A DNA stretch of 64,000 nucleotides from Nakamurella aerolata (GTDB lineage Bacteria; Actinomycetota; Actinomycetes; Mycobacteriales; Nakamurellaceae): contig NZ_JABEND010000003.1 in assembly GCF_013002705.1 (NCBI RefSeq), positions 496,001 to 560,000 on the forward strand, read 5' to 3'. The translations under genes and the position numbers were made by a program. Below the pieces are notes generated by a model. That model was not told where the DNA came from, did no database searches, and worked only from the letters and a program-made list of their open reading frames with translations. The first letter of the stretch is position 1. The number at the start of each line of letters is the position of its first letter. Shown here one piece after another: positions 1 to 64,000 of this stretch.

Positions 1-231
1 GGTGCCGTCGGCGCCGAGCGGCTGGACCAGCCAGCGCGGCTGGGCCCGACCGATCCCCGGTGCCGGTTCCGTCCCGGCACCCGCCGCCGGTCCCGTCCCG
101 GCGCCCACCGCCCGCGCCGCGGCGTCCGCCGCTGGTGCCGGCGCCAGTTCGGCTTGCGGTGCTGCACCGGCCCCCGGCGGCAGCGGCACCAGTGCCAGGT
201 ACGGCGCCGCGGGGATCGGAGTGTCGGCCAC
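1..231 (-). CDS. Possible 5' part of an unidentified gene, cut by the left edge
   Basis: Reading leftward from a GTG at 231, the frame stays open for 77 codons to the window edge. It begins VADTPIPAAPYLALVPLPPG, passes through an Ala/Pro/Gly-rich stretch, and regains normal composition near the edge (PRWLVQPLGADG). Codons are GC-rich at third positions, as in neighbouring genes. The frame would be transcribed divergently from the acyl-CoA dehydrogenase gene, with the dyad pair at 343-389 between them. No family could be assigned. No Shine-Dalgarno sequence is obvious and the only in-frame start is GTG. A plus-strand frame (2-385) is also open here with similar composition, so the coding strand is not certain. 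Confidence 0.35.
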   Translation of the reverse strand, partial: MADTPIPAAPYLALVPLPPGAGAAPQAELAPAPAADAAARAVGAGTGPAAGAGTEPAPGIGRAQPRWLVQPLGADGT

Positions 232-342
232 GACGGCGATGCTCCCACTCCGCTCCGTCAGCGGCGGTGCGGCCCCGTCAGCTCGGTGCCGTCAGCGCCG
301 GTCGGGCACCTCCCACTCGACTCCCATCCGGCCTGGTTGCGA

Positions 343-389
343 CAAGTTACTGACGAGTAATAACCTGGAAGCTACTCGTCGGTAACTTG
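343..389. promoter_or_regulatory. Paired operator-like dyads upstream of acyl-CoA dehydrogenase
   Basis: Two 17-bp arms, 343-359 and 373-389, form an inverted repeat with one mismatch (CAAGTTACTGACGAGTA against CAAGTTACCGACGAGTA) around a 13-nt spacer. Each arm contains its own dyad, TTAC-N6-GTAA-like. Two adjacent palindromic half-turn sites in a divergent spacer are typical of TetR-family operators of fatty-acid catabolic genes. Which regulator binds is inference; none is encoded beside it in the window. Confidence 0.6.
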
Positions 390-430
390 CGGTTCCGCTA
401 CCGCCACGCCGGCCACTGCGCCCGAGCAGC

Positions 431-480
431 ACCCGCTAGCACCACCAAACAAGCACCACCAAACAAGCACCACCAACGAG
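431..480. repeat. Short tandem repeats in the acyl-CoA dehydrogenase leader
   Basis: Three to four imperfect copies of a 13-14 bp unit built on AGCACCACCAAACA lie between the operator pair and the start codon at 507. They fall in the probable untranslated leader. No function is apparent. Confidence 0.6.
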
Positions 481-506
481 CACCACAAGGCTGGAAGGAC
501 AAGGCC

Positions 507-2387
507 ATGGGCCACTACAAGGCGAATCTGCGTGATCTGGAGTTCAACCTGTTCGAGGTGTTCGGTGGTGGGCAGCGGATGGGCACCGGCCCGTTCGCCG
601 AGATGGACCCGGACACCGCGCGCGGCGTGCTGCGCGAGCTGACCGACCTGGCGACCGGCCCGCTGGCCGCCTCGTTCACCGACGCCGACCGCAACCCGCC
701 GACGTTCGACCCGCAGAACCACAGCGTGCAGGTACCGGAGAGCTTCAAGAAGAGCTTCGCGGCGATCATGGACGGCCAGTGGTGGCGGCTGGAGCTGACC
801 GACGAGCTCGGGGGCTACGGCGCCCCGCCGTCGCTGCGGTGGGCCTGCGCCGAGCTGATCCTCGGTGCCAACCCCGCCCTGTTCATGTACGCCGCAGGGC
901 CGACCTTCGCGCAGACCCTCTACTACATGGGCACCGACGAGCAGAAGAAGCTCGCCAAGCTGGTGATCGACCAGGGCTGGGGCGCGACCATGGTGCTCAC
1001 CGAACCGGACGCCGGCTCCGACGTCGGCGCCGGCCGCACCAAGGCGATCCGGCAGCCCGACGGCAGCTGGCATCTCGAGGGTGTCAAGCGGTTCATCACC
1101 TCGGGCGACCAGGACATGACCGACAACATCCTGCATCTGGTGCTGGCCCGGCCGGAGGGCCCCGGCGTCGAGACCAAGCCGGGCACCAAGGGGTTGTCGC
1201 TGTTCGCGGTGCCGAAGTACCACGTCGATCTGGAGACCGGCGAGCGCGGCGAGCGCAACGGGGTGTTCGTCACCGGCGTCGAACACAAGATGGGGCTGAA
1301 GGTTTCGGCCACCTGCGAGCTGTCGTTCGGGCTGGACGGGACGCCCGCCGTCGGCACCCTGGTCGGCGACGTGCACGACGGCATCGCGCAGATGTTCAAG
1401 GTGATCGAGTACGCCCGAATGATGGTGGGCACCAAGGCGATCGCGACGCTGTCCACCGGTTACCTGAACGCCCTCGACTACGCCAAGGAGCGGGTGCAGG
1501 GCGCGGATCTGACCAGGGCCGCGGACAAGACCGCGCCGCGGGTCAGCATCATCCACCACCCGGACGTGCGGCGGATCCTGATGCGGCAGAAGGCATATGC
1601 CGAGGGTCTGCGCGCGGTGTACAGCTACACCGCCGACCTGCAGGACCAGATCTTCGCCGCCACCGCTACCACCGACACCGACGAGCAGTCGGTGGAACTG
1701 GCCAAGCGGATCAACGATCTGCTGCTGCCGGTGGTGAAGGGTGTCGGCTCCGAGCGGGCCTACGAGAACCTGGCGTTGTCGCTGCAGACCTTCGGCGGAT
1801 CCGGGTACACCCAGGACTACCCGATCGAGCAGTACCTGCGGGACGCCAAGATCGACACCCTCTACGAGGGCACCACCGCCATCCAGGCGCAGGACTTCTT
1901 CTTCCGCAAGATCCTCAAGGACCGCGGGGTGGCACTGGGTGCCGTCGCCGGCGAGATGCTGGAGTTCTTGCAGCGCAACGGATCAGCGGCCGCCGATGCC
2001 GGTGAGGGTGACGGCCGGTTGAAGACCGAGTTCGCGGCGCTGGGCCGTGCGCTGACCGACGTGCAGGGCATGATCGGCACGCTGACCTCGTACGCCACCG
2101 GCGCCGCCCAGGATCCGGCCAGCGTGTACAAGGTCGGCGAGCACGCCGTCTCGCTGCTGCTGAGTGTCGGCGACCTGATGATCGGCTATCTGCTGCTGCG
2201 GCAGGCCGTCATCGCCCAGGCTGCACTGGACAACGGCGCGACCGGGCCGGACGCCGACTTCTACGCAGGCAAGGTGGCGGTGGCCTCGTGGTTCGCCCGC
2301 AACATGCTTCCGGAGCTGACCGGCCGCCGTAAGGTGATCGAAGCTGCGGACACCTCGCTGATGCAGGTACCTGAGTCCGCGTTCTGA
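507..2387 (+). CDS. FadE5-like acyl-CoA dehydrogenase
   Basis: This 626-residue flavoprotein is predicted to carry out FAD-dependent alpha,beta-dehydrogenation of acyl-CoA, the first step of beta-oxidation. The N-terminus [18 protein letters not shown] is characteristic of the large mycobacterial FadE5 type (about 610 residues), which has an extra C-terminal domain. The FAD-contacting [10 protein letters not shown] motif lies near residue 165, and the family C-terminal segment [18 protein letters not shown] near 440-460. The frame is open upstream to 387, but ATG 507 is chosen because AAGGAC precedes it and the family N-terminus starts there. The double dyad 120 bp upstream suggests TetR-type control. 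A strong hairpin follows the gene. Confidence 0.93.
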
Positions 2388-2433
2388 TCTCCGGAACAAC
2401 AATCCGCACAGCAAACCGGACAGCAATCCCGAA

Positions 2434-2479
2434 CAGCAAAGGGCGCCCATCGCTGCACAGCGATGGGCGCCCTTTGCTG
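2434..2479. terminator. Bidirectional terminator hairpin
   Basis: A perfect 22-bp inverted repeat (2434-2455 with 2458-2479) separated by two bases lies between the convergent acyl-CoA dehydrogenase and ROK kinase genes. The arm is CAGCAAAGGGCGCCCATCGC followed by TG. Its A-rich and T-rich bases near the stem foot would serve both directions. Confidence 0.9.
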
Positions 2480-2529
2480 TTGCGGTGCCGGCGTTCTCGC
2501 GTTCTCGTGCCGGACGGGTCCGGCGGGGT

Positions 2530-3429
2530 TCAGACCTCAGTGACCAACTCGGCGGCACCCACCAACGGCGCGTCGGTGCCGAGCGCCGCCGGCAGCACCG
2601 GGATCTGTTTGATCGGTTGCAGCGCAGCGGCTCTGAACTCGGCGATCGCCGGATCGAGGAAGTCGGCGCCGATCTGCGCCACCCCGCCGCCGATCACCAG
2701 CACGTCGACGTCGACGGCGGTGGCGAGGCCGGCGAGCGCGGCACCGAGCACCCTGGCGGCGTCGGTGATGGTGGCCCTGGCGATCTCGTCGCCGGCGCGC
2801 ATCCGCTCGGCGATCTCCGGGAGTTCGATGTCGGGGTCGGCGCCGCTGCGGCGCACATACTCCGCCTCGATCGCCGGTCCGGCGCACACTGCCTCAAGGT
2901 GGTCGAAACGTCCACAGCCACAAGGGATTGCCCCGCGGGTGTTGACCAGCAGATGGGCTATTTCACCGGCGGTGCCGTGCCGGCCGAGTAGCAATCTTTC
3001 ATCGATGATCAATCCACCGCCGACGCCGGTACCCAAGGCGGCCAACAACATCCGCGGGTAACCGCGGCCGGCGCCGCGCCTGGCCTCGGCCAAGGTGGTG
3101 ACCCGCACGTCGTTCTGCACGGCGACCGAAACGTCGAAAGCAGCCCGGATCGGCCCTGCCACATCGGTGCCGCTCCACCCCGGCAGCGTGTCACCGTCGT
3201 GCAGCACCACTCCGTCGTCGGAGATCGCGCCCTTGGCACCCAACCCGACCGCCGCGAACGGGTACTTCTGCCGCACCTGGCCGAGCAGTTCAACGACGGC
3301 CGTCATCACGTCAGCGCCAGACCCGGTGCGCGGCGTGTCCCGCCGGAACCGCTCGATCAACGCGCCCGAGTCGTCGAACACCCCTGCGGCGATCTTGGTG
3401 CCGCCGATGTCCACACCGATCCGATTCAC
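2530..3429 (-). CDS. ROK-family sugar kinase (glucokinase-like)
   Basis: A 299-residue cytosolic ROK protein, predicted to phosphorylate glucose or a related sugar with ATP. The phosphate-binding DIGGTK is at residues 5-10, and the Cys-rich zinc-type motif CGCGRFDHLEA near residue 165 is the ROK signature. The size matches the family (about 300 residues). There is no N-terminal winged helix, so it is a kinase rather than an NagC/Mlc-type repressor. The start is GTG at 3429; the longer upstream frame overlaps the divergent gene and has no family similarity. The substrate cannot be read from the sequence. Confidence 0.9.
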   Translation of the reverse strand: MNRIGVDIGGTKIAAGVFDDSGALIERFRRDTPRTGSGADVMTAVVELLGQVRQKYPFAAVGLGAKGAISDDGVVLHDGDTLPGWSGTDVAGPIRAAFDVSVAVQNDVRVTTLAEARRGAGRGYPRMLLAALGTGVGGGLIIDERLLLGRHGTAGEIAHLLVNTRGAIPCGCGRFDHLEAVCAGPAIEAEYVRRSGADPDIELPEIAERMRAGDEIARATITDAARVLGAALAGLATAVDVDVLVIGGGVAQIGADFLDPAIAEFRAAALQPIKQIPVLPAALGTDAPLVGAAELVTEV

Positions 3430-3501
3430 GTGAGCAAAGTTACTGGTCGTGGCCGTGGCGCCGGAAACCGGCCCGGACCGCCGGTGCCCGAGAATGGTTT
3501 C

Positions 3502-4482
3502 ATGCGCAGCTGGCTGACCGATGAGTTCGAGATTTCCGTTCCGGTGCTGTCGGCACCGATGGCGGGAGTCGCCGGCGGCCGGCTGGCCGGCGCCGTGAGT
3601 GCGGCCGGCGGAATGGGCCTCATCGGTGTGCACCCCGGTGCCTCGGCCGACTGGCTGGCCGAGCAGATCGGGTCGGCCGCGGCGCCGGGCCGGCCGTTCG
3701 GTATCGGCTTCATCGGCTGGGCCCTGTCGGCGGCCGCCCCGGGGCAACCCGACCCTGACGAGCTGCTTCGGGTGGCCATCGACGCCCGTCCCGCGGTGAT
3801 CAGCATCAGCTTCGGCGAGATCGCCGACCACGTCGGCCCGCTGCACGACGCCGGCATCGCGGTACTGACGCAGGCCGGCAACGTCGACGAGGCGCTGGCC
3901 GCCGACGCCGTCGGGGTCGACATCATCGTGGCGCGCGGCGGCGAGGGCGGCGGTCACGGCCGGAACGAGGTGGCGACGCTGCCGCTGCTGCAGGAGGTGC
4001 TGGACGCGGTCGACACCCCGGTGCTCGCTGCCGGTGGCATCGGCAACCGGCGCGGGCTGGCCGCCGTGCTGGCGGCGGGCGCGCACGGGGCGCTGGTCGG
4101 CTCGGCGTTCCTGGCCTGCCCGGAGGCGGCGAACCCGGCCGAGGCCAAGCAGGCCGTCGTCGAGGCGCGCAGCACCGACACCATCTACTCGCGCATCTTC
4201 GATTTGGCGCAGTCGTTGCCGTGGCCGCCGCAGTACGGCGGCCGGGCGCTGCGCAACGAGGTGACCAGGGCCTGGGCCGGCCGGGAGGACGAGCTGGCCC
4301 GCGGCGGTCCCGCCGTCGTCGCGCTGGCCGACCAGCTGAAGTCGGCCAGGCAGGCCGGCGATGTGGCCTTCGCCGCGGTCTACGCCGGCCAGGCCGTCGG
4401 TCTGGTGGAGTCGGCGCGGTCCGCCGCCGAGGTGGTCGCCGAGTTCGCTGCCGCCGACGAGCTGCTCGCCCGGTTGCGCTGA
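3502..4482 (+). CDS. Nitronate monooxygenase-family FMN oxidoreductase
   Basis: A 326-residue TIM-barrel FMN enzyme of the nitronate monooxygenase (2-nitropropane dioxygenase) family. The N-terminus ISVPVLSAPMAGVAGGRLA is the usual FMN-binding start. The Gly-rich catalytic-loop region GGEGGGHGRN lies near residue 150, and the phosphate-binding segment AAGGIGNRRGLAA near 178. Members oxidise alkyl nitronates; some actinobacterial homologues are only annotated by similarity, so the substrate is open. ATG 3502 starts at the conserved N-terminus. The gene is divergent from the ROK kinase with a 72-bp gap. Confidence 0.87.
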   Translation: MRSWLTDEFEISVPVLSAPMAGVAGGRLAGAVSAAGGMGLIGVHPGASADWLAEQIGSAAAPGRPFGIGFIGWALSAAAPGQPDPDELLRVAIDARPAVISISFGEIADHVGPLHDAGIAVLTQAGNVDEALAADAVGVDIIVARGGEGGGHGRNEVATLPLLQEVLDAVDTPVLAAGGIGNRRGLAAVLAAGAHGALVGSAFLACPEAANPAEAKQAVVEARSTDTIYSRIFDLAQSLPWPPQYGGRALRNEVTRAWAGREDELARGGPAVVALADQLKSARQAGDVAFAAVYAGQAVGLVESARSAAEVVAEFAAADELLARLR

Positions 4483-4519
4483 TCGGGGCGATCAGCGCAC
4501 CGCGCATGGCCTGGCGCGC

Positions 4520-4944
4520 TCAGCGGAGCGCGGCCGCGGTGGCGTCGTCGGCGGGATAGAACGCCTCGATCTGCAACTCGTCGATGGTGACGTCACCGGC
4601 GGTGAGGGTGGTGGTCGTCATGCTGACAAGCGACAGCTCTTTGCCACCGACCAGTACGCGCAGCGGAACCACCACGTCACCGTGCGCGGCTCGGTAGCTC
4701 CCGCCCGGCGCTCCAACTCCATCGTCCGCGCCGGCGTACGACCGCAGCTCGGTGAGCAGCTCGCGAAGCCGCGGATCAGCCGTGCGGTCGGCGCGGGCCG
4801 CCACCTGGTGCAGCAGGCGAGCGCGCCACTGCGCCAGGTTGCGGATCCGCGGCGCCATGCCCAGCAAAACCGGTGTCGTTCGCGCCACTGCCGCAGCAGC
4901 TGCCCGACCGGTTCCGGCGCGGCTGAGGGGGTGTGCGTCGTCAT
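4520..4944 (-). pseudogene. XRE-family regulator (MmyB-type) with large internal deletion
   Basis: The first 25 codons from ATG 4944 (MTTHTPSAAPEPVGQLLRQW and onward) match the N-terminus of the common actinobacterial XRE regulator with a C-terminal MmyB-like ligand-binding domain. After RERHR the frame is lost. In the next frame the family's C-terminal part follows at once (APRIRNLAQWRARLLHQVAA, then VVVPLRV and IEAFYPADDATAAALR). The helix-turn-helix and most of the ligand domain, roughly 130-150 residues, are missing. ATG 4944 and the stop at 4520 are out of phase by two bases. This is a deletion pseudogene, probably non-functional. It faces the SnoaL-like gene, the usual divergent partner of this regulator. 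Confidence 0.85.
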
Positions 4945-5074
4945 GACCTGATCCTGACCGGCGCGGATGGCTCGCGCCATGACCCGGCAGGTCATCGACA
5001 CGCCTGCGCCGGCGCGGCCATGGTGGTGGCGCTTCGGACGCTCCGGAGTGACGACGCTCAGAAGGGATACCACC

Positions 5075-5449
5075 ATGGACACCGCAACCAGCCGCACCGA
5101 TGCCGTCGTCGATGCCTATCTGTCGACATGGAACTGCAGCGATCCCGCGGCCCGCAGCGAGCTGCTCGACCGGTTCTGGACGGAGGATGCCAGCTACGTC
5201 GATCCGATGGCCGAGGGCAACGGCCGCGATGCGCTGGCGGCGATCATGTCCGCCGTCGGTCGGCAGTTTCCCGGCTTCACCTTCAGTCTGATCGGAACCC
5301 CGGACGCGCACCACCAGCACATTCGCTTCCAATGGGGTTTGGGGGCGGAGGGCGACGAGCCGGTGGTGATCGGATTCGACGTGCTCAGCACCGATACCGA
5401 CGGCAGGATCGGGCGGGTGATCGGATTTCTCGACAAAGTGCCGTCGTGA
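5075..5449 (+). CDS. SnoaL/NTF2-like protein
   Basis: A 124-residue protein of the nuclear transport factor 2/SnoaL cone fold. Features include an N-terminal helix (TDAVVDAYLSTWN), the FWTEDASYVDPMAEGNG segment, and a final strand-rich half. Family members bind or isomerise small hydrophobic molecules; a specific reaction cannot be assigned. ATG 5075 follows AAGGGAT by a good distance, so the longer upstream frame is not used. It stands divergent to the deleted XRE regulator at 4520-4944, which in intact relatives probably controls it; here that control is presumably lost. Confidence 0.85.
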   Translation: MDTATSRTDAVVDAYLSTWNCSDPAARSELLDRFWTEDASYVDPMAEGNGRDALAAIMSAVGRQFPGFTFSLIGTPDAHHQHIRFQWGLGAEGDEPVVIGFDVLSTDTDGRIGRVIGFLDKVPS

Positions 5450-5464
5450 CGGCACCGTCACACC

Positions 5465-6472
5465 TCACTCCCGCGGGCTGACGCCGGGCTCGACCGTTGC
5501 GGCATCGATCGGGCAGCTCGGGGACGGATCCGACGTTGGCACCGTCGGACTGGTGGACCGTGCCTCTCCGCACTGCACGCCGACAACGCCGGCGAGCACG
5601 GCGACCGCGCCGAGACCCTGTACCGCGGTGGGAATCTCGGAGAGCAGCAGCCAGGCGATGGCCACGGCGAACAGCACCTCGCTCAACCCGAGGAACGACG
5701 CCACCGTCGACCCCAGCCGCTGCACCGCGAGCACCCCGCTGACGTAGGCGACCGCGGCCGTCACCAGGCCGAGCCAGAGCACCGGCAGCAGCCACGGCAG
5801 CGAGTGCCCGGCCATGGTCACCGGGGTGGTGCCGGCCGTCAACGGCAGCAGCCCGGTGACCCCGGCGAGCGCCACCGCGGGGACGCCGACCACCATGCCG
5901 CCGGTGACCACCAGCAGCGGCGGCAGCTGCGGATCGATGCGTCCGGCCAACAGGTAGTAGGCGGCCAGCCCGATCGCGGCGCCGAAGGCCCAGAGCAGTC
6001 CGGTCACCGAGATCGACCCGGCGCCGGCGCCGGCGAAGGGATCGATCACCAGCACCAGCCCGGCCAGCGCCACCGCCGCACCGACCAGGGTGAGCGCCGC
6101 CGGGCGACTGCGCCGCACCGCCCATTGCCAGAGCACCACCAACACGATGCCCGAGTACTCCACCAGCAGCGCCACCCCGACCGGCAGCTGGCTGATCGCC
6201 GCGAAATAGCAGATCTGCATGCCGGCAACGGCCAGCACCCCGAACACCACCAGCCGGCCGACGGCGCCGCGGGCCGGCCGGATCCGGCCGCGCAGCAGCC
6301 ACAGCGTCGGCAGCAGCAGCGCGGCCGCGGCCAGTCCGATCCGCACCAGCACCACCGCCCCCGGCGACCAACCGGATTGCAGCAGCGGCTTGGCCGCCGG
6401 CCCTGAACTGCCGAAGCTGAGCCCGGCCAGCAGCCCGAGACCGACGCCCGCCGCCGTGCGCTGATCGGCCAT
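5465..6472 (-). CDS. EamA/DMT-family transporter
   Basis: A 335-residue inner-membrane protein with about ten hydrophobic segments arranged as two EamA repeats (GLGLLAGLSFGSSGPAAK at the start of the first; GLLWAFGAAIGLAAYYLLAG at the start of the second). EamA proteins export amino acids or metabolites; the substrate is unknown. ATG 6472 is preferred because GGGAG lies eight bases before it. An in-frame ATG at 6490 would add six residues but lacks such a site. It is divergent from the CGNR gene across a short shared promoter. Confidence 0.88.
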   Translation of the reverse strand: MADQRTAAGVGLGLLAGLSFGSSGPAAKPLLQSGWSPGAVVLVRIGLAAAALLLPTLWLLRGRIRPARGAVGRLVVFGVLAVAGMQICYFAAISQLPVGVALLVEYSGIVLVVLWQWAVRRSRPAALTLVGAAVALAGLVLVIDPFAGAGAGSISVTGLLWAFGAAIGLAAYYLLAGRIDPQLPPLLVVTGGMVVGVPAVALAGVTGLLPLTAGTTPVTMAGHSLPWLLPVLWLGLVTAAVAYVSGVLAVQRLGSTVASFLGLSEVLFAVAIAWLLLSEIPTAVQGLGAVAVLAGVVGVQCGEARSTSPTVPTSDPSPSCPIDAATVEPGVSPRE

Positions 6473-6534
6473 CCACCCAACTCCCGTCATGATCGAAAGT
6501 GATTATGCTCGTGACGATAGAGAGGTGGCTGGTC

Positions 6535-7137
6535 ATGGGTCAAGAGCTGTTCGGTCATGACACCGAGTTCAACCTGCAGTTCGCGGCCGCGTTGGTGAAC
6601 ACCGCACCGAGCAGCGGGCAGGGCGGGGCGCGTGGCCCCGGCGGCGCCGGCCGCTCCGGCGGTCATGGGGTTGACCTGCTGGCCTCGCAGGACGAGCTCG
6701 ACGCGTTCTGCGACCGCTGGGAAGTGACCGGCAGCCGGACCCACGACGCCGCCGAACTGCTTGCGGTGCAACGGCTGCGGCCGGCGCTGCGCGAGGCCTG
6801 GTCGCTGGACCGGGACGAGCTGGCCGGGTGGATCAACAACATGCTGCACCGGCACCGAGCGCTGCCGCAGCTGGTCAGGCACGACGGTTGGGACTACCAC
6901 TTCCACGCCACCGACGCCGACCGCCCTGTTGCCGTCCGCTCGGCACTGGACGTGGCGATGGCGCTGGCCGAGCTGGTGCGGGCAGGCGCCCAGGACCGAC
7001 TGCGGGTCTGCGACGCCGGCGACTGCGACGACGTGTTCGTCGACCTGTCGAAGAATGCCGCACGCCGCTTCTGCTCCACCCGCTGCGGCAACCGGATGGC
7101 GGCGGCCCAGTCGCGGGCCCGCCGGCGCGCGGGCTGA
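6535..7137 (+). CDS. CGNR zinc-finger protein (ABATE domain)
   Basis: A 200-residue probable transcription regulator. The N-terminal part begins FGHDTEFNLQFAAALVNT, typical of the ABATE domain. The C-terminus carries the CGNR zinc finger, CDAGDCDDVF followed by FCSTRCGNR near residues 159-187, with all four cysteines present. Such proteins are often encoded next to an EamA transporter and probably regulate it, as the divergent arrangement here suggests. ATG 6535 follows AGAGAGG. In-frame GTG 6499 is possible but would put the start almost on the divergent gene. Confidence 0.9.
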   Translation: MGQELFGHDTEFNLQFAAALVNTAPSSGQGGARGPGGAGRSGGHGVDLLASQDELDAFCDRWEVTGSRTHDAAELLAVQRLRPALREAWSLDRDELAGWINNMLHRHRALPQLVRHDGWDYHFHATDADRPVAVRSALDVAMALAELVRAGAQDRLRVCDAGDCDDVFVDLSKNAARRFCSTRCGNRMAAAQSRARRRAG

Positions 7138-7215
7138 CCGTCCCGTCGCCGGGCGGCCGTGGTCAGCGCTCAATACTTTTCGATAAACCGTTCTGCGTAT
7201 CGAGAACTATCTGGC

Positions 7216-7342
7216 CGGCGGCGTTGGCTCGGGGGTTGGCTCGGCGTTGGCTCGGGGGTTGGCGCGGCACCGTCGGGTCGGCGCCGGCGGTGCTGCTGCT
7301 ACTCAGACCCAGAGATACCCAGACCCAGAGATACCTAGAGAT
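7216..7342. repeat. Two short tandem-repeat patches between convergent genes
   Basis: Between the CGNR and GroES-like genes, GGCGTTGGCTCGGGGGTTGG-type units are repeated at 7216-7265. A GACCCAGAGATACC unit (12-14 bp) is then repeated three times at 7305-7342, running into the last codons of the GroES-like gene. No hairpin terminator was found here. Confidence 0.6.
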
Positions 7343-7652
7343 ACAGTCCGGTGCCGCCCTGCCCCGAGTCGCTGGCGACGGCGTGCAGGTCGCGTTCGCG
7401 GAGGACCAGGTAGGTCTCGCCGCCGACCTCCACCTCGTACTGGTCGCCGGGCGAGAATAGCGCCTGGTCGCCGACCTTGACGCTGCGCACGTGCTGCCCG
7501 ACGCCGGCGACCTCGCCCCAGACGAGTCGCTTGCCGACCTCGGCGGTGGCCGGGATCAGAATGCCGCCGCGACTGGTGCGCTCGCCGGCCTGGCCGGGGC
7601 GAATCATGATGCGGTCGTGCAACATCTGGATGGCGCGCGGGGATTCAGGCAC
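7335..7652 (-). CDS. GroES-like co-chaperonin protein
   Basis: A 105-residue protein of the Cpn10 fold: LHDRIMIRPGQ, a mobile loop region GERTSRGGILIPATAE, then VAGVGQHVRSVKVGDQALFS. It differs from canonical GroES in its longer N-terminus (MPESPRAIQM) and its Gly-rich tail, and no groEL gene is adjacent. It is probably a paralogue of the main GroES rather than the housekeeping copy. The end of the frame is encoded by a small tandem repeat, so the last few residues may be recent. Confidence 0.85.
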   Translation of the reverse strand: MPESPRAIQMLHDRIMIRPGQAGERTSRGGILIPATAEVGKRLVWGEVAGVGQHVRSVKVGDQALFSPGDQYEVEVGGETYLVLRERDLHAVASDSGQGGTGLYL

Positions 7653-8084
7653 CGGGCCAGGGTAGAGGGACGGCCGCCGTGCGCTCCGCGCGGATCACGG
7701 CGGGCGGATCACGGCGGGTTGGCCCTGGCTGACGACACCCGGGCTGGCGACACCCGGGCTCAAGACATGGAATGACCCCGGATCGCTACCAGGTCGGGGT
7801 CCGGCAGCGGTCCGGGGTCATTGGGTATGTCGCTATAGGGGGCCGATTCGTTACAGGAATCGTGAAGATTCATGGAATTTCTCTGGCCCGATTCGCCGGT
7901 AAGGCTCTGACCTGCACCGATGGGAGTGCTGGTGCCAGAAACTGGCGGAGACTACCGGCAGCGACCGAAGGATCCGGTGGATCCGAGATGGAGTTTGTTG
8001 GCCCGGGGCGCAGGCCGCCGGGCTGCATCCGGCGCCGGGACGCGGTGGGCGTCAGCGGCGGCCGAATGCCGGCGATCCAGCGAT
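7653..8084. other. Spacer without a convincing gene
   Basis: About 430 bp upstream of the GroES-like gene. It contains a duplicated GGCGACACCCGGGCT unit near 7735-7765, a GATTC/GAATC dyad at 7846-7862 and a locally A/T-richer patch at 7820-7895 that could hold a promoter. Plus-strand frames crossing it have no recognisable protein features. No CIRCE or HAIR heat-shock operator is visible. Confidence 0.5.
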
Positions 8085-8225
8085 TTAGCGCAGGACCTGA
8101 CGCTGGGCGAACACCGTCAGTTCGTCCCGCATGGCCGGGCTGGCGTTGCGCAGGGCGCGGTCGAGCTCGCGGCGGTTGCGGTGGGACTCACGGCGGCTGG
8201 CGATGGCCTTCGCGAGGCGGTTCAT
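8085..8225 (-). CDS. Conserved small Arg-rich protein, 46 residues
   Basis: The frame from ATG 8225 encodes MNRLAKAIASRRESHRNRRE and ends AMRDELTVFAQRQVLR. GGGAG precedes the ATG by eight bases. Small actinobacterial proteins of this size share the layout of a basic amphipathic N-terminal helix followed by SPAMRDELTVFAQRQ, so it is likely a real conserved gene of unknown function. The longer frame reaching 8633 has no such support. Confidence 0.7.
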   Translation of the reverse strand: MNRLAKAIASRRESHRNRRELDRALRNASPAMRDELTVFAQRQVLR

Positions 8226-8834
8226 GATGATTGCTCCCTCTTCCGACACGCAGATCCGGAAGCCCGCTGACCCGGGCGCGACGATCGAATCTTTCGTGAC
8301 CAGTCCACTGTATCGAATCAGTCGCCACTCGGCGCCCAATTCTCCGGTGAAACCGGACACATCCCGGAGATCATCCGGCAGTGTCACCGGTGCTAACCGG
8401 ACGATCGACGGCTTTGTTCCCCACGACGTCGATGTCCGCGGCGGCCGGGGCGCCCGTAGCCATCGGCGCCGGCCGGTGCTCGCCGGCACCCGGACGCGCT
8501 CGCTCGAACCCCGTCCCATCCGCTGCCGGACCAGGCCCGGCGTAGGAACCGTTCCCAGCGCGGGAACCGTTCGAAGCACACTCTTCGTTGCGGCTGTGCC
8601 GCGGCAAGCAGGGCGACCGGAGGTGGCCGACAAGCGGGGCCACCTGCATAGCCGGAGCCGGAACCGTTCGCGGCCGCGCCCCCGACAGTCACCGGCCGAC
8701 CGTCACCGGCCGACCGTCACAGCCGCACGAACCAGAAACACAGATCAGAAATACAGATCAGACAGCGGAACCAGACAGCCGCAGGTACCCGACAACCTGA
8801 GGTACCCGACGTGACCGATGAGAAGGAAACCCAC
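8226..8834. other. Long divergent spacer with short duplications
   Basis: About 600 bp separate the 46-residue protein and the nucleoside hydrolase. It holds three small direct duplications: CGACCGTCACCGGC units near 8690-8720, ACAGATCAGA units at 8740-8762 and GGTACCCGAC units near 8783-8810. The A/T-richer stretch at 8285-8345 is a likely promoter region for the leftward small gene. No RNA gene was recognised. Confidence 0.45.
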
Positions 8835-9929
8835 GTGTCCATGCCCCGCCGCTCCAGCGCCACCCGCTCCGCAACCACCAGACGGTCAGCGCTGGTGGTG
8901 CTCGTCATGGTCGTCCTTGCGTCCCTGCTGGGCACGCCGACCGCCGCGGCCGAGCGGCCGGTGACATCAGTGCCCGGCCCGGCTCAGCGACCGCCCGCGG
9001 TGGTCTTCGACAGCGACATGGACTTCGACGACGCATCGACGCTGGCCCTGCTGTGCAATCTCGATCTGCAGGGACGCCTTGACCTGCGCGCCGTCACCAT
9101 CACCGGCAACGGCATGGGTCTCCCGGGCCGCGCCGAGGTGCACGCCGCCACCATCCTGCGCCGCTGCGGCCTTCCCACGGTGCCGATCGGTACCGCGAAC
9201 CCGGCACCGAGCCCAGGCGGCAACACTGTTTCCCCCGACAGCCGCGTGCGTTTCGAGCGGGTCTTGACCGATGCCCTCGGTGACGCCGCGGCAACCTCCG
9301 GGCCGTTGCCCGCGGCCGACCAGTTGGTCCGCCAGGTCGTCGCCGAGAGCCGCGGGAGAGTGACCATTCTGGCGACCGGCCCGCTGACCACCCCGGCCAG
9401 GCTGCTCACCGACCCGCGCATCCGCGCCCGGATCGACCGGGTCGTTGCGATGGGTGGCGCCTTTGACGTGCCAGTCAACATCTTCGGCCCGAGGGCGGCC
9501 GGCTTCGACAAGAGCCAGGAGGTCAACATCTGGCTCGACCCGCGCGCCGCCGCCACCGTGAATGCTGCCGCCCGACCCGGACAGCTGACGTTCATCCCGC
9601 TGGACGCCACCGACAGCGTGCCGGTGAGTTCGGACCTCATCGAGCGGCTCCCCCGCACGCCGGCCGGGAACATCGTGCGCGACATCATGCAGCACCCGAG
9701 CATGCCGGCGATGATCGCCACCGGAGCGCTGTACTGGTGGGACCCGCTCGCCGCGCTCAGCCTTGTACAGCCCGAGCTGGTGCGGACCACCGCCGGCGCC
9801 GTTCACGTCACCGTTGCCGGGCCTGCGGCGGGTCGCACCAGCTGGGCCGCGAAGGGTCCGCGGCGTTCAGTGGCAAGCGGAGCCGACCGCGCAGCTTTCG
9901 AGCAAGCGTTCCTCGCCGCCCTGGCCTGA
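8835..9929 (+). CDS. Secreted nucleoside hydrolase
   Basis: A 364-residue protein of the inosine-uridine-preferring nucleoside hydrolase family, which cleaves ribonucleosides to base and ribose. An Arg-rich N-terminus and hydrophobic core (SALVVLVMVVLASLLG, then TPTAAA) form an export signal, so it probably acts outside the membrane. The calcium-binding N-terminal motif appears as FDSDMDFDD near residue 58, close to the canonical DTDxGxDD. The GTG at 8835 is chosen because AAGGA precedes it by seven bases. The 3' end overlaps by about 60 bp the convergent remnant of an MFS gene. Confidence 0.87.
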   Translation: MSMPRRSSATRSATTRRSALVVLVMVVLASLLGTPTAAAERPVTSVPGPAQRPPAVVFDSDMDFDDASTLALLCNLDLQGRLDLRAVTITGNGMGLPGRAEVHAATILRRCGLPTVPIGTANPAPSPGGNTVSPDSRVRFERVLTDALGDAAATSGPLPAADQLVRQVVAESRGRVTILATGPLTTPARLLTDPRIRARIDRVVAMGGAFDVPVNIFGPRAAGFDKSQEVNIWLDPRAAATVNAAARPGQLTFIPLDATDSVPVSSDLIERLPRTPAGNIVRDIMQHPSMPAMIATGALYWWDPLAALSLVQPELVRTTAGAVHVTVAGPAAGRTSWAAKGPRRSVASGADRAAFEQAFLAALA

Positions 9930-10319
9930 GCCGGGGTCGGCGCCCCGGCGCGCGCTCCGGATCGCCAGCAGCAGCACCAGCAGGCCGGCAGCGGGCAGCA
10001 CGGCGCCGAGCGCGATCGGCGAGCGATAGCCCCATCCGATACCGATGCCGACCCCGCCGAGCCACGCACCGACGGCATTGCCGACGTTGAACGCGGCGAT
10101 GTTCGCCCCGGACACCAGCGTCGGCGCCTGCCCGGCGAACTGCATGATGCGCATCTGCAGCCCTGGCACCGTCGCAAAGGCGAAGAAGCCCATCGCGATC
10201 AGCCAGATCAGCGCCAACACCTTGATGTGCGCGGTCAGCGCGAAGAGCACCATCACCACGGCAAGGGCGAGCAGCGCCGTCACCACCGTCCGGTCCGGGT
10301 TGCGGTCGGCGCCGCGGCC
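9867..10319 (-). pseudogene. C-terminal remnant of an MFS drug exporter
   Basis: Reading leftward from about 10319 (GRGADRNPDRTVV), the frame gives the last third of a DHA1-type MFS permease: roughly four membrane segments, including a helix pair linked by FATVPGLQMRIMQFA and the stretch GANIAAFNVGNAVGAW. The family is about 400 residues; only about 150 remain and the N-terminal two thirds are missing. An internal GTG at 10286 could start a 139-residue product, but it would not be a complete transporter. The upstream side is joined directly to a MarR remnant on the other strand. Confidence 0.8.
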
Positions 10320-10529
10320 CGGCTGGAGGATCGCGGACTGCTGCGTCGCTACCTGTGCCCGGACGACCGCAGGGGCATCTACACCGAGGTCACCCCGGCC
10401 GGCTGCGAGCTACTCGCCAAGGCCCGCCCCGATCACGATCGAGTGCTGGCCGACGCGCTGGACGCGGCCGCCGAGGTGCCGGAACTGGCCGATCTGGCCG
10501 GCCGGCTGGACGCTCCCCTCGCCCGCTGA
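10317..10529 (+). pseudogene. C-terminal remnant of a MarR-family regulator
   Basis: About 70 codons beginning ARLEDRGLLRRYLCPDDRRG give the wing of the MarR winged helix (the DDRRG signature) and the C-terminal dimerisation helices down to the stop at 10529. The N-terminal dimerisation and recognition helices are absent, as is any start codon at the right place. MarR regulators are often divergent from the MFS exporter they repress. Here both genes have lost their 5' halves and are fused back to back near 10317-10322. Confidence 0.8.
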
Positions 10530-10602
10530 GCATCCCTGGGCAGCAGCTCGGTCGGCGCAAACCCGTTGCGCGGGCTTGGGTGTGCGCTCTACGGTGAGGC
10601 CC

Positions 10603-10653
10603 ATGAGATCACGGTCCATCACCACGACGACGCCCGATCCGGGCGCCGTCTGA
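10603..10653 (+). CDS. Threonine-rich leader peptide
   Basis: A 16-codon frame, MRSRSITTTTPDPGAV, starts with ATG 10603 after GTGAGG and ends at TGA 10651. Four consecutive Thr codons (ACC ACG ACG ACG, 10621-10632) precede the threonyl-tRNA synthetase-like gene by about 115 bp. A run of codons for the amino acid of the downstream synthetase is the hallmark of ribosome-mediated attenuation. The peptide itself probably has no function beyond sensing charged tRNA-Thr. Confidence 0.85.
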   Translation: MRSRSITTTTPDPGAV

Positions 10654-10705
10654 CCTGCCACCTTCTCTCCCCCCCGACGGCTCCGGGAACACCGGATGTC
10701 CGTCG
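10626..10705 (+). promoter_or_regulatory. Predicted threonine transcription attenuator
   Basis: Three competing helices can be drawn. Segment 1 (10626-10636, containing two of the Thr codons) pairs with segment 2 (10640-10650): ten pairs with one mismatch and a 3-nt loop. Segment 2 (GCCGTC, 10645-10650) can instead pair with segment 3 (GACGGC, 10676-10681). Segment 3 can also pair with segment 4 (CGACGG 10675-10680 with CCGTCG 10700-10705), with an inner helix TCCGG/CCGGA around GAACA. A ribosome stalled on Thr codons would mask segment 1 and favour 2:3, preventing hairpin 3:4. There is no U-run after 3:4, which is common in actinobacteria, so termination itself is inferred. Confidence 0.7.
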
Positions 10706-10768
10706 GCGCTCTCGCTCCGGCTCGGCGGCCGGCCGTTCCCCCGCCGTCCCGACCGGAACGGAAGCACC

Positions 10769-12379
10769 ATGAAACCCTGTTCACCGCAATCCCCGGCATC
10801 GAGCGCTCCCGCGCCGAACTCTGCTGCGCCGAACTCTTCTGCGCCGGACTCTTCTGCAGAGAGCTTGCCCGCGCCGGACTCAGCTGGCCCGGTCTCACCA
10901 GGGCCGGACGCACTTGGGCCGGACGCACTTGGGCCGGACGCATCTCGGCCTAGATCGGTTGCGCCGCAACCCGTTTCGGCACATGAGCTGGGGCGGTCCC
11001 TCGACCTGTTCGACACCGACGCCAGGGTGGGCCCCGGCCTTCCGCTGTGGCTGCCGGACGGCGCCATCGTCAGGGGCGAGCTGCAGCGGCTGGCCGACGA
11101 GGAAGCCGCCGCCAGCGGCGCGCAACAGGTGTACACCCCCGCACTGGCCAAGGCCGAACTGTTCGAGACCTCAGGGCATCTGGCCAAGTTCGGGCCAGAG
11201 ATGTACCCGCCGATGCAGGTCGGCGGCGAGCGATACCTGTTGCGCCCGGCCAATTGTCCGCACCATGCCATGGTGTTCGCGGCGCGTCCGCACAGCTATC
11301 GCGAGCTGCCGATCCGCTACCACGAGGTGGGCGCGATGTTCCGCAACGAACTGTCCGGAGTACTCGCCGGCCTCACCAGGGTCCGGCAGATCAACCTGGA
11401 CGACACCCACGTCTTCGCCCGGTTGGACCAGCTGGAGGACGAGGTGGTTGCCGGGCTGCAATCGGTCCGGCGGGTGCACGCGGCGTTGGGTTTCGACAAG
11501 TGCGAGTACCGATTGTCACTGCCCGCCAACGACTCTGAGATACTCGGCGAGCCGCAGCAGTGGCGTCGAGCCGGTGCGGCGCTGGCCACCGCGCTGGACC
11601 GGATCGGGGTGCCCTACCACCGGGCGGAGGGCGAGGCTGCCTTCTACGGCCCGAAGATCGACGTCCAGCTGATCCTCGATTCCGGGCCAGGGTCCAGCTC
11701 CGGTGCCGGAGCCGGTGCTGGCGCTGGTGCTGGTGCTGGTGCTGGCGCCGGAGCTTGTGTTGGTGTTGGTGGTGATGCTGATGCGGATGCGGATGCGGAT
11801 GCAGGCGCGGACACTGACATGGACGTCGACGACCGCGCATCCGACCCTGCCGAACGGCAGGCCAGGGTCACCGAGACCGTCGCCACCGTTCAGGTGGATT
11901 TTGTTCAACCGCAACGGTTTCGGCTCGGCTACGTGGGGCCGGACGGCACCGAACACCGGCCGGTGATGGTGCACCGCGGCGTGGTCGGCTCGATGGAGCG
12001 GGTGCTCGCGCTGCTGCTGCAGGTGCACTCCGGACGGCTCCCGTTCTGGCTGAACCCGCACCAGCTGGTGGTGCTGCCGGTCGCCGGGAGCGGCGCTTCC
12101 GGCGACGAAGCGGGGCGCGCCGCGGCCCAGCTGGCCGATCGATGCGCGCCGGCGCGAGCGGACGTCGTCATCGACGGCTCGCTCGGGCACCGGATCCGCG
12201 CGGCCCGGGAGCGACGTGCCGGGCTGATCGCCGTCATCGGCCCGCGCGAAGCGGCCGACGGCACCGTCGACGTGCTCGACCCGAGCGACGGGCAGCGCCG
12301 GACCGTCGCGGCGGCGGCGCTGGCCGCGGTACTACGCCGCGCCATCGCCGAGCGGCGGCCACCGCGGTGGGAACAGTGA
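10769..12379 (+). CDS. Threonyl-tRNA synthetase-like protein lacking TGS and editing domains
   Basis: A 536-residue class II synthetase of the ThrRS type. Present are the catalytic core (LFDTDARVGPGLPLWLPDGA onward, from about residue 75) and the anticodon-binding domain (PHQLVVLPV onward, from about 430). All three zinc ligands of ThrRS have counterparts: Cys in RPANCPHH (about 161), His in DDTHVF (about 214) and His in VMVHRG (about 400). Motif 2 (MFRNELSG) and motif 3 (GSMER) are intact, so it may be active. The usual TGS and editing domains are replaced by about 70 residues of short Pro/Ser/Ala repeats (PDALG units). A Gly/Ala then Asp/Ala insertion of about 45 residues sits between FYGPKID (about 292) and TVQVDF. 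ATG 10769 follows GGAACGGAAG. It is probably a threonine-starvation-induced paralogue. Confidence 0.87.
   Translation: MKPCSPQSPASSAPAPNSAAPNSSAPDSSAESLPAPDSAGPVSPGPDALGPDALGPDASRPRSVAPQPVSAHELGRSLDLFDTDARVGPGLPLWLPDGAIVRGELQRLADEEAAASGAQQVYTPALAKAELFETSGHLAKFGPEMYPPMQVGGERYLLRPANCPHHAMVFAARPHSYRELPIRYHEVGAMFRNELSGVLAGLTRVRQINLDDTHVFARLDQLEDEVVAGLQSVRRVHAALGFDKCEYRLSLPANDSEILGEPQQWRRAGAALATALDRIGVPYHRAEGEAAFYGPKIDVQLILDSGPGSSSGAGAGAGAGAGAGAGAGACVGVGGDADADADADAGADTDMDVDDRASDPAERQARVTETVATVQVDFVQPQRFRLGYVGPDGTEHRPVMVHRGVVGSMERVLALLLQVHSGRLPFWLNPHQLVVLPVAGSGASGDEAGRAAAQLADRCAPARADVVIDGSLGHRIRAARERRAGLIAVIGPREAADGTVDVLDPSDGQRRTVAAAALAAVLRRAIAERRPPRWEQ
10901..10945 (+). repeat. 15-bp in-frame minisatellite in the ThrRS-like gene
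   Basis: Three head-to-tail copies of GGGCCGGACGCACTT start at 10901, 10916 and 10931, the last one degenerate. They encode repeated PDALG in the N-terminal extension of the synthetase. Confidence 0.9.
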
Positions 12380-12506
12380 GCATCGGGCCCCGCAGCTGCG
12401 AGCACAGCGAGACCGGCACCCTGCGAGCCCAGCGGGCCCGCACCTCTGCGAGGCAGGCGCACCCGATAAGCACAGATGTGGCGCCGACGCCGTGCCCGGG
12501 TTCGCG

Positions 12507-12832
12507 GTGGAAAAGATCGGCAGCTCGAATCGCGTTTGCCCAGGTCGCGTTCTGCGGGATCGGATCGAGACGCAACTTTTGCTCGCCGTCCTGCCGCCGC
12601 CGTTCTCATCGTAGCCCAGTGGTTCCCCAGTGGACACGCGACCGAGCCGTGCTCGCGGCCGCGGTCGCGGCGACGCTGATTCGTGGCTCGGCGCCGCGGA
12701 CCCACTCAGGCGTCCCAGTCGCGCGCCACCTCGGGGCCACTTCGCTACGCCGCAGCGGCAAAATAGGTGTCTCGATCCACATTTCTCGGACCCCACCTGG
12801 GCAAACGTCATTCGAGACGCCGTTTTTGCCAC
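12507..12832. repeat. Diverged inverted pair of a ~76-bp element
   Basis: The reverse complement of 12507-12582 aligns with 12757-12832. Shared blocks in the same order are CAAAA, GTCTCGATCC, ACCTGGGCAAACG, ATTCGAG and GCCG, with similar spacing. Each copy also contains GTCTCGA and TCGAG near opposite ends and could fold by itself. The pair occupies most of the 540-bp spacer between the ThrRS-like gene and the MFS gene, where no gene was found. A REP- or MITE-like non-coding element is the likeliest reading. Confidence 0.65.
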
Positions 12833-12882
12833 TCCCGGCGTCCGGTGTCAGGCTGCCGTCCCACGCGCCACCCACTCCGGGG

Positions 12883-12917
12883 TTGACAATTCGCCACCTA
12901 ATCTAAGAGTCTTTAGA
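12883..12917 (+). promoter_or_regulatory. Promoter/operator region of the MFS-ArsR operon
   Basis: A TTGACA box at 12883-12888 is followed by an A/T-rich stretch with the near-palindrome CTAAGAGTCTTTAG (12903-12916) just before ATG 12920. No Shine-Dalgarno sequence precedes the ATG, so a leaderless or very short-leader transcript is likely. The dyad could be the operator of the ArsR-type regulator encoded second in the operon. The spacing of the -10 box is ambiguous. Confidence 0.45.
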
Positions 12918-12919
12918 AC

Positions 12920-14518
12920 ATGAGCACCACGCCGCCGGACGGATCGCCGCCGGACAACGCCGGCTCCAACGGCACCGCACCCGATAACCCGCCGCCCAAC
13001 AGCACAGCACCCGAAAACGCCGGCTCCAACAGCACAGCGCCCAACAGGACCGCGTCCCCAAACGCGGCACCCCAGAGCGCCGGTGCACAGCACAAGCCCG
13101 GTAGCTGGGGCGAGTTGTTCTCGGCGCCATACCGGCTGGCGGTGATCGTGCTGGCCGGCGGGGTGCTGCTGTACGCCATGAACGTGTACCTCACCGCCGC
13201 GCTGTTGCCGAGCGCGGTGGCCGACCTCGGTGATCAACAGCTGTACGCGTGGGTGTTGACGGTCTTCCTGCTGGCGTCGGTGATCGCGTCGCTGTTCGTC
13301 AGCCGGCTGATCGCCGACGTCGGACCACGCACCGCCTATCTGATCGGTTTCGGATTGTTCGGGCTCGGCTCGCTGATCTCCGCCGTGGCCCCGACCATGC
13401 CGATCATGTTGGGTGGCCGCGCCATTCAGGGCCTGGGCGGCGGGCTGTTGGCCGGCCTCGGGTTCGCGGTGATCCGCCGGGCGGTGCCGGAGCATCTGAT
13501 CACCCGCAGCCTCGGAGTGTCGTCGGCGATGTGGGGCGTCGGCAACCTGGTCGGCCCGTCGATCGGTGGCCTGTTCGCACAACTCGGCTGGTGGCGCTGG
13601 GCCATGGCACTGCTGGTGCTGCTGGCCATCGGCCTTGGCTGGATGGCGGCCAAGCGGATGCCGGGGCACCAGCGCGGCGAAAAGGGGCCGGCCATCCCCG
13701 GTCTCGCGCTGCTGCTGGTGTCCGCAGCGGCCACCGCGATCAGCATCGCCGGCGTCATCGACGGCGTCTGGGTCGGGATCTTGTTGGCCGCCGGAGTGCT
13801 GATGCTGGTGGCTTTCGTGCTGCGCGAACGCACCGCCACCGTGCGAGTGTTGCCCGGAATCACCTATCAGCGCGGCAATCCGCTGAAATGGGTGTACCTG
13901 AGCCTGGCGATCCTGGCGGTGGTCTCGACCTCGGAGGGCTTCATTCCGCTGTTCGGACAGGAGCTCGGTGGTCTCGGGCCGCTGCTGGCCGGCTTCCTCG
14001 GTGCCGCGCTCTCCTGGGGCTGGACGATCGGCGCGCTCGGCACCAGCGGTCTGATCACCGAACGGGCTCAGGGCCGCGCCCGGCTCATCGGTCCGATCGT
14101 GCTCGGGCTCGGCATCGCGGGCTATGCGGCGCTGCAACTGCACGATCCGTCGTGGTGGGTGATCGGTGGCTGGGCGCTGGCGTTGGTGGTGGCCGGGTGC
14201 GGTATCGGTGTCGCCTTCCAGCAGGGCGCGGCGTCGGCCATCAAGGCGACCGACGACGCCGCGGAGGCCACCAGAGCCGCAACCGGAGTCAGCACCGTCC
14301 AGCTGATGTCGAATGCGCTCGGCACCGCCGTCGCCGGGGTGCTGGTCGCCCGTGGCGGTGACGATGTGCTCGCCTCCGCGCGGCTGCTGCTCTGGCCGTT
14401 CGCGGCGCTGGCATTGGCCGGCGCGCTCACCGCATGGGCCGCCAACCGCAGCATCGCCAAGCTCACCGGCAGCAAGCGGCACCCGGCGGAGCCGGCGTTG
14501 GCAGGTGACCGGGCATGA
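12920..14518 (+). CDS. MFS efflux transporter
   Basis: A 532-residue major facilitator protein. About 60 residues of Pro/Asn/Ser-rich, low-complexity N-terminus (PPDNAGSNGTAPDN and similar) precede the membrane domain that begins at about YRLAVIVLAGGVLLYAMNVY. Around fourteen hydrophobic segments fit a DHA2-like exporter, with the conserved GGRAIQGLGGGLLAGLGFAV in segment 4-5. The substrate is unknown. The stop overlaps the start of the ArsR-rhodanese gene by four bases (ATGA), so the two are translationally coupled and the regulator probably responds to the exporter's substrate. Confidence 0.88.
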   Translation: MSTTPPDGSPPDNAGSNGTAPDNPPPNSTAPENAGSNSTAPNRTASPNAAPQSAGAQHKPGSWGELFSAPYRLAVIVLAGGVLLYAMNVYLTAALLPSAVADLGDQQLYAWVLTVFLLASVIASLFVSRLIADVGPRTAYLIGFGLFGLGSLISAVAPTMPIMLGGRAIQGLGGGLLAGLGFAVIRRAVPEHLITRSLGVSSAMWGVGNLVGPSIGGLFAQLGWWRWAMALLVLLAIGLGWMAAKRMPGHQRGEKGPAIPGLALLLVSAAATAISIAGVIDGVWVGILLAAGVLMLVAFVLRERTATVRVLPGITYQRGNPLKWVYLSLAILAVVSTSEGFIPLFGQELGGLGPLLAGFLGAALSWGWTIGALGTSGLITERAQGRARLIGPIVLGLGIAGYAALQLHDPSWWVIGGWALALVVAGCGIGVAFQQGAASAIKATDDAAEATRAATGVSTVQLMSNALGTAVAGVLVARGGDDVLASARLLLWPFAALALAGALTAWAANRSIAKLTGSKRHPAEPALAGDRA

Positions 14519-15195
14519 CGGGCGCCGGCGGCAACGAGTTCGTGGAACAGCCCATCTACCAACAGCTCTCGCGCATCGCGAAGGCGATGTCCAACCCGGG
14601 CCGGCTGCGGCTGCTCGACCTGCTCGACACCACCGCCGAGCTCACCGTCGAGGAGCTGTCGGCAGCGTCCGGGATCGCGCTGAAGAACACGTCGGCGCAG
14701 CTGCAAGACCTGCGCGCCAACGGATTGGTGGTCGCCCGCCGCGACGGCGTGCGAATGTTCTACCGGTTGGCCGGCCCGGCGGTGTCGGAGTTTCTCGGCC
14801 GCTACCAACGGTTTGCGGCCGATTCACTGGCCGATCTGCGCGCCGAGATCCAGAGCTACCTCGGCGGTGCCGGGCAATGGGACCCGGTCGGTCCGGACGA
14901 GCTGGCGCGGCTGCGCGAGCAGGGCGTGCTGCTGGTGGACGTGCGCAGCGCCGACGACTACGCACACGGTCACATCCCGGGTGCGGTGTCGCTGCCACTG
15001 AGCGAGCTCACCGACCGGCTGACGGAGTTACCGGCCGACACCGAGGTGGTCGCCTACTGCCAGGGACCGTACTGCGTCGCGTCACCACGAGCGGCACAAA
15101 CGCTGGCCGACAACGGTTTTCGGGTGCGCACGCTGGACGGCGGCTACGCCGCCTGGGTCCGGCTGCACGGACGCACGGCGGCCGCCTGCGAGTAG
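14515..15195 (+). CDS. ArsR-type regulator fused to a rhodanese domain
   Basis: A 226-residue two-domain protein. The N-terminal ArsR winged helix (residues about 15-95: AKAMSNPGRLRLLDLL, then LTVEELSAASGIALKNTSAQ) is joined to a C-terminal rhodanese domain (about 120-226). The rhodanese active-site loop reads YCQGPYCVAS, with the catalytic Cys at about 182 and a second Cys four residues later. ArsR-rhodanese fusions are thought to couple transcription to sulfane sulfur or thiol chemistry. Together with the coupled MFS exporter this suggests a redox- or thiophile-responsive efflux unit. The exact signal is not readable. Confidence 0.9.
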   Translation: MTGAGGNEFVEQPIYQQLSRIAKAMSNPGRLRLLDLLDTTAELTVEELSAASGIALKNTSAQLQDLRANGLVVARRDGVRMFYRLAGPAVSEFLGRYQRFAADSLADLRAEIQSYLGGAGQWDPVGPDELARLREQGVLLVDVRSADDYAHGHIPGAVSLPLSELTDRLTELPADTEVVAYCQGPYCVASPRAAQTLADNGFRVRTLDGGYAAWVRLHGRTAAACE

Positions 15196-15220
15196 CTCGA
15201 TGACTCGCAGGCGGCCGCCG
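15176..15220. terminator. Bidirectional terminator overlapping a stop codon
   Basis: A perfect 18-bp inverted repeat (15176-15193 with 15203-15220) with a 9-nt loop contains the last codons and stop of the ArsR-rhodanese gene. It faces the convergent lipoprotein gene, whose stop lies 24 bp further on. Confidence 0.85.
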
Positions 15221-15243
15221 GTGCAGTAGCTGCGCTGGTCAGC

Positions 15244-15657
15244 TCAGCTGGTCCAGGTGATCGGCTTACCGTCGAAGTCGTCGTACGGGGTGTCGTTGGG
15301 CTCGTAGCTGACGCCGGTGACCTTCTCACCCTTGGGCGCGCCGTACAGCGCACAACCGGTGACCTTCTCACCGACGGTTCCCTTGGCCAGCTTGGTCTTC
15401 TCGCACTTGTCGAAGCCCGACATCAGAATGATGTCGGTGGCGGGATCCTTACCGACGAGGCCGTTGTAGAACTGCGAGTTGAACACCTCGAGGTTCTTCT
15501 GACTGGTCTTCTGCGACACCAACTCCATGGTCTGGGTCACGTAGAACAGGTCGTACTCCTTGGCATCGTCGCCCAGCTCGAGCGCCTTGACGTCGGCCGC
15601 GGACACCGGCTTGATCGAATCGACCGACACCTTGACCACTGCCTCATCGGTCTTCAC
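15244..15657 (-). CDS. C-terminal domain of a frameshifted lipoprotein
   Basis: 137 codons from GTG 15657 encode KTDEAVVKVSVDSIKPVSAA through to a Trp-Thr-Ser end. The pattern of strands and the pair of Cys residues (about 87 and 102) suggest an Ig-like DUF4352-type extracellular domain. This frame directly continues the domain begun at the end of the preceding lipoprotein frame (TLKLGEAATVPVGG) but is shifted at a run of seven G. Alone it lacks any export signal. It is either expressed by re-initiation at the overlapping GTGA, or is part of a single protein in strains with five or eight G. Confidence 0.7.
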   Translation of the reverse strand: MKTDEAVVKVSVDSIKPVSAADVKALELGDDAKEYDLFYVTQTMELVSQKTSQKNLEVFNSQFYNGLVGKDPATDIILMSGFDKCEKTKLAKGTVGEKVTGCALYGAPKGEKVTGVSYEPNDTPYDDFDGKPITWTS

Positions 15658-16118
15658 CCCCCCACCGGCACCGTGGCAGCCTCGCCCAACTTCAACGTGG
15701 TGCCCGGCGGGGTGAGACCGTCGGCCCCGCCCGCGTTTCCGGCCGGCGCGCTGGCGTCGGCGCCGCCCGCGCTACTGGCCTCGGCTGACGCCGGAGCGGA
15801 CGATTCCGATTCCGAGCTCGCCTCCGACGACATCGACTCGGATCCGGCTGCCGGTGCTGATTCCGAAGCCGATTCCGATGCTGATGCTGATGCTGAATCT
15901 GATCCCATGGCCGGACCGGACTCCGCTGCCGAATCAACAGCCGAGGCTGCCGCGCCGCCGGCGGCGGACTCGTTGTTTCCGGTGGACGTGCTGGTGGTCG
16001 TGGTGCCGGTGTTCGCCGACGAGCCCTGATCACTGTCGCTGCCGCAGGCGGCGGTACCGAGCGCAATCAGGGCGGCAGCCGCGGCCGCCACGGTGCGACG
16101 GACAAATCGGGTAGGCAT
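15654..16118 (-). CDS. Lipoprotein N-terminal part with Ser-rich linker
   Basis: 154 codons from ATG 16118. A signal peptide (FVRRTVAAAAAALIALGTAA) ends at a lipobox Cys (ALGTAAC), so the product is predicted to be anchored to the outer face of the membrane. A linker of about 100 residues rich in Ser, Ala, Glu and Gly follows. The last 20 residues begin a beta domain that is cut off by a TGA created at a G7 tract (plus-strand C7, 15657-15663). The stop overlaps the GTG of the downstream frame. Read together the two frames make one secreted lipoprotein of about 290 residues. Confidence 0.8.
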   Translation of the reverse strand: MPTRFVRRTVAAAAAALIALGTAACGSDSDQGSSANTGTTTTSTSTGNNESAAGGAAASAVDSAAESGPAMGSDSASASASESASESAPAAGSESMSSEASSESESSAPASAEASSAGGADASAPAGNAGGADGLTPPGTTLKLGEAATVPVGG

Positions 16119-16496
16119 GACGAGTGGTTCCTCTCGAGTTGCCGAGCGGGGTCGGGTCCGCTCGGGCGCCGGTGGTGGCGCGATGAGGGTGCAGTTCCGC
16201 GCGGTGCGGGCACCCGAAAACGATTGGCGCGTGGCACATTGCGCGTTGTACGGACGAACAACCGGCAGCCATCAATGGACGCGGCAGCCGGGGGCGGAAC
16301 CGCACGTCTGCGGTTCAGACCGAGAGCAGCCTGACTGGTATCGGCACCCACCGACGGCCAATCCGCCAGATCCGCCAACGCCCCGTGGCCCATCGATGCC
16401 CGATCGGCATCTTCCATTGACGTCCGATCGGTATCTGATGCACGCGGGCCGGTCCGGCACGTCCGCGGGCCGGGCCGGCACATCCGCGCGGCCGGG
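16119..16496. other. Lipoprotein upstream region with short direct repeats
   Basis: A 378-bp spacer between the lipoprotein (leftward) and the E2 stop. It contains two copies of GATCGGYATC near 16410-16435 and a repeated CGGGCCGGNCCGGCAC unit at 16446-16490. No gene was recognised, and the small plus-strand frame at 16093-16500 has no protein features. Confidence 0.45.
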
Positions 16497-18227
16497 CTAG
16501 AACACCATCGCAAGGCCGGGGTCGGACAACAGCGCGCCGACATCGGCGAGGAACTCGCTGCCCTGCTGGCCGTCGATCACCCTGTGGTCGAACGACAACG
16601 CCAGCTGGCACACCTTGCGCACCGCCAGCTGTCCGTCAACCACCCATGGCGCGTCCTTGATGGAGCCCAGCGCCAGAATGGCCGACTCGCCCGGGTTGAT
16701 GATCGGCGTGCCGGTGTCCACCCCGAACACGCCGACGTTGGTGATGGTGAAGGTGCCGCCGGCCATGGCTGCCGGGCTGGTCCTGCCCTGACGCGCGATG
16801 TCGGTCAGCTCGCCGACGGCGGTGGCCAGTTCCAGCAGTGACATCCGTTGTGCCTCAGGCACATTGGGCACCACCAGGCCGCGCGGCGTCGCCGCCGCGA
16901 TGCCGAGGTTGACGTAGTTCTTGAAGACGATCTCGCCGGACGCCTCGTCCCACACCGAGTTCACCTCAGGGGTGCGCTGCGCCGCGATGCACACGGCCCT
17001 GGCGGCGAACGTCAGCGGCGTGACCTTGACGCCGGCAAAGTCCCTGCGGGACTTCAGCTTTTCCCGCAGCCGCATCATCTCGGTGACGTCGACGGTCAGG
17101 AACTCGGTGACGTGCGGCGCGGTGAACGCGCTGGCCACCATGGCCTGCGCCGTCATCTTCCGGACGCCCTTGACCGGAACCCGGCGCTCCCGCTCGCCGG
17201 CAGCTGCCGCGCCGGGCGGCATGCCGGCGGAGACCGCACCAGCGAGCCCCGCAGGGCTCGATGATGCAGTGCCGGATGACCCAGCACCGGATGACGCGGC
17301 TCCTGATGATGCAGCACCGGCGGCGGCTTCCACATCGGCGCGGGTGACAACGCCGCCCGCACCGCTGCCGGCGAGCTCGGCCAGGTCGACGCCGAGATCC
17401 TTGGCAAGCTTGCGCACCGGCGGGGTGCTGAGCGGCGCCTGGCTGCGCCGGCCCGCCGTCCCGGCTGCGCCGTCAGCGCCCTCGGCACCGTCAGCACCGG
17501 CAGCACCTCCCGGGCCGGCAGCGCCAACGGCCCCGGCGGAGGTGGCTTGGCGGCTGGCCAGCTCGTGACCCGGTTCCCCGTGCGCCGCAGTGGATCTGAC
17601 GTCTTCCAGCACCGGCGCGGAAGCCCCGACGAACGCCAGGTTCACCGACGAGGTGGGGGCGGGTGCGGCCGCTGCCGCCGCGCCACCGGCGCCATGACCC
17701 TTGCGCGGCCGGCGGCGACCGGAGCCGGCCGCCGGGATGTAGCCGACCAGGGTCGCGATGCGACCGTCAGCGGCGACCTCGCCGATCTTCGCGCCGCCCT
17801 GGCTCTCTTCGTCCTGCCGGTTCGCGTCCGGACCACCGGCAGCCGGAGCCGCCGCGGACGCACCGGCGGGCACCGCGGCGGCGGCGTCCGGAGCACCGGC
17901 GTTCGGGGCACCGGCAGCACCCTGCGGAGCGGCACCGTCGGCGGCCGGGTCGTCACCGGGGAGCGGACCGGCACCGGGGTCGGTGTCGATGGCGATGATC
18001 GGGGTGCCGACGGCGATGGTGACGCCGGGCTCGGCCAGCAGCTGGTGCACCCGCCCGGCCCACGGGCTGGGCAATTCCACTGCGGCCTTTGCGGTTTCGA
18101 TCTCGACGATCACCTGGTTGACGGTGACGTCGTCGCCGACGCCCACCTTCCACTCAAGAATGTCGGCTTCGGTGAGGCCCTCACCCACGTCCGGCAGCGG
18201 GAACACCTGCAGTCTGCTCACGGCCAT
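16497..18227 (-). CDS. bkdC: Branched-chain alpha-keto acid dehydrogenase E2 (dihydrolipoamide acyltransferase)
   Basis: 576 residues. One lipoyl domain (residues 1-80, with the lipoylated Lys in EIETAKAAVEL near 47) is followed by a long Ala/Gly/Pro linker. Then come an E3-binding domain (PPVRKLAKDLGVDLAELAGS) and a C-terminal acyltransferase domain ending in SFDHRVIDGQQG, the His/Asp active site. It transfers branched acyl groups from E1 to CoA in valine, leucine and isoleucine breakdown. It is third in the E1a-E1b-E2 operon, 86 bp after E1b. The linker has a large Gly/Ala expansion before the E3-binding domain. Confidence 0.92.
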   Translation of the reverse strand: MAVSRLQVFPLPDVGEGLTEADILEWKVGVGDDVTVNQVIVEIETAKAAVELPSPWAGRVHQLLAEPGVTIAVGTPIIAIDTDPGAGPLPGDDPAADGAAPQGAAGAPNAGAPDAAAAVPAGASAAAPAAGGPDANRQDEESQGGAKIGEVAADGRIATLVGYIPAAGSGRRRPRKGHGAGGAAAAAAPAPTSSVNLAFVGASAPVLEDVRSTAAHGEPGHELASRQATSAGAVGAAGPGGAAGADGAEGADGAAGTAGRRSQAPLSTPPVRKLAKDLGVDLAELAGSGAGGVVTRADVEAAAGAASSGAASSGAGSSGTASSSPAGLAGAVSAGMPPGAAAAGERERRVPVKGVRKMTAQAMVASAFTAPHVTEFLTVDVTEMMRLREKLKSRRDFAGVKVTPLTFAARAVCIAAQRTPEVNSVWDEASGEIVFKNYVNLGIAAATPRGLVVPNVPEAQRMSLLELATAVGELTDIARQGRTSPAAMAGGTFTITNVGVFGVDTGTPIINPGESAILALGSIKDAPWVVDGQLAVRKVCQLALSFDHRVIDGQQGSEFLADVGALLSDPGLAMVF

Positions 18228-18313
18228 CCTCGTTCTGTTCAGCGCAATAGAAGGTCAGCTTGGGAAATCATCGGCACCGTGCCGGGACGGCAGTACCGGC
18301 TGGTACGCCCTCC

Positions 18314-19348
18314 CTAGTACGAAAGGGCCCGGTCGACGGCAAAGAGCACCTTGTCCAGGTCGGGCAGGTACTCCTCCTCCAGCTTCGACGGCGGGTAGGG
18401 AGTATCGAAGCCGGTCACCCGCTGCACCGGCGCGGCCAGCGAGTGGAAGGCCTCTTCGGAGATCCGGGCGGCCACCTCGGACGCCAGCGAACCCTCCCGC
18501 GGCGCCTCGGTGATCACCACTGCCCTGCCGGTGTGCCTTACCGACTCCAACACCGGGTCGAGGTCGAGCGGCGAGAGCGTCCGCAGATCGAGCACCTCGG
18601 CCGAGATCCCCTCTGCGGCAGCGGCATCGGCGGCGGCCAGCGCCACCGGCATGGTGGCGCCGTAGCCGATCAACGTCACCTGGTCGCCGGGACGGCGGAC
18701 CACGGTGCTGAAGGTGGTGTCCGGCTTGTTCGCGGTGTCGACCTTGCTCTTTTCCCAGTAGCGGCGCTTGGGTTCGAAGAAGATCACCGGGTCGTTGCTG
18801 GCGATGGCCTGCTGGATCATCCAGTAGGCGTCGTGGGCGTTGGAGCAGGCCACCACCTTGATCCCGGCGATGTGGCAGAAGAATGCCTCGGGCGATTCGG
18901 CGTGGTGCTCGACGGCGCCGATGCCGCCGCCGTAGGGAATGCGGACGGTGAGCGGCATCGACCAGGCGCCCTGCGAGCGGTAGGTGATCTTGGCGACCTG
19001 CGAGATGATCTGGTCGAACCCGGGGAAGACGAAGCCGTCGAACTGGATCTCACACACCGGGCGATAGCCGCGCATGGCCAAACCCACTGCGGCACCGATG
19101 ATTCCGGACTCCGCCAGCGGGGTGTCCATCACCCGGTGCTCGCCGAAGTCCTTCTGCAGCCCGTCGGTGATGCGGAACACCCCGCCGAGCTTTCCGACGT
19201 CCTCGCCCATCACCAGCACCTTGGGATCGGCCTCCATCGCGGCCCGCAGACCGTTGTTCAGCGACTTCGCCAGGGTGAGGTTCTGGAGCGTCTCGGCTGC
19301 GCCCTCCGCGGTCTGCTGCTGGGCCGGCTGCGCCTGGGTCTCGGTCAT
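18314..19348 (-). CDS. bkdB: Branched-chain alpha-keto acid dehydrogenase E1 beta
   Basis: 344 residues of the transketolase-like beta subunit: ALNNGLRAAMEADPKVLVMGEDVG-type N-terminus, the pyrimidine-binding TPLAESGIIGAAVGLAMRGYR, and C-terminal TGFDTPYPPSKLEEEYLPD. With E1 alpha it forms the TPP-dependent decarboxylase. The start lies one base after the E1 alpha stop, so translation is probably coupled. It sits one gene ahead of the E2 subunit. Confidence 0.92.
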   Translation of the reverse strand: MTETQAQPAQQQTAEGAAETLQNLTLAKSLNNGLRAAMEADPKVLVMGEDVGKLGGVFRITDGLQKDFGEHRVMDTPLAESGIIGAAVGLAMRGYRPVCEIQFDGFVFPGFDQIISQVAKITYRSQGAWSMPLTVRIPYGGGIGAVEHHAESPEAFFCHIAGIKVVACSNAHDAYWMIQQAIASNDPVIFFEPKRRYWEKSKVDTANKPDTTFSTVVRRPGDQVTLIGYGATMPVALAAADAAAAEGISAEVLDLRTLSPLDLDPVLESVRHTGRAVVITEAPREGSLASEVAARISEEAFHSLAAPVQRVTGFDTPYPPSKLEEEYLPDLDKVLFAVDRALSY

Positions 19349-19349
19349 C

Positions 19350-20627
19350 TCACTGCCCCGCTTCCGAGTCGAATCCGGCCAGGTACTCGTCGAACTCCTG
19401 CTGCTGCCGCTGCACCTGCGGATTCGGGTCGGTGTAGACGTTCGCGAAGATCCGCTCGTGCGTCGGCACCGGCATGGCCACCGCGAAGGTGCGGAAGCGA
19501 TCGGCGAGTTGATCGGCCTCGGCCTGAACGAAATCGAAGAACTCCTTGTCCGCCAAGCCTTCTCGTGCCAGATATGCCCGCACCCGCTCGATCGGGTCGA
19601 GCAGTTTCCAGTGCTCGGTCTCGTCGGCCAACCGGTAGCGCGTCGGATCGTCCGAGGTGGTGTGCGCGTCCATCCGGTAGGTGAACGCCTCGATCATCAC
19701 CGGGCCGTTGCCACTGCGGCACTCGTCCAGCGCCCACCTGGTGACGGCAAGGCAGGCCAGCACGTCGTTGCCGTCCACCCTGAACCCCGGCATGCCGTAG
19801 CCGGCGGCCCGCTTGTACAGCGGCACCCTTGTCATCTTCTCGATCGGCTCGGAGATCGCCCACTGGTTGTTCTGGCAGTAGAAGACGACGGGCGCGTCGA
19901 AGGCGGCGGCAAACACCATGCCCTCGTGGATGTCGCCCTGCGCGGTGCCGCCGTCGCCGAAGTAGACGATGGTGGCCTCGTCGGTGTCGGGATCGCCGCT
20001 GCCGACCTTGCCGTCGAAGGCCTGCCCCATGGCGTAGCCGGCACCGTTGAGCGCCTGATTGCCGATGACGATGGTGTAGTCGTGGAAACGCGCGGCGACC
20101 GGGTCCCATCCGGAGTGGTCGGTGCCGCGGAAAATGCCGAGCAGCTCGGTCGGGTCGACTCCGCGGCACCAGGCCACCCCGTGCTCGCGGTACGACGGGA
20201 AGGCGAAGTCCTGCGGCCGGAGCGCGCGGCCCGACCCGATCTGCGCCGCTTCCTGGCCGAGCAGCGGCACCCAGATCGACAGCTGCCCCTGGCGCTGCAA
20301 CGCGTTGCCTTCGCGGTCGAACCTGCGGACCAGCACCAGGTCTCGGTACAGGCCCTTCAGCAGGTCCGCCGTCACCTCGAGCGGAAAATCCGGGTGCGGG
20401 GTGAAGACGCCCTCCGGAGACAACAGCTGGATCAGGTCGGGGCTGTTCGAGGTGGCCCGTAGTCCCCTCGCCATGTGCTCGTCGGCCGGATTGCGATCGG
20501 CCGCCGCCTGCGCGCCGACATCGACGCCATCAGCCCCGTCGGCGCCGGGCGCGGCGTCCGGCGGCCGCGGGCCGACCGTGGGTGCCGTCTCTGCTGGGGC
20601 CTGTCCGACCGGTGGATCCGCAGCCAT
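19350..20627 (-). CDS. bkdA: Branched-chain alpha-keto acid dehydrogenase E1 alpha
   Basis: 425 residues. The TPP/Mg motif is GDGGTAQGDIHEGMVFAAAF through to NN near residues 222-250. The YRMDAHTTSDDPTRYR segment near 320 is typical of branched-chain rather than pyruvate E1 alpha. An N-terminal extension of about 45 residues rich in Pro/Ala/Asp precedes the conserved part. ATG 20627 has GAGGAG seven bases upstream. It is the first gene of the operon, and an A/T-rich probable promoter lies about 280 bp upstream. Confidence 0.92.
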   Translation of the reverse strand: MAADPPVGQAPAETAPTVGPRPPDAAPGADGADGVDVGAQAAADRNPADEHMARGLRATSNSPDLIQLLSPEGVFTPHPDFPLEVTADLLKGLYRDLVLVRRFDREGNALQRQGQLSIWVPLLGQEAAQIGSGRALRPQDFAFPSYREHGVAWCRGVDPTELLGIFRGTDHSGWDPVAARFHDYTIVIGNQALNGAGYAMGQAFDGKVGSGDPDTDEATIVYFGDGGTAQGDIHEGMVFAAAFDAPVVFYCQNNQWAISEPIEKMTRVPLYKRAAGYGMPGFRVDGNDVLACLAVTRWALDECRSGNGPVMIEAFTYRMDAHTTSDDPTRYRLADETEHWKLLDPIERVRAYLAREGLADKEFFDFVQAEADQLADRFRTFAVAMPVPTHERIFANVYTDPNPQVQRQQQEFDEYLAGFDSEAGQ

Positions 20628-21057
20628 GCTGATCTCCTCGTAGTTGTCCCGCGTTCAACCGGGATCGCCGCTGAACACGTGACAGCGGGCTCCTCGGCGA
20701 CGCTCGGGCGACGCAAACGACGGGGGCCGCCGTCGACTTTGACGGATGGGTGGGCCGGGATGACCAGCCCCGTCTCACATCCTGACACAGCGGCAGCGGC
20801 GCTCCGTCCGCCGCTGCGTCCGACTGTCGGACGCCGAAGCATCGAGGCGCGGTGGACCAGCGGCTGAACCGGAGAGGTCGTTAGCCTGCCTCCCGATTTT
20901 GCCGCTAAATATAACGCGCGTACTGTTTGATTCGACCCCGCCGACGGGACCGAACTCCGTCGTCGGCGGCCACCGGACCACCCGCGTATCGGCTCAGCGC
21001 CGCGCCACCGCCCGCCGCGGCGTTGGGCGGTGACCGGGCCAGGAAAGGACTCACCAG
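20628..21057. promoter_or_regulatory. Divergent spacer with an A/T-rich promoter-like island
   Basis: The 430-bp gap between the bkd operon and the methyltransferase gene holds no convincing gene. Its one striking patch is at 20893-20935, where GATTTTGCCGCTAAATATAA and the following TACTGTTTGATTC stand out from GC-rich surroundings. It probably contains the promoters for one or both directions. No regulator gene is adjacent. Confidence 0.45.
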
Positions 21058-22017
21058 ATGGCAGTACCAACACCTCCAGTGCCCGCATCAGATCCAGCGC
21101 CGGCACCAGATCCAGCGCCGGCATCAGCTCCAGCGCCGGCACCAGCTTCGGCATCGGCACCAGCCGCTGCCGGCGGGCCGACCGGCGCCGCGGCGCAGCC
21201 AGCCGACGACGGGCAGCGGGCGCACTGGGATCCCGCGCAGTACGGCCGGTTCGCCGATCACCGCTCCCGACCGTTCTTCGACCTGGTCGACCGGATCAGG
21301 GTGGCGGCGCCGAGCCGGGTGGTGGATCTTGGCTGCGGCAGCGGTGAGCTGACCGCGACGCTGGCCCAGCGCTGGCCGGACGCGACGGTGACCGGCATCG
21401 ATTCGTCCGCCGAGATGCTGGAGCAGGCCGCCGGGTACGCGGGGCCGCGGTTGCGCTTCCAGCTCGGCGATCTCGTCGACTACCGCCCCGAGCCCGGCAC
21501 CGATGTGGTGGTGTCGAACGCCGCCTACCAGTGGGTGCCCGGCCACGATCGCATCCTGGCCGAGATCGCCGACGCCATCCCGGCCGGCGGCGCCCTTGCG
21601 GTGCAGGTGCCAGGCAACTTCAGCGCACCGTCGCACCGCATCATCGGCGAGCTGGTCGCCGAGCCGCGCTGGCAGCAGGCCACCGGCGGGCTGCGGCTGC
21701 GGCAGGATCCTGTGCTGGAACCCGAGGGATACGTGCGGCTGCTGGCCGGCGCCGGGCTGTCGCCAGACGTCTGGGAGACCAGCTACCAGCAGGTGCTGGC
21801 CGGCCCCGATGCGGTGTTGGAATGGGTCAAGGGCACGGCGCTGCGGCCGGTACTGGAAGCGCTGCGCGGCAACGAGTCCGGCAGCGGCGAGCCCGGTGCG
21901 CAGCAGGCCGAGTTCCTTGCCGAGCTGGCCCCGCGGCTGCGTGCCGCCTACCCGGAGCGGGACTTCGGCACCGTCTTCGCCTTCCGCCGCATCTTCCTCG
22001 TCGGCCACCGCGACTGA
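21058..22017 (+). CDS. tam: Trans-aconitate 2-methyltransferase-like protein
   Basis: A 319-residue SAM-dependent methyltransferase. The WDPAQYGRFADHRSRPFFDL start of the conserved domain is the signature of Tam, which methylates trans-aconitate to relieve inhibition of aconitase. The SAM-binding motif VVDLGCGSGELT lies near residue 88. About 50 residues before it are an almost pure Pro/Ala/Ser repeat (PAPDPAPASAPAPAP type). The start at 21058 is nevertheless supported by GGAAAGGA nine bases upstream, so the extension appears to be translated. Confidence 0.86.
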   Translation: MAVPTPPVPASDPAPAPDPAPASAPAPAPASASAPAAAGGPTGAAAQPADDGQRAHWDPAQYGRFADHRSRPFFDLVDRIRVAAPSRVVDLGCGSGELTATLAQRWPDATVTGIDSSAEMLEQAAGYAGPRLRFQLGDLVDYRPEPGTDVVVSNAAYQWVPGHDRILAEIADAIPAGGALAVQVPGNFSAPSHRIIGELVAEPRWQQATGGLRLRQDPVLEPEGYVRLLAGAGLSPDVWETSYQQVLAGPDAVLEWVKGTALRPVLEALRGNESGSGEPGAQQAEFLAELAPRLRAAYPERDFGTVFAFRRIFLVGHRD

Positions 22018-22141
22018 CCGGAGCCGGCCCAGCCCGGCCTGCGGGTCTGGTTGTTGGGTCGACGGGCATCGACGGCGCAGGCCGGCCGGCGGCGCGGCCC
22101 GCCGAGGATAGGATTTCGCCACCGGACATCAGGAGGCCGCC

Positions 22142-22864
22142 GTGGAGTTGGACCATCGCTTTGAACTGCCCGTTGGCATCGATCGGGCCTGGCCGATGCT
22201 GCTCGACATCGCCACCGTCGGGCCGTGCTTTCCCGGCGCCGAGTTGGAGAAGGTCTCCGGTGACGAGTTCTCCGGCTCGGTGAAGCTTAAGGCCGGCCCG
22301 GTGCGGTTGAGCTACCGCGGCCAGGCGAAGATCATCGAGCGCAACGACCGCACCCACACCGCCACCATTCAGGCCACCGGCCAGGATTCGCCGGCCACCA
22401 CCGCCGCGATGCTGGTGACGGCCACCGCCGCCGAGGTGGCGCCCGGCCGCACCCTCGTCGACCTGCGGACCACGCTGGCGCTCACCGGGCGGCCCGCCGA
22501 CTTCACCCGCCCGCTGATGATCTCCGTCGGCAACGACCTGGTGAGCCGGTTTGCCGACTGTGTGTCGACCAAGCTGGTCGGCCGGGCCAGCGGCGGGGCG
22601 CAGCTGATCGATGTGGAGAACCCTGACGAGGTCGCCGCCGACCGCGAGGAGGCGCTGGCCCACCCCGGCGGCGGCACCGGGCCGAATCGCGGCACCGGTT
22701 ACCGGCCGATCGCGGAGTTCTCGGTGGACGGCCGGCCGGCGTCCGGGCTGCTCCGCAAGGTGTTGCCGGCGGTGCTGGCGGTTGTCGGCGCGCTGGTGGG
22801 CTGGGCGCTGCTGCGCCGGCGTCCGGACGAGCCGGATTCCGGCCGCGGGTCAGCCTCCGACTGA
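22142..22864 (+). CDS. CoxG/SRPBCC-family protein with C-terminal membrane anchor
   Basis: 240 residues. The SRPBCC fold of the CoxG type occupies residues 1-150 (DRAWPMLLDIATVGPCFPGA, then FSGSVKLKAGPVRLSYRG). A loop region and a single C-terminal hydrophobic helix (VLPAVLAVVGALVGWALL) followed by Arg residues complete it. CoxG recruits CO dehydrogenase to the membrane in some bacteria, but no cox genes are here, so the role is open. GTG 22142 is preceded by AGGAGG. Confidence 0.85.
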   Translation: MELDHRFELPVGIDRAWPMLLDIATVGPCFPGAELEKVSGDEFSGSVKLKAGPVRLSYRGQAKIIERNDRTHTATIQATGQDSPATTAAMLVTATAAEVAPGRTLVDLRTTLALTGRPADFTRPLMISVGNDLVSRFADCVSTKLVGRASGGAQLIDVENPDEVAADREEALAHPGGGTGPNRGTGYRPIAEFSVDGRPASGLLRKVLPAVLAVVGALVGWALLRRRPDEPDSGRGSASD

Positions 22865-23023
22865 CCGCACGGTCGACCGGACACCCGGCCGGCCCAACAC
22901 GTGCCCTGCGCACCGGGCCGAACCACCGCCACCGGCGGTGAGATTTGTTGCCGCACGGGCGATTTCCACTCCGCCCGTCTTGCGAGGTCTGCCGACCGAG
23001 CGTTGCGCCGTTACTCTGGCGAC

Positions 23024-24070
23024 ATGACTCGCGTCGGTTCACTTCCGCCTGCACCCCGTTTCGGCTACACCCTGATGACGGAGCAGAGCGGCCCCAAAGA
23101 ATTGGTCGACTATGCGATTGCCGCCGACCGGATCGGTTTCGACCTTGCCGTCTGCAGCGATCACTACTCGCCGTGGCTCACCAGTCAGGGCCACGCACCG
23201 TATGCCTGGGCAACTCTTGGCGCGGTGGCGCACGCCACCGAGCGCATCGAGTTGGCCACCTACGTCACCTGTCCGACGGTCCGTTATCACCCCGCGGTGG
23301 TCGCGCAGAAAGCCGCCACCCTGCAGTTGTTGGCCGACGGCCGGTTCACGCTGGGGCTCGGCAGTGGTGAGAACCTGAACGAGCACGTCGTCGGCGCCGG
23401 CTGGCCGGCGATCGCCGACCGGCACCGGATGCTGGTCGAGGCCATCGAGGTCATCCGCAGCCTGCTCACCGGCGAGCTGATCGACTACTCCGGCGAGTAC
23501 TTCCAGGTCGATTCGGCCAGGCTCTGGGACGTGCCCGACGAGCTGGAGCTGGCGGTCGCCGCTGGCGGCGGCCGGGCCATCGAGGCGTTCGCGCCGCTCG
23601 CCGATCACCTGGTGGCCACCGAGCCGTCGGCCGAGCTGGTCGACACCTGGAACGCGGCGGCCCCCGACAAGCAGATCGGCAGCGGTGCAAGGGCCATCGG
23701 GCAGATCCCGATCTGCTGGAACCCCGACTCGGCCGAACAGGCGAAAGAGCTTGCCTACCAACAGTTCCGCTGGTTCGGCGGCGGCTGGGCGGTGAACGCC
23801 GACCTGCCGACGCCCGCGGGTTTTGCCGGCGCCTCGAGGTTCGTCCGGCCGGACGACGTCGCCGACGCCATCCCGTGCGGACCCGACCTTGACGCGATCG
23901 TCGAGGCGATCCGGCCGTTCTGGGAGGCGGGTTTCACCGACATCGCGGTCGTCCAGGTCGGCGATCAGTGGCAGCAACGGTTTCTCGACGAGGCCGCCGG
24001 GCCCCTGCTGGAGAAGCTGCGCCGGGCCGCGCCGACCGGGTCCGGCACGACGCCGGGGTCAGCGGGATGA
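23024..24070 (+). CDS. LLM-class F420-dependent oxidoreductase
   Basis: A 348-residue TIM-barrel protein of the luciferase-like superfamily. The N-terminus RFGYTLMTEQSGPKELVDYA and the segment FDLAVCSDHYSPWLTSQGH resemble F420-dependent glucose-6-phosphate dehydrogenase-like enzymes, and FTLGLGSGENLNEHVVG is the coenzyme-binding region near residue 108. The substrate is not predictable. The coenzyme assignment is by family. The stop overlaps the next gene's start (ATGA), so it forms a coupled pair with the HAD phosphatase. Confidence 0.88.
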   Translation: MTRVGSLPPAPRFGYTLMTEQSGPKELVDYAIAADRIGFDLAVCSDHYSPWLTSQGHAPYAWATLGAVAHATERIELATYVTCPTVRYHPAVVAQKAATLQLLADGRFTLGLGSGENLNEHVVGAGWPAIADRHRMLVEAIEVIRSLLTGELIDYSGEYFQVDSARLWDVPDELELAVAAGGGRAIEAFAPLADHLVATEPSAELVDTWNAAAPDKQIGSGARAIGQIPICWNPDSAEQAKELAYQQFRWFGGGWAVNADLPTPAGFAGASRFVRPDDVADAIPCGPDLDAIVEAIRPFWEAGFTDIAVVQVGDQWQQRFLDEAAGPLLEKLRRAAPTGSGTTPGSAG

Positions 24071-24768
24071 CGTCGGCAGGCACGTCGGGAGGCCCCGGTC
24101 ATGGCGTCGGCCCGGTGGACACCGTGCTGCTGGACGTGGACGGCACCCTGGTCGACTCCACCTATCTGCATGCGTTGGCCTGGCAGCGCAGCTTCGGCAC
24201 CCACGACATCGTGGTGCCGTGGTGGCGGGTGCACCGGGCGGTCGGCATGGGCGGCGACCAACTTGTCGGCCACCTGACCGACGACGCGGTGGAGGCCGAT
24301 CTCGGCGACCGGCTCCGTGACGAATGGGAGCGCCAGTACCGCCGGCTGGTCGACGAGGTGAACCCCTTTGCCGGCGCCGCCGATGCGGTGAAAGCGTTGC
24401 TCGACAAGGGCTTCACGGTGGCGTTGGCCAGTTCGGGGCAGCAGGAGTTCACCGATGCCGCGCTGAAACTGCTGCGGTTGAACAAGTCTGCGTTCGCGGC
24501 CGTCACTTCTGCCGATGACAGCGAGTCATCCAAACCCGATCCGGGCATCTTGGCCACCGCGCTGCGGCGTTCCGGCGGCAAGGCCGCGGTGGTGGTCGGC
24601 GACAGCGTGTGGGACGCGGAAGCCGCGGCCGCCATGGACGCACCGTGCATCGGTGTGCGCACCGGCGGATTCTCGGCTGCCGAACTCCGCGACGCCGGCT
24701 GCGTCGAGGTGATCGACAGCATCGACGAGCTGCCCGCCGTGCTGCAGCGCTGGCAAGCTGTCGATTGA
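24067..24768 (+). CDS. HAD-superfamily phosphatase
   Basis: 233 residues, phosphoglycolate-phosphatase/beta-phosphoglucomutase-like HAD. Motif I is LLDVDGTLVDST near residue 22, motif II lies around ALASSGQQE, and motif III/IV is KPDP followed by VVVGDSVWDAEAA. The alpha-helical cap lies between motifs I and II. It removes phosphate from a small metabolite, which is unknown. It overlaps the LLM gene by four bases, so the two may serve one pathway. Confidence 0.88.
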   Translation: MTSAGTSGGPGHGVGPVDTVLLDVDGTLVDSTYLHALAWQRSFGTHDIVVPWWRVHRAVGMGGDQLVGHLTDDAVEADLGDRLRDEWERQYRRLVDEVNPFAGAADAVKALLDKGFTVALASSGQQEFTDAALKLLRLNKSAFAAVTSADDSESSKPDPGILATALRRSGGKAAVVVGDSVWDAEAAAAMDAPCIGVRTGGFSAAELRDAGCVEVIDSIDELPAVLQRWQAVD

Positions 24769-24770
24769 CC

Positions 24771-24812
24771 GGGCCGGCGCGCTCCCGTCCGTTGCTCGGT
24801 CGGCGCCGGCCC
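24771..24812. terminator. Possible bidirectional terminator
   Basis: A 10-bp inverted repeat GGGCCGGCGC/GCGCCGGCCC with a 22-nt loop lies between the convergent HAD and DUF72 genes. Confidence 0.5.
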
Positions 24813-24817
24813 CAGCC

Positions 24818-25573
24818 TCAGGCTTGCAGCAGGTCGGTCAACCGCACCGCGTTCTTGGCCGCGTACCCGCGCTGGTCGTTGTTGAAGTAGCCGACCACCC
24901 GATGCCCGGCAGACGCCCACTCCCGCAAGCGATCCGCCCACCAGCGCAGGTCGTCGTCGCAATAGCAGCCGCTGTACAGCCGACGCGTGCTCGGCCCGTG
25001 CCACCGCAGGTACACCAACGGCGCGGTGGCTCGTAGCTCGCACGGCAGGTCGGCGCCACTCATCACCACGTAGCTGGCTCCGCGCCGTTCCAGCAGCCGA
25101 TACACGTCGTCGCACTGCCACGACGCATTGCGGAACTCCACCGCGACGTCGATCCACGGCGCCACCGCGTTGATCGAGCGCAGGAACGCATCCAGCCGGG
25201 TGACGCTGTCGTGCTCGCGGACCAGTCCGGGTGGCAACTGCACCAGCAGCGGGCCGCGCCGCTCGCCCAACTCGTGCAGCCCCTTGGCCATCCGCTCGAT
25301 CCAACCGTCCGGATCGGCCAGCTTCTTGGCGTGGGTGAGCGCCCGCGGCGCCTTCACCGCCATCCGGAACCCCACCGGCAGCTTCTCCCGCCAGCCGGCG
25401 AACGTGCGGTCGCTGGGCCAGCGGTAGTGGCTGGCGTTCAGCTCGACCGTCGGCAGTCGCTCCGCGTAATAGGCCAACCGCTTGGCCTTGGCCAACTTCG
25501 GCGGGTAGAACGGGCCGGACCAGCTCTCGTAGGTCCAGCCCGACGTGCCCACCGCTACGGCCAGCTCTGCCAT
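24818..25573 (-). CDS. DUF72 domain protein
   Basis: A 251-residue TIM-barrel-like protein of the YecE/DUF72 family: VGTSGWTYESWSGPFYPP at the start, ELNASHYRWPSDRTFAGW, and the C-terminal VGYFNNDQRGYAAKNA motif. The family is widespread but lacks an agreed biochemical function. It stands alone on its strand, divergent from the PopR/ClgR-like gene. Confidence 0.9.
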   Translation of the reverse strand: MAELAVAVGTSGWTYESWSGPFYPPKLAKAKRLAYYAERLPTVELNASHYRWPSDRTFAGWREKLPVGFRMAVKAPRALTHAKKLADPDGWIERMAKGLHELGERRGPLLVQLPPGLVREHDSVTRLDAFLRSINAVAPWIDVAVEFRNASWQCDDVYRLLERRGASYVVMSGADLPCELRATAPLVYLRWHGPSTRRLYSGCYCDDDLRWWADRLREWASAGHRVVGYFNNDQRGYAAKNAVRLTDLLQA

Positions 25574-25744
25574 GACGGCTCCACCCTACGGTCGGCTCAC
25601 GCCGCCGGCAGGCCGGGCGCTCTGTTGGCAGGCCGGGCGCCCAGCCGGAGGGTCGCGCGCTCAGCCGTCAGCCGTCAGCGAAACTGCCAGATCGGCGTCG
25701 GCCCTGCGGTGCCGCCCGACCGGCCAGCCGTTAGCGTCAGCGTC

Positions 25745-26317
25745 ATGGGATCGCCGCTGGCACACCGTCATCGCTACCGGCAGCCGACCGCGGCAACGCC
25801 GGCCGCGGCGCGAGCAGCTACGCAACCGCCGCCAACGCTGTCACCGCCGCCAACGCAGTCACCGCAGCCAGCGCCGTCAACCGAGTCACCACAGTCAACC
25901 CAGCCACCACAGTCGATCCAGTCACCGCGCAGCGGCGGTACTCGACGCCGTCCCGCGGCTGCGGTGGAGCCGTTGTGGCGCAACGTCTCCGGGCAGGTGT
26001 TGCGCCGGCGCCGGCGCGCCATGCGGCGCACCCTGCAGCGCGTCGCCGACACCGCCGGCATCTCGCCGCAGTACCTCTCCGAGGTGGAGCGCGGCCGCAA
26101 GGAACCGTCGTCGGAGATGCTGGCGTCGATCTGCGGCGCACTCGACTGGACCCTCGGTGAGCTGCTGGCCGCCGGCCAGCGGCAGCTGACAGTCGGCCAG
26201 GCCGCCGAGTTCACGGTGATCCGGCTCGGTCAGCCGCTAGCCAGCGGGCCGTGGCGCCCGGCGCACCCGAACAGCGCGCGCAGCAACCGCGGCGGTATCA
26301 CGCTGCTGGCCGCCTGA
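25745..26317 (+). CDS. XRE-family regulator of the PopR/ClgR type
   Basis: 190 residues if started at ATG 25745. The conserved part starts near residue 75: NVSGQVLRRRRRAMRRTLQR, then the helix-turn-helix VADTAGISPQYLSEVERGRK and EPSSEMLASICGALDWTL. This is the ClgR/PopR signature, a family that activates clpP genes. The protein ends LLAA; in Streptomyces, PopR and ClgR are degraded by ClpP through terminal alanines. The gene converges on a clpP-clpP operon, as expected. The first 70 residues are a Pro/Gln/Ser repeat without family similarity and no Shine-Dalgarno is visible, so GTG 25964 is an alternative start. Confidence 0.82.
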   Translation: MGSPLAHRHRYRQPTAATPAAARAATQPPPTLSPPPTQSPQPAPSTESPQSTQPPQSIQSPRSGGTRRRPAAAVEPLWRNVSGQVLRRRRRAMRRTLQRVADTAGISPQYLSEVERGRKEPSSEMLASICGALDWTLGELLAAGQRQLTVGQAAEFTVIRLGQPLASGPWRPAHPNSARSNRGGITLLAA

Positions 26318-26385
26318 CGCTGTCCCGGCACCCCACCGCCGCCCGGGCCACCCAGCGGCAACCGGGAGGCTCGAGCCGACGTGGT

Positions 26386-27009
26386 TCAGCCGGCGGCGGG
26401 ATCCGCGCGTTCGCCGGCCTTTCGGGACTCGACGATCTGGTCGGCCAGGCCGTACTCGACGGCCTGATCGGCGGTGAACACCTTGTCCCGCGCGGTATCC
26501 GCGAGAATCTGCCCAGCGGCCCTGCCGGTGTGCCGCGCCAGCACCTCGTTCATCTGGGCGCGGGTACGCACCAGCTCGTCGCTCTGCAACAGCAGGTCGG
26601 AGATGCTGGCCCGGCCGCCGGAGATCCATGGTTGATGCAGCACCATTCGGGTGTGCGGCAACATGGAACGCCTACCTTTCGCGCCACCGGCCATCAGTAC
26701 GGCGGCCGCCGACGACGCCTGCCCGATGCAGGTGGTGGCCACCGGCGGGGAGATGAACTGCATGGTGTCGTAGACGGCCATCCCGGCCGACATGGAGCCA
26801 CCCGGCGAGTTGATGAACAGCTCGATCTGCTGGTCCGGCGAGGAGTACTCCAACAGAATCAGTTGCGCCACAATCACATTGGCGACATCGTCGTCGATCT
26901 CGGTGCCGAGGTAGATGACCCGGTCGGACAACAAGCGCGAGTACACGTCGGAGAAGCGCTCGCCGGTGGCGGTGCGCTCGACGATCTGCGGAATGGTGAA
27001 GTGCGCCAT
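26386..27009 (-). CDS. clpP: ClpP protease subunit, second of pair
   Basis: A 207-residue serine protease subunit of the Clp machine. The nucleophile Ser is in CIGQASSAAAVLMAGG near residue 95, the His in LPHTRMVLHQPWISG near 121, and the Asp region is DTARDKVF. It starts two bases after the stop of the first clpP, so the two are co-translated and likely form a mixed tetradecamer. The position beside a PopR/ClgR-like gene points to the ClpP3-ClpP4 type rather than the housekeeping pair, which is usually next to tig and clpX. Confidence 0.92.
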   Translation of the reverse strand: MAHFTIPQIVERTATGERFSDVYSRLLSDRVIYLGTEIDDDVANVIVAQLILLEYSSPDQQIELFINSPGGSMSAGMAVYDTMQFISPPVATTCIGQASSAAAVLMAGGAKGRRSMLPHTRMVLHQPWISGGRASISDLLLQSDELVRTRAQMNEVLARHTGRAAGQILADTARDKVFTADQAVEYGLADQIVESRKAGERADPAAG

Positions 27010-27011
27010 GG

Positions 27012-27695
27012 TCAGTACCCCGCCCGACCGCCGCGACCGGGCCGGACGTCGGCCAGCGAGTCCACCACCTGGTCGACGAAACCGTAGTCGCGGGCCTGCT
27101 CCGCGGTGAACCAGCGGTCCCGGTCCGAGTCTGCGGCGATCCGCTCCAGCGGCTGGCCGGTGAACTCGGCGTTCAGCTGGAACATCAAATCCCTTGTCCA
27201 GCGCAGATTGTCGGCCTGAATCTCCACGTCGATCGCGCTGCCACCGACTCCGGCGGACCCCTCGTGCATCAGGATTCGGCTGTGTGGCAAGGCATACCGC
27301 TTACCCTTGGCGCCGGCCGCCAGCAGGAACTGGCCCATGCTGAGCGCCATGCCCATCGCGACGGTCGCGACGTCACACGGCACCGCCCGCATGGTGTCGA
27401 AGATGGCAAGGCCCGCCGATATCGAACCACCGGGCGAGTTGATCAGGAAGACGATGTCCCGGCGTGGGTCTTCCTCCGCCAGCAGGATGAGTCTGGCGCA
27501 GAGCTGCGCGCTGATGTCGTCGTCGACCTCTTTGGTGAGCTGCACGATGCGCAGGTTCTGCAGCCGGTCGGACAGTTGGTGCACCGGGTCGAGCAGCGCG
27601 GTCGCACCGCCGCCCTCCCGGAGCCGAGGCGTTGCATCACGGGTGAACGAATCGAGGGTGAACGAGTCGAGGGTGAACGAGTCGGGGGTGAACAT
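27012..27695 (-). CDS. clpP: ClpP protease subunit, first of pair
   Basis: 227 residues with all ClpP catalytic elements: Ser in MALSMGQFLLAAGAKGKR near 117, His in LPHSRILMHEGSAG near 142, Asp in DSDRDRWF near 190. The N-terminus is unusual: MFTPDSFTLDSFTLDSFTRD is encoded by a 15-bp minisatellite and precedes the normal start of the fold. ATG 27695 is chosen because the longer frame runs into non-coding sequence. A dyad 42 bp upstream resembles the PopR operator. Confidence 0.9.
   Translation of the reverse strand: MFTPDSFTLDSFTLDSFTRDATPRLREGGGATALLDPVHQLSDRLQNLRIVQLTKEVDDDISAQLCARLILLAEEDPRRDIVFLINSPGGSISAGLAIFDTMRAVPCDVATVAMGMALSMGQFLLAAGAKGKRYALPHSRILMHEGSAGVGGSAIDVEIQADNLRWTRDLMFQLNAEFTGQPLERIAADSDRDRWFTAEQARDYGFVDQVVDSLADVRPGRGGRAGY
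27643..27695 (-). repeat. 15-bp minisatellite at the clpP start
   Basis: GTGAAC recurs with an exact 15-bp period at 27643, 27658, 27673 and 27688; the unit is GTGAACGAGTCGAGG. It spans the start codon and first 18 codons, giving repeated DSFTL. Confidence 0.9.
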
Positions 27696-27736
27696 GGCAC
27701 CACGGTGCCGACCCACCCGGCGATGCGGAAGCGTTT

Positions 27737-27751
27737 GCTGCTCACAGCAGC
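27737..27751. promoter_or_regulatory. Candidate PopR/ClgR operator upstream of clpP pair
   Basis: GCTGCT-CAC-AGCAGC is a perfect 6-3-6 dyad, flanked by GTTT and GAAAC that extend it imperfectly. It lies 42 bp before clpP ATG 27695. The core CTGC-N5-GCAG has the same bases and spacing as the Streptomyces PopR site as I recall it (TGTCTGCC-N3-GGCAGACA). Binding is inferred. Confidence 0.55.
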
Positions 27752-28041
27752 GAAACCGGTTGGGCACTGGGTGCTGCCGAGGTGGCGGTACAGGTCCGGC
27801 CTTCATCACCCGCTGCACCAGTGACCCGTTCTTCCCGCTGCCGCCCGGAAATCGCCCAATGGTGCAGCATTTGATGAATCCACGGCGCTCGACAAACCCG
27901 GGGCGTCAGAAGAACCAGCGCAGTGCGGGGTGACGAATCCGGTTGTGCGGCTCGGTGGCGCCACGCGCCGGCCCTGGCGCACCGCGGCCGTGACGGCGTT
28001 CCCGGGGTGCTCGGCCGCCACCGCGGTGACACGATGACGCG

Positions 28042-29211
28042 GTGAGCGACCACCCGACCCCCGGCGGCCAGCCCAACGACGGCACCAGCACTGCCGACAG
28101 CGCAGCGCCGCGCCGACCGTCATCGGACATCGCACCCGCCGGCACCGCGCCGGCCGGGGCCGCACCCACAGGCACCGCACCCACCGGCACCGCACCCGCC
28201 GCAACGCCGGCGGCCCCACCGCGCCGTCCGCAGGGCAAGCAACTGTGGCCGGAGCTGGACGCCTACGTTCCCAGCGGCGGCGGGGACAAGCCGGAGAGCA
28301 CCCTCACCGTGCTGATCGCGTTCGGTGCCAACCTGGTGATCGCGGTGGCCAAGACGGTGGCGGCGCTGATCACCGGATCGGCGTCGCTGGTGGCCGAGGC
28401 CGCGCACTCGTGGGCGGACACCGGCAACGAGGTGTTCCTTCTGGTGGCCAACCGCACCAGCCGACGTAAACCGGACAGCACCCATCCGCTCGGCTACGGA
28501 CGCGAGTCGTACGTCTGGAGCCTGTTCGCCGCGCTCGGCCTGTTCGTCGCCGGTGCCGCGGTGTCCATCTGGCATGGCATCACCGAGCTGATGCACCCGG
28601 AACCGGCGAGCGACTTCCTGGTCGGATATCTGGTGCTGGCGCTGAGTTTCGTGTTCGAGGGCATCTCGTTCACCCAGAGCGTCCGGCAGGCAAGGCGCGA
28701 GGCGAAGAATCTGCACCGCGACCTCATCGCGCACGTGCTGCGCACCTCCGACCCGACGTTGCGCGCGGTGTTCTTCGAGGACGCCGCCGCGCTGATCGGC
28801 ATCGTGATCGCCGCCGCGGCGCTGGCGCTGCACCAGATCACCGGCTCGGCTGCGCCCGATGCCATCGGCTCGATCTTGGTCGGGCTGCTGCTCGCGGTGG
28901 TGGCCGTCAAGCTGATCAACCTGAACCGGCGGTTCCTGGTCGGCGAGGAGGCCGACCCAAGGGTGCGCGACGCGGTGATCAGGGAACTGCTCTCGATGCC
29001 AGAGGTCGACAAGGTCAGCTACCTGCGGCTGGAGATCGTCGGGCCGCGGATGATCAACGTGGTGGGTGACGTCGACCTTGCCGGCGACCAGAGCGAACAC
29101 CATGTGGCGGAACGGCTTCGGGCCCTCGAGGCCAAGCTGCAAGAGTCACCGGCCGTTGTCGGCGCGGTGCTGAGCCTGTCGACGCCGGACGAGCCCGGCC
29201 TGACCGGCTGA
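28042..29211 (+). CDS. Cation diffusion facilitator family transporter
   Basis: 389 residues. About 75 Pro/Ala/Thr-rich residues (with GTAPTGTAPA repeats) precede a CDF membrane domain of about six helices starting at TVLIAFGANLVIAVAKTVAAL. The metal site in helix 2 is HSWADTGNE (about 122). In helix 5 the second site is EDAAALIG rather than HxxxD, the variant found in one actinobacterial and SLC30A9-like branch. The C-terminal cytoplasmic domain (VRDAVIRELLSMPEVDKV onward) follows. It probably exports a divalent metal such as zinc or manganese. GTG 28042 is used because an upstream ATG frame stops at once. Confidence 0.88.
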   Translation: MSDHPTPGGQPNDGTSTADSAAPRRPSSDIAPAGTAPAGAAPTGTAPTGTAPAATPAAPPRRPQGKQLWPELDAYVPSGGGDKPESTLTVLIAFGANLVIAVAKTVAALITGSASLVAEAAHSWADTGNEVFLLVANRTSRRKPDSTHPLGYGRESYVWSLFAALGLFVAGAAVSIWHGITELMHPEPASDFLVGYLVLALSFVFEGISFTQSVRQARREAKNLHRDLIAHVLRTSDPTLRAVFFEDAAALIGIVIAAAALALHQITGSAAPDAIGSILVGLLLAVVAVKLINLNRRFLVGEEADPRVRDAVIRELLSMPEVDKVSYLRLEIVGPRMINVVGDVDLAGDQSEHHVAERLRALEAKLQESPAVVGAVLSLSTPDEPGLTG

Positions 29212-29274
29212 GGGGAACCGGCACCGGTGCCCGCTGCCGCACCGCGGCCCCCCCGGGCAAACCACCCCGGTGGC

Positions 29275-29310
29275 GCAGCCGGTGACTCAGGCGGTGACTC
29301 AGCCGGTGAC
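29275..29310 (-). repeat. 12-bp stop-codon triplication
   Basis: Three contiguous 12-bp units (29299-29310, 29287-29298, 29275-29286). On the minus strand the first is GTCACCGGCTGA, the actual gene end; the next two are GTCACCGCCTGA and GTCACCGGCTGC. The terminal codons and stop of the membrane protein have been copied in tandem. Confidence 0.85.
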
Positions 29311-29784
29311 AACGCCCTCCCAGGTGGCGCGGGCACCGGCGTCACCGGCGCGGAACAGCACAACGGTAAGCACCACCGCTGCCGCCACCGCCAGCACCCG
29401 CAGCACCCAGTCGGCCGGTACCCGCAGCGACGCACCGACCAGCCGTTCCCGCAGCTCGAAGCGCCACCAGGCCCAAGCCAGCAGCGCCAGCACGGCCAGC
29501 ACGATCGCCCACGGCAACACCTGCTCGGCCAGTTCCTCGTGCCGGCGTACCGGAGCACTCTCCCCGACCGGGCCGAGGCCCGCGGCCAGCGCCTCGCCCG
29601 CGCTGGTGGTCACCGGCACCAGAATCAACCCGATCAACGCCAGGATCGGCGTCACCACCCCGAGCCGGCGCCGGGCTGCCGGCCAGCTCACGTGCAGCAC
29701 CAGCGCGAGCGCGGCGAGCGGCAGCAGCACAACGGTGGCGTGCACCAGCAGCGGATGAGCGGGCAGACCGTTGATCTCGTCCAT
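29299..29784 (-). CDS. DUF2231-type membrane protein
   Basis: 161 residues with four predicted membrane helices. The N-terminal GLPAHPLLVHATVVLLPLAA carries the conserved HPLLVH motif of DUF2231 proteins, whose histidines suggest a metal or haem ligand role. No specific function is established. ATG 29784 starts right at the motif; longer frames have no support. It is divergent from the ECF sigma factor gene, which might control it. Confidence 0.82.
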   Translation of the reverse strand: MDEINGLPAHPLLVHATVVLLPLAALALVLHVSWPAARRRLGVVTPILALIGLILVPVTTSAGEALAAGLGPVGESAPVRRHEELAEQVLPWAIVLAVLALLAWAWWRFELRERLVGASLRVPADWVLRVLAVAAAVVLTVVLFRAGDAGARATWEGVVTG

Positions 29785-29849
29785 GGCAATGTCACGTCGA
29801 TGGCCATCGATCGGTTCAGCGTCCCGGGTGCCGCACCGAAGCAACGGCA

Positions 29850-29885
29850 CTGAACCATTCGCGCTGAACCAATCGCACTGAACCA
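29850..29885. repeat. 14-bp tandem repeat in a divergent promoter region
   Basis: CTGAACCA recurs at 29850, 29864 and 29878 with an exact 14-bp period. It lies between the DUF2231 gene and the sigma factor gene, so it may overlap promoter elements. Confidence 0.8.
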
Positions 29886-29965
29886 ACCGCCGCCGCATCT
29901 CGTGTCAGCAGCAACCACGACGGCAGCATGCTGTACCGGGCGCGAAAGCGGGGACGGAGGTGAAC

Positions 29966-30580
29966 GTGGGCGACCAGACCCAGCTGCGGCAGCTGCACGA
30001 CGCGCACGCCGGGGCGCTCTGGGCCTACGTGCTGAGCCTGACGGCTGACCGCGGCGCCGCCGAGGACGTCGTGCAGGAGACACTGCTGCGGGCCTGGCGG
30101 CAGGGCATCACCGACTCCGGGCACGAACGGGCGACCTCGGCACGGGCCTGGCTGTTCACGGTGGCCCGGCACCTGGTGATCGACGACGCGCGCAGCGCCC
30201 GTCGCCGGCGGGAGGTGCTCACCGACGTGTTGCCGCCGGTGCCCGACGAGAGCGGCGGCAGCCCCGGTCTGCCGCGGGCCAGGCCCGGGGCCGACGGCGG
30301 CAGGCACGCCACCGGCAGCGGAGCCGGCGGCAGCATCCACGGCGGAGCAGTCGAGGCGGACAACACCGAGGCGTTGTTCGACCAGTTGGTGGTGACCGAC
30401 GCGCTGCGGACGCTCAGCCTTGACCACCGGGCGGTGGTGGTCAGGGCGTACTACGGCCGGCAGACGGTCGGGCAAATGGCGGACGAGTTGGACCTACCGC
30501 CGGGGACGGTGAAGTCGCGGCTGCACTACGCGCTGCGGGCTTTGCGATTGGCTTTGCAGGAACGGGGAGTGACCAGATGA
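29966..30580 (+). CDS. ECF sigma factor
   Basis: 204 residues. Region 2 (residues about 5-75: LHDAHAGALWAYVLSLTADR, then AEDVVQETLLRAWRQG) and region 4 (about 140-200: LDHRAVVVRAYYGRQTVGQM, then LPPGTVKSRLHYALRAL) are complete. Between them is a Gly-rich linker longer than usual (about 45 residues). GTG 29966 is chosen because GGAGG lies five bases upstream. It overlaps the anti-sigma gene by four bases, the usual arrangement for a membrane-controlled ECF sigma. Confidence 0.92.
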   Translation: MGDQTQLRQLHDAHAGALWAYVLSLTADRGAAEDVVQETLLRAWRQGITDSGHERATSARAWLFTVARHLVIDDARSARRRREVLTDVLPPVPDESGGSPGLPRARPGADGGRHATGSGAGGSIHGGAVEADNTEALFDQLVVTDALRTLSLDHRAVVVRAYYGRQTVGQMADELDLPPGTVKSRLHYALRALRLALQERGVTR

Positions 30581-31485
30581 CCGAGCAGCATGCCCGGTTC
30601 GCCGATTGGGACGGTGCGTACGTGCTCGGCGCCCTCTCGGCGGAAGACCGGCGCGCTTTCGAGATGCACATGGGTGCCTGCGCGGCCTGCCGCCGAGCGG
30701 TGGCCGAGCTGGCCGGGCTGCCCGGCCTGCTGGCCAGGGTCGATCCGCAGGTGGCGCTCGGCCTCGACGACGACACCGTCGCCTTCCATCGAGCCGGACC
30801 TGGTGCTGCCTTCGCCGGTGCCGATCACGAAACCGCTGCCGCCGCTGCCGCCGCTGCCGCCGGTGTCCCTGCCGCCGGCGCCGCCGGTGCCGCTACCGCC
30901 GGTGCCGCTGCCGCGGCGGGAGGCGGTACGGACGCGGGAACCGGTGCGCATGCCGCCGATCCCGCCGCAGGTCACGGCGAGCGCGCTGCGAGCTCCGGCT
31001 CCGCCGGCGTCTCCGACAGTGTCGTCGGCTTGCGGCCGGGCGGGCAGCAGCGGCGCCGAGCTCGTCGGCGCAGCTGGATCGTCGGGGTGGCCGCCGCCGC
31101 CTGTGCCGCGGCCATTGCGGTGGCCGTCGTGCAGCCGTGGGACCGGCCGCCGCCGGAACCACCGGCCGTGACGATGACGGCGATCGGCGGCACGCCGCTG
31201 ACGGCTCAGGTGCGGCTCACCGACAAGGCGTGGGGCACCAGCATCGCGATGACCTGCAGCTACCCCACCGAGGCCGATCAGCAGCCGGGCCGCGACTACG
31301 TCTACGCCATGGAGGTGATCGACAGCGCCGGCCGGCGCTCGCAGATCTCCACCTGGCGCGCGGGCCCGGGCGACACCTCACGGCTGACCGGCGCCACCGC
31401 CCTCACCCATCAGCAGATTCGTGCGGTGTCCGTCCACAACGTCGACACCGGAACCGAGGTGCTCACCGCCACCCTTCCCGGCTGA
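30577..31485 (+). CDS. Zinc-finger anti-sigma factor, membrane bound
   Basis: 302 residues. The N-terminal cytoplasmic anti-sigma domain has the HxxxCxxC zinc motif (EMHMGACAACRRA near 27-40). A long Ala/Gly-rich linker, one membrane helix (SWIVGVAAAACAAAIAVAVV near 165-185) and an extracytoplasmic beta-rich domain follow. It should bind and silence the sigma factor encoded immediately upstream and release it on an envelope or redox signal. The linker is far longer than normal and consists mostly of Ala; in another frame the same DNA reads as Pro/Leu repeats. Confidence 0.9.
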   Translation: MTEQHARFADWDGAYVLGALSAEDRRAFEMHMGACAACRRAVAELAGLPGLLARVDPQVALGLDDDTVAFHRAGPGAAFAGADHETAAAAAAAAAGVPAAGAAGAATAGAAAAAGGGTDAGTGAHAADPAAGHGERAASSGSAGVSDSVVGLRPGGQQRRRARRRSWIVGVAAAACAAAIAVAVVQPWDRPPPEPPAVTMTAIGGTPLTAQVRLTDKAWGTSIAMTCSYPTEADQQPGRDYVYAMEVIDSAGRRSQISTWRAGPGDTSRLTGATALTHQQIRAVSVHNVDTGTEVLTATLPG

Positions 31486-31550
31486 CCACCAGCGATGCTG
31501 ACTCATGCCGGTCGGCGGCGCTACCGCCCCTGCGCTGGTCCGCCGCTGGG

Positions 31551-31818
31551 TGCAGACACACGCCGCCTGTTCCGCGCAACATTCAGCACCACCACCAAAC
31601 CCGGGCCGAAAACACCCCAGCCCCGACCAAAACCGGCCGGGAATGTCGGTGGTGCTGAAACCGCGGACTCGCACCCACCGCGCCGACCCGGCGCCACCAG
31701 ATGCAGACACACGCCGCCTGTTCCGCGCAACATTCAGCACCACCACCAAACCCGGGCCGAAAACACCCCACCGCCGGCCAAGACCAGCCGGGAATGTCGG
31801 TGGTGCTGAAACCGCGGA
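31551..31818. repeat. 117-bp direct repeat pair, each bounded by an inverted repeat
   Basis: 31551-31667 and 31702-31818 are nearly identical; the first 69 bp are an exact match and differences cluster in a 14-bp central block. Each copy contains TTCAGCACCACC and, about 55 bp later, its perfect complement GGTGGTGCTGAA, so it could fold as a long hairpin. The pair fills the 400-bp gap between the anti-sigma gene and the following membrane-protein gene, where no gene was found. Confidence 0.9.
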
Positions 31819-31888
31819 GCCGGTCGGCGGGTGACACTGAGACGCCAGCATCCGGCCAGCTACCACCGAGGACTCCGATCGCGCGCCC

Positions 31889-33241
31889 ATGAGCAACGAA
31901 CCGTCACTCTTAGAACCCGCTGCTGCGCCGGGCCTCGGCGCCCATCCTGGTGCTGCCCCCGGAGCCAGCCCCGACCTGCGCGACGACTGGTTGCGGTCGG
32001 AGGGGCTGCCGACCCTGGTGCCGGTGCGGCGCTGGGCCAACGACCTACCCCGCCGGGCGACACCCCTGATGGTCTGGATGTGCGCCTTCGCCGGGGCGAC
32101 GGTGGCGGCGATCGCCGGCTTGGTCGCCGTCGACGAGTCGCTGCCGGAGTGGGCGTTCACGCTGTACACGGCGGCGGCGTTGGGGGTGGTGCTGGTGGTA
32201 CCGGTGCTGCTGGCGTACTGGGTGTACCGGCTGCTCCGGCGGGTTCGGTATCCAACGCTGGTCTCCTGGGTGTTCCTGGTCGTGGCCACCGTGCTGACGG
32301 CGCTGATCACCCAATCCATTGACGAGCTCAGCCTTTTCGAGGAGCTGGCCTCGGGTGTCATCACGGTGCTTGCGGTCATCGCCGGCATCTGGATCGGGCT
32401 CGGTTCGCTGCTCGGCTGGACCTTGAAGTCGGCGCTGACCAACCTGAGCGCCGTCCGGCACATGGCCGCGATGGCGCTGCCGGTGATCCTGCTACTGGTG
32501 ATCTTCGCGTTCTTCTCCGCGGAGACCTGGCAGGCCACCGATGCGCTGAGCTGGCCACGACTGTTCGCTTTCGGGCTGGTGATCGTGGTGATCGGCACCA
32601 TGGTTGCGCTGCCGGCGTCATGGCAGGAGGTGGCCGAGGCCCGCAAGGAGGCGACCGAGTCCGGGCAGACCGCGCCGGCCCTACTGCGGCTGCGCTGGTG
32701 GCAACAGCTGAACGTGGTGCTGGTCGCGTTGATCTCGCAGTTGTTGCTGACGGCGATCTTCGCCGCCATGCTCACCGCGATCCTGGTGGTGCTCGGCAAG
32801 ATCGCGATCGCACCGCCGGCCATGCGGGCGTGGCTCGGGCACGAAGCGGTGCCATGGGAGATCGGTGGAGCCACCCTGCCGGTGACGGTGAACCTGCTGA
32901 AGGCAGCGGTGTTCCTGGCGATGCTGGCCGGGCTGAGCTTCCTGATCTCGACGGTGAGCGACCGCCAGTACCGCGAGCATTTCTTCGACCCGATCGTCAA
33001 TCGGATCGTGGCGGCGCTGGCGGTGCGACCCATCGACGACACCGCTCGGGGTGGCCGGCCAGCCGGGTCGGCGGAGCCCGCGCCGGCGGCAACCCCAGCG
33101 GCCGCCCCAGCACCCAGCCCGCCGGCTGCCGGTGGAGACCGCGCCGATCTGGAGACTCCCGATCCGGCACCCGACAGCTCTTCCGCTCACGACAGCTCCG
33201 CGGCGCGCGACGTCGAGCCGGGTCCGAACCAGCCCGGCTGA
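31889..33241 (+). CDS. Polytopic membrane protein of unknown function
   Basis: 450 residues with about eight predicted membrane helices: LMVWMCAFAGATVAAIAGLV, LYTAAALGVVLVVPVLLAYW and LVSWVFLVVATVLTALI first, later LNVVLVALISQLLLTAIFAA and NLLKAAVFLAMLAGLSFLI. A conserved-looking cytoplasmic segment (DRQYREHFFDPIVNRIVAAL) precedes a low-complexity Pro/Ala/Asp tail. I do not recognise a functional family. It has no clear Shine-Dalgarno sequence, and the 117-bp repeats lie just upstream. Confidence 0.8.
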   Translation: MSNEPSLLEPAAAPGLGAHPGAAPGASPDLRDDWLRSEGLPTLVPVRRWANDLPRRATPLMVWMCAFAGATVAAIAGLVAVDESLPEWAFTLYTAAALGVVLVVPVLLAYWVYRLLRRVRYPTLVSWVFLVVATVLTALITQSIDELSLFEELASGVITVLAVIAGIWIGLGSLLGWTLKSALTNLSAVRHMAAMALPVILLLVIFAFFSAETWQATDALSWPRLFAFGLVIVVIGTMVALPASWQEVAEARKEATESGQTAPALLRLRWWQQLNVVLVALISQLLLTAIFAAMLTAILVVLGKIAIAPPAMRAWLGHEAVPWEIGGATLPVTVNLLKAAVFLAMLAGLSFLISTVSDRQYREHFFDPIVNRIVAALAVRPIDDTARGGRPAGSAEPAPAATPAAAPAPSPPAAGGDRADLETPDPAPDSSSAHDSSAARDVEPGPNQPG

Positions 33242-33265
33242 GCGCCAGCCGCGGCTCGATTTCCC

Positions 33266-33357
33266 CTGCGCAGCAACGGTTTGGCACTGCGCAGCAACGG
33301 GTTCGCACTGCGCGGCAGCTGTTTGGCTCTGCGCAGCGATCAATCTGCACTGCGCTT
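33266..33357. repeat. 21-bp-period tandem repeat
   Basis: CTGCGCAGC or a one-base variant recurs at 33266, 33287, 33308, 33329 and 33350, an exact 21-bp period over five units. It follows the stop of the membrane protein. The period equals two helical turns, so the CTGCGCAGC dyads all face the same side of the DNA. Confidence 0.9.
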
Positions 33358-33568
33358 AGTCAGTAGGGGCCGGCCGCCCCGGCGCAGCCCTGCTGCCCGG
33401 TTGTCCAGGCGCCATCGACACGGCCGTTGAACCTTTTGCCCATGCTGCCTCGTGAAGGTGGCATACCGATCGTCAGCCGGCCGGGCGGGAAAGCGTTGCG
33501 CCGGCGGGCGGTTGGGGAGTGCACAGCGCACTGGCCGGTACATCGGGGATTGATGAAAGGAAGCAACC

Positions 33569-34276
33569 ATGCTGAATGTCGGGACGATGAAAACTCTGAA
33601 GGCGCGCAAGAGTCTGGTCGCGATCGCGGCGGCGGCCGCATTGACGCTGAGCGCCTGTGGCTCGTCCAGCGACTCCGGGGCGAGCTCGGACGCGACCACT
33701 GGAACCGTTGCCACGGCCACCAGTGGTACCACTGCCACCAGCTCGGACGATTCAGCCGCGGGCGGGGCCGGCAGCAGCAGCGCGGACGACTCGGCCACCT
33801 CGGAGGCGTCCGACGACAGCTCCAGCGCCGCAAGCTCGGACGACTCCGCCACGGGCGGCGCCGCCGGCAGCAGCGCGGACGACTCGACCAAGTCCGGCGG
33901 CGGAGCCGACGGTCTTGAGCTGGAGACCGAGTCGACGGCGTTGGGTGAGATTGTCGTCGACGGAGACGGGAAGACGATCTATGTTTTCGACAAGGACACC
34001 AAGGGCGCGTCGACCAGCGCCTGCACCGGCAAATGCCTTGGCCTGTGGCCGCTTGCGCTGACCTCGGGAACCCCGCAGCTGAAAGGCGTCAGCGGCACCG
34101 TCGGGACTATCGACACCGCCGACGGCAAGAAGCAGGTGACCCTCGACGGCCTGCCGCTGTACTACTACGTCAAGGACACCAAGCCGGGCGATGTCGCCGG
34201 GCAGGGCGTCGGCGGTGTCTGGTGGGTGATCGGCGCCGACGGCGCCAAGGTCACCTCTCCGGCACCAAGCAAGTAG
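33569..34276 (+). CDS. Secreted lipoprotein with Yx(FWY)xxD repeats
   Basis: 235 residues. A signal peptide (SLVAIAAAAALTLSAC) ends at a lipobox Cys. A linker of about 75 residues rich in Ser, Asp and Ala follows. The C-terminal domain (about 110-235) has the COG4315-type repeats TIYVFDKDTKGAS and LYYYVKDTKPGD, the CTGKC pair and a VGGVWWVIGADG end. The function of this domain is unknown; several are cell-surface proteins. ATG 33569 is favoured by AAAGGAAG upstream, though ATG 33587 sits closer to the signal peptide. Confidence 0.86.
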   Translation: MLNVGTMKTLKARKSLVAIAAAAALTLSACGSSSDSGASSDATTGTVATATSGTTATSSDDSAAGGAGSSSADDSATSEASDDSSSAASSDDSATGGAAGSSADDSTKSGGGADGLELETESTALGEIVVDGDGKTIYVFDKDTKGASTSACTGKCLGLWPLALTSGTPQLKGVSGTVGTIDTADGKKQVTLDGLPLYYYVKDTKPGDVAGQGVGGVWWVIGADGAKVTSPAPSK

Positions 34277-34331
34277 CCGAACGCCCAAGCTCAACTCTCG
34301 GCCCGACAAGCTGAGCAGCCCACCGCGGGCC

Positions 34332-34373
34332 GCCGCGCTCGGCCGGCGCCCATCGGCGCCGGCCGGGCGCGGC
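34332..34373. terminator. Bidirectional terminator hairpin
   Basis: A 19-bp stem with one G-T pair and a CATC loop (34332-34350 with 34355-34373) lies between the convergent lipoprotein and D-threonine aldolase-like genes. Confidence 0.88.
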
Positions 34374-34402
34374 AGTCGACCCAGACTCGGTGGCCGGGCG
34401 GC

Positions 34403-35572
34403 TCAGTGCCGGGCGCCGATGTCCCAGCGCTCGGTGTGTCCGTCCGGGTAGACGGCCAGCGCCGAACTCCACATGTTGCTGGTTCCGCAGGCGTGGTTCG
34501 GGATGATCCGCAGCATGTCGCCGACCTTCAGTGCGGCGGTACCGTCGCCGACCAAGAACCCGTGCTCCTCGTTGGCCGAGGCAAAGCTGATGCCTGGCAA
34601 CGGGTTTCCCTCGAGGTCGACCGGCGTTCCCATGCCGAGTTCAGGGATGAAGATGTCGCTGCTCATCGCCTTGCTGCCGGCATCGATGATGGCGCTGCCC
34701 GGCCGGTTGACGCTGACCACCCTGGCCAGCACGCTGCTGGCGCACTGGTCGAGTTCGCAGCTGCCCAGCCGCACCTGATTGGCGTCGTAGTAGACGTAGG
34801 TGCCGGGGCGGCCCTCGGTGACACCGGGCTCGAACGGCGCCGACCGCATGCTCGGGGTGGCGCCGACCGACACCACGTCGCAGGTGAACCCGGCTTCGCG
34901 CACCTGGGTGGCCACCTCGGCCAGATCGTCACCGACCTTGCGGGCGGCCTGCTCCAGCTCGGACCGAACGGTGTGGGTGCCGACGTGCCCCTCGTGGGTC
35001 ATCACCCCGCGCATCCGCAGACCCGGCAGCTTGTCCAGCTCGGTCACCACGGCGAGCACCTGATCGGGTTCGACGCCGGTGCGACCCTGGCCGGTGTTCA
35101 CCTCGACCAGGTACGGCACCTCGACCCCGGCCTGCTGCGCGGCCGCGGAGATGGGTGCGGCCACGGCCACCGAGTCGAGAATGATGGTGAGCACCCCGGC
35201 GCCGGCGTAGGTGACCACGGTCTCCACCTTGCCAGGGCCGACCGGCAGGTGCGCCCACAACAGGTTCGGCATCCCTTCCTCGGCAAGGAGTTTCACCTCG
35301 GCCGGGGTGGAAACGGTAAAGCCGGCGGCACCTGCGGCCAACTGCTTGCGGGCCACCGGCAGGCACTTGGACGTCTTGAAGTGCGGGCGCAGCGCGACCC
35401 CGGCGGAGGCGAAGGCGTCGGCCACCGCAGCGACGTTGGCGTCGAGCCGTGCCACGTCGACGAGGAAGGCGGGGCTGGGGATCTGCGACCAGTCCGTCTG
35501 GGCCAGCGGCGGCCGGGTGCCCGGTTGCGCAGCGCCGGCGTCGGGGTTCTCGGGTTGCTGAGCGGTGGTCAT
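34403..35572 (-). CDS. D-threonine aldolase / D-serine dehydratase-like PLP enzyme
   Basis: 389 residues, fold III PLP enzyme. The Schiff-base Lys is in RPHFKTSKC near residue 66. The C-terminal beta domain ends with NEEHGFLVG and NHACGTSNM (about 358), the His and Cys that bind zinc in the eukaryotic-type D-serine dehydratase DSD1; D-threonine aldolases are close relatives. It therefore breaks down D-Ser or D-beta-hydroxy amino acids. The start overlaps the amidohydrolase stop by one base. D-Ser dehydration yields reactive enamines, which would explain the RidA gene in the same island. Confidence 0.88.
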   Translation of the reverse strand: MTTAQQPENPDAGAAQPGTRPPLAQTDWSQIPSPAFLVDVARLDANVAAVADAFASAGVALRPHFKTSKCLPVARKQLAAGAAGFTVSTPAEVKLLAEEGMPNLLWAHLPVGPGKVETVVTYAGAGVLTIILDSVAVAAPISAAAQQAGVEVPYLVEVNTGQGRTGVEPDQVLAVVTELDKLPGLRMRGVMTHEGHVGTHTVRSELEQAARKVGDDLAEVATQVREAGFTCDVVSVGATPSMRSAPFEPGVTEGRPGTYVYYDANQVRLGSCELDQCASSVLARVVSVNRPGSAIIDAGSKAMSSDIFIPELGMGTPVDLEGNPLPGISFASANEEHGFLVGDGTAALKVGDMLRIIPNHACGTSNMWSSALAVYPDGHTERWDIGARH

Positions 35573-36411
35573 CAGGCCAGCCCCAACGCCGGACGCGGGT
35601 CACCGTTGAGAATCCAGTCGATGGTCTCGTTGGCGAGCGTGGGTGCGCCGTCAGGGACGCCGATGTCGGCGAGCTTGCGGATGCCCGCGATGGCATCGGC
35701 CGGATCCCACACCGGAAAGTCGGACCCGAACAGCAGCTTGTCCACCACGTTCCACTCCTGCGCTCTGATCAGCGCCCGGTGCCCGTCGGCCGGGCGGGCC
35801 CATGAGGCCGACACGTCGGAGAACACCCTGCGGTTCTTGCGCAGCACCACAACGGTTTCCCGCTGCCACGGATGACCGAGGTGGGCGATGATCTGGGTCA
35901 GCCCCGGATGCCGACGCGCCACCTCGTCCACCACGAGCGGATTCGAATAGTCCAGCCGGCCCTCAGGCGACGGCGTGGTCCCCATGTGCCACAACACGAT
36001 CAGCCCGGCCTCGGTGGCCGCCCGGTAGAACGCGTCGTACTTCTCGTCGCGCGGGTCGAAATGCGCAAGAATCGGATACAACTTGATGCCCCGCAGCCCC
36101 AGCTCCACGCCGTACCGCAGCTGCTCGATGGCGTCGTCGTCGCTGGGATCCAGCGCCATGAAGCCGATGCAGTTGGTCTTGGCCTTGGCGACGAAATCGG
36201 CGATGAAGTCGCTGGGGGTGTCGATCCCGGCGCGGGTGGCGCGGATGCCGAAGACGAAGCTGAGCTGGACGTCGCCGCCGGCCATCGCCGCGTCGTAACG
36301 CTCCGGAGTCACCACCTCGGCGGGTGTGCCATACACCGGCTCCCAGTTCTTGTGCCATTCACAGCCCCAATGCTCGGCGAGCATCGCATGGGTGTGGACG
36401 TCGAGAATCAC
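35572..36411 (-). CDS. Amidohydrolase-family protein (ACMSD-like)
   Basis: 279 residues. The metal-binding HxH appears at the very start (MILDVHTHAMLAEHWG, residues about 5-8), with further ligands in VLWHMGTTPSP and IIAHLGHPWQRE, and LLFGSDFPVWDP giving the terminal Asp. The fold is that of amidohydrolase 2/aminocarboxymuconate decarboxylases, which hydrolyse or decarboxylate. GTG 36411 is chosen because AGGAGAAAGG lies just before it; the longer TTG frame would include that site. It is coupled to the D-threonine aldolase-like gene. Confidence 0.84.
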   Translation of the reverse strand: MILDVHTHAMLAEHWGCEWHKNWEPVYGTPAEVVTPERYDAAMAGGDVQLSFVFGIRATRAGIDTPSDFIADFVAKAKTNCIGFMALDPSDDDAIEQLRYGVELGLRGIKLYPILAHFDPRDEKYDAFYRAATEAGLIVLWHMGTTPSPEGRLDYSNPLVVDEVARRHPGLTQIIAHLGHPWQRETVVVLRKNRRVFSDVSASWARPADGHRALIRAQEWNVVDKLLFGSDFPVWDPADAIAGIRKLADIGVPDGAPTLANETIDWILNGDPRPALGLA

Positions 36412-36628
36412 GACAAAGCCTTTCTCCTGCAAGGTTTCTCACGCTACCGGGAGGCAGCGATCAGCGAGGCGGGTAACGGGGAGCCGGGGCCCGCCGACAC
36501 GTTTCGGCTGGCCCTACCGGCGCCACAATTCTTCGGGAGTCATCGACGTTTCGCCAGCGCCCAGTTGGGTGGTACGCGATCCGGTCCGGCCCGGCCTGCC
36601 GGCGCGTTGCCAGGTATTGCGACCGATC

Positions 36629-36647
36629 TGACCGGTGTGCCCGGTCA
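36629..36647. terminator. Short hairpin after the deacylase gene
   Basis: TGACCGG-TGTGC-CCGGTCA is a 7-bp stem with a 5-nt loop just beyond the stop of the D-aminoacylase gene. It is weak and may only attenuate read-through into the amidohydrolase gene. Confidence 0.4.
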
Positions 36648-36655
36648 CCCGCTAC

Positions 36656-38440
36656 TCACACGCGCAGCACCTCGCCCGGTCGCGCCCCGGTATCGGCACC
36701 CGCGTCGATCACCAGCTGCCCGCCCACCAGCACCGCCCGGATCCCGGCCGGAAACTGTTGCGGCGCATCGAAACTCGCCACGTCGGTGAGCTGCTCGGGG
36801 TCGAACAGCAGCAGGTCGGCGGCCAGCCCGTCGGCGATCCGGCCACGGTCAGTGAGGCCGACCCGCTCGGCGGCAGCGCTGGTGCAGCGCCTGATGGCGT
36901 CGGCCCACTGGGCCGGCGACGGCCGTCCGCTTCCAGCAGCAGCACCGGCCCCAGCGCCGGCAGCATCGGTACCGGCACCAGCAGCCCCGGTGCCAGCAGC
37001 ATCGGCACCAGCGCCAGCAGCACCGGCACCGGCACCGGCACCGGCACCCGCAACGCCGTTGCCGGTGTCGGCCGGCCACCCGGAGCCGGTGAAGTGTGCG
37101 AGGTACCGGGGAAAGCAGCCGTAGCTGCGCGGATGCGGATCGCCGGCAGCGCCGGTGGCGCCGTCGGGGGCGATGGCCTGCCCGTCGGAGGCGACGACGG
37201 TGGCCGGATGCAGCAGGATCCTGCGCAGATCGTCCTCGCTGCGGCCGAATGCCACCATGGTGACGGCCCCGCCGTAGGCGGCCAGCAACTGCATCGCCTG
37301 CTCCGCGGCGCTCACCCCCGCAGCCTCGGCGAGCTCGGCGACGGTGCGGCCGAGAATGCCGGCCAGCTCGGGATTGTCGTCGGGATTGCTGCCGGAGACG
37401 GCGTTGATGGTGATGTCTTCCCACACCCAGTACGCCGATTCGGCCCATTCCGCGGCCACCCTGGCGCGCACCTGCGGGTCGGTCAACCGGACGGTGAACT
37501 CCTCGGCACCGCCCTGTTGTGCCCAGTCCGGCAACAGTTGCGAAAGCGGCGCATTGCCGGCCAGGTAGGGATAGATGTCGACACCGACGTCAACACCGTC
37601 CGCCCTGGCCGCGTCCACCATCGCCAGCGCCCGCACGGCGTCGCCCCAGTTGCGCCGGCCGACGGCGGTGAGATGCGAGATCTGCAGCCGGCAACCGGTG
37701 GCGGCGGCCACCGCGATGGCCTCACCGACCGCGTCCAGCACATCGTCGGCGTAGCTGCGGATGTGCCAGGCGAAGAGCTTGCCCCTGGCCGCGACCGCGG
37801 CACCGAGCGCCATCAGCTCGTCGGTGTGCACGTAACTCAGCGGGGCATACATCAACCCGGTGGACACCCCGACCGCGCCGGCGTCCATCGCAGCGCCGGC
37901 CAGCTCGGCGATCCTGGCGATCTGCCCGGCGTCGGCAGCGGTGTCGTCAAGGCCGACCACCTGCGCGTGCAGCGGAAGGTGCGGAACAAGGGCGGCGATG
38001 TTCATCGCAGGCCGCGCCGCCTGCAGTGTGGCCAGGAACTCGTCGAAGCCGCGCCAGCGCACCTGCACCTCGGGATCGAGGTCGAGGTAACCGGCTGCCA
38101 CCCGCAGTGATTCGTCGTCGGCGGCCGGTGCCGGCCCGTCCGGGTCGGGCAGCGGGGCCAGACCGAGGCCGCAGTTGCCGATCACCTCGGTACCGACGCC
38201 CTGCTGAATCTTACTGTCCCCCAACGGGTTCGACAGCAACGTGAGATCCGAGTGGGTGTGGATGTCGATCAGCGCCGGGCAGACGATCAAGCCGTCGGCC
38301 GGCAGTGTCGATGCGGCCGTCGCGGCACTGCCGGGCGGCACCGGGTAGACCAACCGGCCATCGCTGATCCCCACGTCCGCGCGGACACCTGGTCCGCCGG
38401 AGCCGTCGTACACCGTCCCGCCGGTCACCACCAGATCCAC
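36656..38440 (-). CDS. N-acyl-D-amino-acid deacylase (D-aminoacylase family)
   Basis: 594 residues of the amidohydrolase superfamily. Visible are the N-terminal beta domain (VDLVVTGGTVYDGSGGPG), the metal HxH in LIDIHTHSDLTLLSNPLG, the family signature VIGNCGLGLAPL, and SYADDVLDAVGEAIAVAAATG with SHLTAVG further on. It removes acyl groups from N-acyl-D-amino acids. A Gly/Ala/Thr/Asp-rich insertion of about 50 residues (near 457-507) interrupts the C-terminal part between GSGWPADTGNG and SGRPSPAQWADAIRR. GTG 38440 fits the family N-terminus but has no Shine-Dalgarno. It is divergent from the Gfo/Idh gene across the first IclR-type dyad. Confidence 0.85.
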   Translation of the reverse strand: MDLVVTGGTVYDGSGGPGVRADVGISDGRLVYPVPPGSAATAASTLPADGLIVCPALIDIHTHSDLTLLSNPLGDSKIQQGVGTEVIGNCGLGLAPLPDPDGPAPAADDESLRVAAGYLDLDPEVQVRWRGFDEFLATLQAARPAMNIAALVPHLPLHAQVVGLDDTAADAGQIARIAELAGAAMDAGAVGVSTGLMYAPLSYVHTDELMALGAAVAARGKLFAWHIRSYADDVLDAVGEAIAVAAATGCRLQISHLTAVGRRNWGDAVRALAMVDAARADGVDVGVDIYPYLAGNAPLSQLLPDWAQQGGAEEFTVRLTDPQVRARVAAEWAESAYWVWEDITINAVSGSNPDDNPELAGILGRTVAELAEAAGVSAAEQAMQLLAAYGGAVTMVAFGRSEDDLRRILLHPATVVASDGQAIAPDGATGAAGDPHPRSYGCFPRYLAHFTGSGWPADTGNGVAGAGAGAGAGAAGAGADAAGTGAAGAGTDAAGAGAGAAAGSGRPSPAQWADAIRRCTSAAAERVGLTDRGRIADGLAADLLLFDPEQLTDVASFDAPQQFPAGIRAVLVGGQLVIDAGADTGARPGEVLRV

Positions 38441-38673
38441 GCCGTCGAGCGAACACGAAAACCACTTTCGCGTCAACGACGCGCGGCGCAGCTCACGTGC
38501 CGCGGCGTCGCGGCAGCACCGGTCGATACGGCCGGAGCCATCGCCGGGCAACACCGGTCGATGCGGCCGGCGGCATCGTCCGGAAACACCGTGCGGCGGC
38601 ATCGGGCGAATCGGGCGGACCCGGTGCCGCACCCGCATCCGGACGCGCTACCATTCCGCTGATCCGAACTAGT

Positions 38674-38688
38674 TGAAACGAGATTTCG
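38674..38688. promoter_or_regulatory. IclR-type operator, site 1
   Basis: TGAAAC-GAG-ATTTCG lies six bases before ATG 38694 and serves the divergent promoter of the deacylase and Gfo/Idh genes. It has the same bases and spacing as the sites at 48906, 50866 and 57246. Confidence 0.7.
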
Positions 38689-38693
38689 ACATC

Positions 38694-39818
38694 ATGTCTG
38701 CGTCCGCGGATCCCGACCGGGATCCGACTCCGACCACTTCTGCCGCCGCCTCGGTCACCGCCCCTGCCGCACCGCGGGTGCTCGGGCTCGGCGTCGTCGG
38801 CGCCGGTTTCATCGCCGAGTCCCATGCGTTGGCTGCGGCCGCACACCCAGGGGTGCGGTTGGCCAGCGTCTACGACAGAGCCGCCGGGGCCGCCGGCGCC
38901 CTCGCCGGACGCTACGGCGCCAGCATCGCCCCGTCGTTGGAGGCGTTGCTGGCCGATCCAGCGGTGGATGTGGTGGTGCTCGGCACCCCCAACGACACCC
39001 ACCGTGAGCTGGCGCTGCAGACCGCTGCCGCCGGCAAGCATCTGCTGCTGGAGAAGCCGCTGACGCTGACCGCCACCGACGCCGCCGAGGTGGTGCTGGC
39101 CTTCCAACAAGCGGAAACCGTGCTGCTGGTCGGGCACACCCACCGGCACTCCGATTACGCCAGGGCGGTGAAGGCGGCGATCGCGCGCGGTGCCATCGGT
39201 GAGCCGCGGTCGATGCGGCTGACCATCGCCGGCGGCTGGATCTGGGGCAACTGGGGCGCCTGGGTGCTCGACCCGGTGCGCTCCGGCGGGCACGCCTTCC
39301 ACAACGGCGTGCACCTGTACGACCTGGCCCGCTGGTGGCTGGACTCGGAGATCGAGTCGGTCTACACGCTGGGCCAGCGGGTGACGGCGGGCGCGCTGCA
39401 GATCGACGACGCCTTGACCACCACCTTGACCACCAAGGCCGGATCGGTTGCGGTGTGCGAGATCTCACGCGGCGAACGACCGAAGAACACCTCGATCTTC
39501 GAGATCGTGATCCACGGCAGTCGGGGTTCGCTGGTGCGCCGCTGGAACTCCGACGGCACCGTTCTGCTCGCTGACGACGGCTGCGGACCTGTTCCGGCGC
39601 CGGGGTTCTCGCCGTTCCTGCGGCAGCTCGACGTGCTGCACGGCGCCGTCACCGGGGGCTGCGAGGTGTTTCCCTCGCCGGCCGACGCGGTGCACGCGAT
39701 CGCGGTGGCCGAGGCCGCAAGCGCCTCCGCGGACAGCGGCGAGATCGTCCCGGTGGTCGATCCGCCGCCGGCGCCGGCCCACCCGTCCGCCGCCAAGACC
39801 CAGGGAGCGGGCCAATGA
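38694..39818 (+). CDS. Gfo/Idh/MocA-family oxidoreductase
   Basis: 374 residues. The NAD(P)-binding Rossmann motif is LGLGVVGAGFIAESHALAAA (about 28-47). The central active-site Lys is in LLLEKPLTLTATDA (about 120), and the downstream GGHAFHNGVHLYDLARWWL supplies the His/Asp pair. It oxidises or reduces a sugar or polyol derivative; the substrate is unknown. About 25 low-complexity residues precede the domain. ATG 38694 is preferred over the TTG at 38673, which falls inside the operator. It overlaps the next gene by four bases. Confidence 0.88.
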   Translation: MSASADPDRDPTPTTSAAASVTAPAAPRVLGLGVVGAGFIAESHALAAAAHPGVRLASVYDRAAGAAGALAGRYGASIAPSLEALLADPAVDVVVLGTPNDTHRELALQTAAAGKHLLLEKPLTLTATDAAEVVLAFQQAETVLLVGHTHRHSDYARAVKAAIARGAIGEPRSMRLTIAGGWIWGNWGAWVLDPVRSGGHAFHNGVHLYDLARWWLDSEIESVYTLGQRVTAGALQIDDALTTTLTTKAGSVAVCEISRGERPKNTSIFEIVIHGSRGSLVRRWNSDGTVLLADDGCGPVPAPGFSPFLRQLDVLHGAVTGGCEVFPSPADAVHAIAVAEAASASADSGEIVPVVDPPPAPAHPSAAKTQGAGQ

Positions 39819-40912
39819 GCGGCACCGTGCTGCTGGCCGGAACCGGTACCGCCCGGTTCAGGCAGAACCATCAGCGTTACATGTATCTGCCCGCCGTCAA
39901 GCACCTGATCGACGAGGGACTGCCCGGCTCGCCCACCGGCGTCAGCGGCGTCTTCGAACCGAGTTCCGATCCCGCCCTGCAGGAGCGAGCCGGTTATCTG
40001 GCGCAGACCAGCGGGTCACGGGTCATCGACACCATCGACCTGACCGGGGTGGCCGCCGTCATCGCCTGCCCCGACGCCGACGCGGAGGCGGCCGGCGCCG
40101 GCTGGGGAACCGAGCTGCTGCAGGCCGCGGCCGACGCCGGCGTTCCGGTGTTGATGGACAAGCCGACGTTGCTGCCGGCAGACGTGTTGCGGGACTGGGC
40201 CAAAAGGTTCCCCACCGGCGTCACCGCGGCGCATCATCCACGCTTCCACCCGGCGATCACCGCCTGCCGCGGCCGCATCGCCACCGGCGGGCTCGGGTTG
40301 CTGCACGCCGTGCACGGCGAACTGCTGGTGGGCAGCGGCGACGGCCCGCACCCGCTGGGCGAGCTGCGGAATCTGGCCGTGTACGCGCTGGACGTGGTGC
40401 AGGCACTGTGCGGATATCCGTTGCACGGCAAGGGCACAGCACAGATCCAGCCGCCGGGACCGGACGGTACCGGCGAATCCATCACCATTTCGGTGCGGGT
40501 CGACCCCGACGTGGTGGTGACGCTGCTGGTCGGCCGCTCCGGTGACGGCGATGCCGACGACCCGTCCGGCATCGACCAGGCGGCCGGCCAGGCCGGCACG
40601 TCGCCGGCAGGGGCAAGAGCACGGGCGGCCGCGACCAGGGCGCTGCCCGGCACCGGTGTGCCGCCGGTGCACCGCTACCGCATTCTCGGCAGCCACGGGC
40701 AGTTGCTGGCCGACCTCGACTCCCCGGTGATGGACCTGTACACCGACACCCTCAGCCGGGTGCCGTTCGGCCCGTCGTCGCTGGACTGCCTGGTGGACGG
40801 CGTCATCCGGCGCACCGCTGCCCAGCCGGACCTGGCGTCGGCGCTGGCCATGGCCGACCTGATCACCGCGTTGGAAACCTCCAACGCCGAGCACCGCGCC
40901 GTGCAGTTCTGA
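39815..40912 (+). CDS. Second Gfo/Idh/MocA-like protein, divergent
   Basis: 365 residues. The N-terminus GTVLLAGTGTARFRQNHQRY and the segment DAGVPVLMDKPTLLPADVL (Lys near 117) align with the Gfo/Idh/MocA plan, but the glycine motif is altered (AGTGTARF instead of GxGxxG/A) and the His/Asp dyad is not obvious. It may bind the cofactor weakly or act as a partner of the preceding oxidoreductase, to which it is coupled by ATGA. Its last codons and stop are triplicated downstream. Confidence 0.75.
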   Translation: MSGTVLLAGTGTARFRQNHQRYMYLPAVKHLIDEGLPGSPTGVSGVFEPSSDPALQERAGYLAQTSGSRVIDTIDLTGVAAVIACPDADAEAAGAGWGTELLQAAADAGVPVLMDKPTLLPADVLRDWAKRFPTGVTAAHHPRFHPAITACRGRIATGGLGLLHAVHGELLVGSGDGPHPLGELRNLAVYALDVVQALCGYPLHGKGTAQIQPPGPDGTGESITISVRVDPDVVVTLLVGRSGDGDADDPSGIDQAAGQAGTSPAGARARAAATRALPGTGVPPVHRYRILGSHGQLLADLDSPVMDLYTDTLSRVPFGPSSLDCLVDGVIRRTAAQPDLASALAMADLITALETSNAEHRAVQF

Positions 40913-40944
40913 CAACCTGCAGTTCTGACACCGTGCAGTTCTGA
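40902..40944 (+). repeat. 16-bp stop-codon triplication
   Basis: TGCAGTTCTGA occurs at 40902, 40918 and 40934 with an exact 16-bp period. The first copy contains the natural stop. Looser GTGCAG/GTGCTG units continue to about 41000. Confidence 0.88.
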
Positions 40945-41074
40945 GAACGAGTGCTGTCACCACCAGTGCAGACAACAACAGTGCAGAAACAGTGCTGACA
41001 CCAACCGGTACCGACCAACGCAGCCAACAGCATTTGACAGCGCGGCCCCGTTGCCGCCCGAGAGAGGATTCGAC

Positions 41075-41971
41075 GTGAAGCTGCTGACCTATACCTATCC
41101 GGACGGCCGGGTGGCCCACGGTGAGCTGGTCGACGAGGCCGCCGGCACCATCGAAGAGTGGGGCGACGGTGACCTGCTCGGCACCGTCACCGCAGGTGCC
41201 GCTGCCCGCAACGGAGCCGCCGGTAGCTCCGGTGACCAGCAGCGCGCCACCGTTGCGCTGGATCAGGTGCGGGTGCTGGCCCCGCTGCAGCGGCCCGGCA
41301 AGATCATCTGCGCCGCCACCAACTATCAGGAGCACATCGTCGAGGGCGGCGGCACTCCGGTGGACAAGCAGCGCACCTCACCGAAGCTGTTCAACAAGTT
41401 CGACACCGCGATCGCGGGTACCGGCGAGACGTTCGTCATCCCGGAGATCAGCGCCAGCGCCGACTGGGAGGTGGAGCTGGCGGTGGTGATCGGCGCCGAC
41501 TGCGATCACGTTCCGGTGGAGCAGGCTCTTGACAAGGTGTTCGGTTACGCCACCGCGAACGACATCTCGCTGCGCAAACTCGACAACATCGGATTCGAGC
41601 GGGACACCGAGAACCCGTGGGTCGGCTTTTTCGACTGGCTTGAGGGCAAGTGGGCCAACGGCTCGGCGCCGGTCGGCCCCTACCTGGTGACGGCCGACGA
41701 GGTCGGCGACCCGCAGAACCTGCCGATCTCGCTCACCGTCAACGACAAGGTGTGGCAGTCCGGCAACACCAAGGACATGATTTTCAGCTGCGCAGAGCTG
41801 GTGGCCTTCGCCTCACGGCTGTGTACGTTGCATGCAGGGGACATAATCCTCACAGGAACACCGTCGGGAGTCGGGGCCACTACGTCGACGTGGCTGGCAG
41901 ACGGCGACGTGATGGTGGCTGAGGTGGCCGGGCTGGGCAAGCTCGTCACCGAAGTGCAGAAAGCGCGGTAA
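41075..41971 (+). CDS. Fumarylacetoacetate hydrolase-family protein
   Basis: 298 residues. After an N-terminal domain (MKLLTYTYPDGRVAHGEL) comes the FAH core: VRVLAPLQRPGKIICAATNY, the metal-binding Glu pair in SADWEVELAVVIG, and GDIILTGTPSGVGATTS. FAH-fold enzymes cleave C-C bonds of beta-diketo acids or act as hydratases and decarboxylases. In such clusters they often process a 2-keto-3-deoxy-acid or its open form. GTG 41075 follows GAGAGGA by six bases. Confidence 0.87.
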   Translation: MKLLTYTYPDGRVAHGELVDEAAGTIEEWGDGDLLGTVTAGAAARNGAAGSSGDQQRATVALDQVRVLAPLQRPGKIICAATNYQEHIVEGGGTPVDKQRTSPKLFNKFDTAIAGTGETFVIPEISASADWEVELAVVIGADCDHVPVEQALDKVFGYATANDISLRKLDNIGFERDTENPWVGFFDWLEGKWANGSAPVGPYLVTADEVGDPQNLPISLTVNDKVWQSGNTKDMIFSCAELVAFASRLCTLHAGDIILTGTPSGVGATTSTWLADGDVMVAEVAGLGKLVTEVQKAR

Positions 41972-41999
41972 CCCGCGCGCAACGAAGGGATCCGTGCCC

Positions 42000-42890
42000 G
42001 TGGCCAAAGACCAGTCCGCCAGCGCCACCGCTCGCTCCGGCCGCGCCACCGCGCAGACCAAGGATCATGCTCCCGCCGGCGCCAACACCGGCGGGGAGGA
42101 CGAGGCCGGTGGTTACCGGGCGCAAACCCTGACCCGAGGCCTCACCGTGCTCCGCACCATGGCGGACGTGCGCGAGCCGGTCACCCTGCAAGACCTGCAC
42201 GATCGCACCGGGATCCCCAAGCCGACGCTGGTGCGGCTGCTGGCCATCCTCACCCAGGAGGGCTGCACGGTCCGGCTGGACGACCGCCCCACCTACAGCC
42301 TCGGCCCCACCATCAGCACCATCGCGGCCGGGGTCACCGAAGACCTGCGCCCTGAGACGCTGGCCCGGCCGTACCTGCAGCGCCTGACCACCGCCGTCGG
42401 GCACACCGCCAACCTCGGGGTGATCTCCGACAACCAGGTGCTGCACGCCTGCGTCGTGCTGGCCGACCGGCCGATCCGCTACATCGTGCACACCGGCACC
42501 AGGGATCTGCCGCACGCCACCGGGCTCGGCAAGGCGCTGCTGGCCAACCTGCCGGCGACGGTGACGGCCAAGGTGCTCGACGCCACCGACATGGTCCCCA
42601 AGACCGACAACACCATCACCGACCGCGGCGTGCTGGAGACCGAGCTGACCAAGGTCCGCAAGGACGGCTTCGCCTACGACAACCAGGAGGGCGCCATGGG
42701 GCTGTGCTGCTTCGCGGTGCCGGTGCTGGTCGACGGGGTGTGCGTTGCGGCCGTCAGCGTTTCCGGCCCGGCCGGGGAGCTGCCCCGCTCCAAGCACAAC
42801 CAGATCGTCTCCGAGCTGGCCACTACCGCCGGCCAGATCGCCTCGGACACCCGGCTGGCAAGGGCGTTGCAGGCGATCAACCAAGACTGA
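42000..42890 (+). CDS. IclR-family transcription regulator
   Basis: 296 residues. After a low-complexity N-terminus of about 40 residues, a winged helix (TLTRGLTVLRTMADVREPVT, then LHDRTGIPKPTLVRLLAIL) leads into the effector-binding IclR domain, with DLPHATGLGKALLANLP and the C-terminal MGLCCFAVPVLVDGVCVAAV. Pathway-specific IclR regulators usually sit inside their regulon. The four 15-bp dyads across this island have the IclR/KdgR-like 6-3-6 layout and are its likely sites. GTG 42000 has GAAGGGA nine bases upstream; GTG 41994 is only three bases from it. No matching dyad is seen in front of this gene. Confidence 0.9.
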   Translation: MAKDQSASATARSGRATAQTKDHAPAGANTGGEDEAGGYRAQTLTRGLTVLRTMADVREPVTLQDLHDRTGIPKPTLVRLLAILTQEGCTVRLDDRPTYSLGPTISTIAAGVTEDLRPETLARPYLQRLTTAVGHTANLGVISDNQVLHACVVLADRPIRYIVHTGTRDLPHATGLGKALLANLPATVTAKVLDATDMVPKTDNTITDRGVLETELTKVRKDGFAYDNQEGAMGLCCFAVPVLVDGVCVAAVSVSGPAGELPRSKHNQIVSELATTAGQIASDTRLARALQAINQD

Positions 42891-43026
42891 CCATCCAGCC
42901 ATTCCACCGATCGGCCGATGCCGCCCGATCGAGCCATGCCATCGAGCCGGTACCACCGGATCGAACCACCGGCCGCGGACCGTCCGCGGCCGGACGTTAC
43001 GTAGTTTCCGAAAGGATGCAGCTGTC

Positions 43027-43401
43027 GTGCCTGCGGTCAACCGTTCCGATGTGCCCGCCCCTACCGTCCCGCTCAGCGCCGGTTACTCCGCCGGCGACTT
43101 CCTGTTCGTGTCCGGGCAGGTGGCCAGCAACCCCGACGGATCGGTCTTCGTCGGCGACTTCACCGACGAGGTCAACCGCACGCTGGACAACGTCGAGGCG
43201 ATCCTGAAGGCCGGCGGCGCCGACTTCTCCAAGGTGGTCAAGGTGAACGCCTGGCTCTCCAACTCGATCCTGTTCGCGCCGTTCAACACCGAGTACGCCA
43301 AGCGGTTCCCCGACTCGCCGCCGGCCCGCACCACCGTCGTGGTCAACTTCGGCCACCCGGACGTGCGCGTCGAGGTCGACGCCATCGCCTATCTCGGCTG
43401 A
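43027..43401 (+). CDS. RidA/YjgF-family enamine/imine deaminase
   Basis: 124 residues with the complete Rid fold: PLSAGYSAGDFLFVSGQVAS, LKAGGADFSKVVKVNAWLS, and FPDSPPARTTVVVNFGHP with the Arg that binds the substrate carboxylate. RidA hydrolyses reactive enamines and imines formed by PLP enzymes to keto acids, which fits the D-serine dehydratase-like gene of this island. GTG 43027 is chosen to match the family length; AAAGGA is 11 bases upstream. Confidence 0.88.
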   Translation: MPAVNRSDVPAPTVPLSAGYSAGDFLFVSGQVASNPDGSVFVGDFTDEVNRTLDNVEAILKAGGADFSKVVKVNAWLSNSILFAPFNTEYAKRFPDSPPARTTVVVNFGHPDVRVEVDAIAYLG

Positions 43402-43406
43402 CGCCG

Positions 43407-44279
43407 GTGTCCTTACCTGGGGCCGCGCCAGCTGCCGGTCCAGCCGGGTCGTCGGCGGCGCCGCCGCCGGGGAGCGCCGCGCGGCTCGCGCAGCACCGCA
43501 GGGAGCGCACGCCGGACGGGGTCGAATTCGCTTTCCTGCCAGCAGATTCCGGCCGCGCCGGACCGGGCGGATCGGCCGAGCCGGCCGGGCCGGCGCCGCT
43601 GGTGTTCCTGGCGGCCGGGACCATCGCCGATGCCTTCGACCCCTACTTCGCGCAGGCCGCCGCGTGGCTGGTGGCTGAGGGAATCGCCTGCGCCGCTATC
43701 GATCTGCCGCTGCACGGCGCCAACGCGGTGCCGGGTCAACCGTCCGAGCTGGCCGGCTGGGCCGCCGCTGCGCAGGCCGGGCGGGACGTCGCCGACGAGT
43801 ACCTGCCGCGGGCCCGCTCGGTGCTCGACACCCTGATCGAACGCGGGGACGCGGACCCGGTCAGGATCGCGGTGATCGGCACCTCGCGGGCCGGCTACCT
43901 CGGTCTGCGGCAGCTCGCCGACGACGCCAGGATCCGTTGCGGCGTCGGGTATGCGCCGGTGACCAACCTGCGCGCGCTGTCGGAGTACCGCGCGGTTGAC
44001 CCGGACGGCAGCAACCCGCTGATCGACGCCGCCGGGCTTCCGGCGTTCGCCGATCGGCTGGCCGACCGGCCGGTGCTGCTGCTGATCGGCGATCATGACG
44101 AGCGGGTGAGCACCGACGACACCATCGCGCTGGCCAGGCGGATCAGCGGCTTCGCGCACGGCGCCGGCCGCGACTCCCTCGTCGACCTGCAGGTGTTCGG
44201 CGGCGCGGCGAGCCACACCACCCCGCCCGGCGCCGCCGCGCAGTCCGCACAGTGGTTGCGGGCCAAGCTGTTCGGCTGA
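43407..44279 (+). CDS. Alpha/beta hydrolase, dienelactone-hydrolase-like
   Basis: 290 residues. The fold is supported by PLVFLAAGTIADAF (strand and oxyanion region), the nucleophile elbow IGTSRAGYLG (Ser near 155), the Asp in LLIGDHDERVS (about 232) and the His in GAASHTTPP (about 272). It is an esterase or lactonase of unknown substrate. It starts five bases after the RidA stop, so it belongs to the same transcript. An N-terminal Ala/Pro/Gly stretch of about 25 residues is probably disordered. Confidence 0.82.
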   Translation: MSLPGAAPAAGPAGSSAAPPPGSAARLAQHRRERTPDGVEFAFLPADSGRAGPGGSAEPAGPAPLVFLAAGTIADAFDPYFAQAAAWLVAEGIACAAIDLPLHGANAVPGQPSELAGWAAAAQAGRDVADEYLPRARSVLDTLIERGDADPVRIAVIGTSRAGYLGLRQLADDARIRCGVGYAPVTNLRALSEYRAVDPDGSNPLIDAAGLPAFADRLADRPVLLLIGDHDERVSTDDTIALARRISGFAHGAGRDSLVDLQVFGGAASHTTPPGAAAQSAQWLRAKLFG

Positions 44280-44324
44280 GCGCTGCGCTCCGCGCTGTCA
44301 GCAGCCCCCACCCCCCGGCACAGA

Positions 44325-44363
44325 CACCGACGCCCGGCCCCACCATGGGGCCGGGCGTCGGTG
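44325..44363. terminator. Bidirectional terminator hairpin
   Basis: A perfect 18-bp inverted repeat (44325-44342 with 44346-44363) with a CCA loop lies between the convergent hydrolase and sialidase-like genes. Confidence 0.9.
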
Positions 44364-44389
44364 GTTGTGCCAAGGGCAGCCGGCCGGCC

Positions 44390-46771
44390 TCAGCCGGTGA
44401 CGCCGATCTGCACGTTGTCGTACGAGTGCTCCATGTTTGTGTCGGCCACCTCAAGACCGGTGGTCGGCCGGAAGCCGTTGAACGACACCGCGTTGCCGGA
44501 CTTGATGGTGGTGGTCAGCGTGGTGCCGTGCACGGTGACCGAGGCGCTGTCCGCGCCGATCGTCATCGAGACCGGAATCCACTGGTAGTTCGGGGTGAAG
44601 GTGGGGAAGGTGCCCACCAGCTGCCACCCCGAGCCGTCCCACACCGTCAGGTCGAAACCCTTGCCGCCGGCCGCCGGCCGGAAGTGGAACTTCCAGCCTG
44701 TCACCTGCTTGCCGGCGGCGTCGGTGCCGAGGATCTCCCAGTTGGCGCCGCTGCCGTAGCCCTCACCCGAGTAGCCGAAGTCCAGTTGCAGCTTCTTGCC
44801 GGCCGGGGTGCCGGCGAACGGGAACGTCATGCGCCCCATGGAGTTCGGGTCGGTGTCGACCAGGATCGCGCGCCGCTGCGAGTTCTGCCCCGGCATGATG
44901 GTGTCCGCGGTGAAGGCATGCAGGGTGTCGACGGTGCCGCGCGGCGTGACGTTCACCGCGTCGTTCTCGAACGTCCACAGATCGGAACCGTACAGCTCCA
45001 GCTCGTTCAGCGCGGTGAAGGCGTCCCGGCCGATGCCAGACACCCGGACGTAACGCGCCGCGGTCGGTGTGAAGTCGGTGTACCGCACCGCGCAGTCGAC
45101 GCTGTCCTTCTGCTGCACCACCGGCCGGCCCCAGTTCTTGCCGTCCACCGACAGCTGCACCTGGGCGCTGCCAGCCACCCCGCGGTCGAGCATCAACCCG
45201 ATGCGGTTCAGGGTGTATTGCCGATCCAGTTGCAGGTCAATCACTTTGCGGGCGCCGTCGGCGAACCGGGCGGCAGCCAGGTACTCGTTGCTGCCGTCGA
45301 CGGCACCGGCCAGCCGCTGTTCGGTGTAGCGACTGTCGGCGGCGACCACATCGCCGGTGAGCTTCATGCTGCCGGCCTTGACCCCGCCGGCCAGATCGAG
45401 TTTGCCCTTGCCTGAGGTCACCGCATCGACCCGGCGGGCCCAGTCGCCGTTCTGCTGGCCGTACTCCTGGCACGACCAGATCACCACGCACATGTCGCCG
45501 AACTGCACCGTCGAGTTCGGTTGATCCGGCGTCAGTGAGGTGTTGCCGCTGGATCCCATCCAGCGGCCGAGAAAGCCCTTGCGGATGTAGTTGCTGTAGG
45601 TGAGTTTGCCGGTGTCCCAAGTCTTTCCGGTGCCGTCCCAGTTGACGGCGACGTAATTGTCCGGGCGCCCGTACGAGAGCACCATGGCGCCGTTGGGCTG
45701 CAGCACCAGCTGCGGCTGGATGCCCTCGGCCGGCAGGCCGGGCGGCGGGACGAAGGTGGTGACCGGGGTCCAGGTCTTGCCGTCGTCGTCGGAGTACGAC
45801 TGCCGCATCGGCTTGATGGCGGCGTTGTGCGCCTCGCCGGCCCTGGCGACCATCAGCAGCCGGCCGTCGGTGGTCCGCGACAGGGTGAACTCGGTCAGGT
45901 CGTTGCCGCCGGGGATTTCCGAGCGCTGCGACCAGGTCTTGCCGGCGTCGGTCGACTGCAGAATCAGCGCGTGACAGTCCGGCGGGGTCGAGGTGTTGGG
46001 TGGTGGGCAGCTGCCGGTCTTGGCGCCGTACACCCCGGTGATCAGGGTGCCGTCGTTCAACTCGACGATGTCGCGGCCGTTGAACCGGTAATAGCTGAGC
46101 TTCACCAGGTTTTCCACCAGCGGCGCCGTCCACTTCTGCCAGGTCTTGCCAAGATCGGTGCTGCGCGCCATCGGGATGCCGACCCGGTTGGGGGCGGGTG
46201 CGCCGGTGGGCCGGAACATGGCGGCCAGGACGGAGCCGTCGCGCATCCGGCCCATGCTGCCGTACGCCCAGTCCTTGCCGAGACCGCCGCCCTCGGCGGG
46301 GGCGAACACCTTGTTGTTGTTCTCCGCCACCAGCTGCGTCATGTTCAGCACCGCGGTGGACGAGTCCTCGCGGCCCTGCACGTTGAGCAGGGTCTTTTTC
46401 ACCCGTGACCCTTCCACCAGATGGTCGAAGGAGAACGCCAGCGGGGTGGAGGCCAGCACACCGGGCGCCGGGCTGAACGGGTACCACTGGGCACCGAGCG
46501 ACAACTCGTTGACGCCGGGGTCGGTGCCGTCGCTGACGGTGTTGCCGCCACCGCCGCTTGGCGGTGGCTCGTCCCAACCGGCCGTCACCGCGGCGTACGC
46601 GCCGACGCCGCCGACCAGGGTGGTGACGGCGGCCAGCACCAGCGCCTTGCCGCGCAGCCGGCGCACCGGCCCGCGGCGGTGGTGCCGGTCCGGACGCTGC
46701 GGCGAGAACTGTGGGAACTGCTGGTTGGACTGTTGCTGACTTTCCTGTGGGGTTGCGGTATGTGCTTGCAT
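44390..46771 (-). CDS. Secreted sialidase-like BNR protein with discoidin-type domain
   Basis: 793 residues. A cytoplasmic Gln-rich N-terminus and one hydrophobic helix (ALVLAAVTTLVGGVGAYAAV) form an uncleaved anchor or signal. The catalytic-type beta-propeller carries three Asp boxes (STDLGKTW, STDAGKTW, SDDDGKTW). Then follow an F5/8-type C domain (YTLNRIGLMLDRGV to DAFTALNELELYG, about 495-620) and a final lectin-like jelly roll ending in MEHSYDNVQIGV. It probably hydrolyses or binds sialic-acid-like or other glycans outside the cell. The family Arg triad could not be confirmed by eye. Confidence 0.82.
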   Translation of the reverse strand: MQAHTATPQESQQQSNQQFPQFSPQRPDRHHRRGPVRRLRGKALVLAAVTTLVGGVGAYAAVTAGWDEPPPSGGGGNTVSDGTDPGVNELSLGAQWYPFSPAPGVLASTPLAFSFDHLVEGSRVKKTLLNVQGREDSSTAVLNMTQLVAENNNKVFAPAEGGGLGKDWAYGSMGRMRDGSVLAAMFRPTGAPAPNRVGIPMARSTDLGKTWQKWTAPLVENLVKLSYYRFNGRDIVELNDGTLITGVYGAKTGSCPPPNTSTPPDCHALILQSTDAGKTWSQRSEIPGGNDLTEFTLSRTTDGRLLMVARAGEAHNAAIKPMRQSYSDDDGKTWTPVTTFVPPPGLPAEGIQPQLVLQPNGAMVLSYGRPDNYVAVNWDGTGKTWDTGKLTYSNYIRKGFLGRWMGSSGNTSLTPDQPNSTVQFGDMCVVIWSCQEYGQQNGDWARRVDAVTSGKGKLDLAGGVKAGSMKLTGDVVAADSRYTEQRLAGAVDGSNEYLAAARFADGARKVIDLQLDRQYTLNRIGLMLDRGVAGSAQVQLSVDGKNWGRPVVQQKDSVDCAVRYTDFTPTAARYVRVSGIGRDAFTALNELELYGSDLWTFENDAVNVTPRGTVDTLHAFTADTIMPGQNSQRRAILVDTDPNSMGRMTFPFAGTPAGKKLQLDFGYSGEGYGSGANWEILGTDAAGKQVTGWKFHFRPAAGGKGFDLTVWDGSGWQLVGTFPTFTPNYQWIPVSMTIGADSASVTVHGTTLTTTIKSGNAVSFNGFRPTTGLEVADTNMEHSYDNVQIGVTG

Positions 46772-46925
46772 ACCAATCTTTTCCGACCGTTGTTTCTCGG
46801 ATGTGGCTGGCCCGACAGCAGTTCTTCGGACCTCGGTGCTCGAGCCGACGTTTTCGGCTCACTCATGTCGGCTGCCGCGCTGTTCTGGGTGCTTCGCGGG
46901 TAGGCGACGGGCGGCTGACATGAGA

Positions 46926-46963
46926 ACCGCCCGGCCCGTCATGGTGGTGACGGACCGGGCGGT
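46926..46963. terminator. Terminator after the first binding-protein gene
   Basis: ACCGCCCGGCCCGTCA and TGACGGACCGGGCGGT form a 16-bp stem with one mismatch and a 6-nt loop, 56 bp beyond the stop of the leftward oligopeptide-binding gene. Confidence 0.85.
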
Positions 46964-47018
46964 CGTTCGGTGGGTACTGCGCGGGATTACCCGCCGGCTG
47001 CCTGGTCGGCGGCCGTGA

Positions 47019-48854
47019 TCAGCCGGTCTTCTTCCACAGCCACGGCTGGTACCAGGTGGCGTTGTCCAGGATCTCGAAACCCTGCACCTTGTCGCTCACC
47101 GCGAAGGTCCAGTTCAGGCTGTACAGCCAGCCGAGCGCCGGGTTCTCGTTCTCGATCTTGGCGGCCGCGATGTAGTCGGCCTTCTGCTGGTCCGGCGTGG
47201 TGGCAACGAGGGCCGTGGCCATCGCCTTGTCCATCGCCGGGTCGCAGTAGTTGCCGGTGTTCGGTCCCTTCGGCACGCCCAGCTTGCAGTTGGTGACCGG
47301 GCCGGCACCGGCGGGGTTGACGCCGTAGTCGCCGCCGCCGACCAGCAGCACGTCGAACTTGTGCTTGTCGCTGAAGGCATCGGTGAAGTACGAGGCCTGG
47401 ATCTGCTTGAGGTTGACGTTCAGGCCGATCTTCTTCAGCTGGTCGGCGACCACCTGCGCGGCCGCGTCGCGGTCGGGGTTGCCGCCGGCGATCCAGCCGA
47501 GGTCGATCGGCTTGCTGGTGTCGAACTTGGCCTCGGCCAACAGCTGCTTGGCCTTGTCCGGGTTGTAGGCGTAGTCGTTGATCTCGGTGCCTGACCACTT
47601 CTCCGGGAAGATGCTGTTGCGTACCTTGGCGTGGCCCTGCAACGCGCCGTCGGCGATGGCCTTGCGGTCGACGCCGTACTGGAAGGCCTGCCGGACGCGT
47701 TTGTCCTTGAACCTGTCCTGGGTCTGGTTCCAGGTCAGGGTGACGAACCCGGTGGACGGGATCTCCTGCACCTTGACGCCCTGCATGCCCTGCACGGTCG
47801 GGATGTCGACGGCACCGACCTGCACCAGGTCCATCTCGCCGGTCTGCAGCTGCTGGGTCGCCACGTCCGCCGACATCGGTTTGACGTAAACGTCTTTCAC
47901 GCCAACCGGTTCACGGAAGTTCGGGTTGGCCTGCACATGGGCGTACTGGTCGGTCTTGTATTCGACGAACTTGAACGGACCTGAGGTCACCGTCGGCTTC
48001 TTGAACCACTTGTTCAGGTTGAAGTCCTTGATGGGTTCCTTCTCAAGGATGTGCTTGGGGAAGATCGGCAGGGTGCCCGCCTGTGCCGCGAGGCCGGAGT
48101 TGGGGATGTCCTGCTTCATCACGAAGGTCTGCGGGTCGGGCGCCGAGAAACCGCTGATGGTCTTGGCTTTGCCGTCGATGTAGTCCTGCAGGCCGGAGAT
48201 GGTGGCGAAGTTCGGGGCCGGCCCCGAGTTGGTGCGGGTGTCGGCCGCGCGGGTGTAGGAGAACAGCACGTCCTGCGACGTCAGCGGCTGGCCGTCGCTC
48301 CACTTCAGATTCGGTTTCAGCTTGAAGGTCAAGGTCTTCCCGCCGTCCGACACGGTCGGCAGGCTCTGCGCCATGTACGGGGTGAGATCGCCCTTCGGGT
48401 TCTTCTGCAGCAGCTCGTCGTAGATCAGCGAGATCACCTGCTGATCCGGCCCGGAGGCGGGTGCCAGCGGGCCGAAGTCGCCGCTGGGCTTTTGGTACAT
48501 GAAGACGTTCATGGTGCCGGAGGCATTGGCATCGGCCTTGCCGGGCTCGACGACCGCGCCGCCGCCGGCGTTCGCGCCCGACCCCGCTGCACCGGAACCA
48601 GCAGCACCGGATCCAGCAGCGCCCGATCCCGCTGCGCCCGCCGCTCCGGAGCCGGCTGCGCCGCCCGCGGTCGAGCTGGTGTCGGTTCCAGCGCCGGAGT
48701 TGCCGGACGCGCCGGCAGCGGTGGTGCCGCCGCCGGCAGCGTTACCGCCGGTGGACGACTCGGGATTGGTGGGATCGTTGGAGCAGCCGGCGGCCAGCAC
48801 CGCTAGCCCCGCCAGTGCCGCCACCGCGGTTTTTGCACGGTAGTTCACCCGCAT
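47019..48854 (-). CDS. Oligopeptide-type substrate-binding lipoprotein 1
   Basis: 611 residues of the family-5 solute-binding proteins. A signal peptide (TAVAALAGLAVLAAGC) gives a lipobox, so it is predicted to be tethered to the membrane surface. After a Gly/Ala/Ser linker of about 75 residues come the typical SBP5 segments DELLQKNPKGDLTPYMAQSL, KWSDGQPLTSQDVLFSY and RVRQAFQYGVDRKAIADGAL. It delivers peptides or similar solutes to the Opp permease encoded upstream. It has its own promoter with an IclR-type dyad (48906) and its own terminator, so it is a separate transcription unit. Confidence 0.9.
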   Translation of the reverse strand: MRVNYRAKTAVAALAGLAVLAAGCSNDPTNPESSTGGNAAGGGTTAAGASGNSGAGTDTSSTAGGAAGSGAAGAAGSGAAGSGAAGSGAAGSGANAGGGAVVEPGKADANASGTMNVFMYQKPSGDFGPLAPASGPDQQVISLIYDELLQKNPKGDLTPYMAQSLPTVSDGGKTLTFKLKPNLKWSDGQPLTSQDVLFSYTRAADTRTNSGPAPNFATISGLQDYIDGKAKTISGFSAPDPQTFVMKQDIPNSGLAAQAGTLPIFPKHILEKEPIKDFNLNKWFKKPTVTSGPFKFVEYKTDQYAHVQANPNFREPVGVKDVYVKPMSADVATQQLQTGEMDLVQVGAVDIPTVQGMQGVKVQEIPSTGFVTLTWNQTQDRFKDKRVRQAFQYGVDRKAIADGALQGHAKVRNSIFPEKWSGTEINDYAYNPDKAKQLLAEAKFDTSKPIDLGWIAGGNPDRDAAAQVVADQLKKIGLNVNLKQIQASYFTDAFSDKHKFDVLLVGGGDYGVNPAGAGPVTNCKLGVPKGPNTGNYCDPAMDKAMATALVATTPDQQKADYIAAAKIENENPALGWLYSLNWTFAVSDKVQGFEILDNATWYQPWLWKKTG

Positions 48855-49426
48855 GAATACACCCGCCTTTGGATGCTCCTGCCGGACGAGGGCAGGAAGA
48901 AGATGTGAAAAACGATTTCAGCAGAGAATGCTAGGGCATCCGCCCGCTGTCAAGCATCACGATTGGGCAACGCGACCATCGACCCTGTTGGGACTGCGCA
49001 TTCACGCTCAACATAGCCGCCGAAGACACTGATTCGGGCAGCCAGCGGTGAAACCGCCTGTGCGGCGGGCGATTCGGCTGCAGTCGCCGCGGTGGGCAGG
49101 CGTCAACGCAGCGACCTGCTCACCCACCAAAGATCAGCAAACCTCGGCGCGGCCCACGCCGGCCGGCAGTGCAGGTCACGCTCCGACAAACATTGCTGCC
49201 GGCCTTGCTCCCACCGAGGGAAACTCACCTCGTACCGACGCCGACAGTGCGCCCCTCCGGCCGGCCGGTCGCGGCACCGTCATCACCAGCAACTGTCATC
49301 ACCAGCAACAGCAGGGGACGATCTCCGCCGACGATGGCCCCGACATCGCCCGCTGTTGCAGCAGATGATGAATCAGCTACTCAGGCGGCGGCGCTATCAC
49401 TCACCTGGCCGACTGGCGCCGGCCGG
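48855..49426. promoter_or_regulatory. Promoter region of the binding-protein gene
   Basis: The 570-bp gap between the aminotransferase stop and this binding-protein gene contains an IclR-type dyad at 48906-48920. Apart from short duplications such as CATCACCAGCAAC at 49280-49310, I see no gene; the plus-strand frames have no protein features. Confidence 0.5.
48906..48920. promoter_or_regulatory. IclR-type operator, site 3
   Basis: TGAAAA-ACG-ATTTCA lies 52 bp upstream of the binding-protein ATG 48854, in an A-rich context typical of a promoter. Confidence 0.7.
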
Positions 49427-50794
<1,368 letters not shown>

Positions 50795-50865
50795 GTTGGT
50801 TCTTCTCGGCTGGCGCTCCGACTCGGTGTGCCGGCCTGCGTGGTTACCGCCCGATCGTATCAAGT

Positions 50866-50880
50866 TGAAACACGGTTTCA
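50866..50880. promoter_or_regulatory. IclR-type operator, site 2
   Basis: TGAAAC-ACG-GTTTCA is the most perfect copy of the island's dyad. It lies in the 95-bp gap between the oppF stop and the aminotransferase ATG 50794. Confidence 0.75.
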
Positions 50881-50889
50881 CACAACGAG

Positions 50890-52038
50890 TTACTCCGCGG
50901 TAGCGTAGGCCCGCACCGGTTCGCCGCCGAGCACGTCAATGGCCTCAGGGAAGTGGCACGCCACCCGATGCCCGGCCGCCGGATCCACCGCCTCGTCAGC
51001 CACCCCGGCAACGACGGCGGCGGCCGCGCTGCCGGGCGCCGGCTCCAAGAGCGGCTCGGTGGTGGCGCAGATCTCCTGCGCCTTCCAGCATCGGGTCCGG
51101 AACCGGCAACCCGACGGCGGGTTGCTCGGACTGGGCACGTCGCCGCGCAACACGATCCGTTCCCGCTGGCCCAGCTGCTCGATCTCCGGCGACGGGATGG
51201 CCGACAGCAACGCCTGGGTGTACGGATGCGCCGGCGCGGTGAAGATCTCGTCCTTGTCGCCGATCTCGACGATCTTCCCTAGGTACATCACCGCGATCCG
51301 GTCGCAGGTGTGCCGTACCACCGAAAGGTCATGCGAGATGAACAGGTAGGCGAGGCCGCGTTCGTTCTGGACGTTCTCCAGCTGGTTGATCACCTGCGCC
51401 CGGATCGACACGTCCAGCGCCGACACCGGTTCGTCAAGGACGATCACCCGCGGTTGCAGCACCAGCGCCCTGGCGATACCGATGCGCTGACGCTGGCCGC
51501 CGGAGAACTCGTGCGCGTAACGGTTGGCCTGCTCCATCGACAGTCCGACGGCCTGCAGCGCGGCCTCGACCCGCTGCTGGCCCGTCATGCCGTCTTCCTT
51601 GGTGCGGTAACGATGCTGGATCCGCAGCGGCTCGGCAACGATGTCGCGCACCGTCATTCGCGGGCTCAGCGACGCATACGGGTCTTGGAAGACGATCTGC
51701 ACGTTGTTGCGCAGCTTGTGCAACCCGGCCTCACCGCTGATCTCCTCGCCGTCCAGCCGCACCTGGCCACCGGTGGCCGGGGTCAGACCCATCAGGGTCT
51801 TGCCTGTTGTCGACTTGCCGCAGCCCGATTCACCTACAAGGCCAAGGGTTTCGCCGCGGTGCAGGGTGAAGCTCACCCCATCGACAGCGCGAGTGACCGA
51901 GGTCGACTTACGCAGCAGTCCCGACCGGCGCGGAAAGTGTTTGACCAGATCGACGGCCTCCAGCAACGGCGCGTCCTCGGTCGCACCGACGTCAGCGGCC
52001 ACGGTTGCGTCCTTGCTCAGGGACGGAGTAGCGCTCAT
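50890..52038 (-). CDS. Oligopeptide ABC transporter ATP-binding protein OppF-like
   Basis: 382 residues. Walker A is [14 protein letters not shown], the signature [17 protein letters not shown], Walker [13 protein letters not shown] and the switch His FISHDLSVV. The C-terminal extension with the four-Cys-type segment ([19 protein letters not shown]) is the hallmark of Opp/Dpp ATPases. It powers peptide import together with the upstream OppD-like subunit, whose stop overlaps this start by four bases. Confidence 0.93.
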
Positions 52039-53183
52039 GAATGTTCCTTCAGATCGGTTGCCGCGCCACCGGTCTCGGGCGCAGCCGCGGCTCCGACAGC
52101 CGCTTCCTCGAGCACGCAGGCGCGGGGCTGCGGGGTCTCGTCCGGGAAGTGACAGGCCGAGAAGTGCCCTGGCCCGACCTCGGCCAGCGGCGGGCGCTGC
52201 GCCCGGCAGATGTCGCGATCACGGCCGACCGAGCAGCGCGGCTGGAACGGGCAGCCGGGGTTCTGGCTCAGCACGTTCGGCGGGCTGCCGGGAATCGGCG
52301 TCAGCTCGGCCTCGTCCCTGGTGAGTGATGGCAGGCTGGCCAGCAGCCCGGCGGTGTACGGATGCCGCGGCCTTGTGAAGATCTCCTTCACCGAACCGGT
52401 TTCCATCACCCGCCCGCCGTACATCACCATCACGCGCTCGGCGAGTTCGGCGATGACGCCGAGATCGTGGGTGATGAAAAGGGTGGCGGCGCCGGTCTCC
52501 TGCTGCGCCTTGCGGATGATGTCGAGCACCTGCGCCTGGATGGTGACGTCGAGCGCGGTGGTCGGCTCGTCGGCGATCAGCAGGACAGGGTTGTTGGCGA
52601 TCGCCATCGCGATCATCGCGCGCTGCCGCATACCGCCGGAGAACTCGTGCGGGTACTGGTTGGCCCGCACCTCCGGCTGCGGCACCCCGACCTGCTGCAG
52701 CAGTTCGACGGCACGCTGCATCGCTTGGGCACGGGAAACCTTGTGGTGCACGCGAACTGCCTCGCCGATCTGCCTGCCCACCTTGATCACCGGGTCGAGC
52801 GCCGTCATCGGATCCTGGAAGACCACGCCAACCTCGCCGCCGCGCACCTTGCGCAGTACCCGCTCCTTGGCGCCGATCAGCTCGCGGCCGTTCAGCTTCA
52901 CCGAGCCCTTGGTGATCTTGCCCGGCGGGGTGTCGATCAGGCCGAACAGCGACATCGACGTCACCGACTTGCCCGACCCGGATTCGCCCACCACCCCGAG
53001 CACCTCGCCGGGCGCGACGGTGAACGAGACACCGTCGACGGCGTAGGCGGTCCCGGCCTCGGTGCGGAACTGCACGTGCAGGTCGTCCACCACCAGCAGC
53101 GGCCGGTCGGCGCCGTCGGCCGCCGCCGGGGCAGACGTGCGCTGCGGGGCGGCGTCCCGGCCTGAACCAGTAGATCGAGTCAT
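52035..53183 (-). CDS. Oligopeptide ABC transporter ATP-binding protein OppD-like
   Basis: 382 residues. Walker A is [14 protein letters not shown], the signature [17 protein letters not shown], Walker [15 protein letters not shown] and [13 protein letters not shown]. The Cys-containing C-terminal extension ([20 protein letters not shown]) is complete. It pairs with OppF in the importer and follows the permease genes with a 10-bp gap. Confidence 0.93.
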
Positions 53184-53193
53184 GAGGTATCTC

Positions 53194-54132
53194 CTAGCGC
53201 TGGCGCGGGTCGAGCGCGTCGCGCAGACCGTCGCCGATGAAGTTGATGCTCAGCACCGTGATCGCGATGCACAGGCCCGGCGGCAGCCACAGCCACGGCA
53301 TCGACGAGATCACCGTGTACTGCTGCGCGGCCTGCAGCATGTTGCCCCAGCTGGCGGTCGGCGGCTGGATACCGAAGCCGAGGAACGACAATGCCGCCTC
53401 GCTGAGGGTCAGACCGGCCACCTCGAGGGTCAGGATCACCACCACCTGGCTGAGCGCCGCCGGCAGCAGGTGCCGGGTGATCAGCCAACCCGGCTTGGCG
53501 CCGAACGCCCGCGACGCCTGCACGTACTCGCGCTCGCGCAGCGACAGGATCACCGCGCGCACCACGCGGGCGGTGGAGATCCAGTTGAACAACGCCAGCA
53601 GTCCGATCAGCACGATCACGTTGCCACCGAAGATGCCGATGACGATGATCATCGCGACGATGCTCGGGAAAGACATGAACACGTCGGCCATGCGCATCAG
53701 TACCGAATCGACCCAGCCGCCGAAGGTGCCGGCCAGCGCACCGATGATCGACCCGAGCACGGTGGTCACCACGGCCGCCGAGATACCGACGCCCAGCGAC
53801 ACCCGGCCGCCGTACACCAAGCGGGCAAACACATCTCGGCCGACGTTGTCGGTGCCGAGCAGATGCTCTGCGGACGGCTTTGCCCTGATGTTCAGCGGGT
53901 CGACGGTGTACGGGTCGAGGTTCATGAACATCGGCAGGAAGATCACGCCGAGCACCAGGATCGCCATCACCACCAGCGCGACCGCGGCCAGCCGGTTCCG
54001 CAGGAAGCGGCGCCAGGCCAGCCCGGCGGGACTGCGGCGCTTGACGGACAGCCCCTCGAGGGCGTTGCTGCCGCCGTCGGCTGTCGGGCCCGGCTCGGCG
54101 GCGGGCAGCGTGGTATCTACAGGCAGGGTCAT
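53194..54132 (-). CDS. Oligopeptide ABC transporter permease OppC-like
   Basis: 312 residues with about six membrane helices. The N-terminal cytoplasmic part (KRRSPAGLAWRRFLRNRLAA) is the OppC-type signature. The EAA loop region reads LREREYVQASRAFGAKPGWL and is followed by HLLPAAL. The domain DNVGRDVFARLVYGGRVSL also fits. It forms the channel with the preceding permease, whose stop it overlaps. Confidence 0.93.
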   Translation of the reverse strand: MTLPVDTTLPAAEPGPTADGGSNALEGLSVKRRSPAGLAWRRFLRNRLAAVALVVMAILVLGVIFLPMFMNLDPYTVDPLNIRAKPSAEHLLGTDNVGRDVFARLVYGGRVSLGVGISAAVVTTVLGSIIGALAGTFGGWVDSVLMRMADVFMSFPSIVAMIIVIGIFGGNVIVLIGLLALFNWISTARVVRAVILSLREREYVQASRAFGAKPGWLITRHLLPAALSQVVVILTLEVAGLTLSEAALSFLGFGIQPPTASWGNMLQAAQQYTVISSMPWLWLPPGLCIAITVLSINFIGDGLRDALDPRQR

Positions 54133-55085
54133 CGCAGCGACACTCTCGGATCGAGAACGGTGTACAGCAGATCGGCAAGGAAGTTGGCGGCCAGCACCAC
54201 GATCGCGGTCAGCATGCCGACGGCGATCAGCACCGGGTAGTCGCTGTTGGCGGCGTAGTCGACGATCATCGAACCCATGCCCGGCCAGGCGAAGATCTGC
54301 TCGATCAGCACGGCGCCGGCCACCATCAACGGGATCTGCAGCATGACGTAGGTCAGGATCGGCACCAGCGCGTTCCGCAGTACGTGCTTGACGATGGTGG
54401 ACCGCTTGGACAGCCCCTTGGCCGTCGCGGTGCGGATGTAGTCGGCGGTCAGTTCGCTGATCATGGTGCCGCGGACGAACCGCAGCAGCCCGGCCGACAG
54501 GCTCAACCCGAGCACCGTCACCGGCAGCACCAGGTGCTTGAGCTGGTCGACGGTGCTGTGCACGCCGGTGGTGGACATGCCGGCGGACGGCAGCCAGCCC
54601 AGCTTCACCGAGAACACGTAGATGGCCAGGATGCCGGCGAAGAAGCCAGGCGTCGAGATGGCCAGCATCGAGATGAAAGTGATGACGTAGTCGGCGGTTC
54701 GGTTCTTCCGGACCGCGGCCCAGGTGCCGAAGATCAGCGCGATCAGGATCGCCAGGATCAGCGCCAGCCCGATCAGTTCCACGGTCGGCCCGACGCGCTC
54801 ACCGATGATCTCGCTGACCGGACGGCCGTTCTTGATCGAGTTGCCGAGGTCGCCGCGGAACACATCACCCAGCCACGCCAGGTACTGGATGGGAATGGCG
54901 CGGTCCAGTCCCAGCTCGTGCCGCTTCTGCGCCAAGAACTCGGCGGTGCCGGTGTTGTACTGGTCGGGCGGTACCAACATCGCCACCGGATCGCCGGCCA
55001 GGCGCAGCATCGTGAAGATGATGATGGTGATGATGAAGAACACCACCACCGACGAGCCGAGGCGTCTGAGGATGTACGCGCCCAC
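54129..55085 (-). CDS. Oligopeptide ABC transporter permease OppB-like
   Basis: 318 residues. It begins MGAYILRRLGSSVVVFFIIT, the OppB start, with about six helices. The EAA region is TADYIRTATAKGLSKRSTIV followed by HVLRNALVP. GTG 55085 is preceded by AAGGAG six bases upstream. It is the first gene of the four-gene permease/ATPase set and lies 223 bp after the second binding protein, so it is probably co-transcribed with it from the site-4 promoter. Confidence 0.93.
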   Translation of the reverse strand: MGAYILRRLGSSVVVFFIITIIIFTMLRLAGDPVAMLVPPDQYNTGTAEFLAQKRHELGLDRAIPIQYLAWLGDVFRGDLGNSIKNGRPVSEIIGERVGPTVELIGLALILAILIALIFGTWAAVRKNRTADYVITFISMLAISTPGFFAGILAIYVFSVKLGWLPSAGMSTTGVHSTVDQLKHLVLPVTVLGLSLSAGLLRFVRGTMISELTADYIRTATAKGLSKRSTIVKHVLRNALVPILTYVMLQIPLMVAGAVLIEQIFAWPGMGSMIVDYAANSDYPVLIAVGMLTAIVVLAANFLADLLYTVLDPRVSLR

Positions 55086-55308
55086 GGATACTCCTTATCG
55101 CTTGGATCATTTCGACCTGCCGCCGCTGTGCCGCTGACATCACCGCTGGCAGCGGCTCCAACCCTCGCCGACAAGCCCGCTGACATCAATGAAGGGCCGC
55201 TGACCGCAGCGGCCCTCCATCCGACGGCGCGTCCGGCGCAGGTTGCCGGCCGGCCCGCTCGTTCACCTGCGGAACAAGCAGACCGGCCGGCGCTGCCCAC
55301 TGAACGGC

Positions 55309-57189
55309 TCAGCCGGTCTTAGTCCACTTCCACGGCTCCCACCAGTTCGCACCGAGGTCGAGCGGCGGGACGAAGTTCTGCACCTTGCCGCTGGTCGCCC
55401 AGACGATCTTCGGCGAGTACAGCCACATCTGCGACGGATCCTCGTTCTCCATCTTGGATGCCTGCTGGTACAACGACTTTGCCTCTTCCGGCGTCGTCGC
55501 CCGGTCCGCCTTGATCGCGGTGTCCTGGTACTTCTGGTTGCAGTAGAGACCGTTGTTGGGGCCACCGCCCGGCTTCTGGCACGAGGTGATCGGGATGGCG
55601 TTGTACGGGTTCGAGGTGTAGTCGCCGCCGCCGTAGATCACCATGTCGAACTTGGCCTTCGGCACGTTCTCGCTGAACCACGAGCCCTGCACCTGGTCCA
55701 GCTGGATGTTCAACCCGACCTGCTTGAGCTGGTTCTGGATGATCTGCGCCGCCGCGTCCCGGTCCGGGTTGCCGCCGGCGATCCAGCTCAGCTTGATCGG
55801 CTTGCTGGTGTCGAACTTGGCGTCGGCCAGCAGTTGCTTGGCCTTCTCCGGGTCGTACGGGTACTGGTCCAGATCGGGCGCCTGCCACGGCGCGCCGTAG
55901 ACGCTGTTCCGCACAACGCCCTGGTTCTGCAGCGCGCCCTCGACAATCGCCTTGCGGTCGACACCGTAGAAGAAGGCCTGCTTGACCCGCGGGTCCTTGA
56001 ACCGATCCTGGCTCTGGTTCCACACGGCCCGCACGAAGCCGGGCGCCTCCTTCGCGGTGACCGAGACGTCGTTGAAGCCCTTGACCGTCTCCATGTCGAC
56101 GGGGGCGATGTTGCTGACATCGATCTCGCCGGTCTGCAGCTGCTGGGTGGCAACGTCCGAGGTCAGGATCTTCAGGAAGACGTCCTTGACGCCGATCTTG
56201 TAGCGGAAGTTCGGGTTGGCCGTCAGGTGCACCTGCTGGTCGGTGTCGTACTTGTCGACGATGAACGGCCCGATGCCCACTTTCGGGGCCCGGAAGTACG
56301 GGTCCTGGGTGAAGGTCTTGATCGGCAGCTTGCTGATCACGTGGTCGGGCAGGATCCGGATCGACGCGATGATGTTGACGAGGCCGTTGCTCGGCTCGGA
56401 CAGCTTGATGACGATGGTGCTGTCGTCCGGCGCGGTGATCCCGGAGATGGTCTTGCTCTTGCCCGACTCCAGATCCTTGTAGCCGTCCACCTGGGTGAAG
56501 TTGACGAACGGCCCGTTCTCCATGGTGGGGTTCGCCGCGAACTGGTAGGTGGTCAGCACATCCTTGCTGGTGAACGGCTTTCCGTCGCTCCAGGTCAGAC
56601 CCTTCTTCAGTTTGAAGGTGAAGGTCTTCGCGTCGTCAGAGACCTCCGGCATGCTCTCGGCCAGCTCCGGCACCAACTGGCCGGTCTTGGCGTCGGTGCC
56701 CAGCAGCGGCTGGTACATCAACGAGATGACCTCGTTGTCCGGGCCGGAAGCGCCGGCCAGCGGATTGAACAGACCGTTCGGCTTTTGATACATGAACAGG
56801 TTGAGGGTGCCCTTGGCGTCCGCCGCGGCCTGGCCGGGTTGGGCCGGCTCGCCGGTCGGTCCGGCACCGCCGGCACCCGCGCCGGCGCCACCGGATGACG
56901 GTGCCCCCGACGCCCCGGCGCCCGAGCCGGACGCTCCCGATCCCGGCGCGCCGGAACCGGCGGCGCCGGAACCGCTGTCCGCTCCGGACGCGGCGGTCTG
57001 GCCGCCGTCCGCACCGGATCCGGCCGGCGCGGTGGTGGTGCCGGCGCCGGCATTGTTCCCACCGGTGTTGGGGTTGGTCGGGTCGCTGGAGCACGCGGTG
57101 GTGGTCAACGCGAGCGCTACTCCCGCTGCCACGACGACGAGCCCGCGACGGGTGGTTCTGGAGCGCGGAGATCCATGCTGGAAGGCCAA
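55309..57189 (-). CDS. Oligopeptide-type substrate-binding lipoprotein 2
   Basis: 626 residues, paralogous to the protein at 47019-48854 (shared DPTNP start after the lipobox, FMYQKPNG, KWNQSQDRFKD-type segments and WSDGKPFTSKDVL). The signal peptide starts near RTTRRGLVVVAAGVALALTT and ends at an AC lipobox. About 75 Gly/Ala/Ser-rich residues separate the anchor from the SBP5 domain. The start is TTG 57189, supported by GAGAGG eight bases upstream. It heads the leftward operon with the permease and ATPase genes. Confidence 0.9.
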   Translation of the reverse strand: MAFQHGSPRSRTTRRGLVVVAAGVALALTTTACSSDPTNPNTGGNNAGAGTTTAPAGSGADGGQTAASGADSGSGAAGSGAPGSGASGSGAGASGAPSSGGAGAGAGGAGPTGEPAQPGQAAADAKGTLNLFMYQKPNGLFNPLAGASGPDNEVISLMYQPLLGTDAKTGQLVPELAESMPEVSDDAKTFTFKLKKGLTWSDGKPFTSKDVLTTYQFAANPTMENGPFVNFTQVDGYKDLESGKSKTISGITAPDDSTIVIKLSEPSNGLVNIIASIRILPDHVISKLPIKTFTQDPYFRAPKVGIGPFIVDKYDTDQQVHLTANPNFRYKIGVKDVFLKILTSDVATQQLQTGEIDVSNIAPVDMETVKGFNDVSVTAKEAPGFVRAVWNQSQDRFKDPRVKQAFFYGVDRKAIVEGALQNQGVVRNSVYGAPWQAPDLDQYPYDPEKAKQLLADAKFDTSKPIKLSWIAGGNPDRDAAAQIIQNQLKQVGLNIQLDQVQGSWFSENVPKAKFDMVIYGGGDYTSNPYNAIPITSCQKPGGGPNNGLYCNQKYQDTAIKADRATTPEEAKSLYQQASKMENEDPSQMWLYSPKIVWATSGKVQNFVPPLDLGANWWEPWKWTKTG

Positions 57190-57245
57190 CTCAGCACCTC
57201 TCGGGGGTGAGGAGCGCAGCGCCGACGCTGCGCTCTAGACTTATC

Positions 57246-57260
57246 TGAAACGCTATTTCG
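57246..57260. promoter_or_regulatory. IclR-type operator, site 4
   Basis: TGAAAC-GCT-ATTTCG lies 57 bp upstream of binding-protein gene 2 and about 180 bp before the alpha-galactosidase start. It could therefore govern both divergent units. Confidence 0.7.
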
Positions 57261-57438
57261 CAGCATGGGCGAGGGCGGGTCCAGTGTCAAGCGTTGTTAC
57301 CGAGCCGTTGCCCAGCCGATGCTGATCGCGGCACCCGATCGGGCCGGCGCCGCTGGAGCAACGTCCTACCAAACCACCTGCACCATCCCCGCACTTGTCC
57401 GCATCAATGTTGGCATTCCGAACGGAGCAAAACCTGCC

Positions 57439-59880
57439 ATGCCGATCAGCCTGCTTGCTGAGAACTCAGTTGCCGTGCTGCGCACCGACCATGCCAGCTA
57501 CGCGGTGAGCTGGGATCGCCGATCTACGGACGATACGCCGGTGCGGCATCTGCACTGGGGCGCGCCGATCACCGACGCCGACGCGGTCGCGCTGGCGGCC
57601 GTTGACGAACAGCAGCGCCGGTCGACGAGCACCGCGGCCAAGCCCCGCGCGCACTCCGAGGAGTACCCCTTCTTCGGCGGGCTGCGGCGCGAGCCGGAGG
57701 CGCTGAAAATCACCTTTGCCGACGGCGTGCGGGCCCTCGACCTGCAACTGGCCGGCGAACCGCGGGTGGTGGACAGCCTCGACTTCGGCACCACCAGCGG
57801 CGTCTACGGCCCTCGCCGCGCCGGCGCTGCTGGAACCGGCACTGCTGGAACCGATGCTGCTGGAACCGATGCTGCTGGAACCGATGCTGCTGGAACCGAC
57901 GCTGGTGAGCCGGCGGATACCGTCGCCGGCGATCCGGCCCTCGGCGAGCGACTGATCATCGAGTTGGTCGACAGCCACTACCCGGTCAAGGTGACCTTGA
58001 GCTACCGGCTGCACGAGGCCGGTGACGCGGTGATCCGCAGCGCGGTGATCGAGCACACCGGCACCGCGGGCGCAGCCGATACCGCGGACTCTGCCGATGC
58101 CGCGGACTCTGGTGATGCAGGGGATGCAGCGGGAGCAGGGGGCGCAGGGGACGCTGCCCCGATCATCATCGAGAAGGCGTTCTCCGCGAACTTCCCGGTG
58201 CCGCCGTGGCCGACGCCGCGGGTGCTGACCCTCGGCGGCATGTACGGCGCCGAGACCCAGCCGGAGCTGTCGCCGCTGCCGGCCGGCGAGCTGGTGCTGC
58301 AGTCCCGCAACGGCATCCCCGGGCACGATTTCCTGCCGTTCGTCGCGGTCGACCCGGCCGGCACCGCCACCGAGGACGCCGGCGAGGTGTACAGCGTCGC
58401 GCTCGCGTTCTCCGGCAGTTGGAAGATCACCACCCACCGCAGCCACGACGGAGAGGTGCACGTTGTCGCCGGCGTCAACGACAACGACCTTCGGCATCAG
58501 CTGCAGCCGGGCGACCGGCTCGAGTTGCCCGAGGCGATCGGCAGCTACGCACCCGACGGCTTCTCCGGCAGCACCAGGCGCTGGCACCGGTTCCTGCGCG
58601 CTGACGTCGTCAGCCAGCCGCACCGGCCCCGCCCGGTGCACTACAACTCTTGGGAGGCAGCGTATTTCGACCTGAGCGAACAGCAGCAGTTCGAGCTGGC
58701 CGAGCTGGCCGCGGCGCTTGGCGTCGAGCTGTTCGCCATCGACGACGGCTGGTTCGCCGCCAGAGACACCGACCTGGCCGGGCTGGGTGACTGGTTCCCC
58801 AGCCCGACCAAGTTCCCGCGCGGCATGCGCCCGCTGTCCGACCGGGTACACGAGCTCGGCATGGAGTTCGGGCTCTGGGTCGAGCCGGAGATGGTCAACG
58901 AGGACAGCGACCTGTTCCGGGCGCATCCGGATTGGATCTATGCGTGGCCGAACCGGCCGCGTACCTACGGCCGCAACCAGCTGATGCTGGACTTCAGCCG
59001 GCCCGAGGTGCAGGACTGGGCCATCGACACCCTCGAGACGCTGATCCGCCAGGCGAACCTTGACTACCTGAAGTGGGACATGAACCGGCCGCTGGTCGAG
59101 GCCAACTCCCCCGCCGCCGACGCCGGCGAGGTGTGGCTGGCGCACGTCAACGGGCTGTACCGGGTGTGGGGTGAGCTGCGCCGGCGGCACCCGAGGTTGT
59201 GGTTGGAGACCTGCGCCTCCGGCGGCGGCCGGGAAGACATCGGGGCGCTGCGGTACGCCGACTGGGCCTGGCCGAGCGACAACACGGATCCGTTGGAGCG
59301 CTTGGAGATCCAGCGCGGCTTCACCATGGTGAACCCGGCCCTGACCATGGCGTCATGGGTCACCGACCGGCCCGGGCTTTCCGGCCGCGACATTCCGCTG
59401 CAGTTCCGCACCCACGTGGCGATGTGCGGCGTGCTGGCCCTGGCCGGCGACCTGATCGCCTGGTCGGAGGACGAGCACAGCACCGCGGCGGAGTTCGTCC
59501 GGCAGTACAAGCAGATCCGGCCGCTGGTGCAGTTCGGTGCGCAGTTCCGACTCGACGCCCCGGCACCCGGCACCTGGGGCGTCGCCTACGTGGCGTCGGC
59601 CGACCCCGGGTTCCGCGCCAACCGGGTGCCGGCCGGCACCGGCACCGAACCGACACCGGACGCTGCCGTCTTCGTGTTCTCCCAGGCCATGATGCACAGC
59701 GGGCGCGGACACCGCTTCCGCATCCGGGGGCTGCACCCGCAGACGCGATACCTGGTGCGGCACACCGGATCCGGTGAGCAGTGGGAGTTCTCCGGCGAGT
59801 TCCTCGCCGGCCACGGGCTGTTCGTCGAGCTGGGCAAACATTACGACTCGGCGCTGCTGGTGCTCACCGCAGTGGACTGA
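57439..59880 (+). CDS. GH36 alpha-galactosidase
   Basis: 813 residues of glycoside hydrolase family 36. The N-terminal beta-supersandwich is followed by the catalytic barrel, starting at YNSWEAAYFDLSEQQQFELA. The nucleophile Asp lies in YLKWDMNRPL (about 546) and the acid/base Asp in WPSDNTDPLERL (about 613). FAIDDGWFAARD and ETCASGGGRED are further GH36 marks. No signal peptide, so it acts on imported substrates, releasing alpha-galactose or alpha-GalNAc. Two low-complexity insertions (about 130-164 and 207-240) interrupt the N-terminal domain. ATG 57439 fits the family start; CGGAG is 11 bases upstream. Confidence 0.9.
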   Translation: MPISLLAENSVAVLRTDHASYAVSWDRRSTDDTPVRHLHWGAPITDADAVALAAVDEQQRRSTSTAAKPRAHSEEYPFFGGLRREPEALKITFADGVRALDLQLAGEPRVVDSLDFGTTSGVYGPRRAGAAGTGTAGTDAAGTDAAGTDAAGTDAGEPADTVAGDPALGERLIIELVDSHYPVKVTLSYRLHEAGDAVIRSAVIEHTGTAGAADTADSADAADSGDAGDAAGAGGAGDAAPIIIEKAFSANFPVPPWPTPRVLTLGGMYGAETQPELSPLPAGELVLQSRNGIPGHDFLPFVAVDPAGTATEDAGEVYSVALAFSGSWKITTHRSHDGEVHVVAGVNDNDLRHQLQPGDRLELPEAIGSYAPDGFSGSTRRWHRFLRADVVSQPHRPRPVHYNSWEAAYFDLSEQQQFELAELAAALGVELFAIDDGWFAARDTDLAGLGDWFPSPTKFPRGMRPLSDRVHELGMEFGLWVEPEMVNEDSDLFRAHPDWIYAWPNRPRTYGRNQLMLDFSRPEVQDWAIDTLETLIRQANLDYLKWDMNRPLVEANSPAADAGEVWLAHVNGLYRVWGELRRRHPRLWLETCASGGGREDIGALRYADWAWPSDNTDPLERLEIQRGFTMVNPALTMASWVTDRPGLSGRDIPLQFRTHVAMCGVLALAGDLIAWSEDEHSTAAEFVRQYKQIRPLVQFGAQFRLDAPAPGTWGVAYVASADPGFRANRVPAGTGTEPTPDAAVFVFSQAMMHSGRGHRFRIRGLHPQTRYLVRHTGSGEQWEFSGEFLAGHGLFVELGKHYDSALLVLTAVD

Positions 59881-59930
59881 GTCCGCGCCGGCACAGTACA
59901 GCGTCGGGCACATCCGCCACCGGCCTTGCA

Positions 59931-60010
59931 CATCACAGCCGAGTTCGCGCGTCACAGCTCGGTTCGTCAACCATCTCGGCTGTGATGCGCAATCCCAGCT
60001 GTGACGTGCG
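59931..60010. repeat. Nested inverted repeats between convergent genes
   Basis: CATCACAGCCGAG (59931-59943) and CTCGGCTGTGATG (59975-59987) are perfect complements. A second offset pair, CGCGTCACAGCT (59948-59959) and AGCTGTGACGTGCG (59997-60010), is closely similar. The four copies of a CACAGC-containing unit can form two alternative long-loop hairpins; a terminator role for both genes is likely. Confidence 0.7.
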
Positions 60011-60059
60011 AGTCCGACCAAGCCAGTAGCCCGCAGACAACTGCCGGCCGACGCGCGGG

Positions 60060-62006
<1,947 letters not shown>

Positions 62007-62629
62007 GGTGAGGTGGGCTCCAATCGCCGAAGTGGGTGCCGCCGGGAACGGCCGGGCGGCAGCGCAGCGCAGACCGACCGGACGGCGCCGGGGCAGCTAC
62101 CTACCTGCCTCCGGATCCGGCCAGTTCGGCCGACGCAACGCTGCAGACCCCGAACTTCCCTGGTGGCGAAAGCTCGGTGGCGAAAGCTCGGGCCGGCCAT
62201 GGTCACCGCGCGGACAGTCGTCGTCCGGGTCGGCCTGTGCAGACGTGAATCGGCACGACCCAGCGGCTCCGGCATGGCCCAGAACTAACGGACAGAACTC
62301 GTGGACAGGCTCAACGCTAGGACCGCGACGCACCGGAAAACGCCAGGTCAGCCGTGCTGTGGACAACAGAATCGTGAAAGTAGATCGATCAAGGAGGCTC
62401 CGTCAGCGCGTTCCTGTCGGGTCTTGTTGCCTCGTGTCGGAACAGTGCGCCGGCGTTCCCATCCGCAACGCACCGCGAACCGAACCACCACACCTGAGGG
62501 CCCGTCTGGCTCTATGCTCCGACGGCATCGGCCGTCTCGCCCGCGGGCGCGATGGTCGGCCAGCACTCGCCCCACCCGAACTCACACCCGGCCGCTCACC
62601 GTTTCTCCACATTTGTCCGCACAGTGCCT
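62007..62629. other. Spacer upstream of pckG, no gene recognised
   Basis: About 620 bp. It contains a GGTGGCGAAAGCTCG duplication at 62160-62195. Several frames are open on both strands but none shows recognisable protein features or a good start. The pckG promoter should lie in its left part. Confidence 0.45.
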
Positions 62630-62740
62630 TTCGACCAGCTTGCCGTTCGACCCGCTTGTCGTTCGATCAGCTCGCCGTCCGACCAGCTTTACCCTTTCGC
62701 CCTGCTTGCCCTTCCACCAGCTTTGCTTTCGACCAGCTTT
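62630..62740. repeat. 16-bp-period minisatellite
   Basis: Seven units of TTCGACCAGCTTGCCG and variants start at 62630, 62646, 62662, 62678, about 62695, 62712 and 62728. The period is kept although single bases differ, which indicates old duplication with drift. Confidence 0.9.
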
Positions 62741-62784
62741 CCGACTCGCTCCGCCACCACCCCCAGCGGCGCCGTACCTTGTGC

Positions 62785-62850
62785 GCAGCACCGTAATTTG
62801 TGCGCAGCACCGTCTTTCGCGAGCAGCACCGTCTTTCGCGAGCAGCGCCG
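62785..62850. repeat. 19-bp-period tandem repeat
   Basis: GCAGCACCGT (last copy GCAGCGCCG) recurs at 62785, 62804, 62823 and 62842 with an exact 19-bp period. It ends 50 bp before the GGDEF gene start. Confidence 0.9.
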
Positions 62851-62899
62851 CATCCCCGAGCGGCACGGCCCCAGCGGAACCACCCAGAAATCTCACGTC

Positions 62900-64000
62900 A
62901 TGACTCTCCCCCACAGCCATCTCGTCGGCGCGCCGTGGCGACGCACGGCCGCGGTGGGCGCGGCGGGGATGATGGTGCTGGGAATCGTGGCGCCGACGCT
63001 GCTGCTGCCGGCGCTGTTGGTGCTTTCCGGATTCCTCGCTGGCGCCGTCGGCCTGGTGGTGGCGCGCCGGGCCCGCGGCATCGACCGCAACGCCTGGACG
63101 CTGCTCGGCATCGGCCAGTTCGCCAACGGCATCGGCAACCTCAGCTTTCTCGGCGGCCAGCACTTCGTCGTCGCGACCAGCTGGACCATCACCGCGGTGT
63201 TCAACATCGGCACCCTGGTGACGGTGATGGGGATGTTCGCCTTTGTCGCCCCGTCCGGCGACCGGCGGCGGCTGGCGGCGTTCGCGGCCGATTCGGTGAT
63301 GGTGTGCGGCTGCGCGTTCGTGGTGATCTGGACCTGGCGGCTGACCGACTACATCGGCGCGGCCAACCAGCAGGGCACCGTGTTGGGCGCGATGGCCGTG
63401 CTGGGTCTGGTGCTCGATGCGATGGGACTGGCGCTGACACCTGCGATCATCCGGTCGCGGCCACCGGGCGCCCGCGGTGCACTCTGGATGGCCGTCTTCG
63501 CGCTGGTCATCGCCGCCGTCGGCGACCTCGATCAGGCGCTGACGGCGATCCGGCTGCCCGAGGAGCTGGCTCCGCTCGGTTGGCTGATGTCGTCGAGCCT
63601 GCTGCTGGTGGGAGCGACGCTGGTGCAGGGCACCGCCGAGCGGGTGCCGCGGAAGCCGTTGCGGGGCCCGCTGGATTTCACCTCGGCGGCGATTCTGGCC
63701 ACAACGCTGACCCTGCTGCTGGGCGGACGCACTCTTGACGGAGTCGCGCGGTTGACGCTGCTGGCGTTGACGGTGCTGATCGTCGGGCGACACATGGTGG
63801 TGTACAGCAGCAATCGCCGCCTGCGCCGGGAGTTGCAGTACCAGGCTTTTCACGACAGATTGACGGGCTTGCCGAACCGGTCGCAGTTCGAGCGCGAGTT
63901 GGCCGGCGCCCTCGATGCGGCATCGACCGCAACGGTGTTGTTCGGTGACCTCGACGGTTTCAAGGAGATCAACGACACCTACGGTCACGCCGCAGGGGAC
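62900..64000 (+). CDS. Membrane GGDEF protein (putative diguanylate cyclase), 3' end beyond window
   Basis: 367 codons from ATG 62900 remain open to the right edge. The N-terminal 290 residues hold about eight to nine hydrophobic segments (for example GMMVLGIVAPTLLLPALLVL, ALWMAVFALVIAAVGDLD). A short linker (YSSNRRLRRELQYQAFHD) leads into the start of a GGDEF domain: LTGLPNRSQFERELAGAL and VLFGDLDGFKEINDTYGHAA. The catalytic GGDEF motif itself, and any EAL domain, lie outside the window. It probably makes or senses cyclic di-GMP. Confidence 0.88.
   Translation, partial: MTLPHSHLVGAPWRRTAAVGAAGMMVLGIVAPTLLLPALLVLSGFLAGAVGLVVARRARGIDRNAWTLLGIGQFANGIGNLSFLGGQHFVVATSWTITAVFNIGTLVTVMGMFAFVAPSGDRRRLAAFAADSVMVCGCAFVVIWTWRLTDYIGAANQQGTVLGAMAVLGLVLDAMGLALTPAIIRSRPPGARGALWMAVFALVIAAVGDLDQALTAIRLPEELAPLGWLMSSSLLLVGATLVQGTAERVPRKPLRGPLDFTSAAILATTLTLLLGGRTLDGVARLTLLALTVLIVGRHMVVYSSNRRLRRELQYQAFHDRLTGLPNRSQFERELAGALDAASTATVLFGDLDGFKEINDTYGHAAGD

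Follow-up and report, generated by a model that had tools for sequence, protein, structure and literature searches.

A threonine leader and a short threonyl-tRNA synthetase

The window, i.e. the whole stretch of 64,000 nucleotides of Nakamurella aerolata DNA that was analysed, contains a short leader ORF at 10603-10653 encoding the peptide MRSRSITTTTPDPGAV, which is followed after a gap of 115 nt by the gene of an editing-less threonyl-tRNA synthetase (ThrRS) of 536 amino acids at 10769-12379. These and all other features of this locus lie on the plus strand. Both are real features of the window, and the leader has the 16 residues, the four consecutive Thr codons and the stop codon of its own that a first-pass annotation had ascribed to it. 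The putative regulatory codons, ACC ACG ACG ACG at 10621-10632, can be read directly from the sequence, and the Thr run is kept in relatives.

According to Pfam, the ThrRS of the window consists of the class II core (PF00587) and the anticodon-binding domain (PF03129) only; neither TGS nor tRNA_SAD was found in it or in the related short protein L008, and in the alignment both proteins begin at the core. N. aerolata also has a full-length ThrRS, in which tRNA_SAD was found and a Pfam TGS domain is likewise not listed, so that the editing domain is the only good contrast between the two enzymes. The first-pass annotation had described the short form as free of TGS and editing domains, and of these two statements the second is the one that distinguishes the proteins, the TGS contrast being weak. 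The residues C96, H147 and H275 (L008 numbering), which we take to be the zinc ligands, are invariant in the 8 aligned short proteins. With the NCBIfam model TIGR00418 the window protein scored 351 bits in two stretches, which is below the cut-off of 383.65, and L008 437.6 bits. The best solved relative of the profile was 1nyq, threonyl-tRNA synthetase 1 (515 bits; presumably from S. aureus), followed by 1evk (373) and 1qf6 (371), both presumably from E. coli.

Two parts of the protein had not been mentioned before. A low-complexity N-terminal extension of about 68 residues, with 15-bp tandem repeats (10769-10972), was seen in the alignment. In addition, the catalytic core contains an in-frame insert rich in Gly, Ala and Asp at about residues 307-367 (approximately 11687-11869), which the 7 other proteins of the alignment lack. 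The ThrRS frame is open through both.

The unrooted tree separates the short ThrRS from the actinobacterial full-length and the Firmicute ones, giving three groups, with a support of 100/99 for the short one. Of 42 rows, 4 without a core were left out of this tree; one row, L068, was misread, and L005 and L009 have long branches. Since the short forms are a separate group, an origin by duplication of the actinobacterial full-length gene, as implied by the earlier term paralogue, is not supported, and "second ThrRS" is the safer designation.

Conservation of leader, promoter and codon choice

Upstream regions were collected from 60 relatives and the N. aerolata genome, from the best 80 named loci of a scan, from 17 genomes of the genus, from 394 genomes at the level of the class and 249 at that of the order, and from further upstream stretches. 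At a cut-off of E 1e-145 the short ThrRS was present in 61 of the 394 class genomes, 41 of the 249 order genomes and 3 of the 17 genomes of the genus, and is therefore widespread but patchy in its distribution. G144, a short ThrRS carrying a repeat insert, fell below this cut-off.

The resulting 143 regions upstream of short ThrRS genes (137 distinct) include one, L219, which is cut by a contig end, leaving 142 evaluable regions. A Thr leader precedes the gene in 141 of them, and the conservation of the Thr codons in orthologues, which had been suggested as a check, is thereby confirmed. The single exception, L053, has the hairpin and the ribosome site and lacks the leader. At least three Thr codons in a row were found in 139 of the 143 regions, and L061 and L224 have only two. 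One strict rule was passed by 134/142 real regions versus 1/426 shuffles, and an ORF of this kind was found upstream of full-length ThrRS genes in 1 of 37 actinobacterial loci (a number which includes 4 loci twice and one pair alike over the compared piece) and in 0 of 34 Firmicute loci, one locus having been skipped. L074, with a match from residue 102, and L078, a Firmicute full-length form, were left out of the leader count. Typical leaders are MKRAAMTTTPESVPAR, e.g. in streptomycetes, and MRSAVVTTTPGVPGAPH in a Micromonospora-like group.

The Thr run is preceded by 5-15 codons in the related leaders, and in 116 of 119 distinct leaders CCGG, which forms an arm of the first hairpin, comes immediately after it; in the window, the CCCG after the run is the start of its own hairpin arm. 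Such a fixed register is what one would expect for a hairpin that has to be opened by a ribosome halted at the Thr codons. Two features by which attenuators are recognized, a short leader ORF with cognate codons and regulatory codons at a fixed distance from the first helix, are both present.

The analyses of promoters and helices were carried out with 138 regions, after L053, L148, L152, L219 and L224 had been dropped (L148, L152 and L224 do have leaders). In the window, a predicted -10 element, TACGGT at 10590-10595, is separated by 7 nt from the ATG of the leader, which agrees with the placement of TANNNT boxes in relatives: 131 of 132 distinct promoters have this box, with its end 6 nt (50 promoters) or 7 nt (81 promoters) upstream of the start of the leader, the only one without it being L009, from the genus of the window. 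An SD-like motif precedes the leader start in only 3 of the 132 distinct related leaders. The "good ribosome site" originally assigned to the leader could accordingly not be upheld, as a -10 box is found there instead. From the position of this box it follows that the transcript should begin at the start codon, predicted at about 10602-10603 in the window, and that the leader ORF should be leaderless. TTGCGC at 10566-10571, 18 nt before the -10 element, was read from the sequence as a possible -35 element, and -35 positions are weakly conserved among the relatives.

In the related promoters an A-rich box is located about 33 nt upstream of the start of the -10 element; GAAAWY with at most one mismatch occurs at -34 to -31 in 92 of 131 promoters and at a control offset in 1/131. 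L006, L007 and L008, which are relatives of the window, have at least two mismatches. In the window itself a WhiB7/WblC-type box is predicted just upstream of the -35 element, GCAAAC at 10557-10562, with one mismatch to GAAAWY and at the conserved offset (-33 from the -10 box). The N. aerolata genome codes for five WhiB proteins, one of which (L233) received no name from NCBIfam and ends in the AT-hook-like sequence RGRPRK, presumably a WhiB7 feature. We take thrS2 of S. coelicolor to be SCO3778. GAAAWY is given as the WblC motif in the accessible part of PMC7157823, where thrS2 is listed among the WblC-activated genes of S. coelicolor and the aminoacyl-tRNA synthetase genes thrS2, alaS2 and trpS among the members of the WblC/WhiB7 regulon, and a passage of PMC10771440 gives threonyl tRNA synthetase as the name of SCO3778. 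Box sequence, promoter position and the presence of a second ThrRS match our loci, and the same part of PMC7157823 describes no Thr leader on thrS2.

These promoters, together with the WblC activation of thrS2, would also be in line with a system that senses general translation stress such as that caused by antibiotics, in which WhiB7 would provide the principal input and the Thr codons would be incidental. We regard this as improbable, as it leaves unexplained the Thr run (141/142), the register with the hairpin (116/119) and an avoidance of ACG codons that is specific for Thr. If both inputs act, a second synthetase of streptomycetes and related bacteria would be subject to WhiB7-type stress control and to amino-acid-specific control at once.

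The Thr codons of the leaders are ACG in 335 of 360 cases and ACC in the other 25. In the 95 distinct short ThrRS genes, on the other hand, ACG makes up 3/750 of the ACC and ACG codons, and 92 genes have no ACG at all (3/753 and 93/96 with one duplicate gene included), versus 1129/3278 in 145 neighbour genes called by a rough GC3 rule, one of which is without ACG, and 95/674 in 36 housekeeping ThrRS cores, 8 of which are without ACG. For single genes, the counts of ACG among the Thr codons are 0 of 13 for the window gene, 2 of 32 for the full-length gene of N. aerolata and 0 of 24 for L240, a full-length ThrRS behind a Thr leader. The Thr content is reduced as well: 2.0% of the residues of the short ThrRS are Thr, compared with 4.7% for the housekeeping core and 7.0% for the neighbours.

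An ACG-rich leader in front of an ACG-poor gene might simply be the product of the ordinary codon bias of highly expressed genes together with constraints from RNA folding, and in fact the housekeeping ThrRS is rather poor in ACG, too, and the last G of the Thr run belongs to the hairpin arm. Other codons ending in G are nevertheless close to normal in the short genes as compared with the neighbours (Ala 0.40/0.44, Pro 0.68/0.61, Ser 0.40/0.48), and the Thr content is low, too, so that we consider this explanation unlikely. Among 30 of 45 tRNA loci scanned in N. aerolata, tRNA-Thr anticodons CGU, GGU and UGU were found. The codon pattern fits the selective-charging rule as discussed in the accessible text of PMC1183508, according to which the thr leader of E. 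coli uses ACC, in contrast to the ACG of the leaders described here. This leads to the testable idea that starvation picks between synonymous codons, with one of them reserved for sensing and excluded from the rescue gene.

Alternative helices between leader and gene

Several helices can form in the window. Hairpin 1:2 (10629-10650), found by folding and kept in register in the relatives, covers the last Thr codons and the 3' half of the leader, GCCCG at 10632-10636 being able to pair with CGGGC at 10640-10644. Segment 2, GCCGTC at 10645-10650, has an alternative partner in GACGGC at 10676-10681, a complementarity which is nearly invariant in relatives. The latter is part of hairpin 3:4 (10674-10706), which is terminator-like except that it lacks a U-tract and is likewise placed in relatives. 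Its loop strand, GGGAAC at 10685-10690, can pair with GTTCCC at 10735-10740, and the corresponding helix covaries in relatives. Segment 5 (10733-10740) was predicted by folding to have either this loop strand or the ribosome-site region as its partner: CCGTTCC at 10733-10739 is complementary to GGAACGG at 10755-10761 (helix 5:6), within the presumed Shine-Dalgarno (SD) region GGAACGGAAG of the ThrRS at 10755-10764, so named for its position before the ATG at 10769. In the minimum-energy fold of the whole leader, the ribosome-site region is paired with bases other than segment 5. Folding from 10637, corresponding to a stall at the first Thr codon, gives 2:3, and folding from 10646 (a stall at the fourth Thr codon) or from 10667 gives hairpin 3:4.

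The mutually exclusive helices 1:2, 2:3 and 3:4 proposed in the first-pass annotation can thus form. However, when criteria modelled on the window helices were applied to 1000 shuffles of the region after the leader, 266 satisfied them, as did 111 of 1000 when the leader was shuffled too, which disqualifies the window helices alone as proof. As they are not above chance, the comparison with relatives has to decide.

For this comparison, 21 of 89 PAR-type sequences with a long or weak hairpin and then near-copies were removed, resulting in 48 leaders, 33 of which had a gene that could be used for counts on a tree. In these 48 leaders the outer part of 1:2 is paired in 98% of cells, the inner part in 100%, 3:4 in 93%, 2:3 (GUCCCGG with CCGGGGC) in 96% and loop:5 (GGGCGAGUG with CACUCGCCC) in 93%, slid versions of the last reaching at most 59%. 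The inner part of 1:2 is invariant and 2:3 has no double change. Cells with double changes numbered 15 for 3:4 and 22 for loop:5, with shuffle means of 4.4 and 7.5, respectively, and none of 500 shuffles was as high. On the gene tree with 33 leaders, 9 compensatory branches were counted for loop:5 (0-1 in each of its six slid versions) and none for 3:4 (slid versions at most 2); the outer part of 1:2 has 1 (slid 0), and 5:6 has 2 versus up to 4 in slid versions and is hence not above controls. The search for covarying helices that had been suggested therefore singled out loop:5, a helix not named at the outset; the originally proposed 2:3 can be formed in nearly all of the 48 leaders and shows no double change. 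L009, from the same genus, has a CTCCGG/CCGGAG version of 2:3, as judged by eye. At the level of sequence, the comparison shows the leader, its register, the promoter spacing, the codon avoidance and the covariation of loop:5.

Swap tests gave a mixed picture. In terms of helix length, variant downstream strands do no better with their own loop (7.81 bp) than with the common one (7.94 bp), and variant loops favour their own strand (7.81 vs 6.77 bp); taken singly, 43 of 110 loci were above 95% of their own shuffles. The mean energies were -20.0 kcal/mol for own, -18.1 for swapped and -14.9 for shuffled combinations. Masking of the SD region is slightly stronger than with shuffled strands (unpaired 0.28 vs 0.35, lower in 74/110), and the mean unpaired value of this region goes up from 0.28 to 0.45 when segment 5 is kept in the loop helix, with a gain above 0.05 in 70/110.

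A covariance model of the leader, with the base pairs of hairpin 3:4 only, matched 78 of 246 genomes at E 0.001; at this threshold there was no match in the N. aerolata genome. Of the 38 matches with at least 56 bits, 36 are just upstream of a listed short ThrRS and the other two are G144 and G288, the latter being a clear leader at a contig end. Weaker matches extend down to 27 bits; two of these were examined, of which G295 has a Thr leader ahead of a full-length ThrRS, and in G218 no Thr leader was found on inspection. A simple pattern gave no Thr leader in the stretches L243 and L244.

Proposed mechanism and related systems

A conserved Thr leader combined with a gene nearly free of ACG in many actinobacteria suggests that the element probably turns on the second ThrRS when charged Thr-tRNA is low. 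We therefore consider it likely that a ribosome-mediated attenuator senses charged Thr-tRNA, notably the readers of ACG, and controls an emergency ThrRS, its output being, in our best reading, termination, ribosome access or both. The initial interpretation as a Thr attenuator is sustained by the Thr leader, the hairpin register and the avoidance of ACG and in part by the helices, whereas a ribosome site of the leader and an origin of the enzyme by duplication are not supported. Points against an attenuator are that 2:3 lacks covariation, that 5:6 is not above the slid controls, that U-tracts are few, that L053 has no leader, that the window helices alone are not above chance, that the covariance model missed the N. 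aerolata genome, that folding from the fourth Thr codon yields 3:4 and that the swap tests were mixed.

In such an attenuator, transcription would start from the ATG of the leader, probably with the help of WhiB7. With ample Thr-tRNA, the ribosome would complete the leader, hairpin 3:4 would form and transcription would stop; wherever transcription continued, segment 5 would mask the Shine-Dalgarno site. With Thr-tRNA in short supply, the ribosome would stall at the Thr codons and open 1:2, so that segment 2 could pair with 3. This would block 3:4, and the freed loop strand might capture segment 5 and expose the ribosome site, loop:5 thereby acting as the link from hairpin 3:4 to the ribosome site. 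As Thr is rare in the ThrRS and its gene is nearly devoid of ACG, the enzyme could be made even while ACG codons stall. The stall, the direction of the switch, the action of WhiB7 and the relative weight of termination and translation in the output are inferred.

The hairpin of the window does not have the U-tract of an intrinsic terminator, and of 138 hairpins of the relatives only 17 reach a count of 6 T within the 12-nt stretch across the hairpin end. This would suit a purely translational attenuation, in which 1:2, 3:4 and 5:6 give way to 2:3 and loop:5 upon a stall and no termination takes place. The covarying loop:5 would release segment 5 from the ribosome site, as is also indicated by the increase in unpaired SD upon sequestration of segment 5. 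However, U-tracts do follow the hairpin in some relatives, e.g. L008 and L055, and 5:6 does not covary above controls, and we give this version a somewhat lower than even chance; it is a special case of the preferred Thr-tRNA attenuator, so that the confidence in the two overlaps.

A wider formulation, to which we would assign a nearly even chance, is that of a phylum-wide switch in which a leaderless ACG leader senses one group of Thr-tRNA isoacceptors, a terminator with a loop that mimics the ribosome site connects termination with the start of translation, and a WhiB7-type promoter drives a Thr-poor gene purged of ACG, whose product would be an emergency enzyme giving up editing to restore charging in translation stress.

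The Thr-tRNA attenuator resembles the classical attenuators of the trp, his and thr operons of enterics in having a leader ORF with cognate codons followed by competing helices, and differs from them in its leaderless start, in a hairpin mostly without U-tract and in a loop strand pairing with the strand that masks the SD site. In Bacillota, T-box control of thrS and thrZ, in which the T-box binds the tRNA directly, likewise raises ThrRS when tRNA-Thr is uncharged. Leaderless cysteine leader ORFs are known in mycobacteria. Like the Cys genes of M. smegmatis, for which translation attenuation is mentioned in the accessible part of PMC13236596, the present system would use an amino-acid-specific actinobacterial leader ORF acting on translation, although amino acid and gene are different. 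A T-box riboswitch was rejected for the Thr leader, as no T-box model of Rfam matched the window region or 7 related loci; no Rfam family of any kind matched 10500-10900 up to E 1 or the 7 related loci at the gathering score. The Thr leader offers an RNA element without an Rfam match here and points to a possible function of the editing-less ThrRS, which is widespread.

Leader-peptide attenuation of an aminoacyl-tRNA synthetase gene is already known as a kind, and thrL of S. lividans is annotated. The accessible part of a 2005 survey reports candidate trpS and leuS leaders in Streptomyces and no conserved RNA structures upstream of actinobacterial threonine operons (PMC1262725). The breadth of the family, the rule of a leaderless, WhiB7-type promoter, the avoidance of ACG and the covarying loop helix were not found in the literature searched, which covered few subscription papers. 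The closest counterpart, and the only case of such a leader reported in the literature searched, is thrL/thrS (SLIV_19412/SLIV_19410) of S. lividans TK24, for which the relevant passages of PMC8079986 describe a leader, MKRVRPFLETTPGFVPAR, upstream of ThrRS, a leaderless transcription determined by RNA-seq and one hairpin without a U-rich stretch. This is an annotation for a single species, in contrast to a family across many actinobacteria, and to that description the present analysis adds the conservation, the editing-less enzyme, the alternative helices, the WhiB7 box and the ACG bias. The thrL peptide shows the same TTP...PAR pattern as the leaders found here, and to judge from its leader, the thrS gene downstream of it would be of the short form.

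Possible double control of other second synthetases

Leader peptides are listed on alaS and trpS of S. lividans (PMC8079986, Table 4), and the WhiB7-type regulator WblC activates alaS2 and trpS in S. coelicolor (PMC7157823). If the S. lividans alaS and trpS genes correspond to alaS2 and trpS of S. coelicolor, the double control by leader and WblC may apply to several second synthetases.

Variation in leaders and synthetases

In genome G295, a full-length ThrRS which has the editing region, and whose gene contains no ACG codons, is preceded by a Thr leader (MARVFWSTTTPGISRRLSLAR) and then a hairpin, at about 260-460 of the stretch L240. The short ThrRS of Streptomyces sp. ms191 (L053) lacks the leader ORF, and both the terminator-like hairpin and the ribosome site are present.

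Repeat-rich, in-frame inserts are found within the core of the short ThrRS in two genomes, namely in the window (11687-11869) and at locus L239, at different positions of the core.

Other RNA features in the window

The window also contains a tRNA-Lys gene with the anticodon CTT (45989-46078) and, on the minus strand at 7769-7824, an Rfam match to the F6 TB sRNA (49.8 bits against a gathering threshold of 46).
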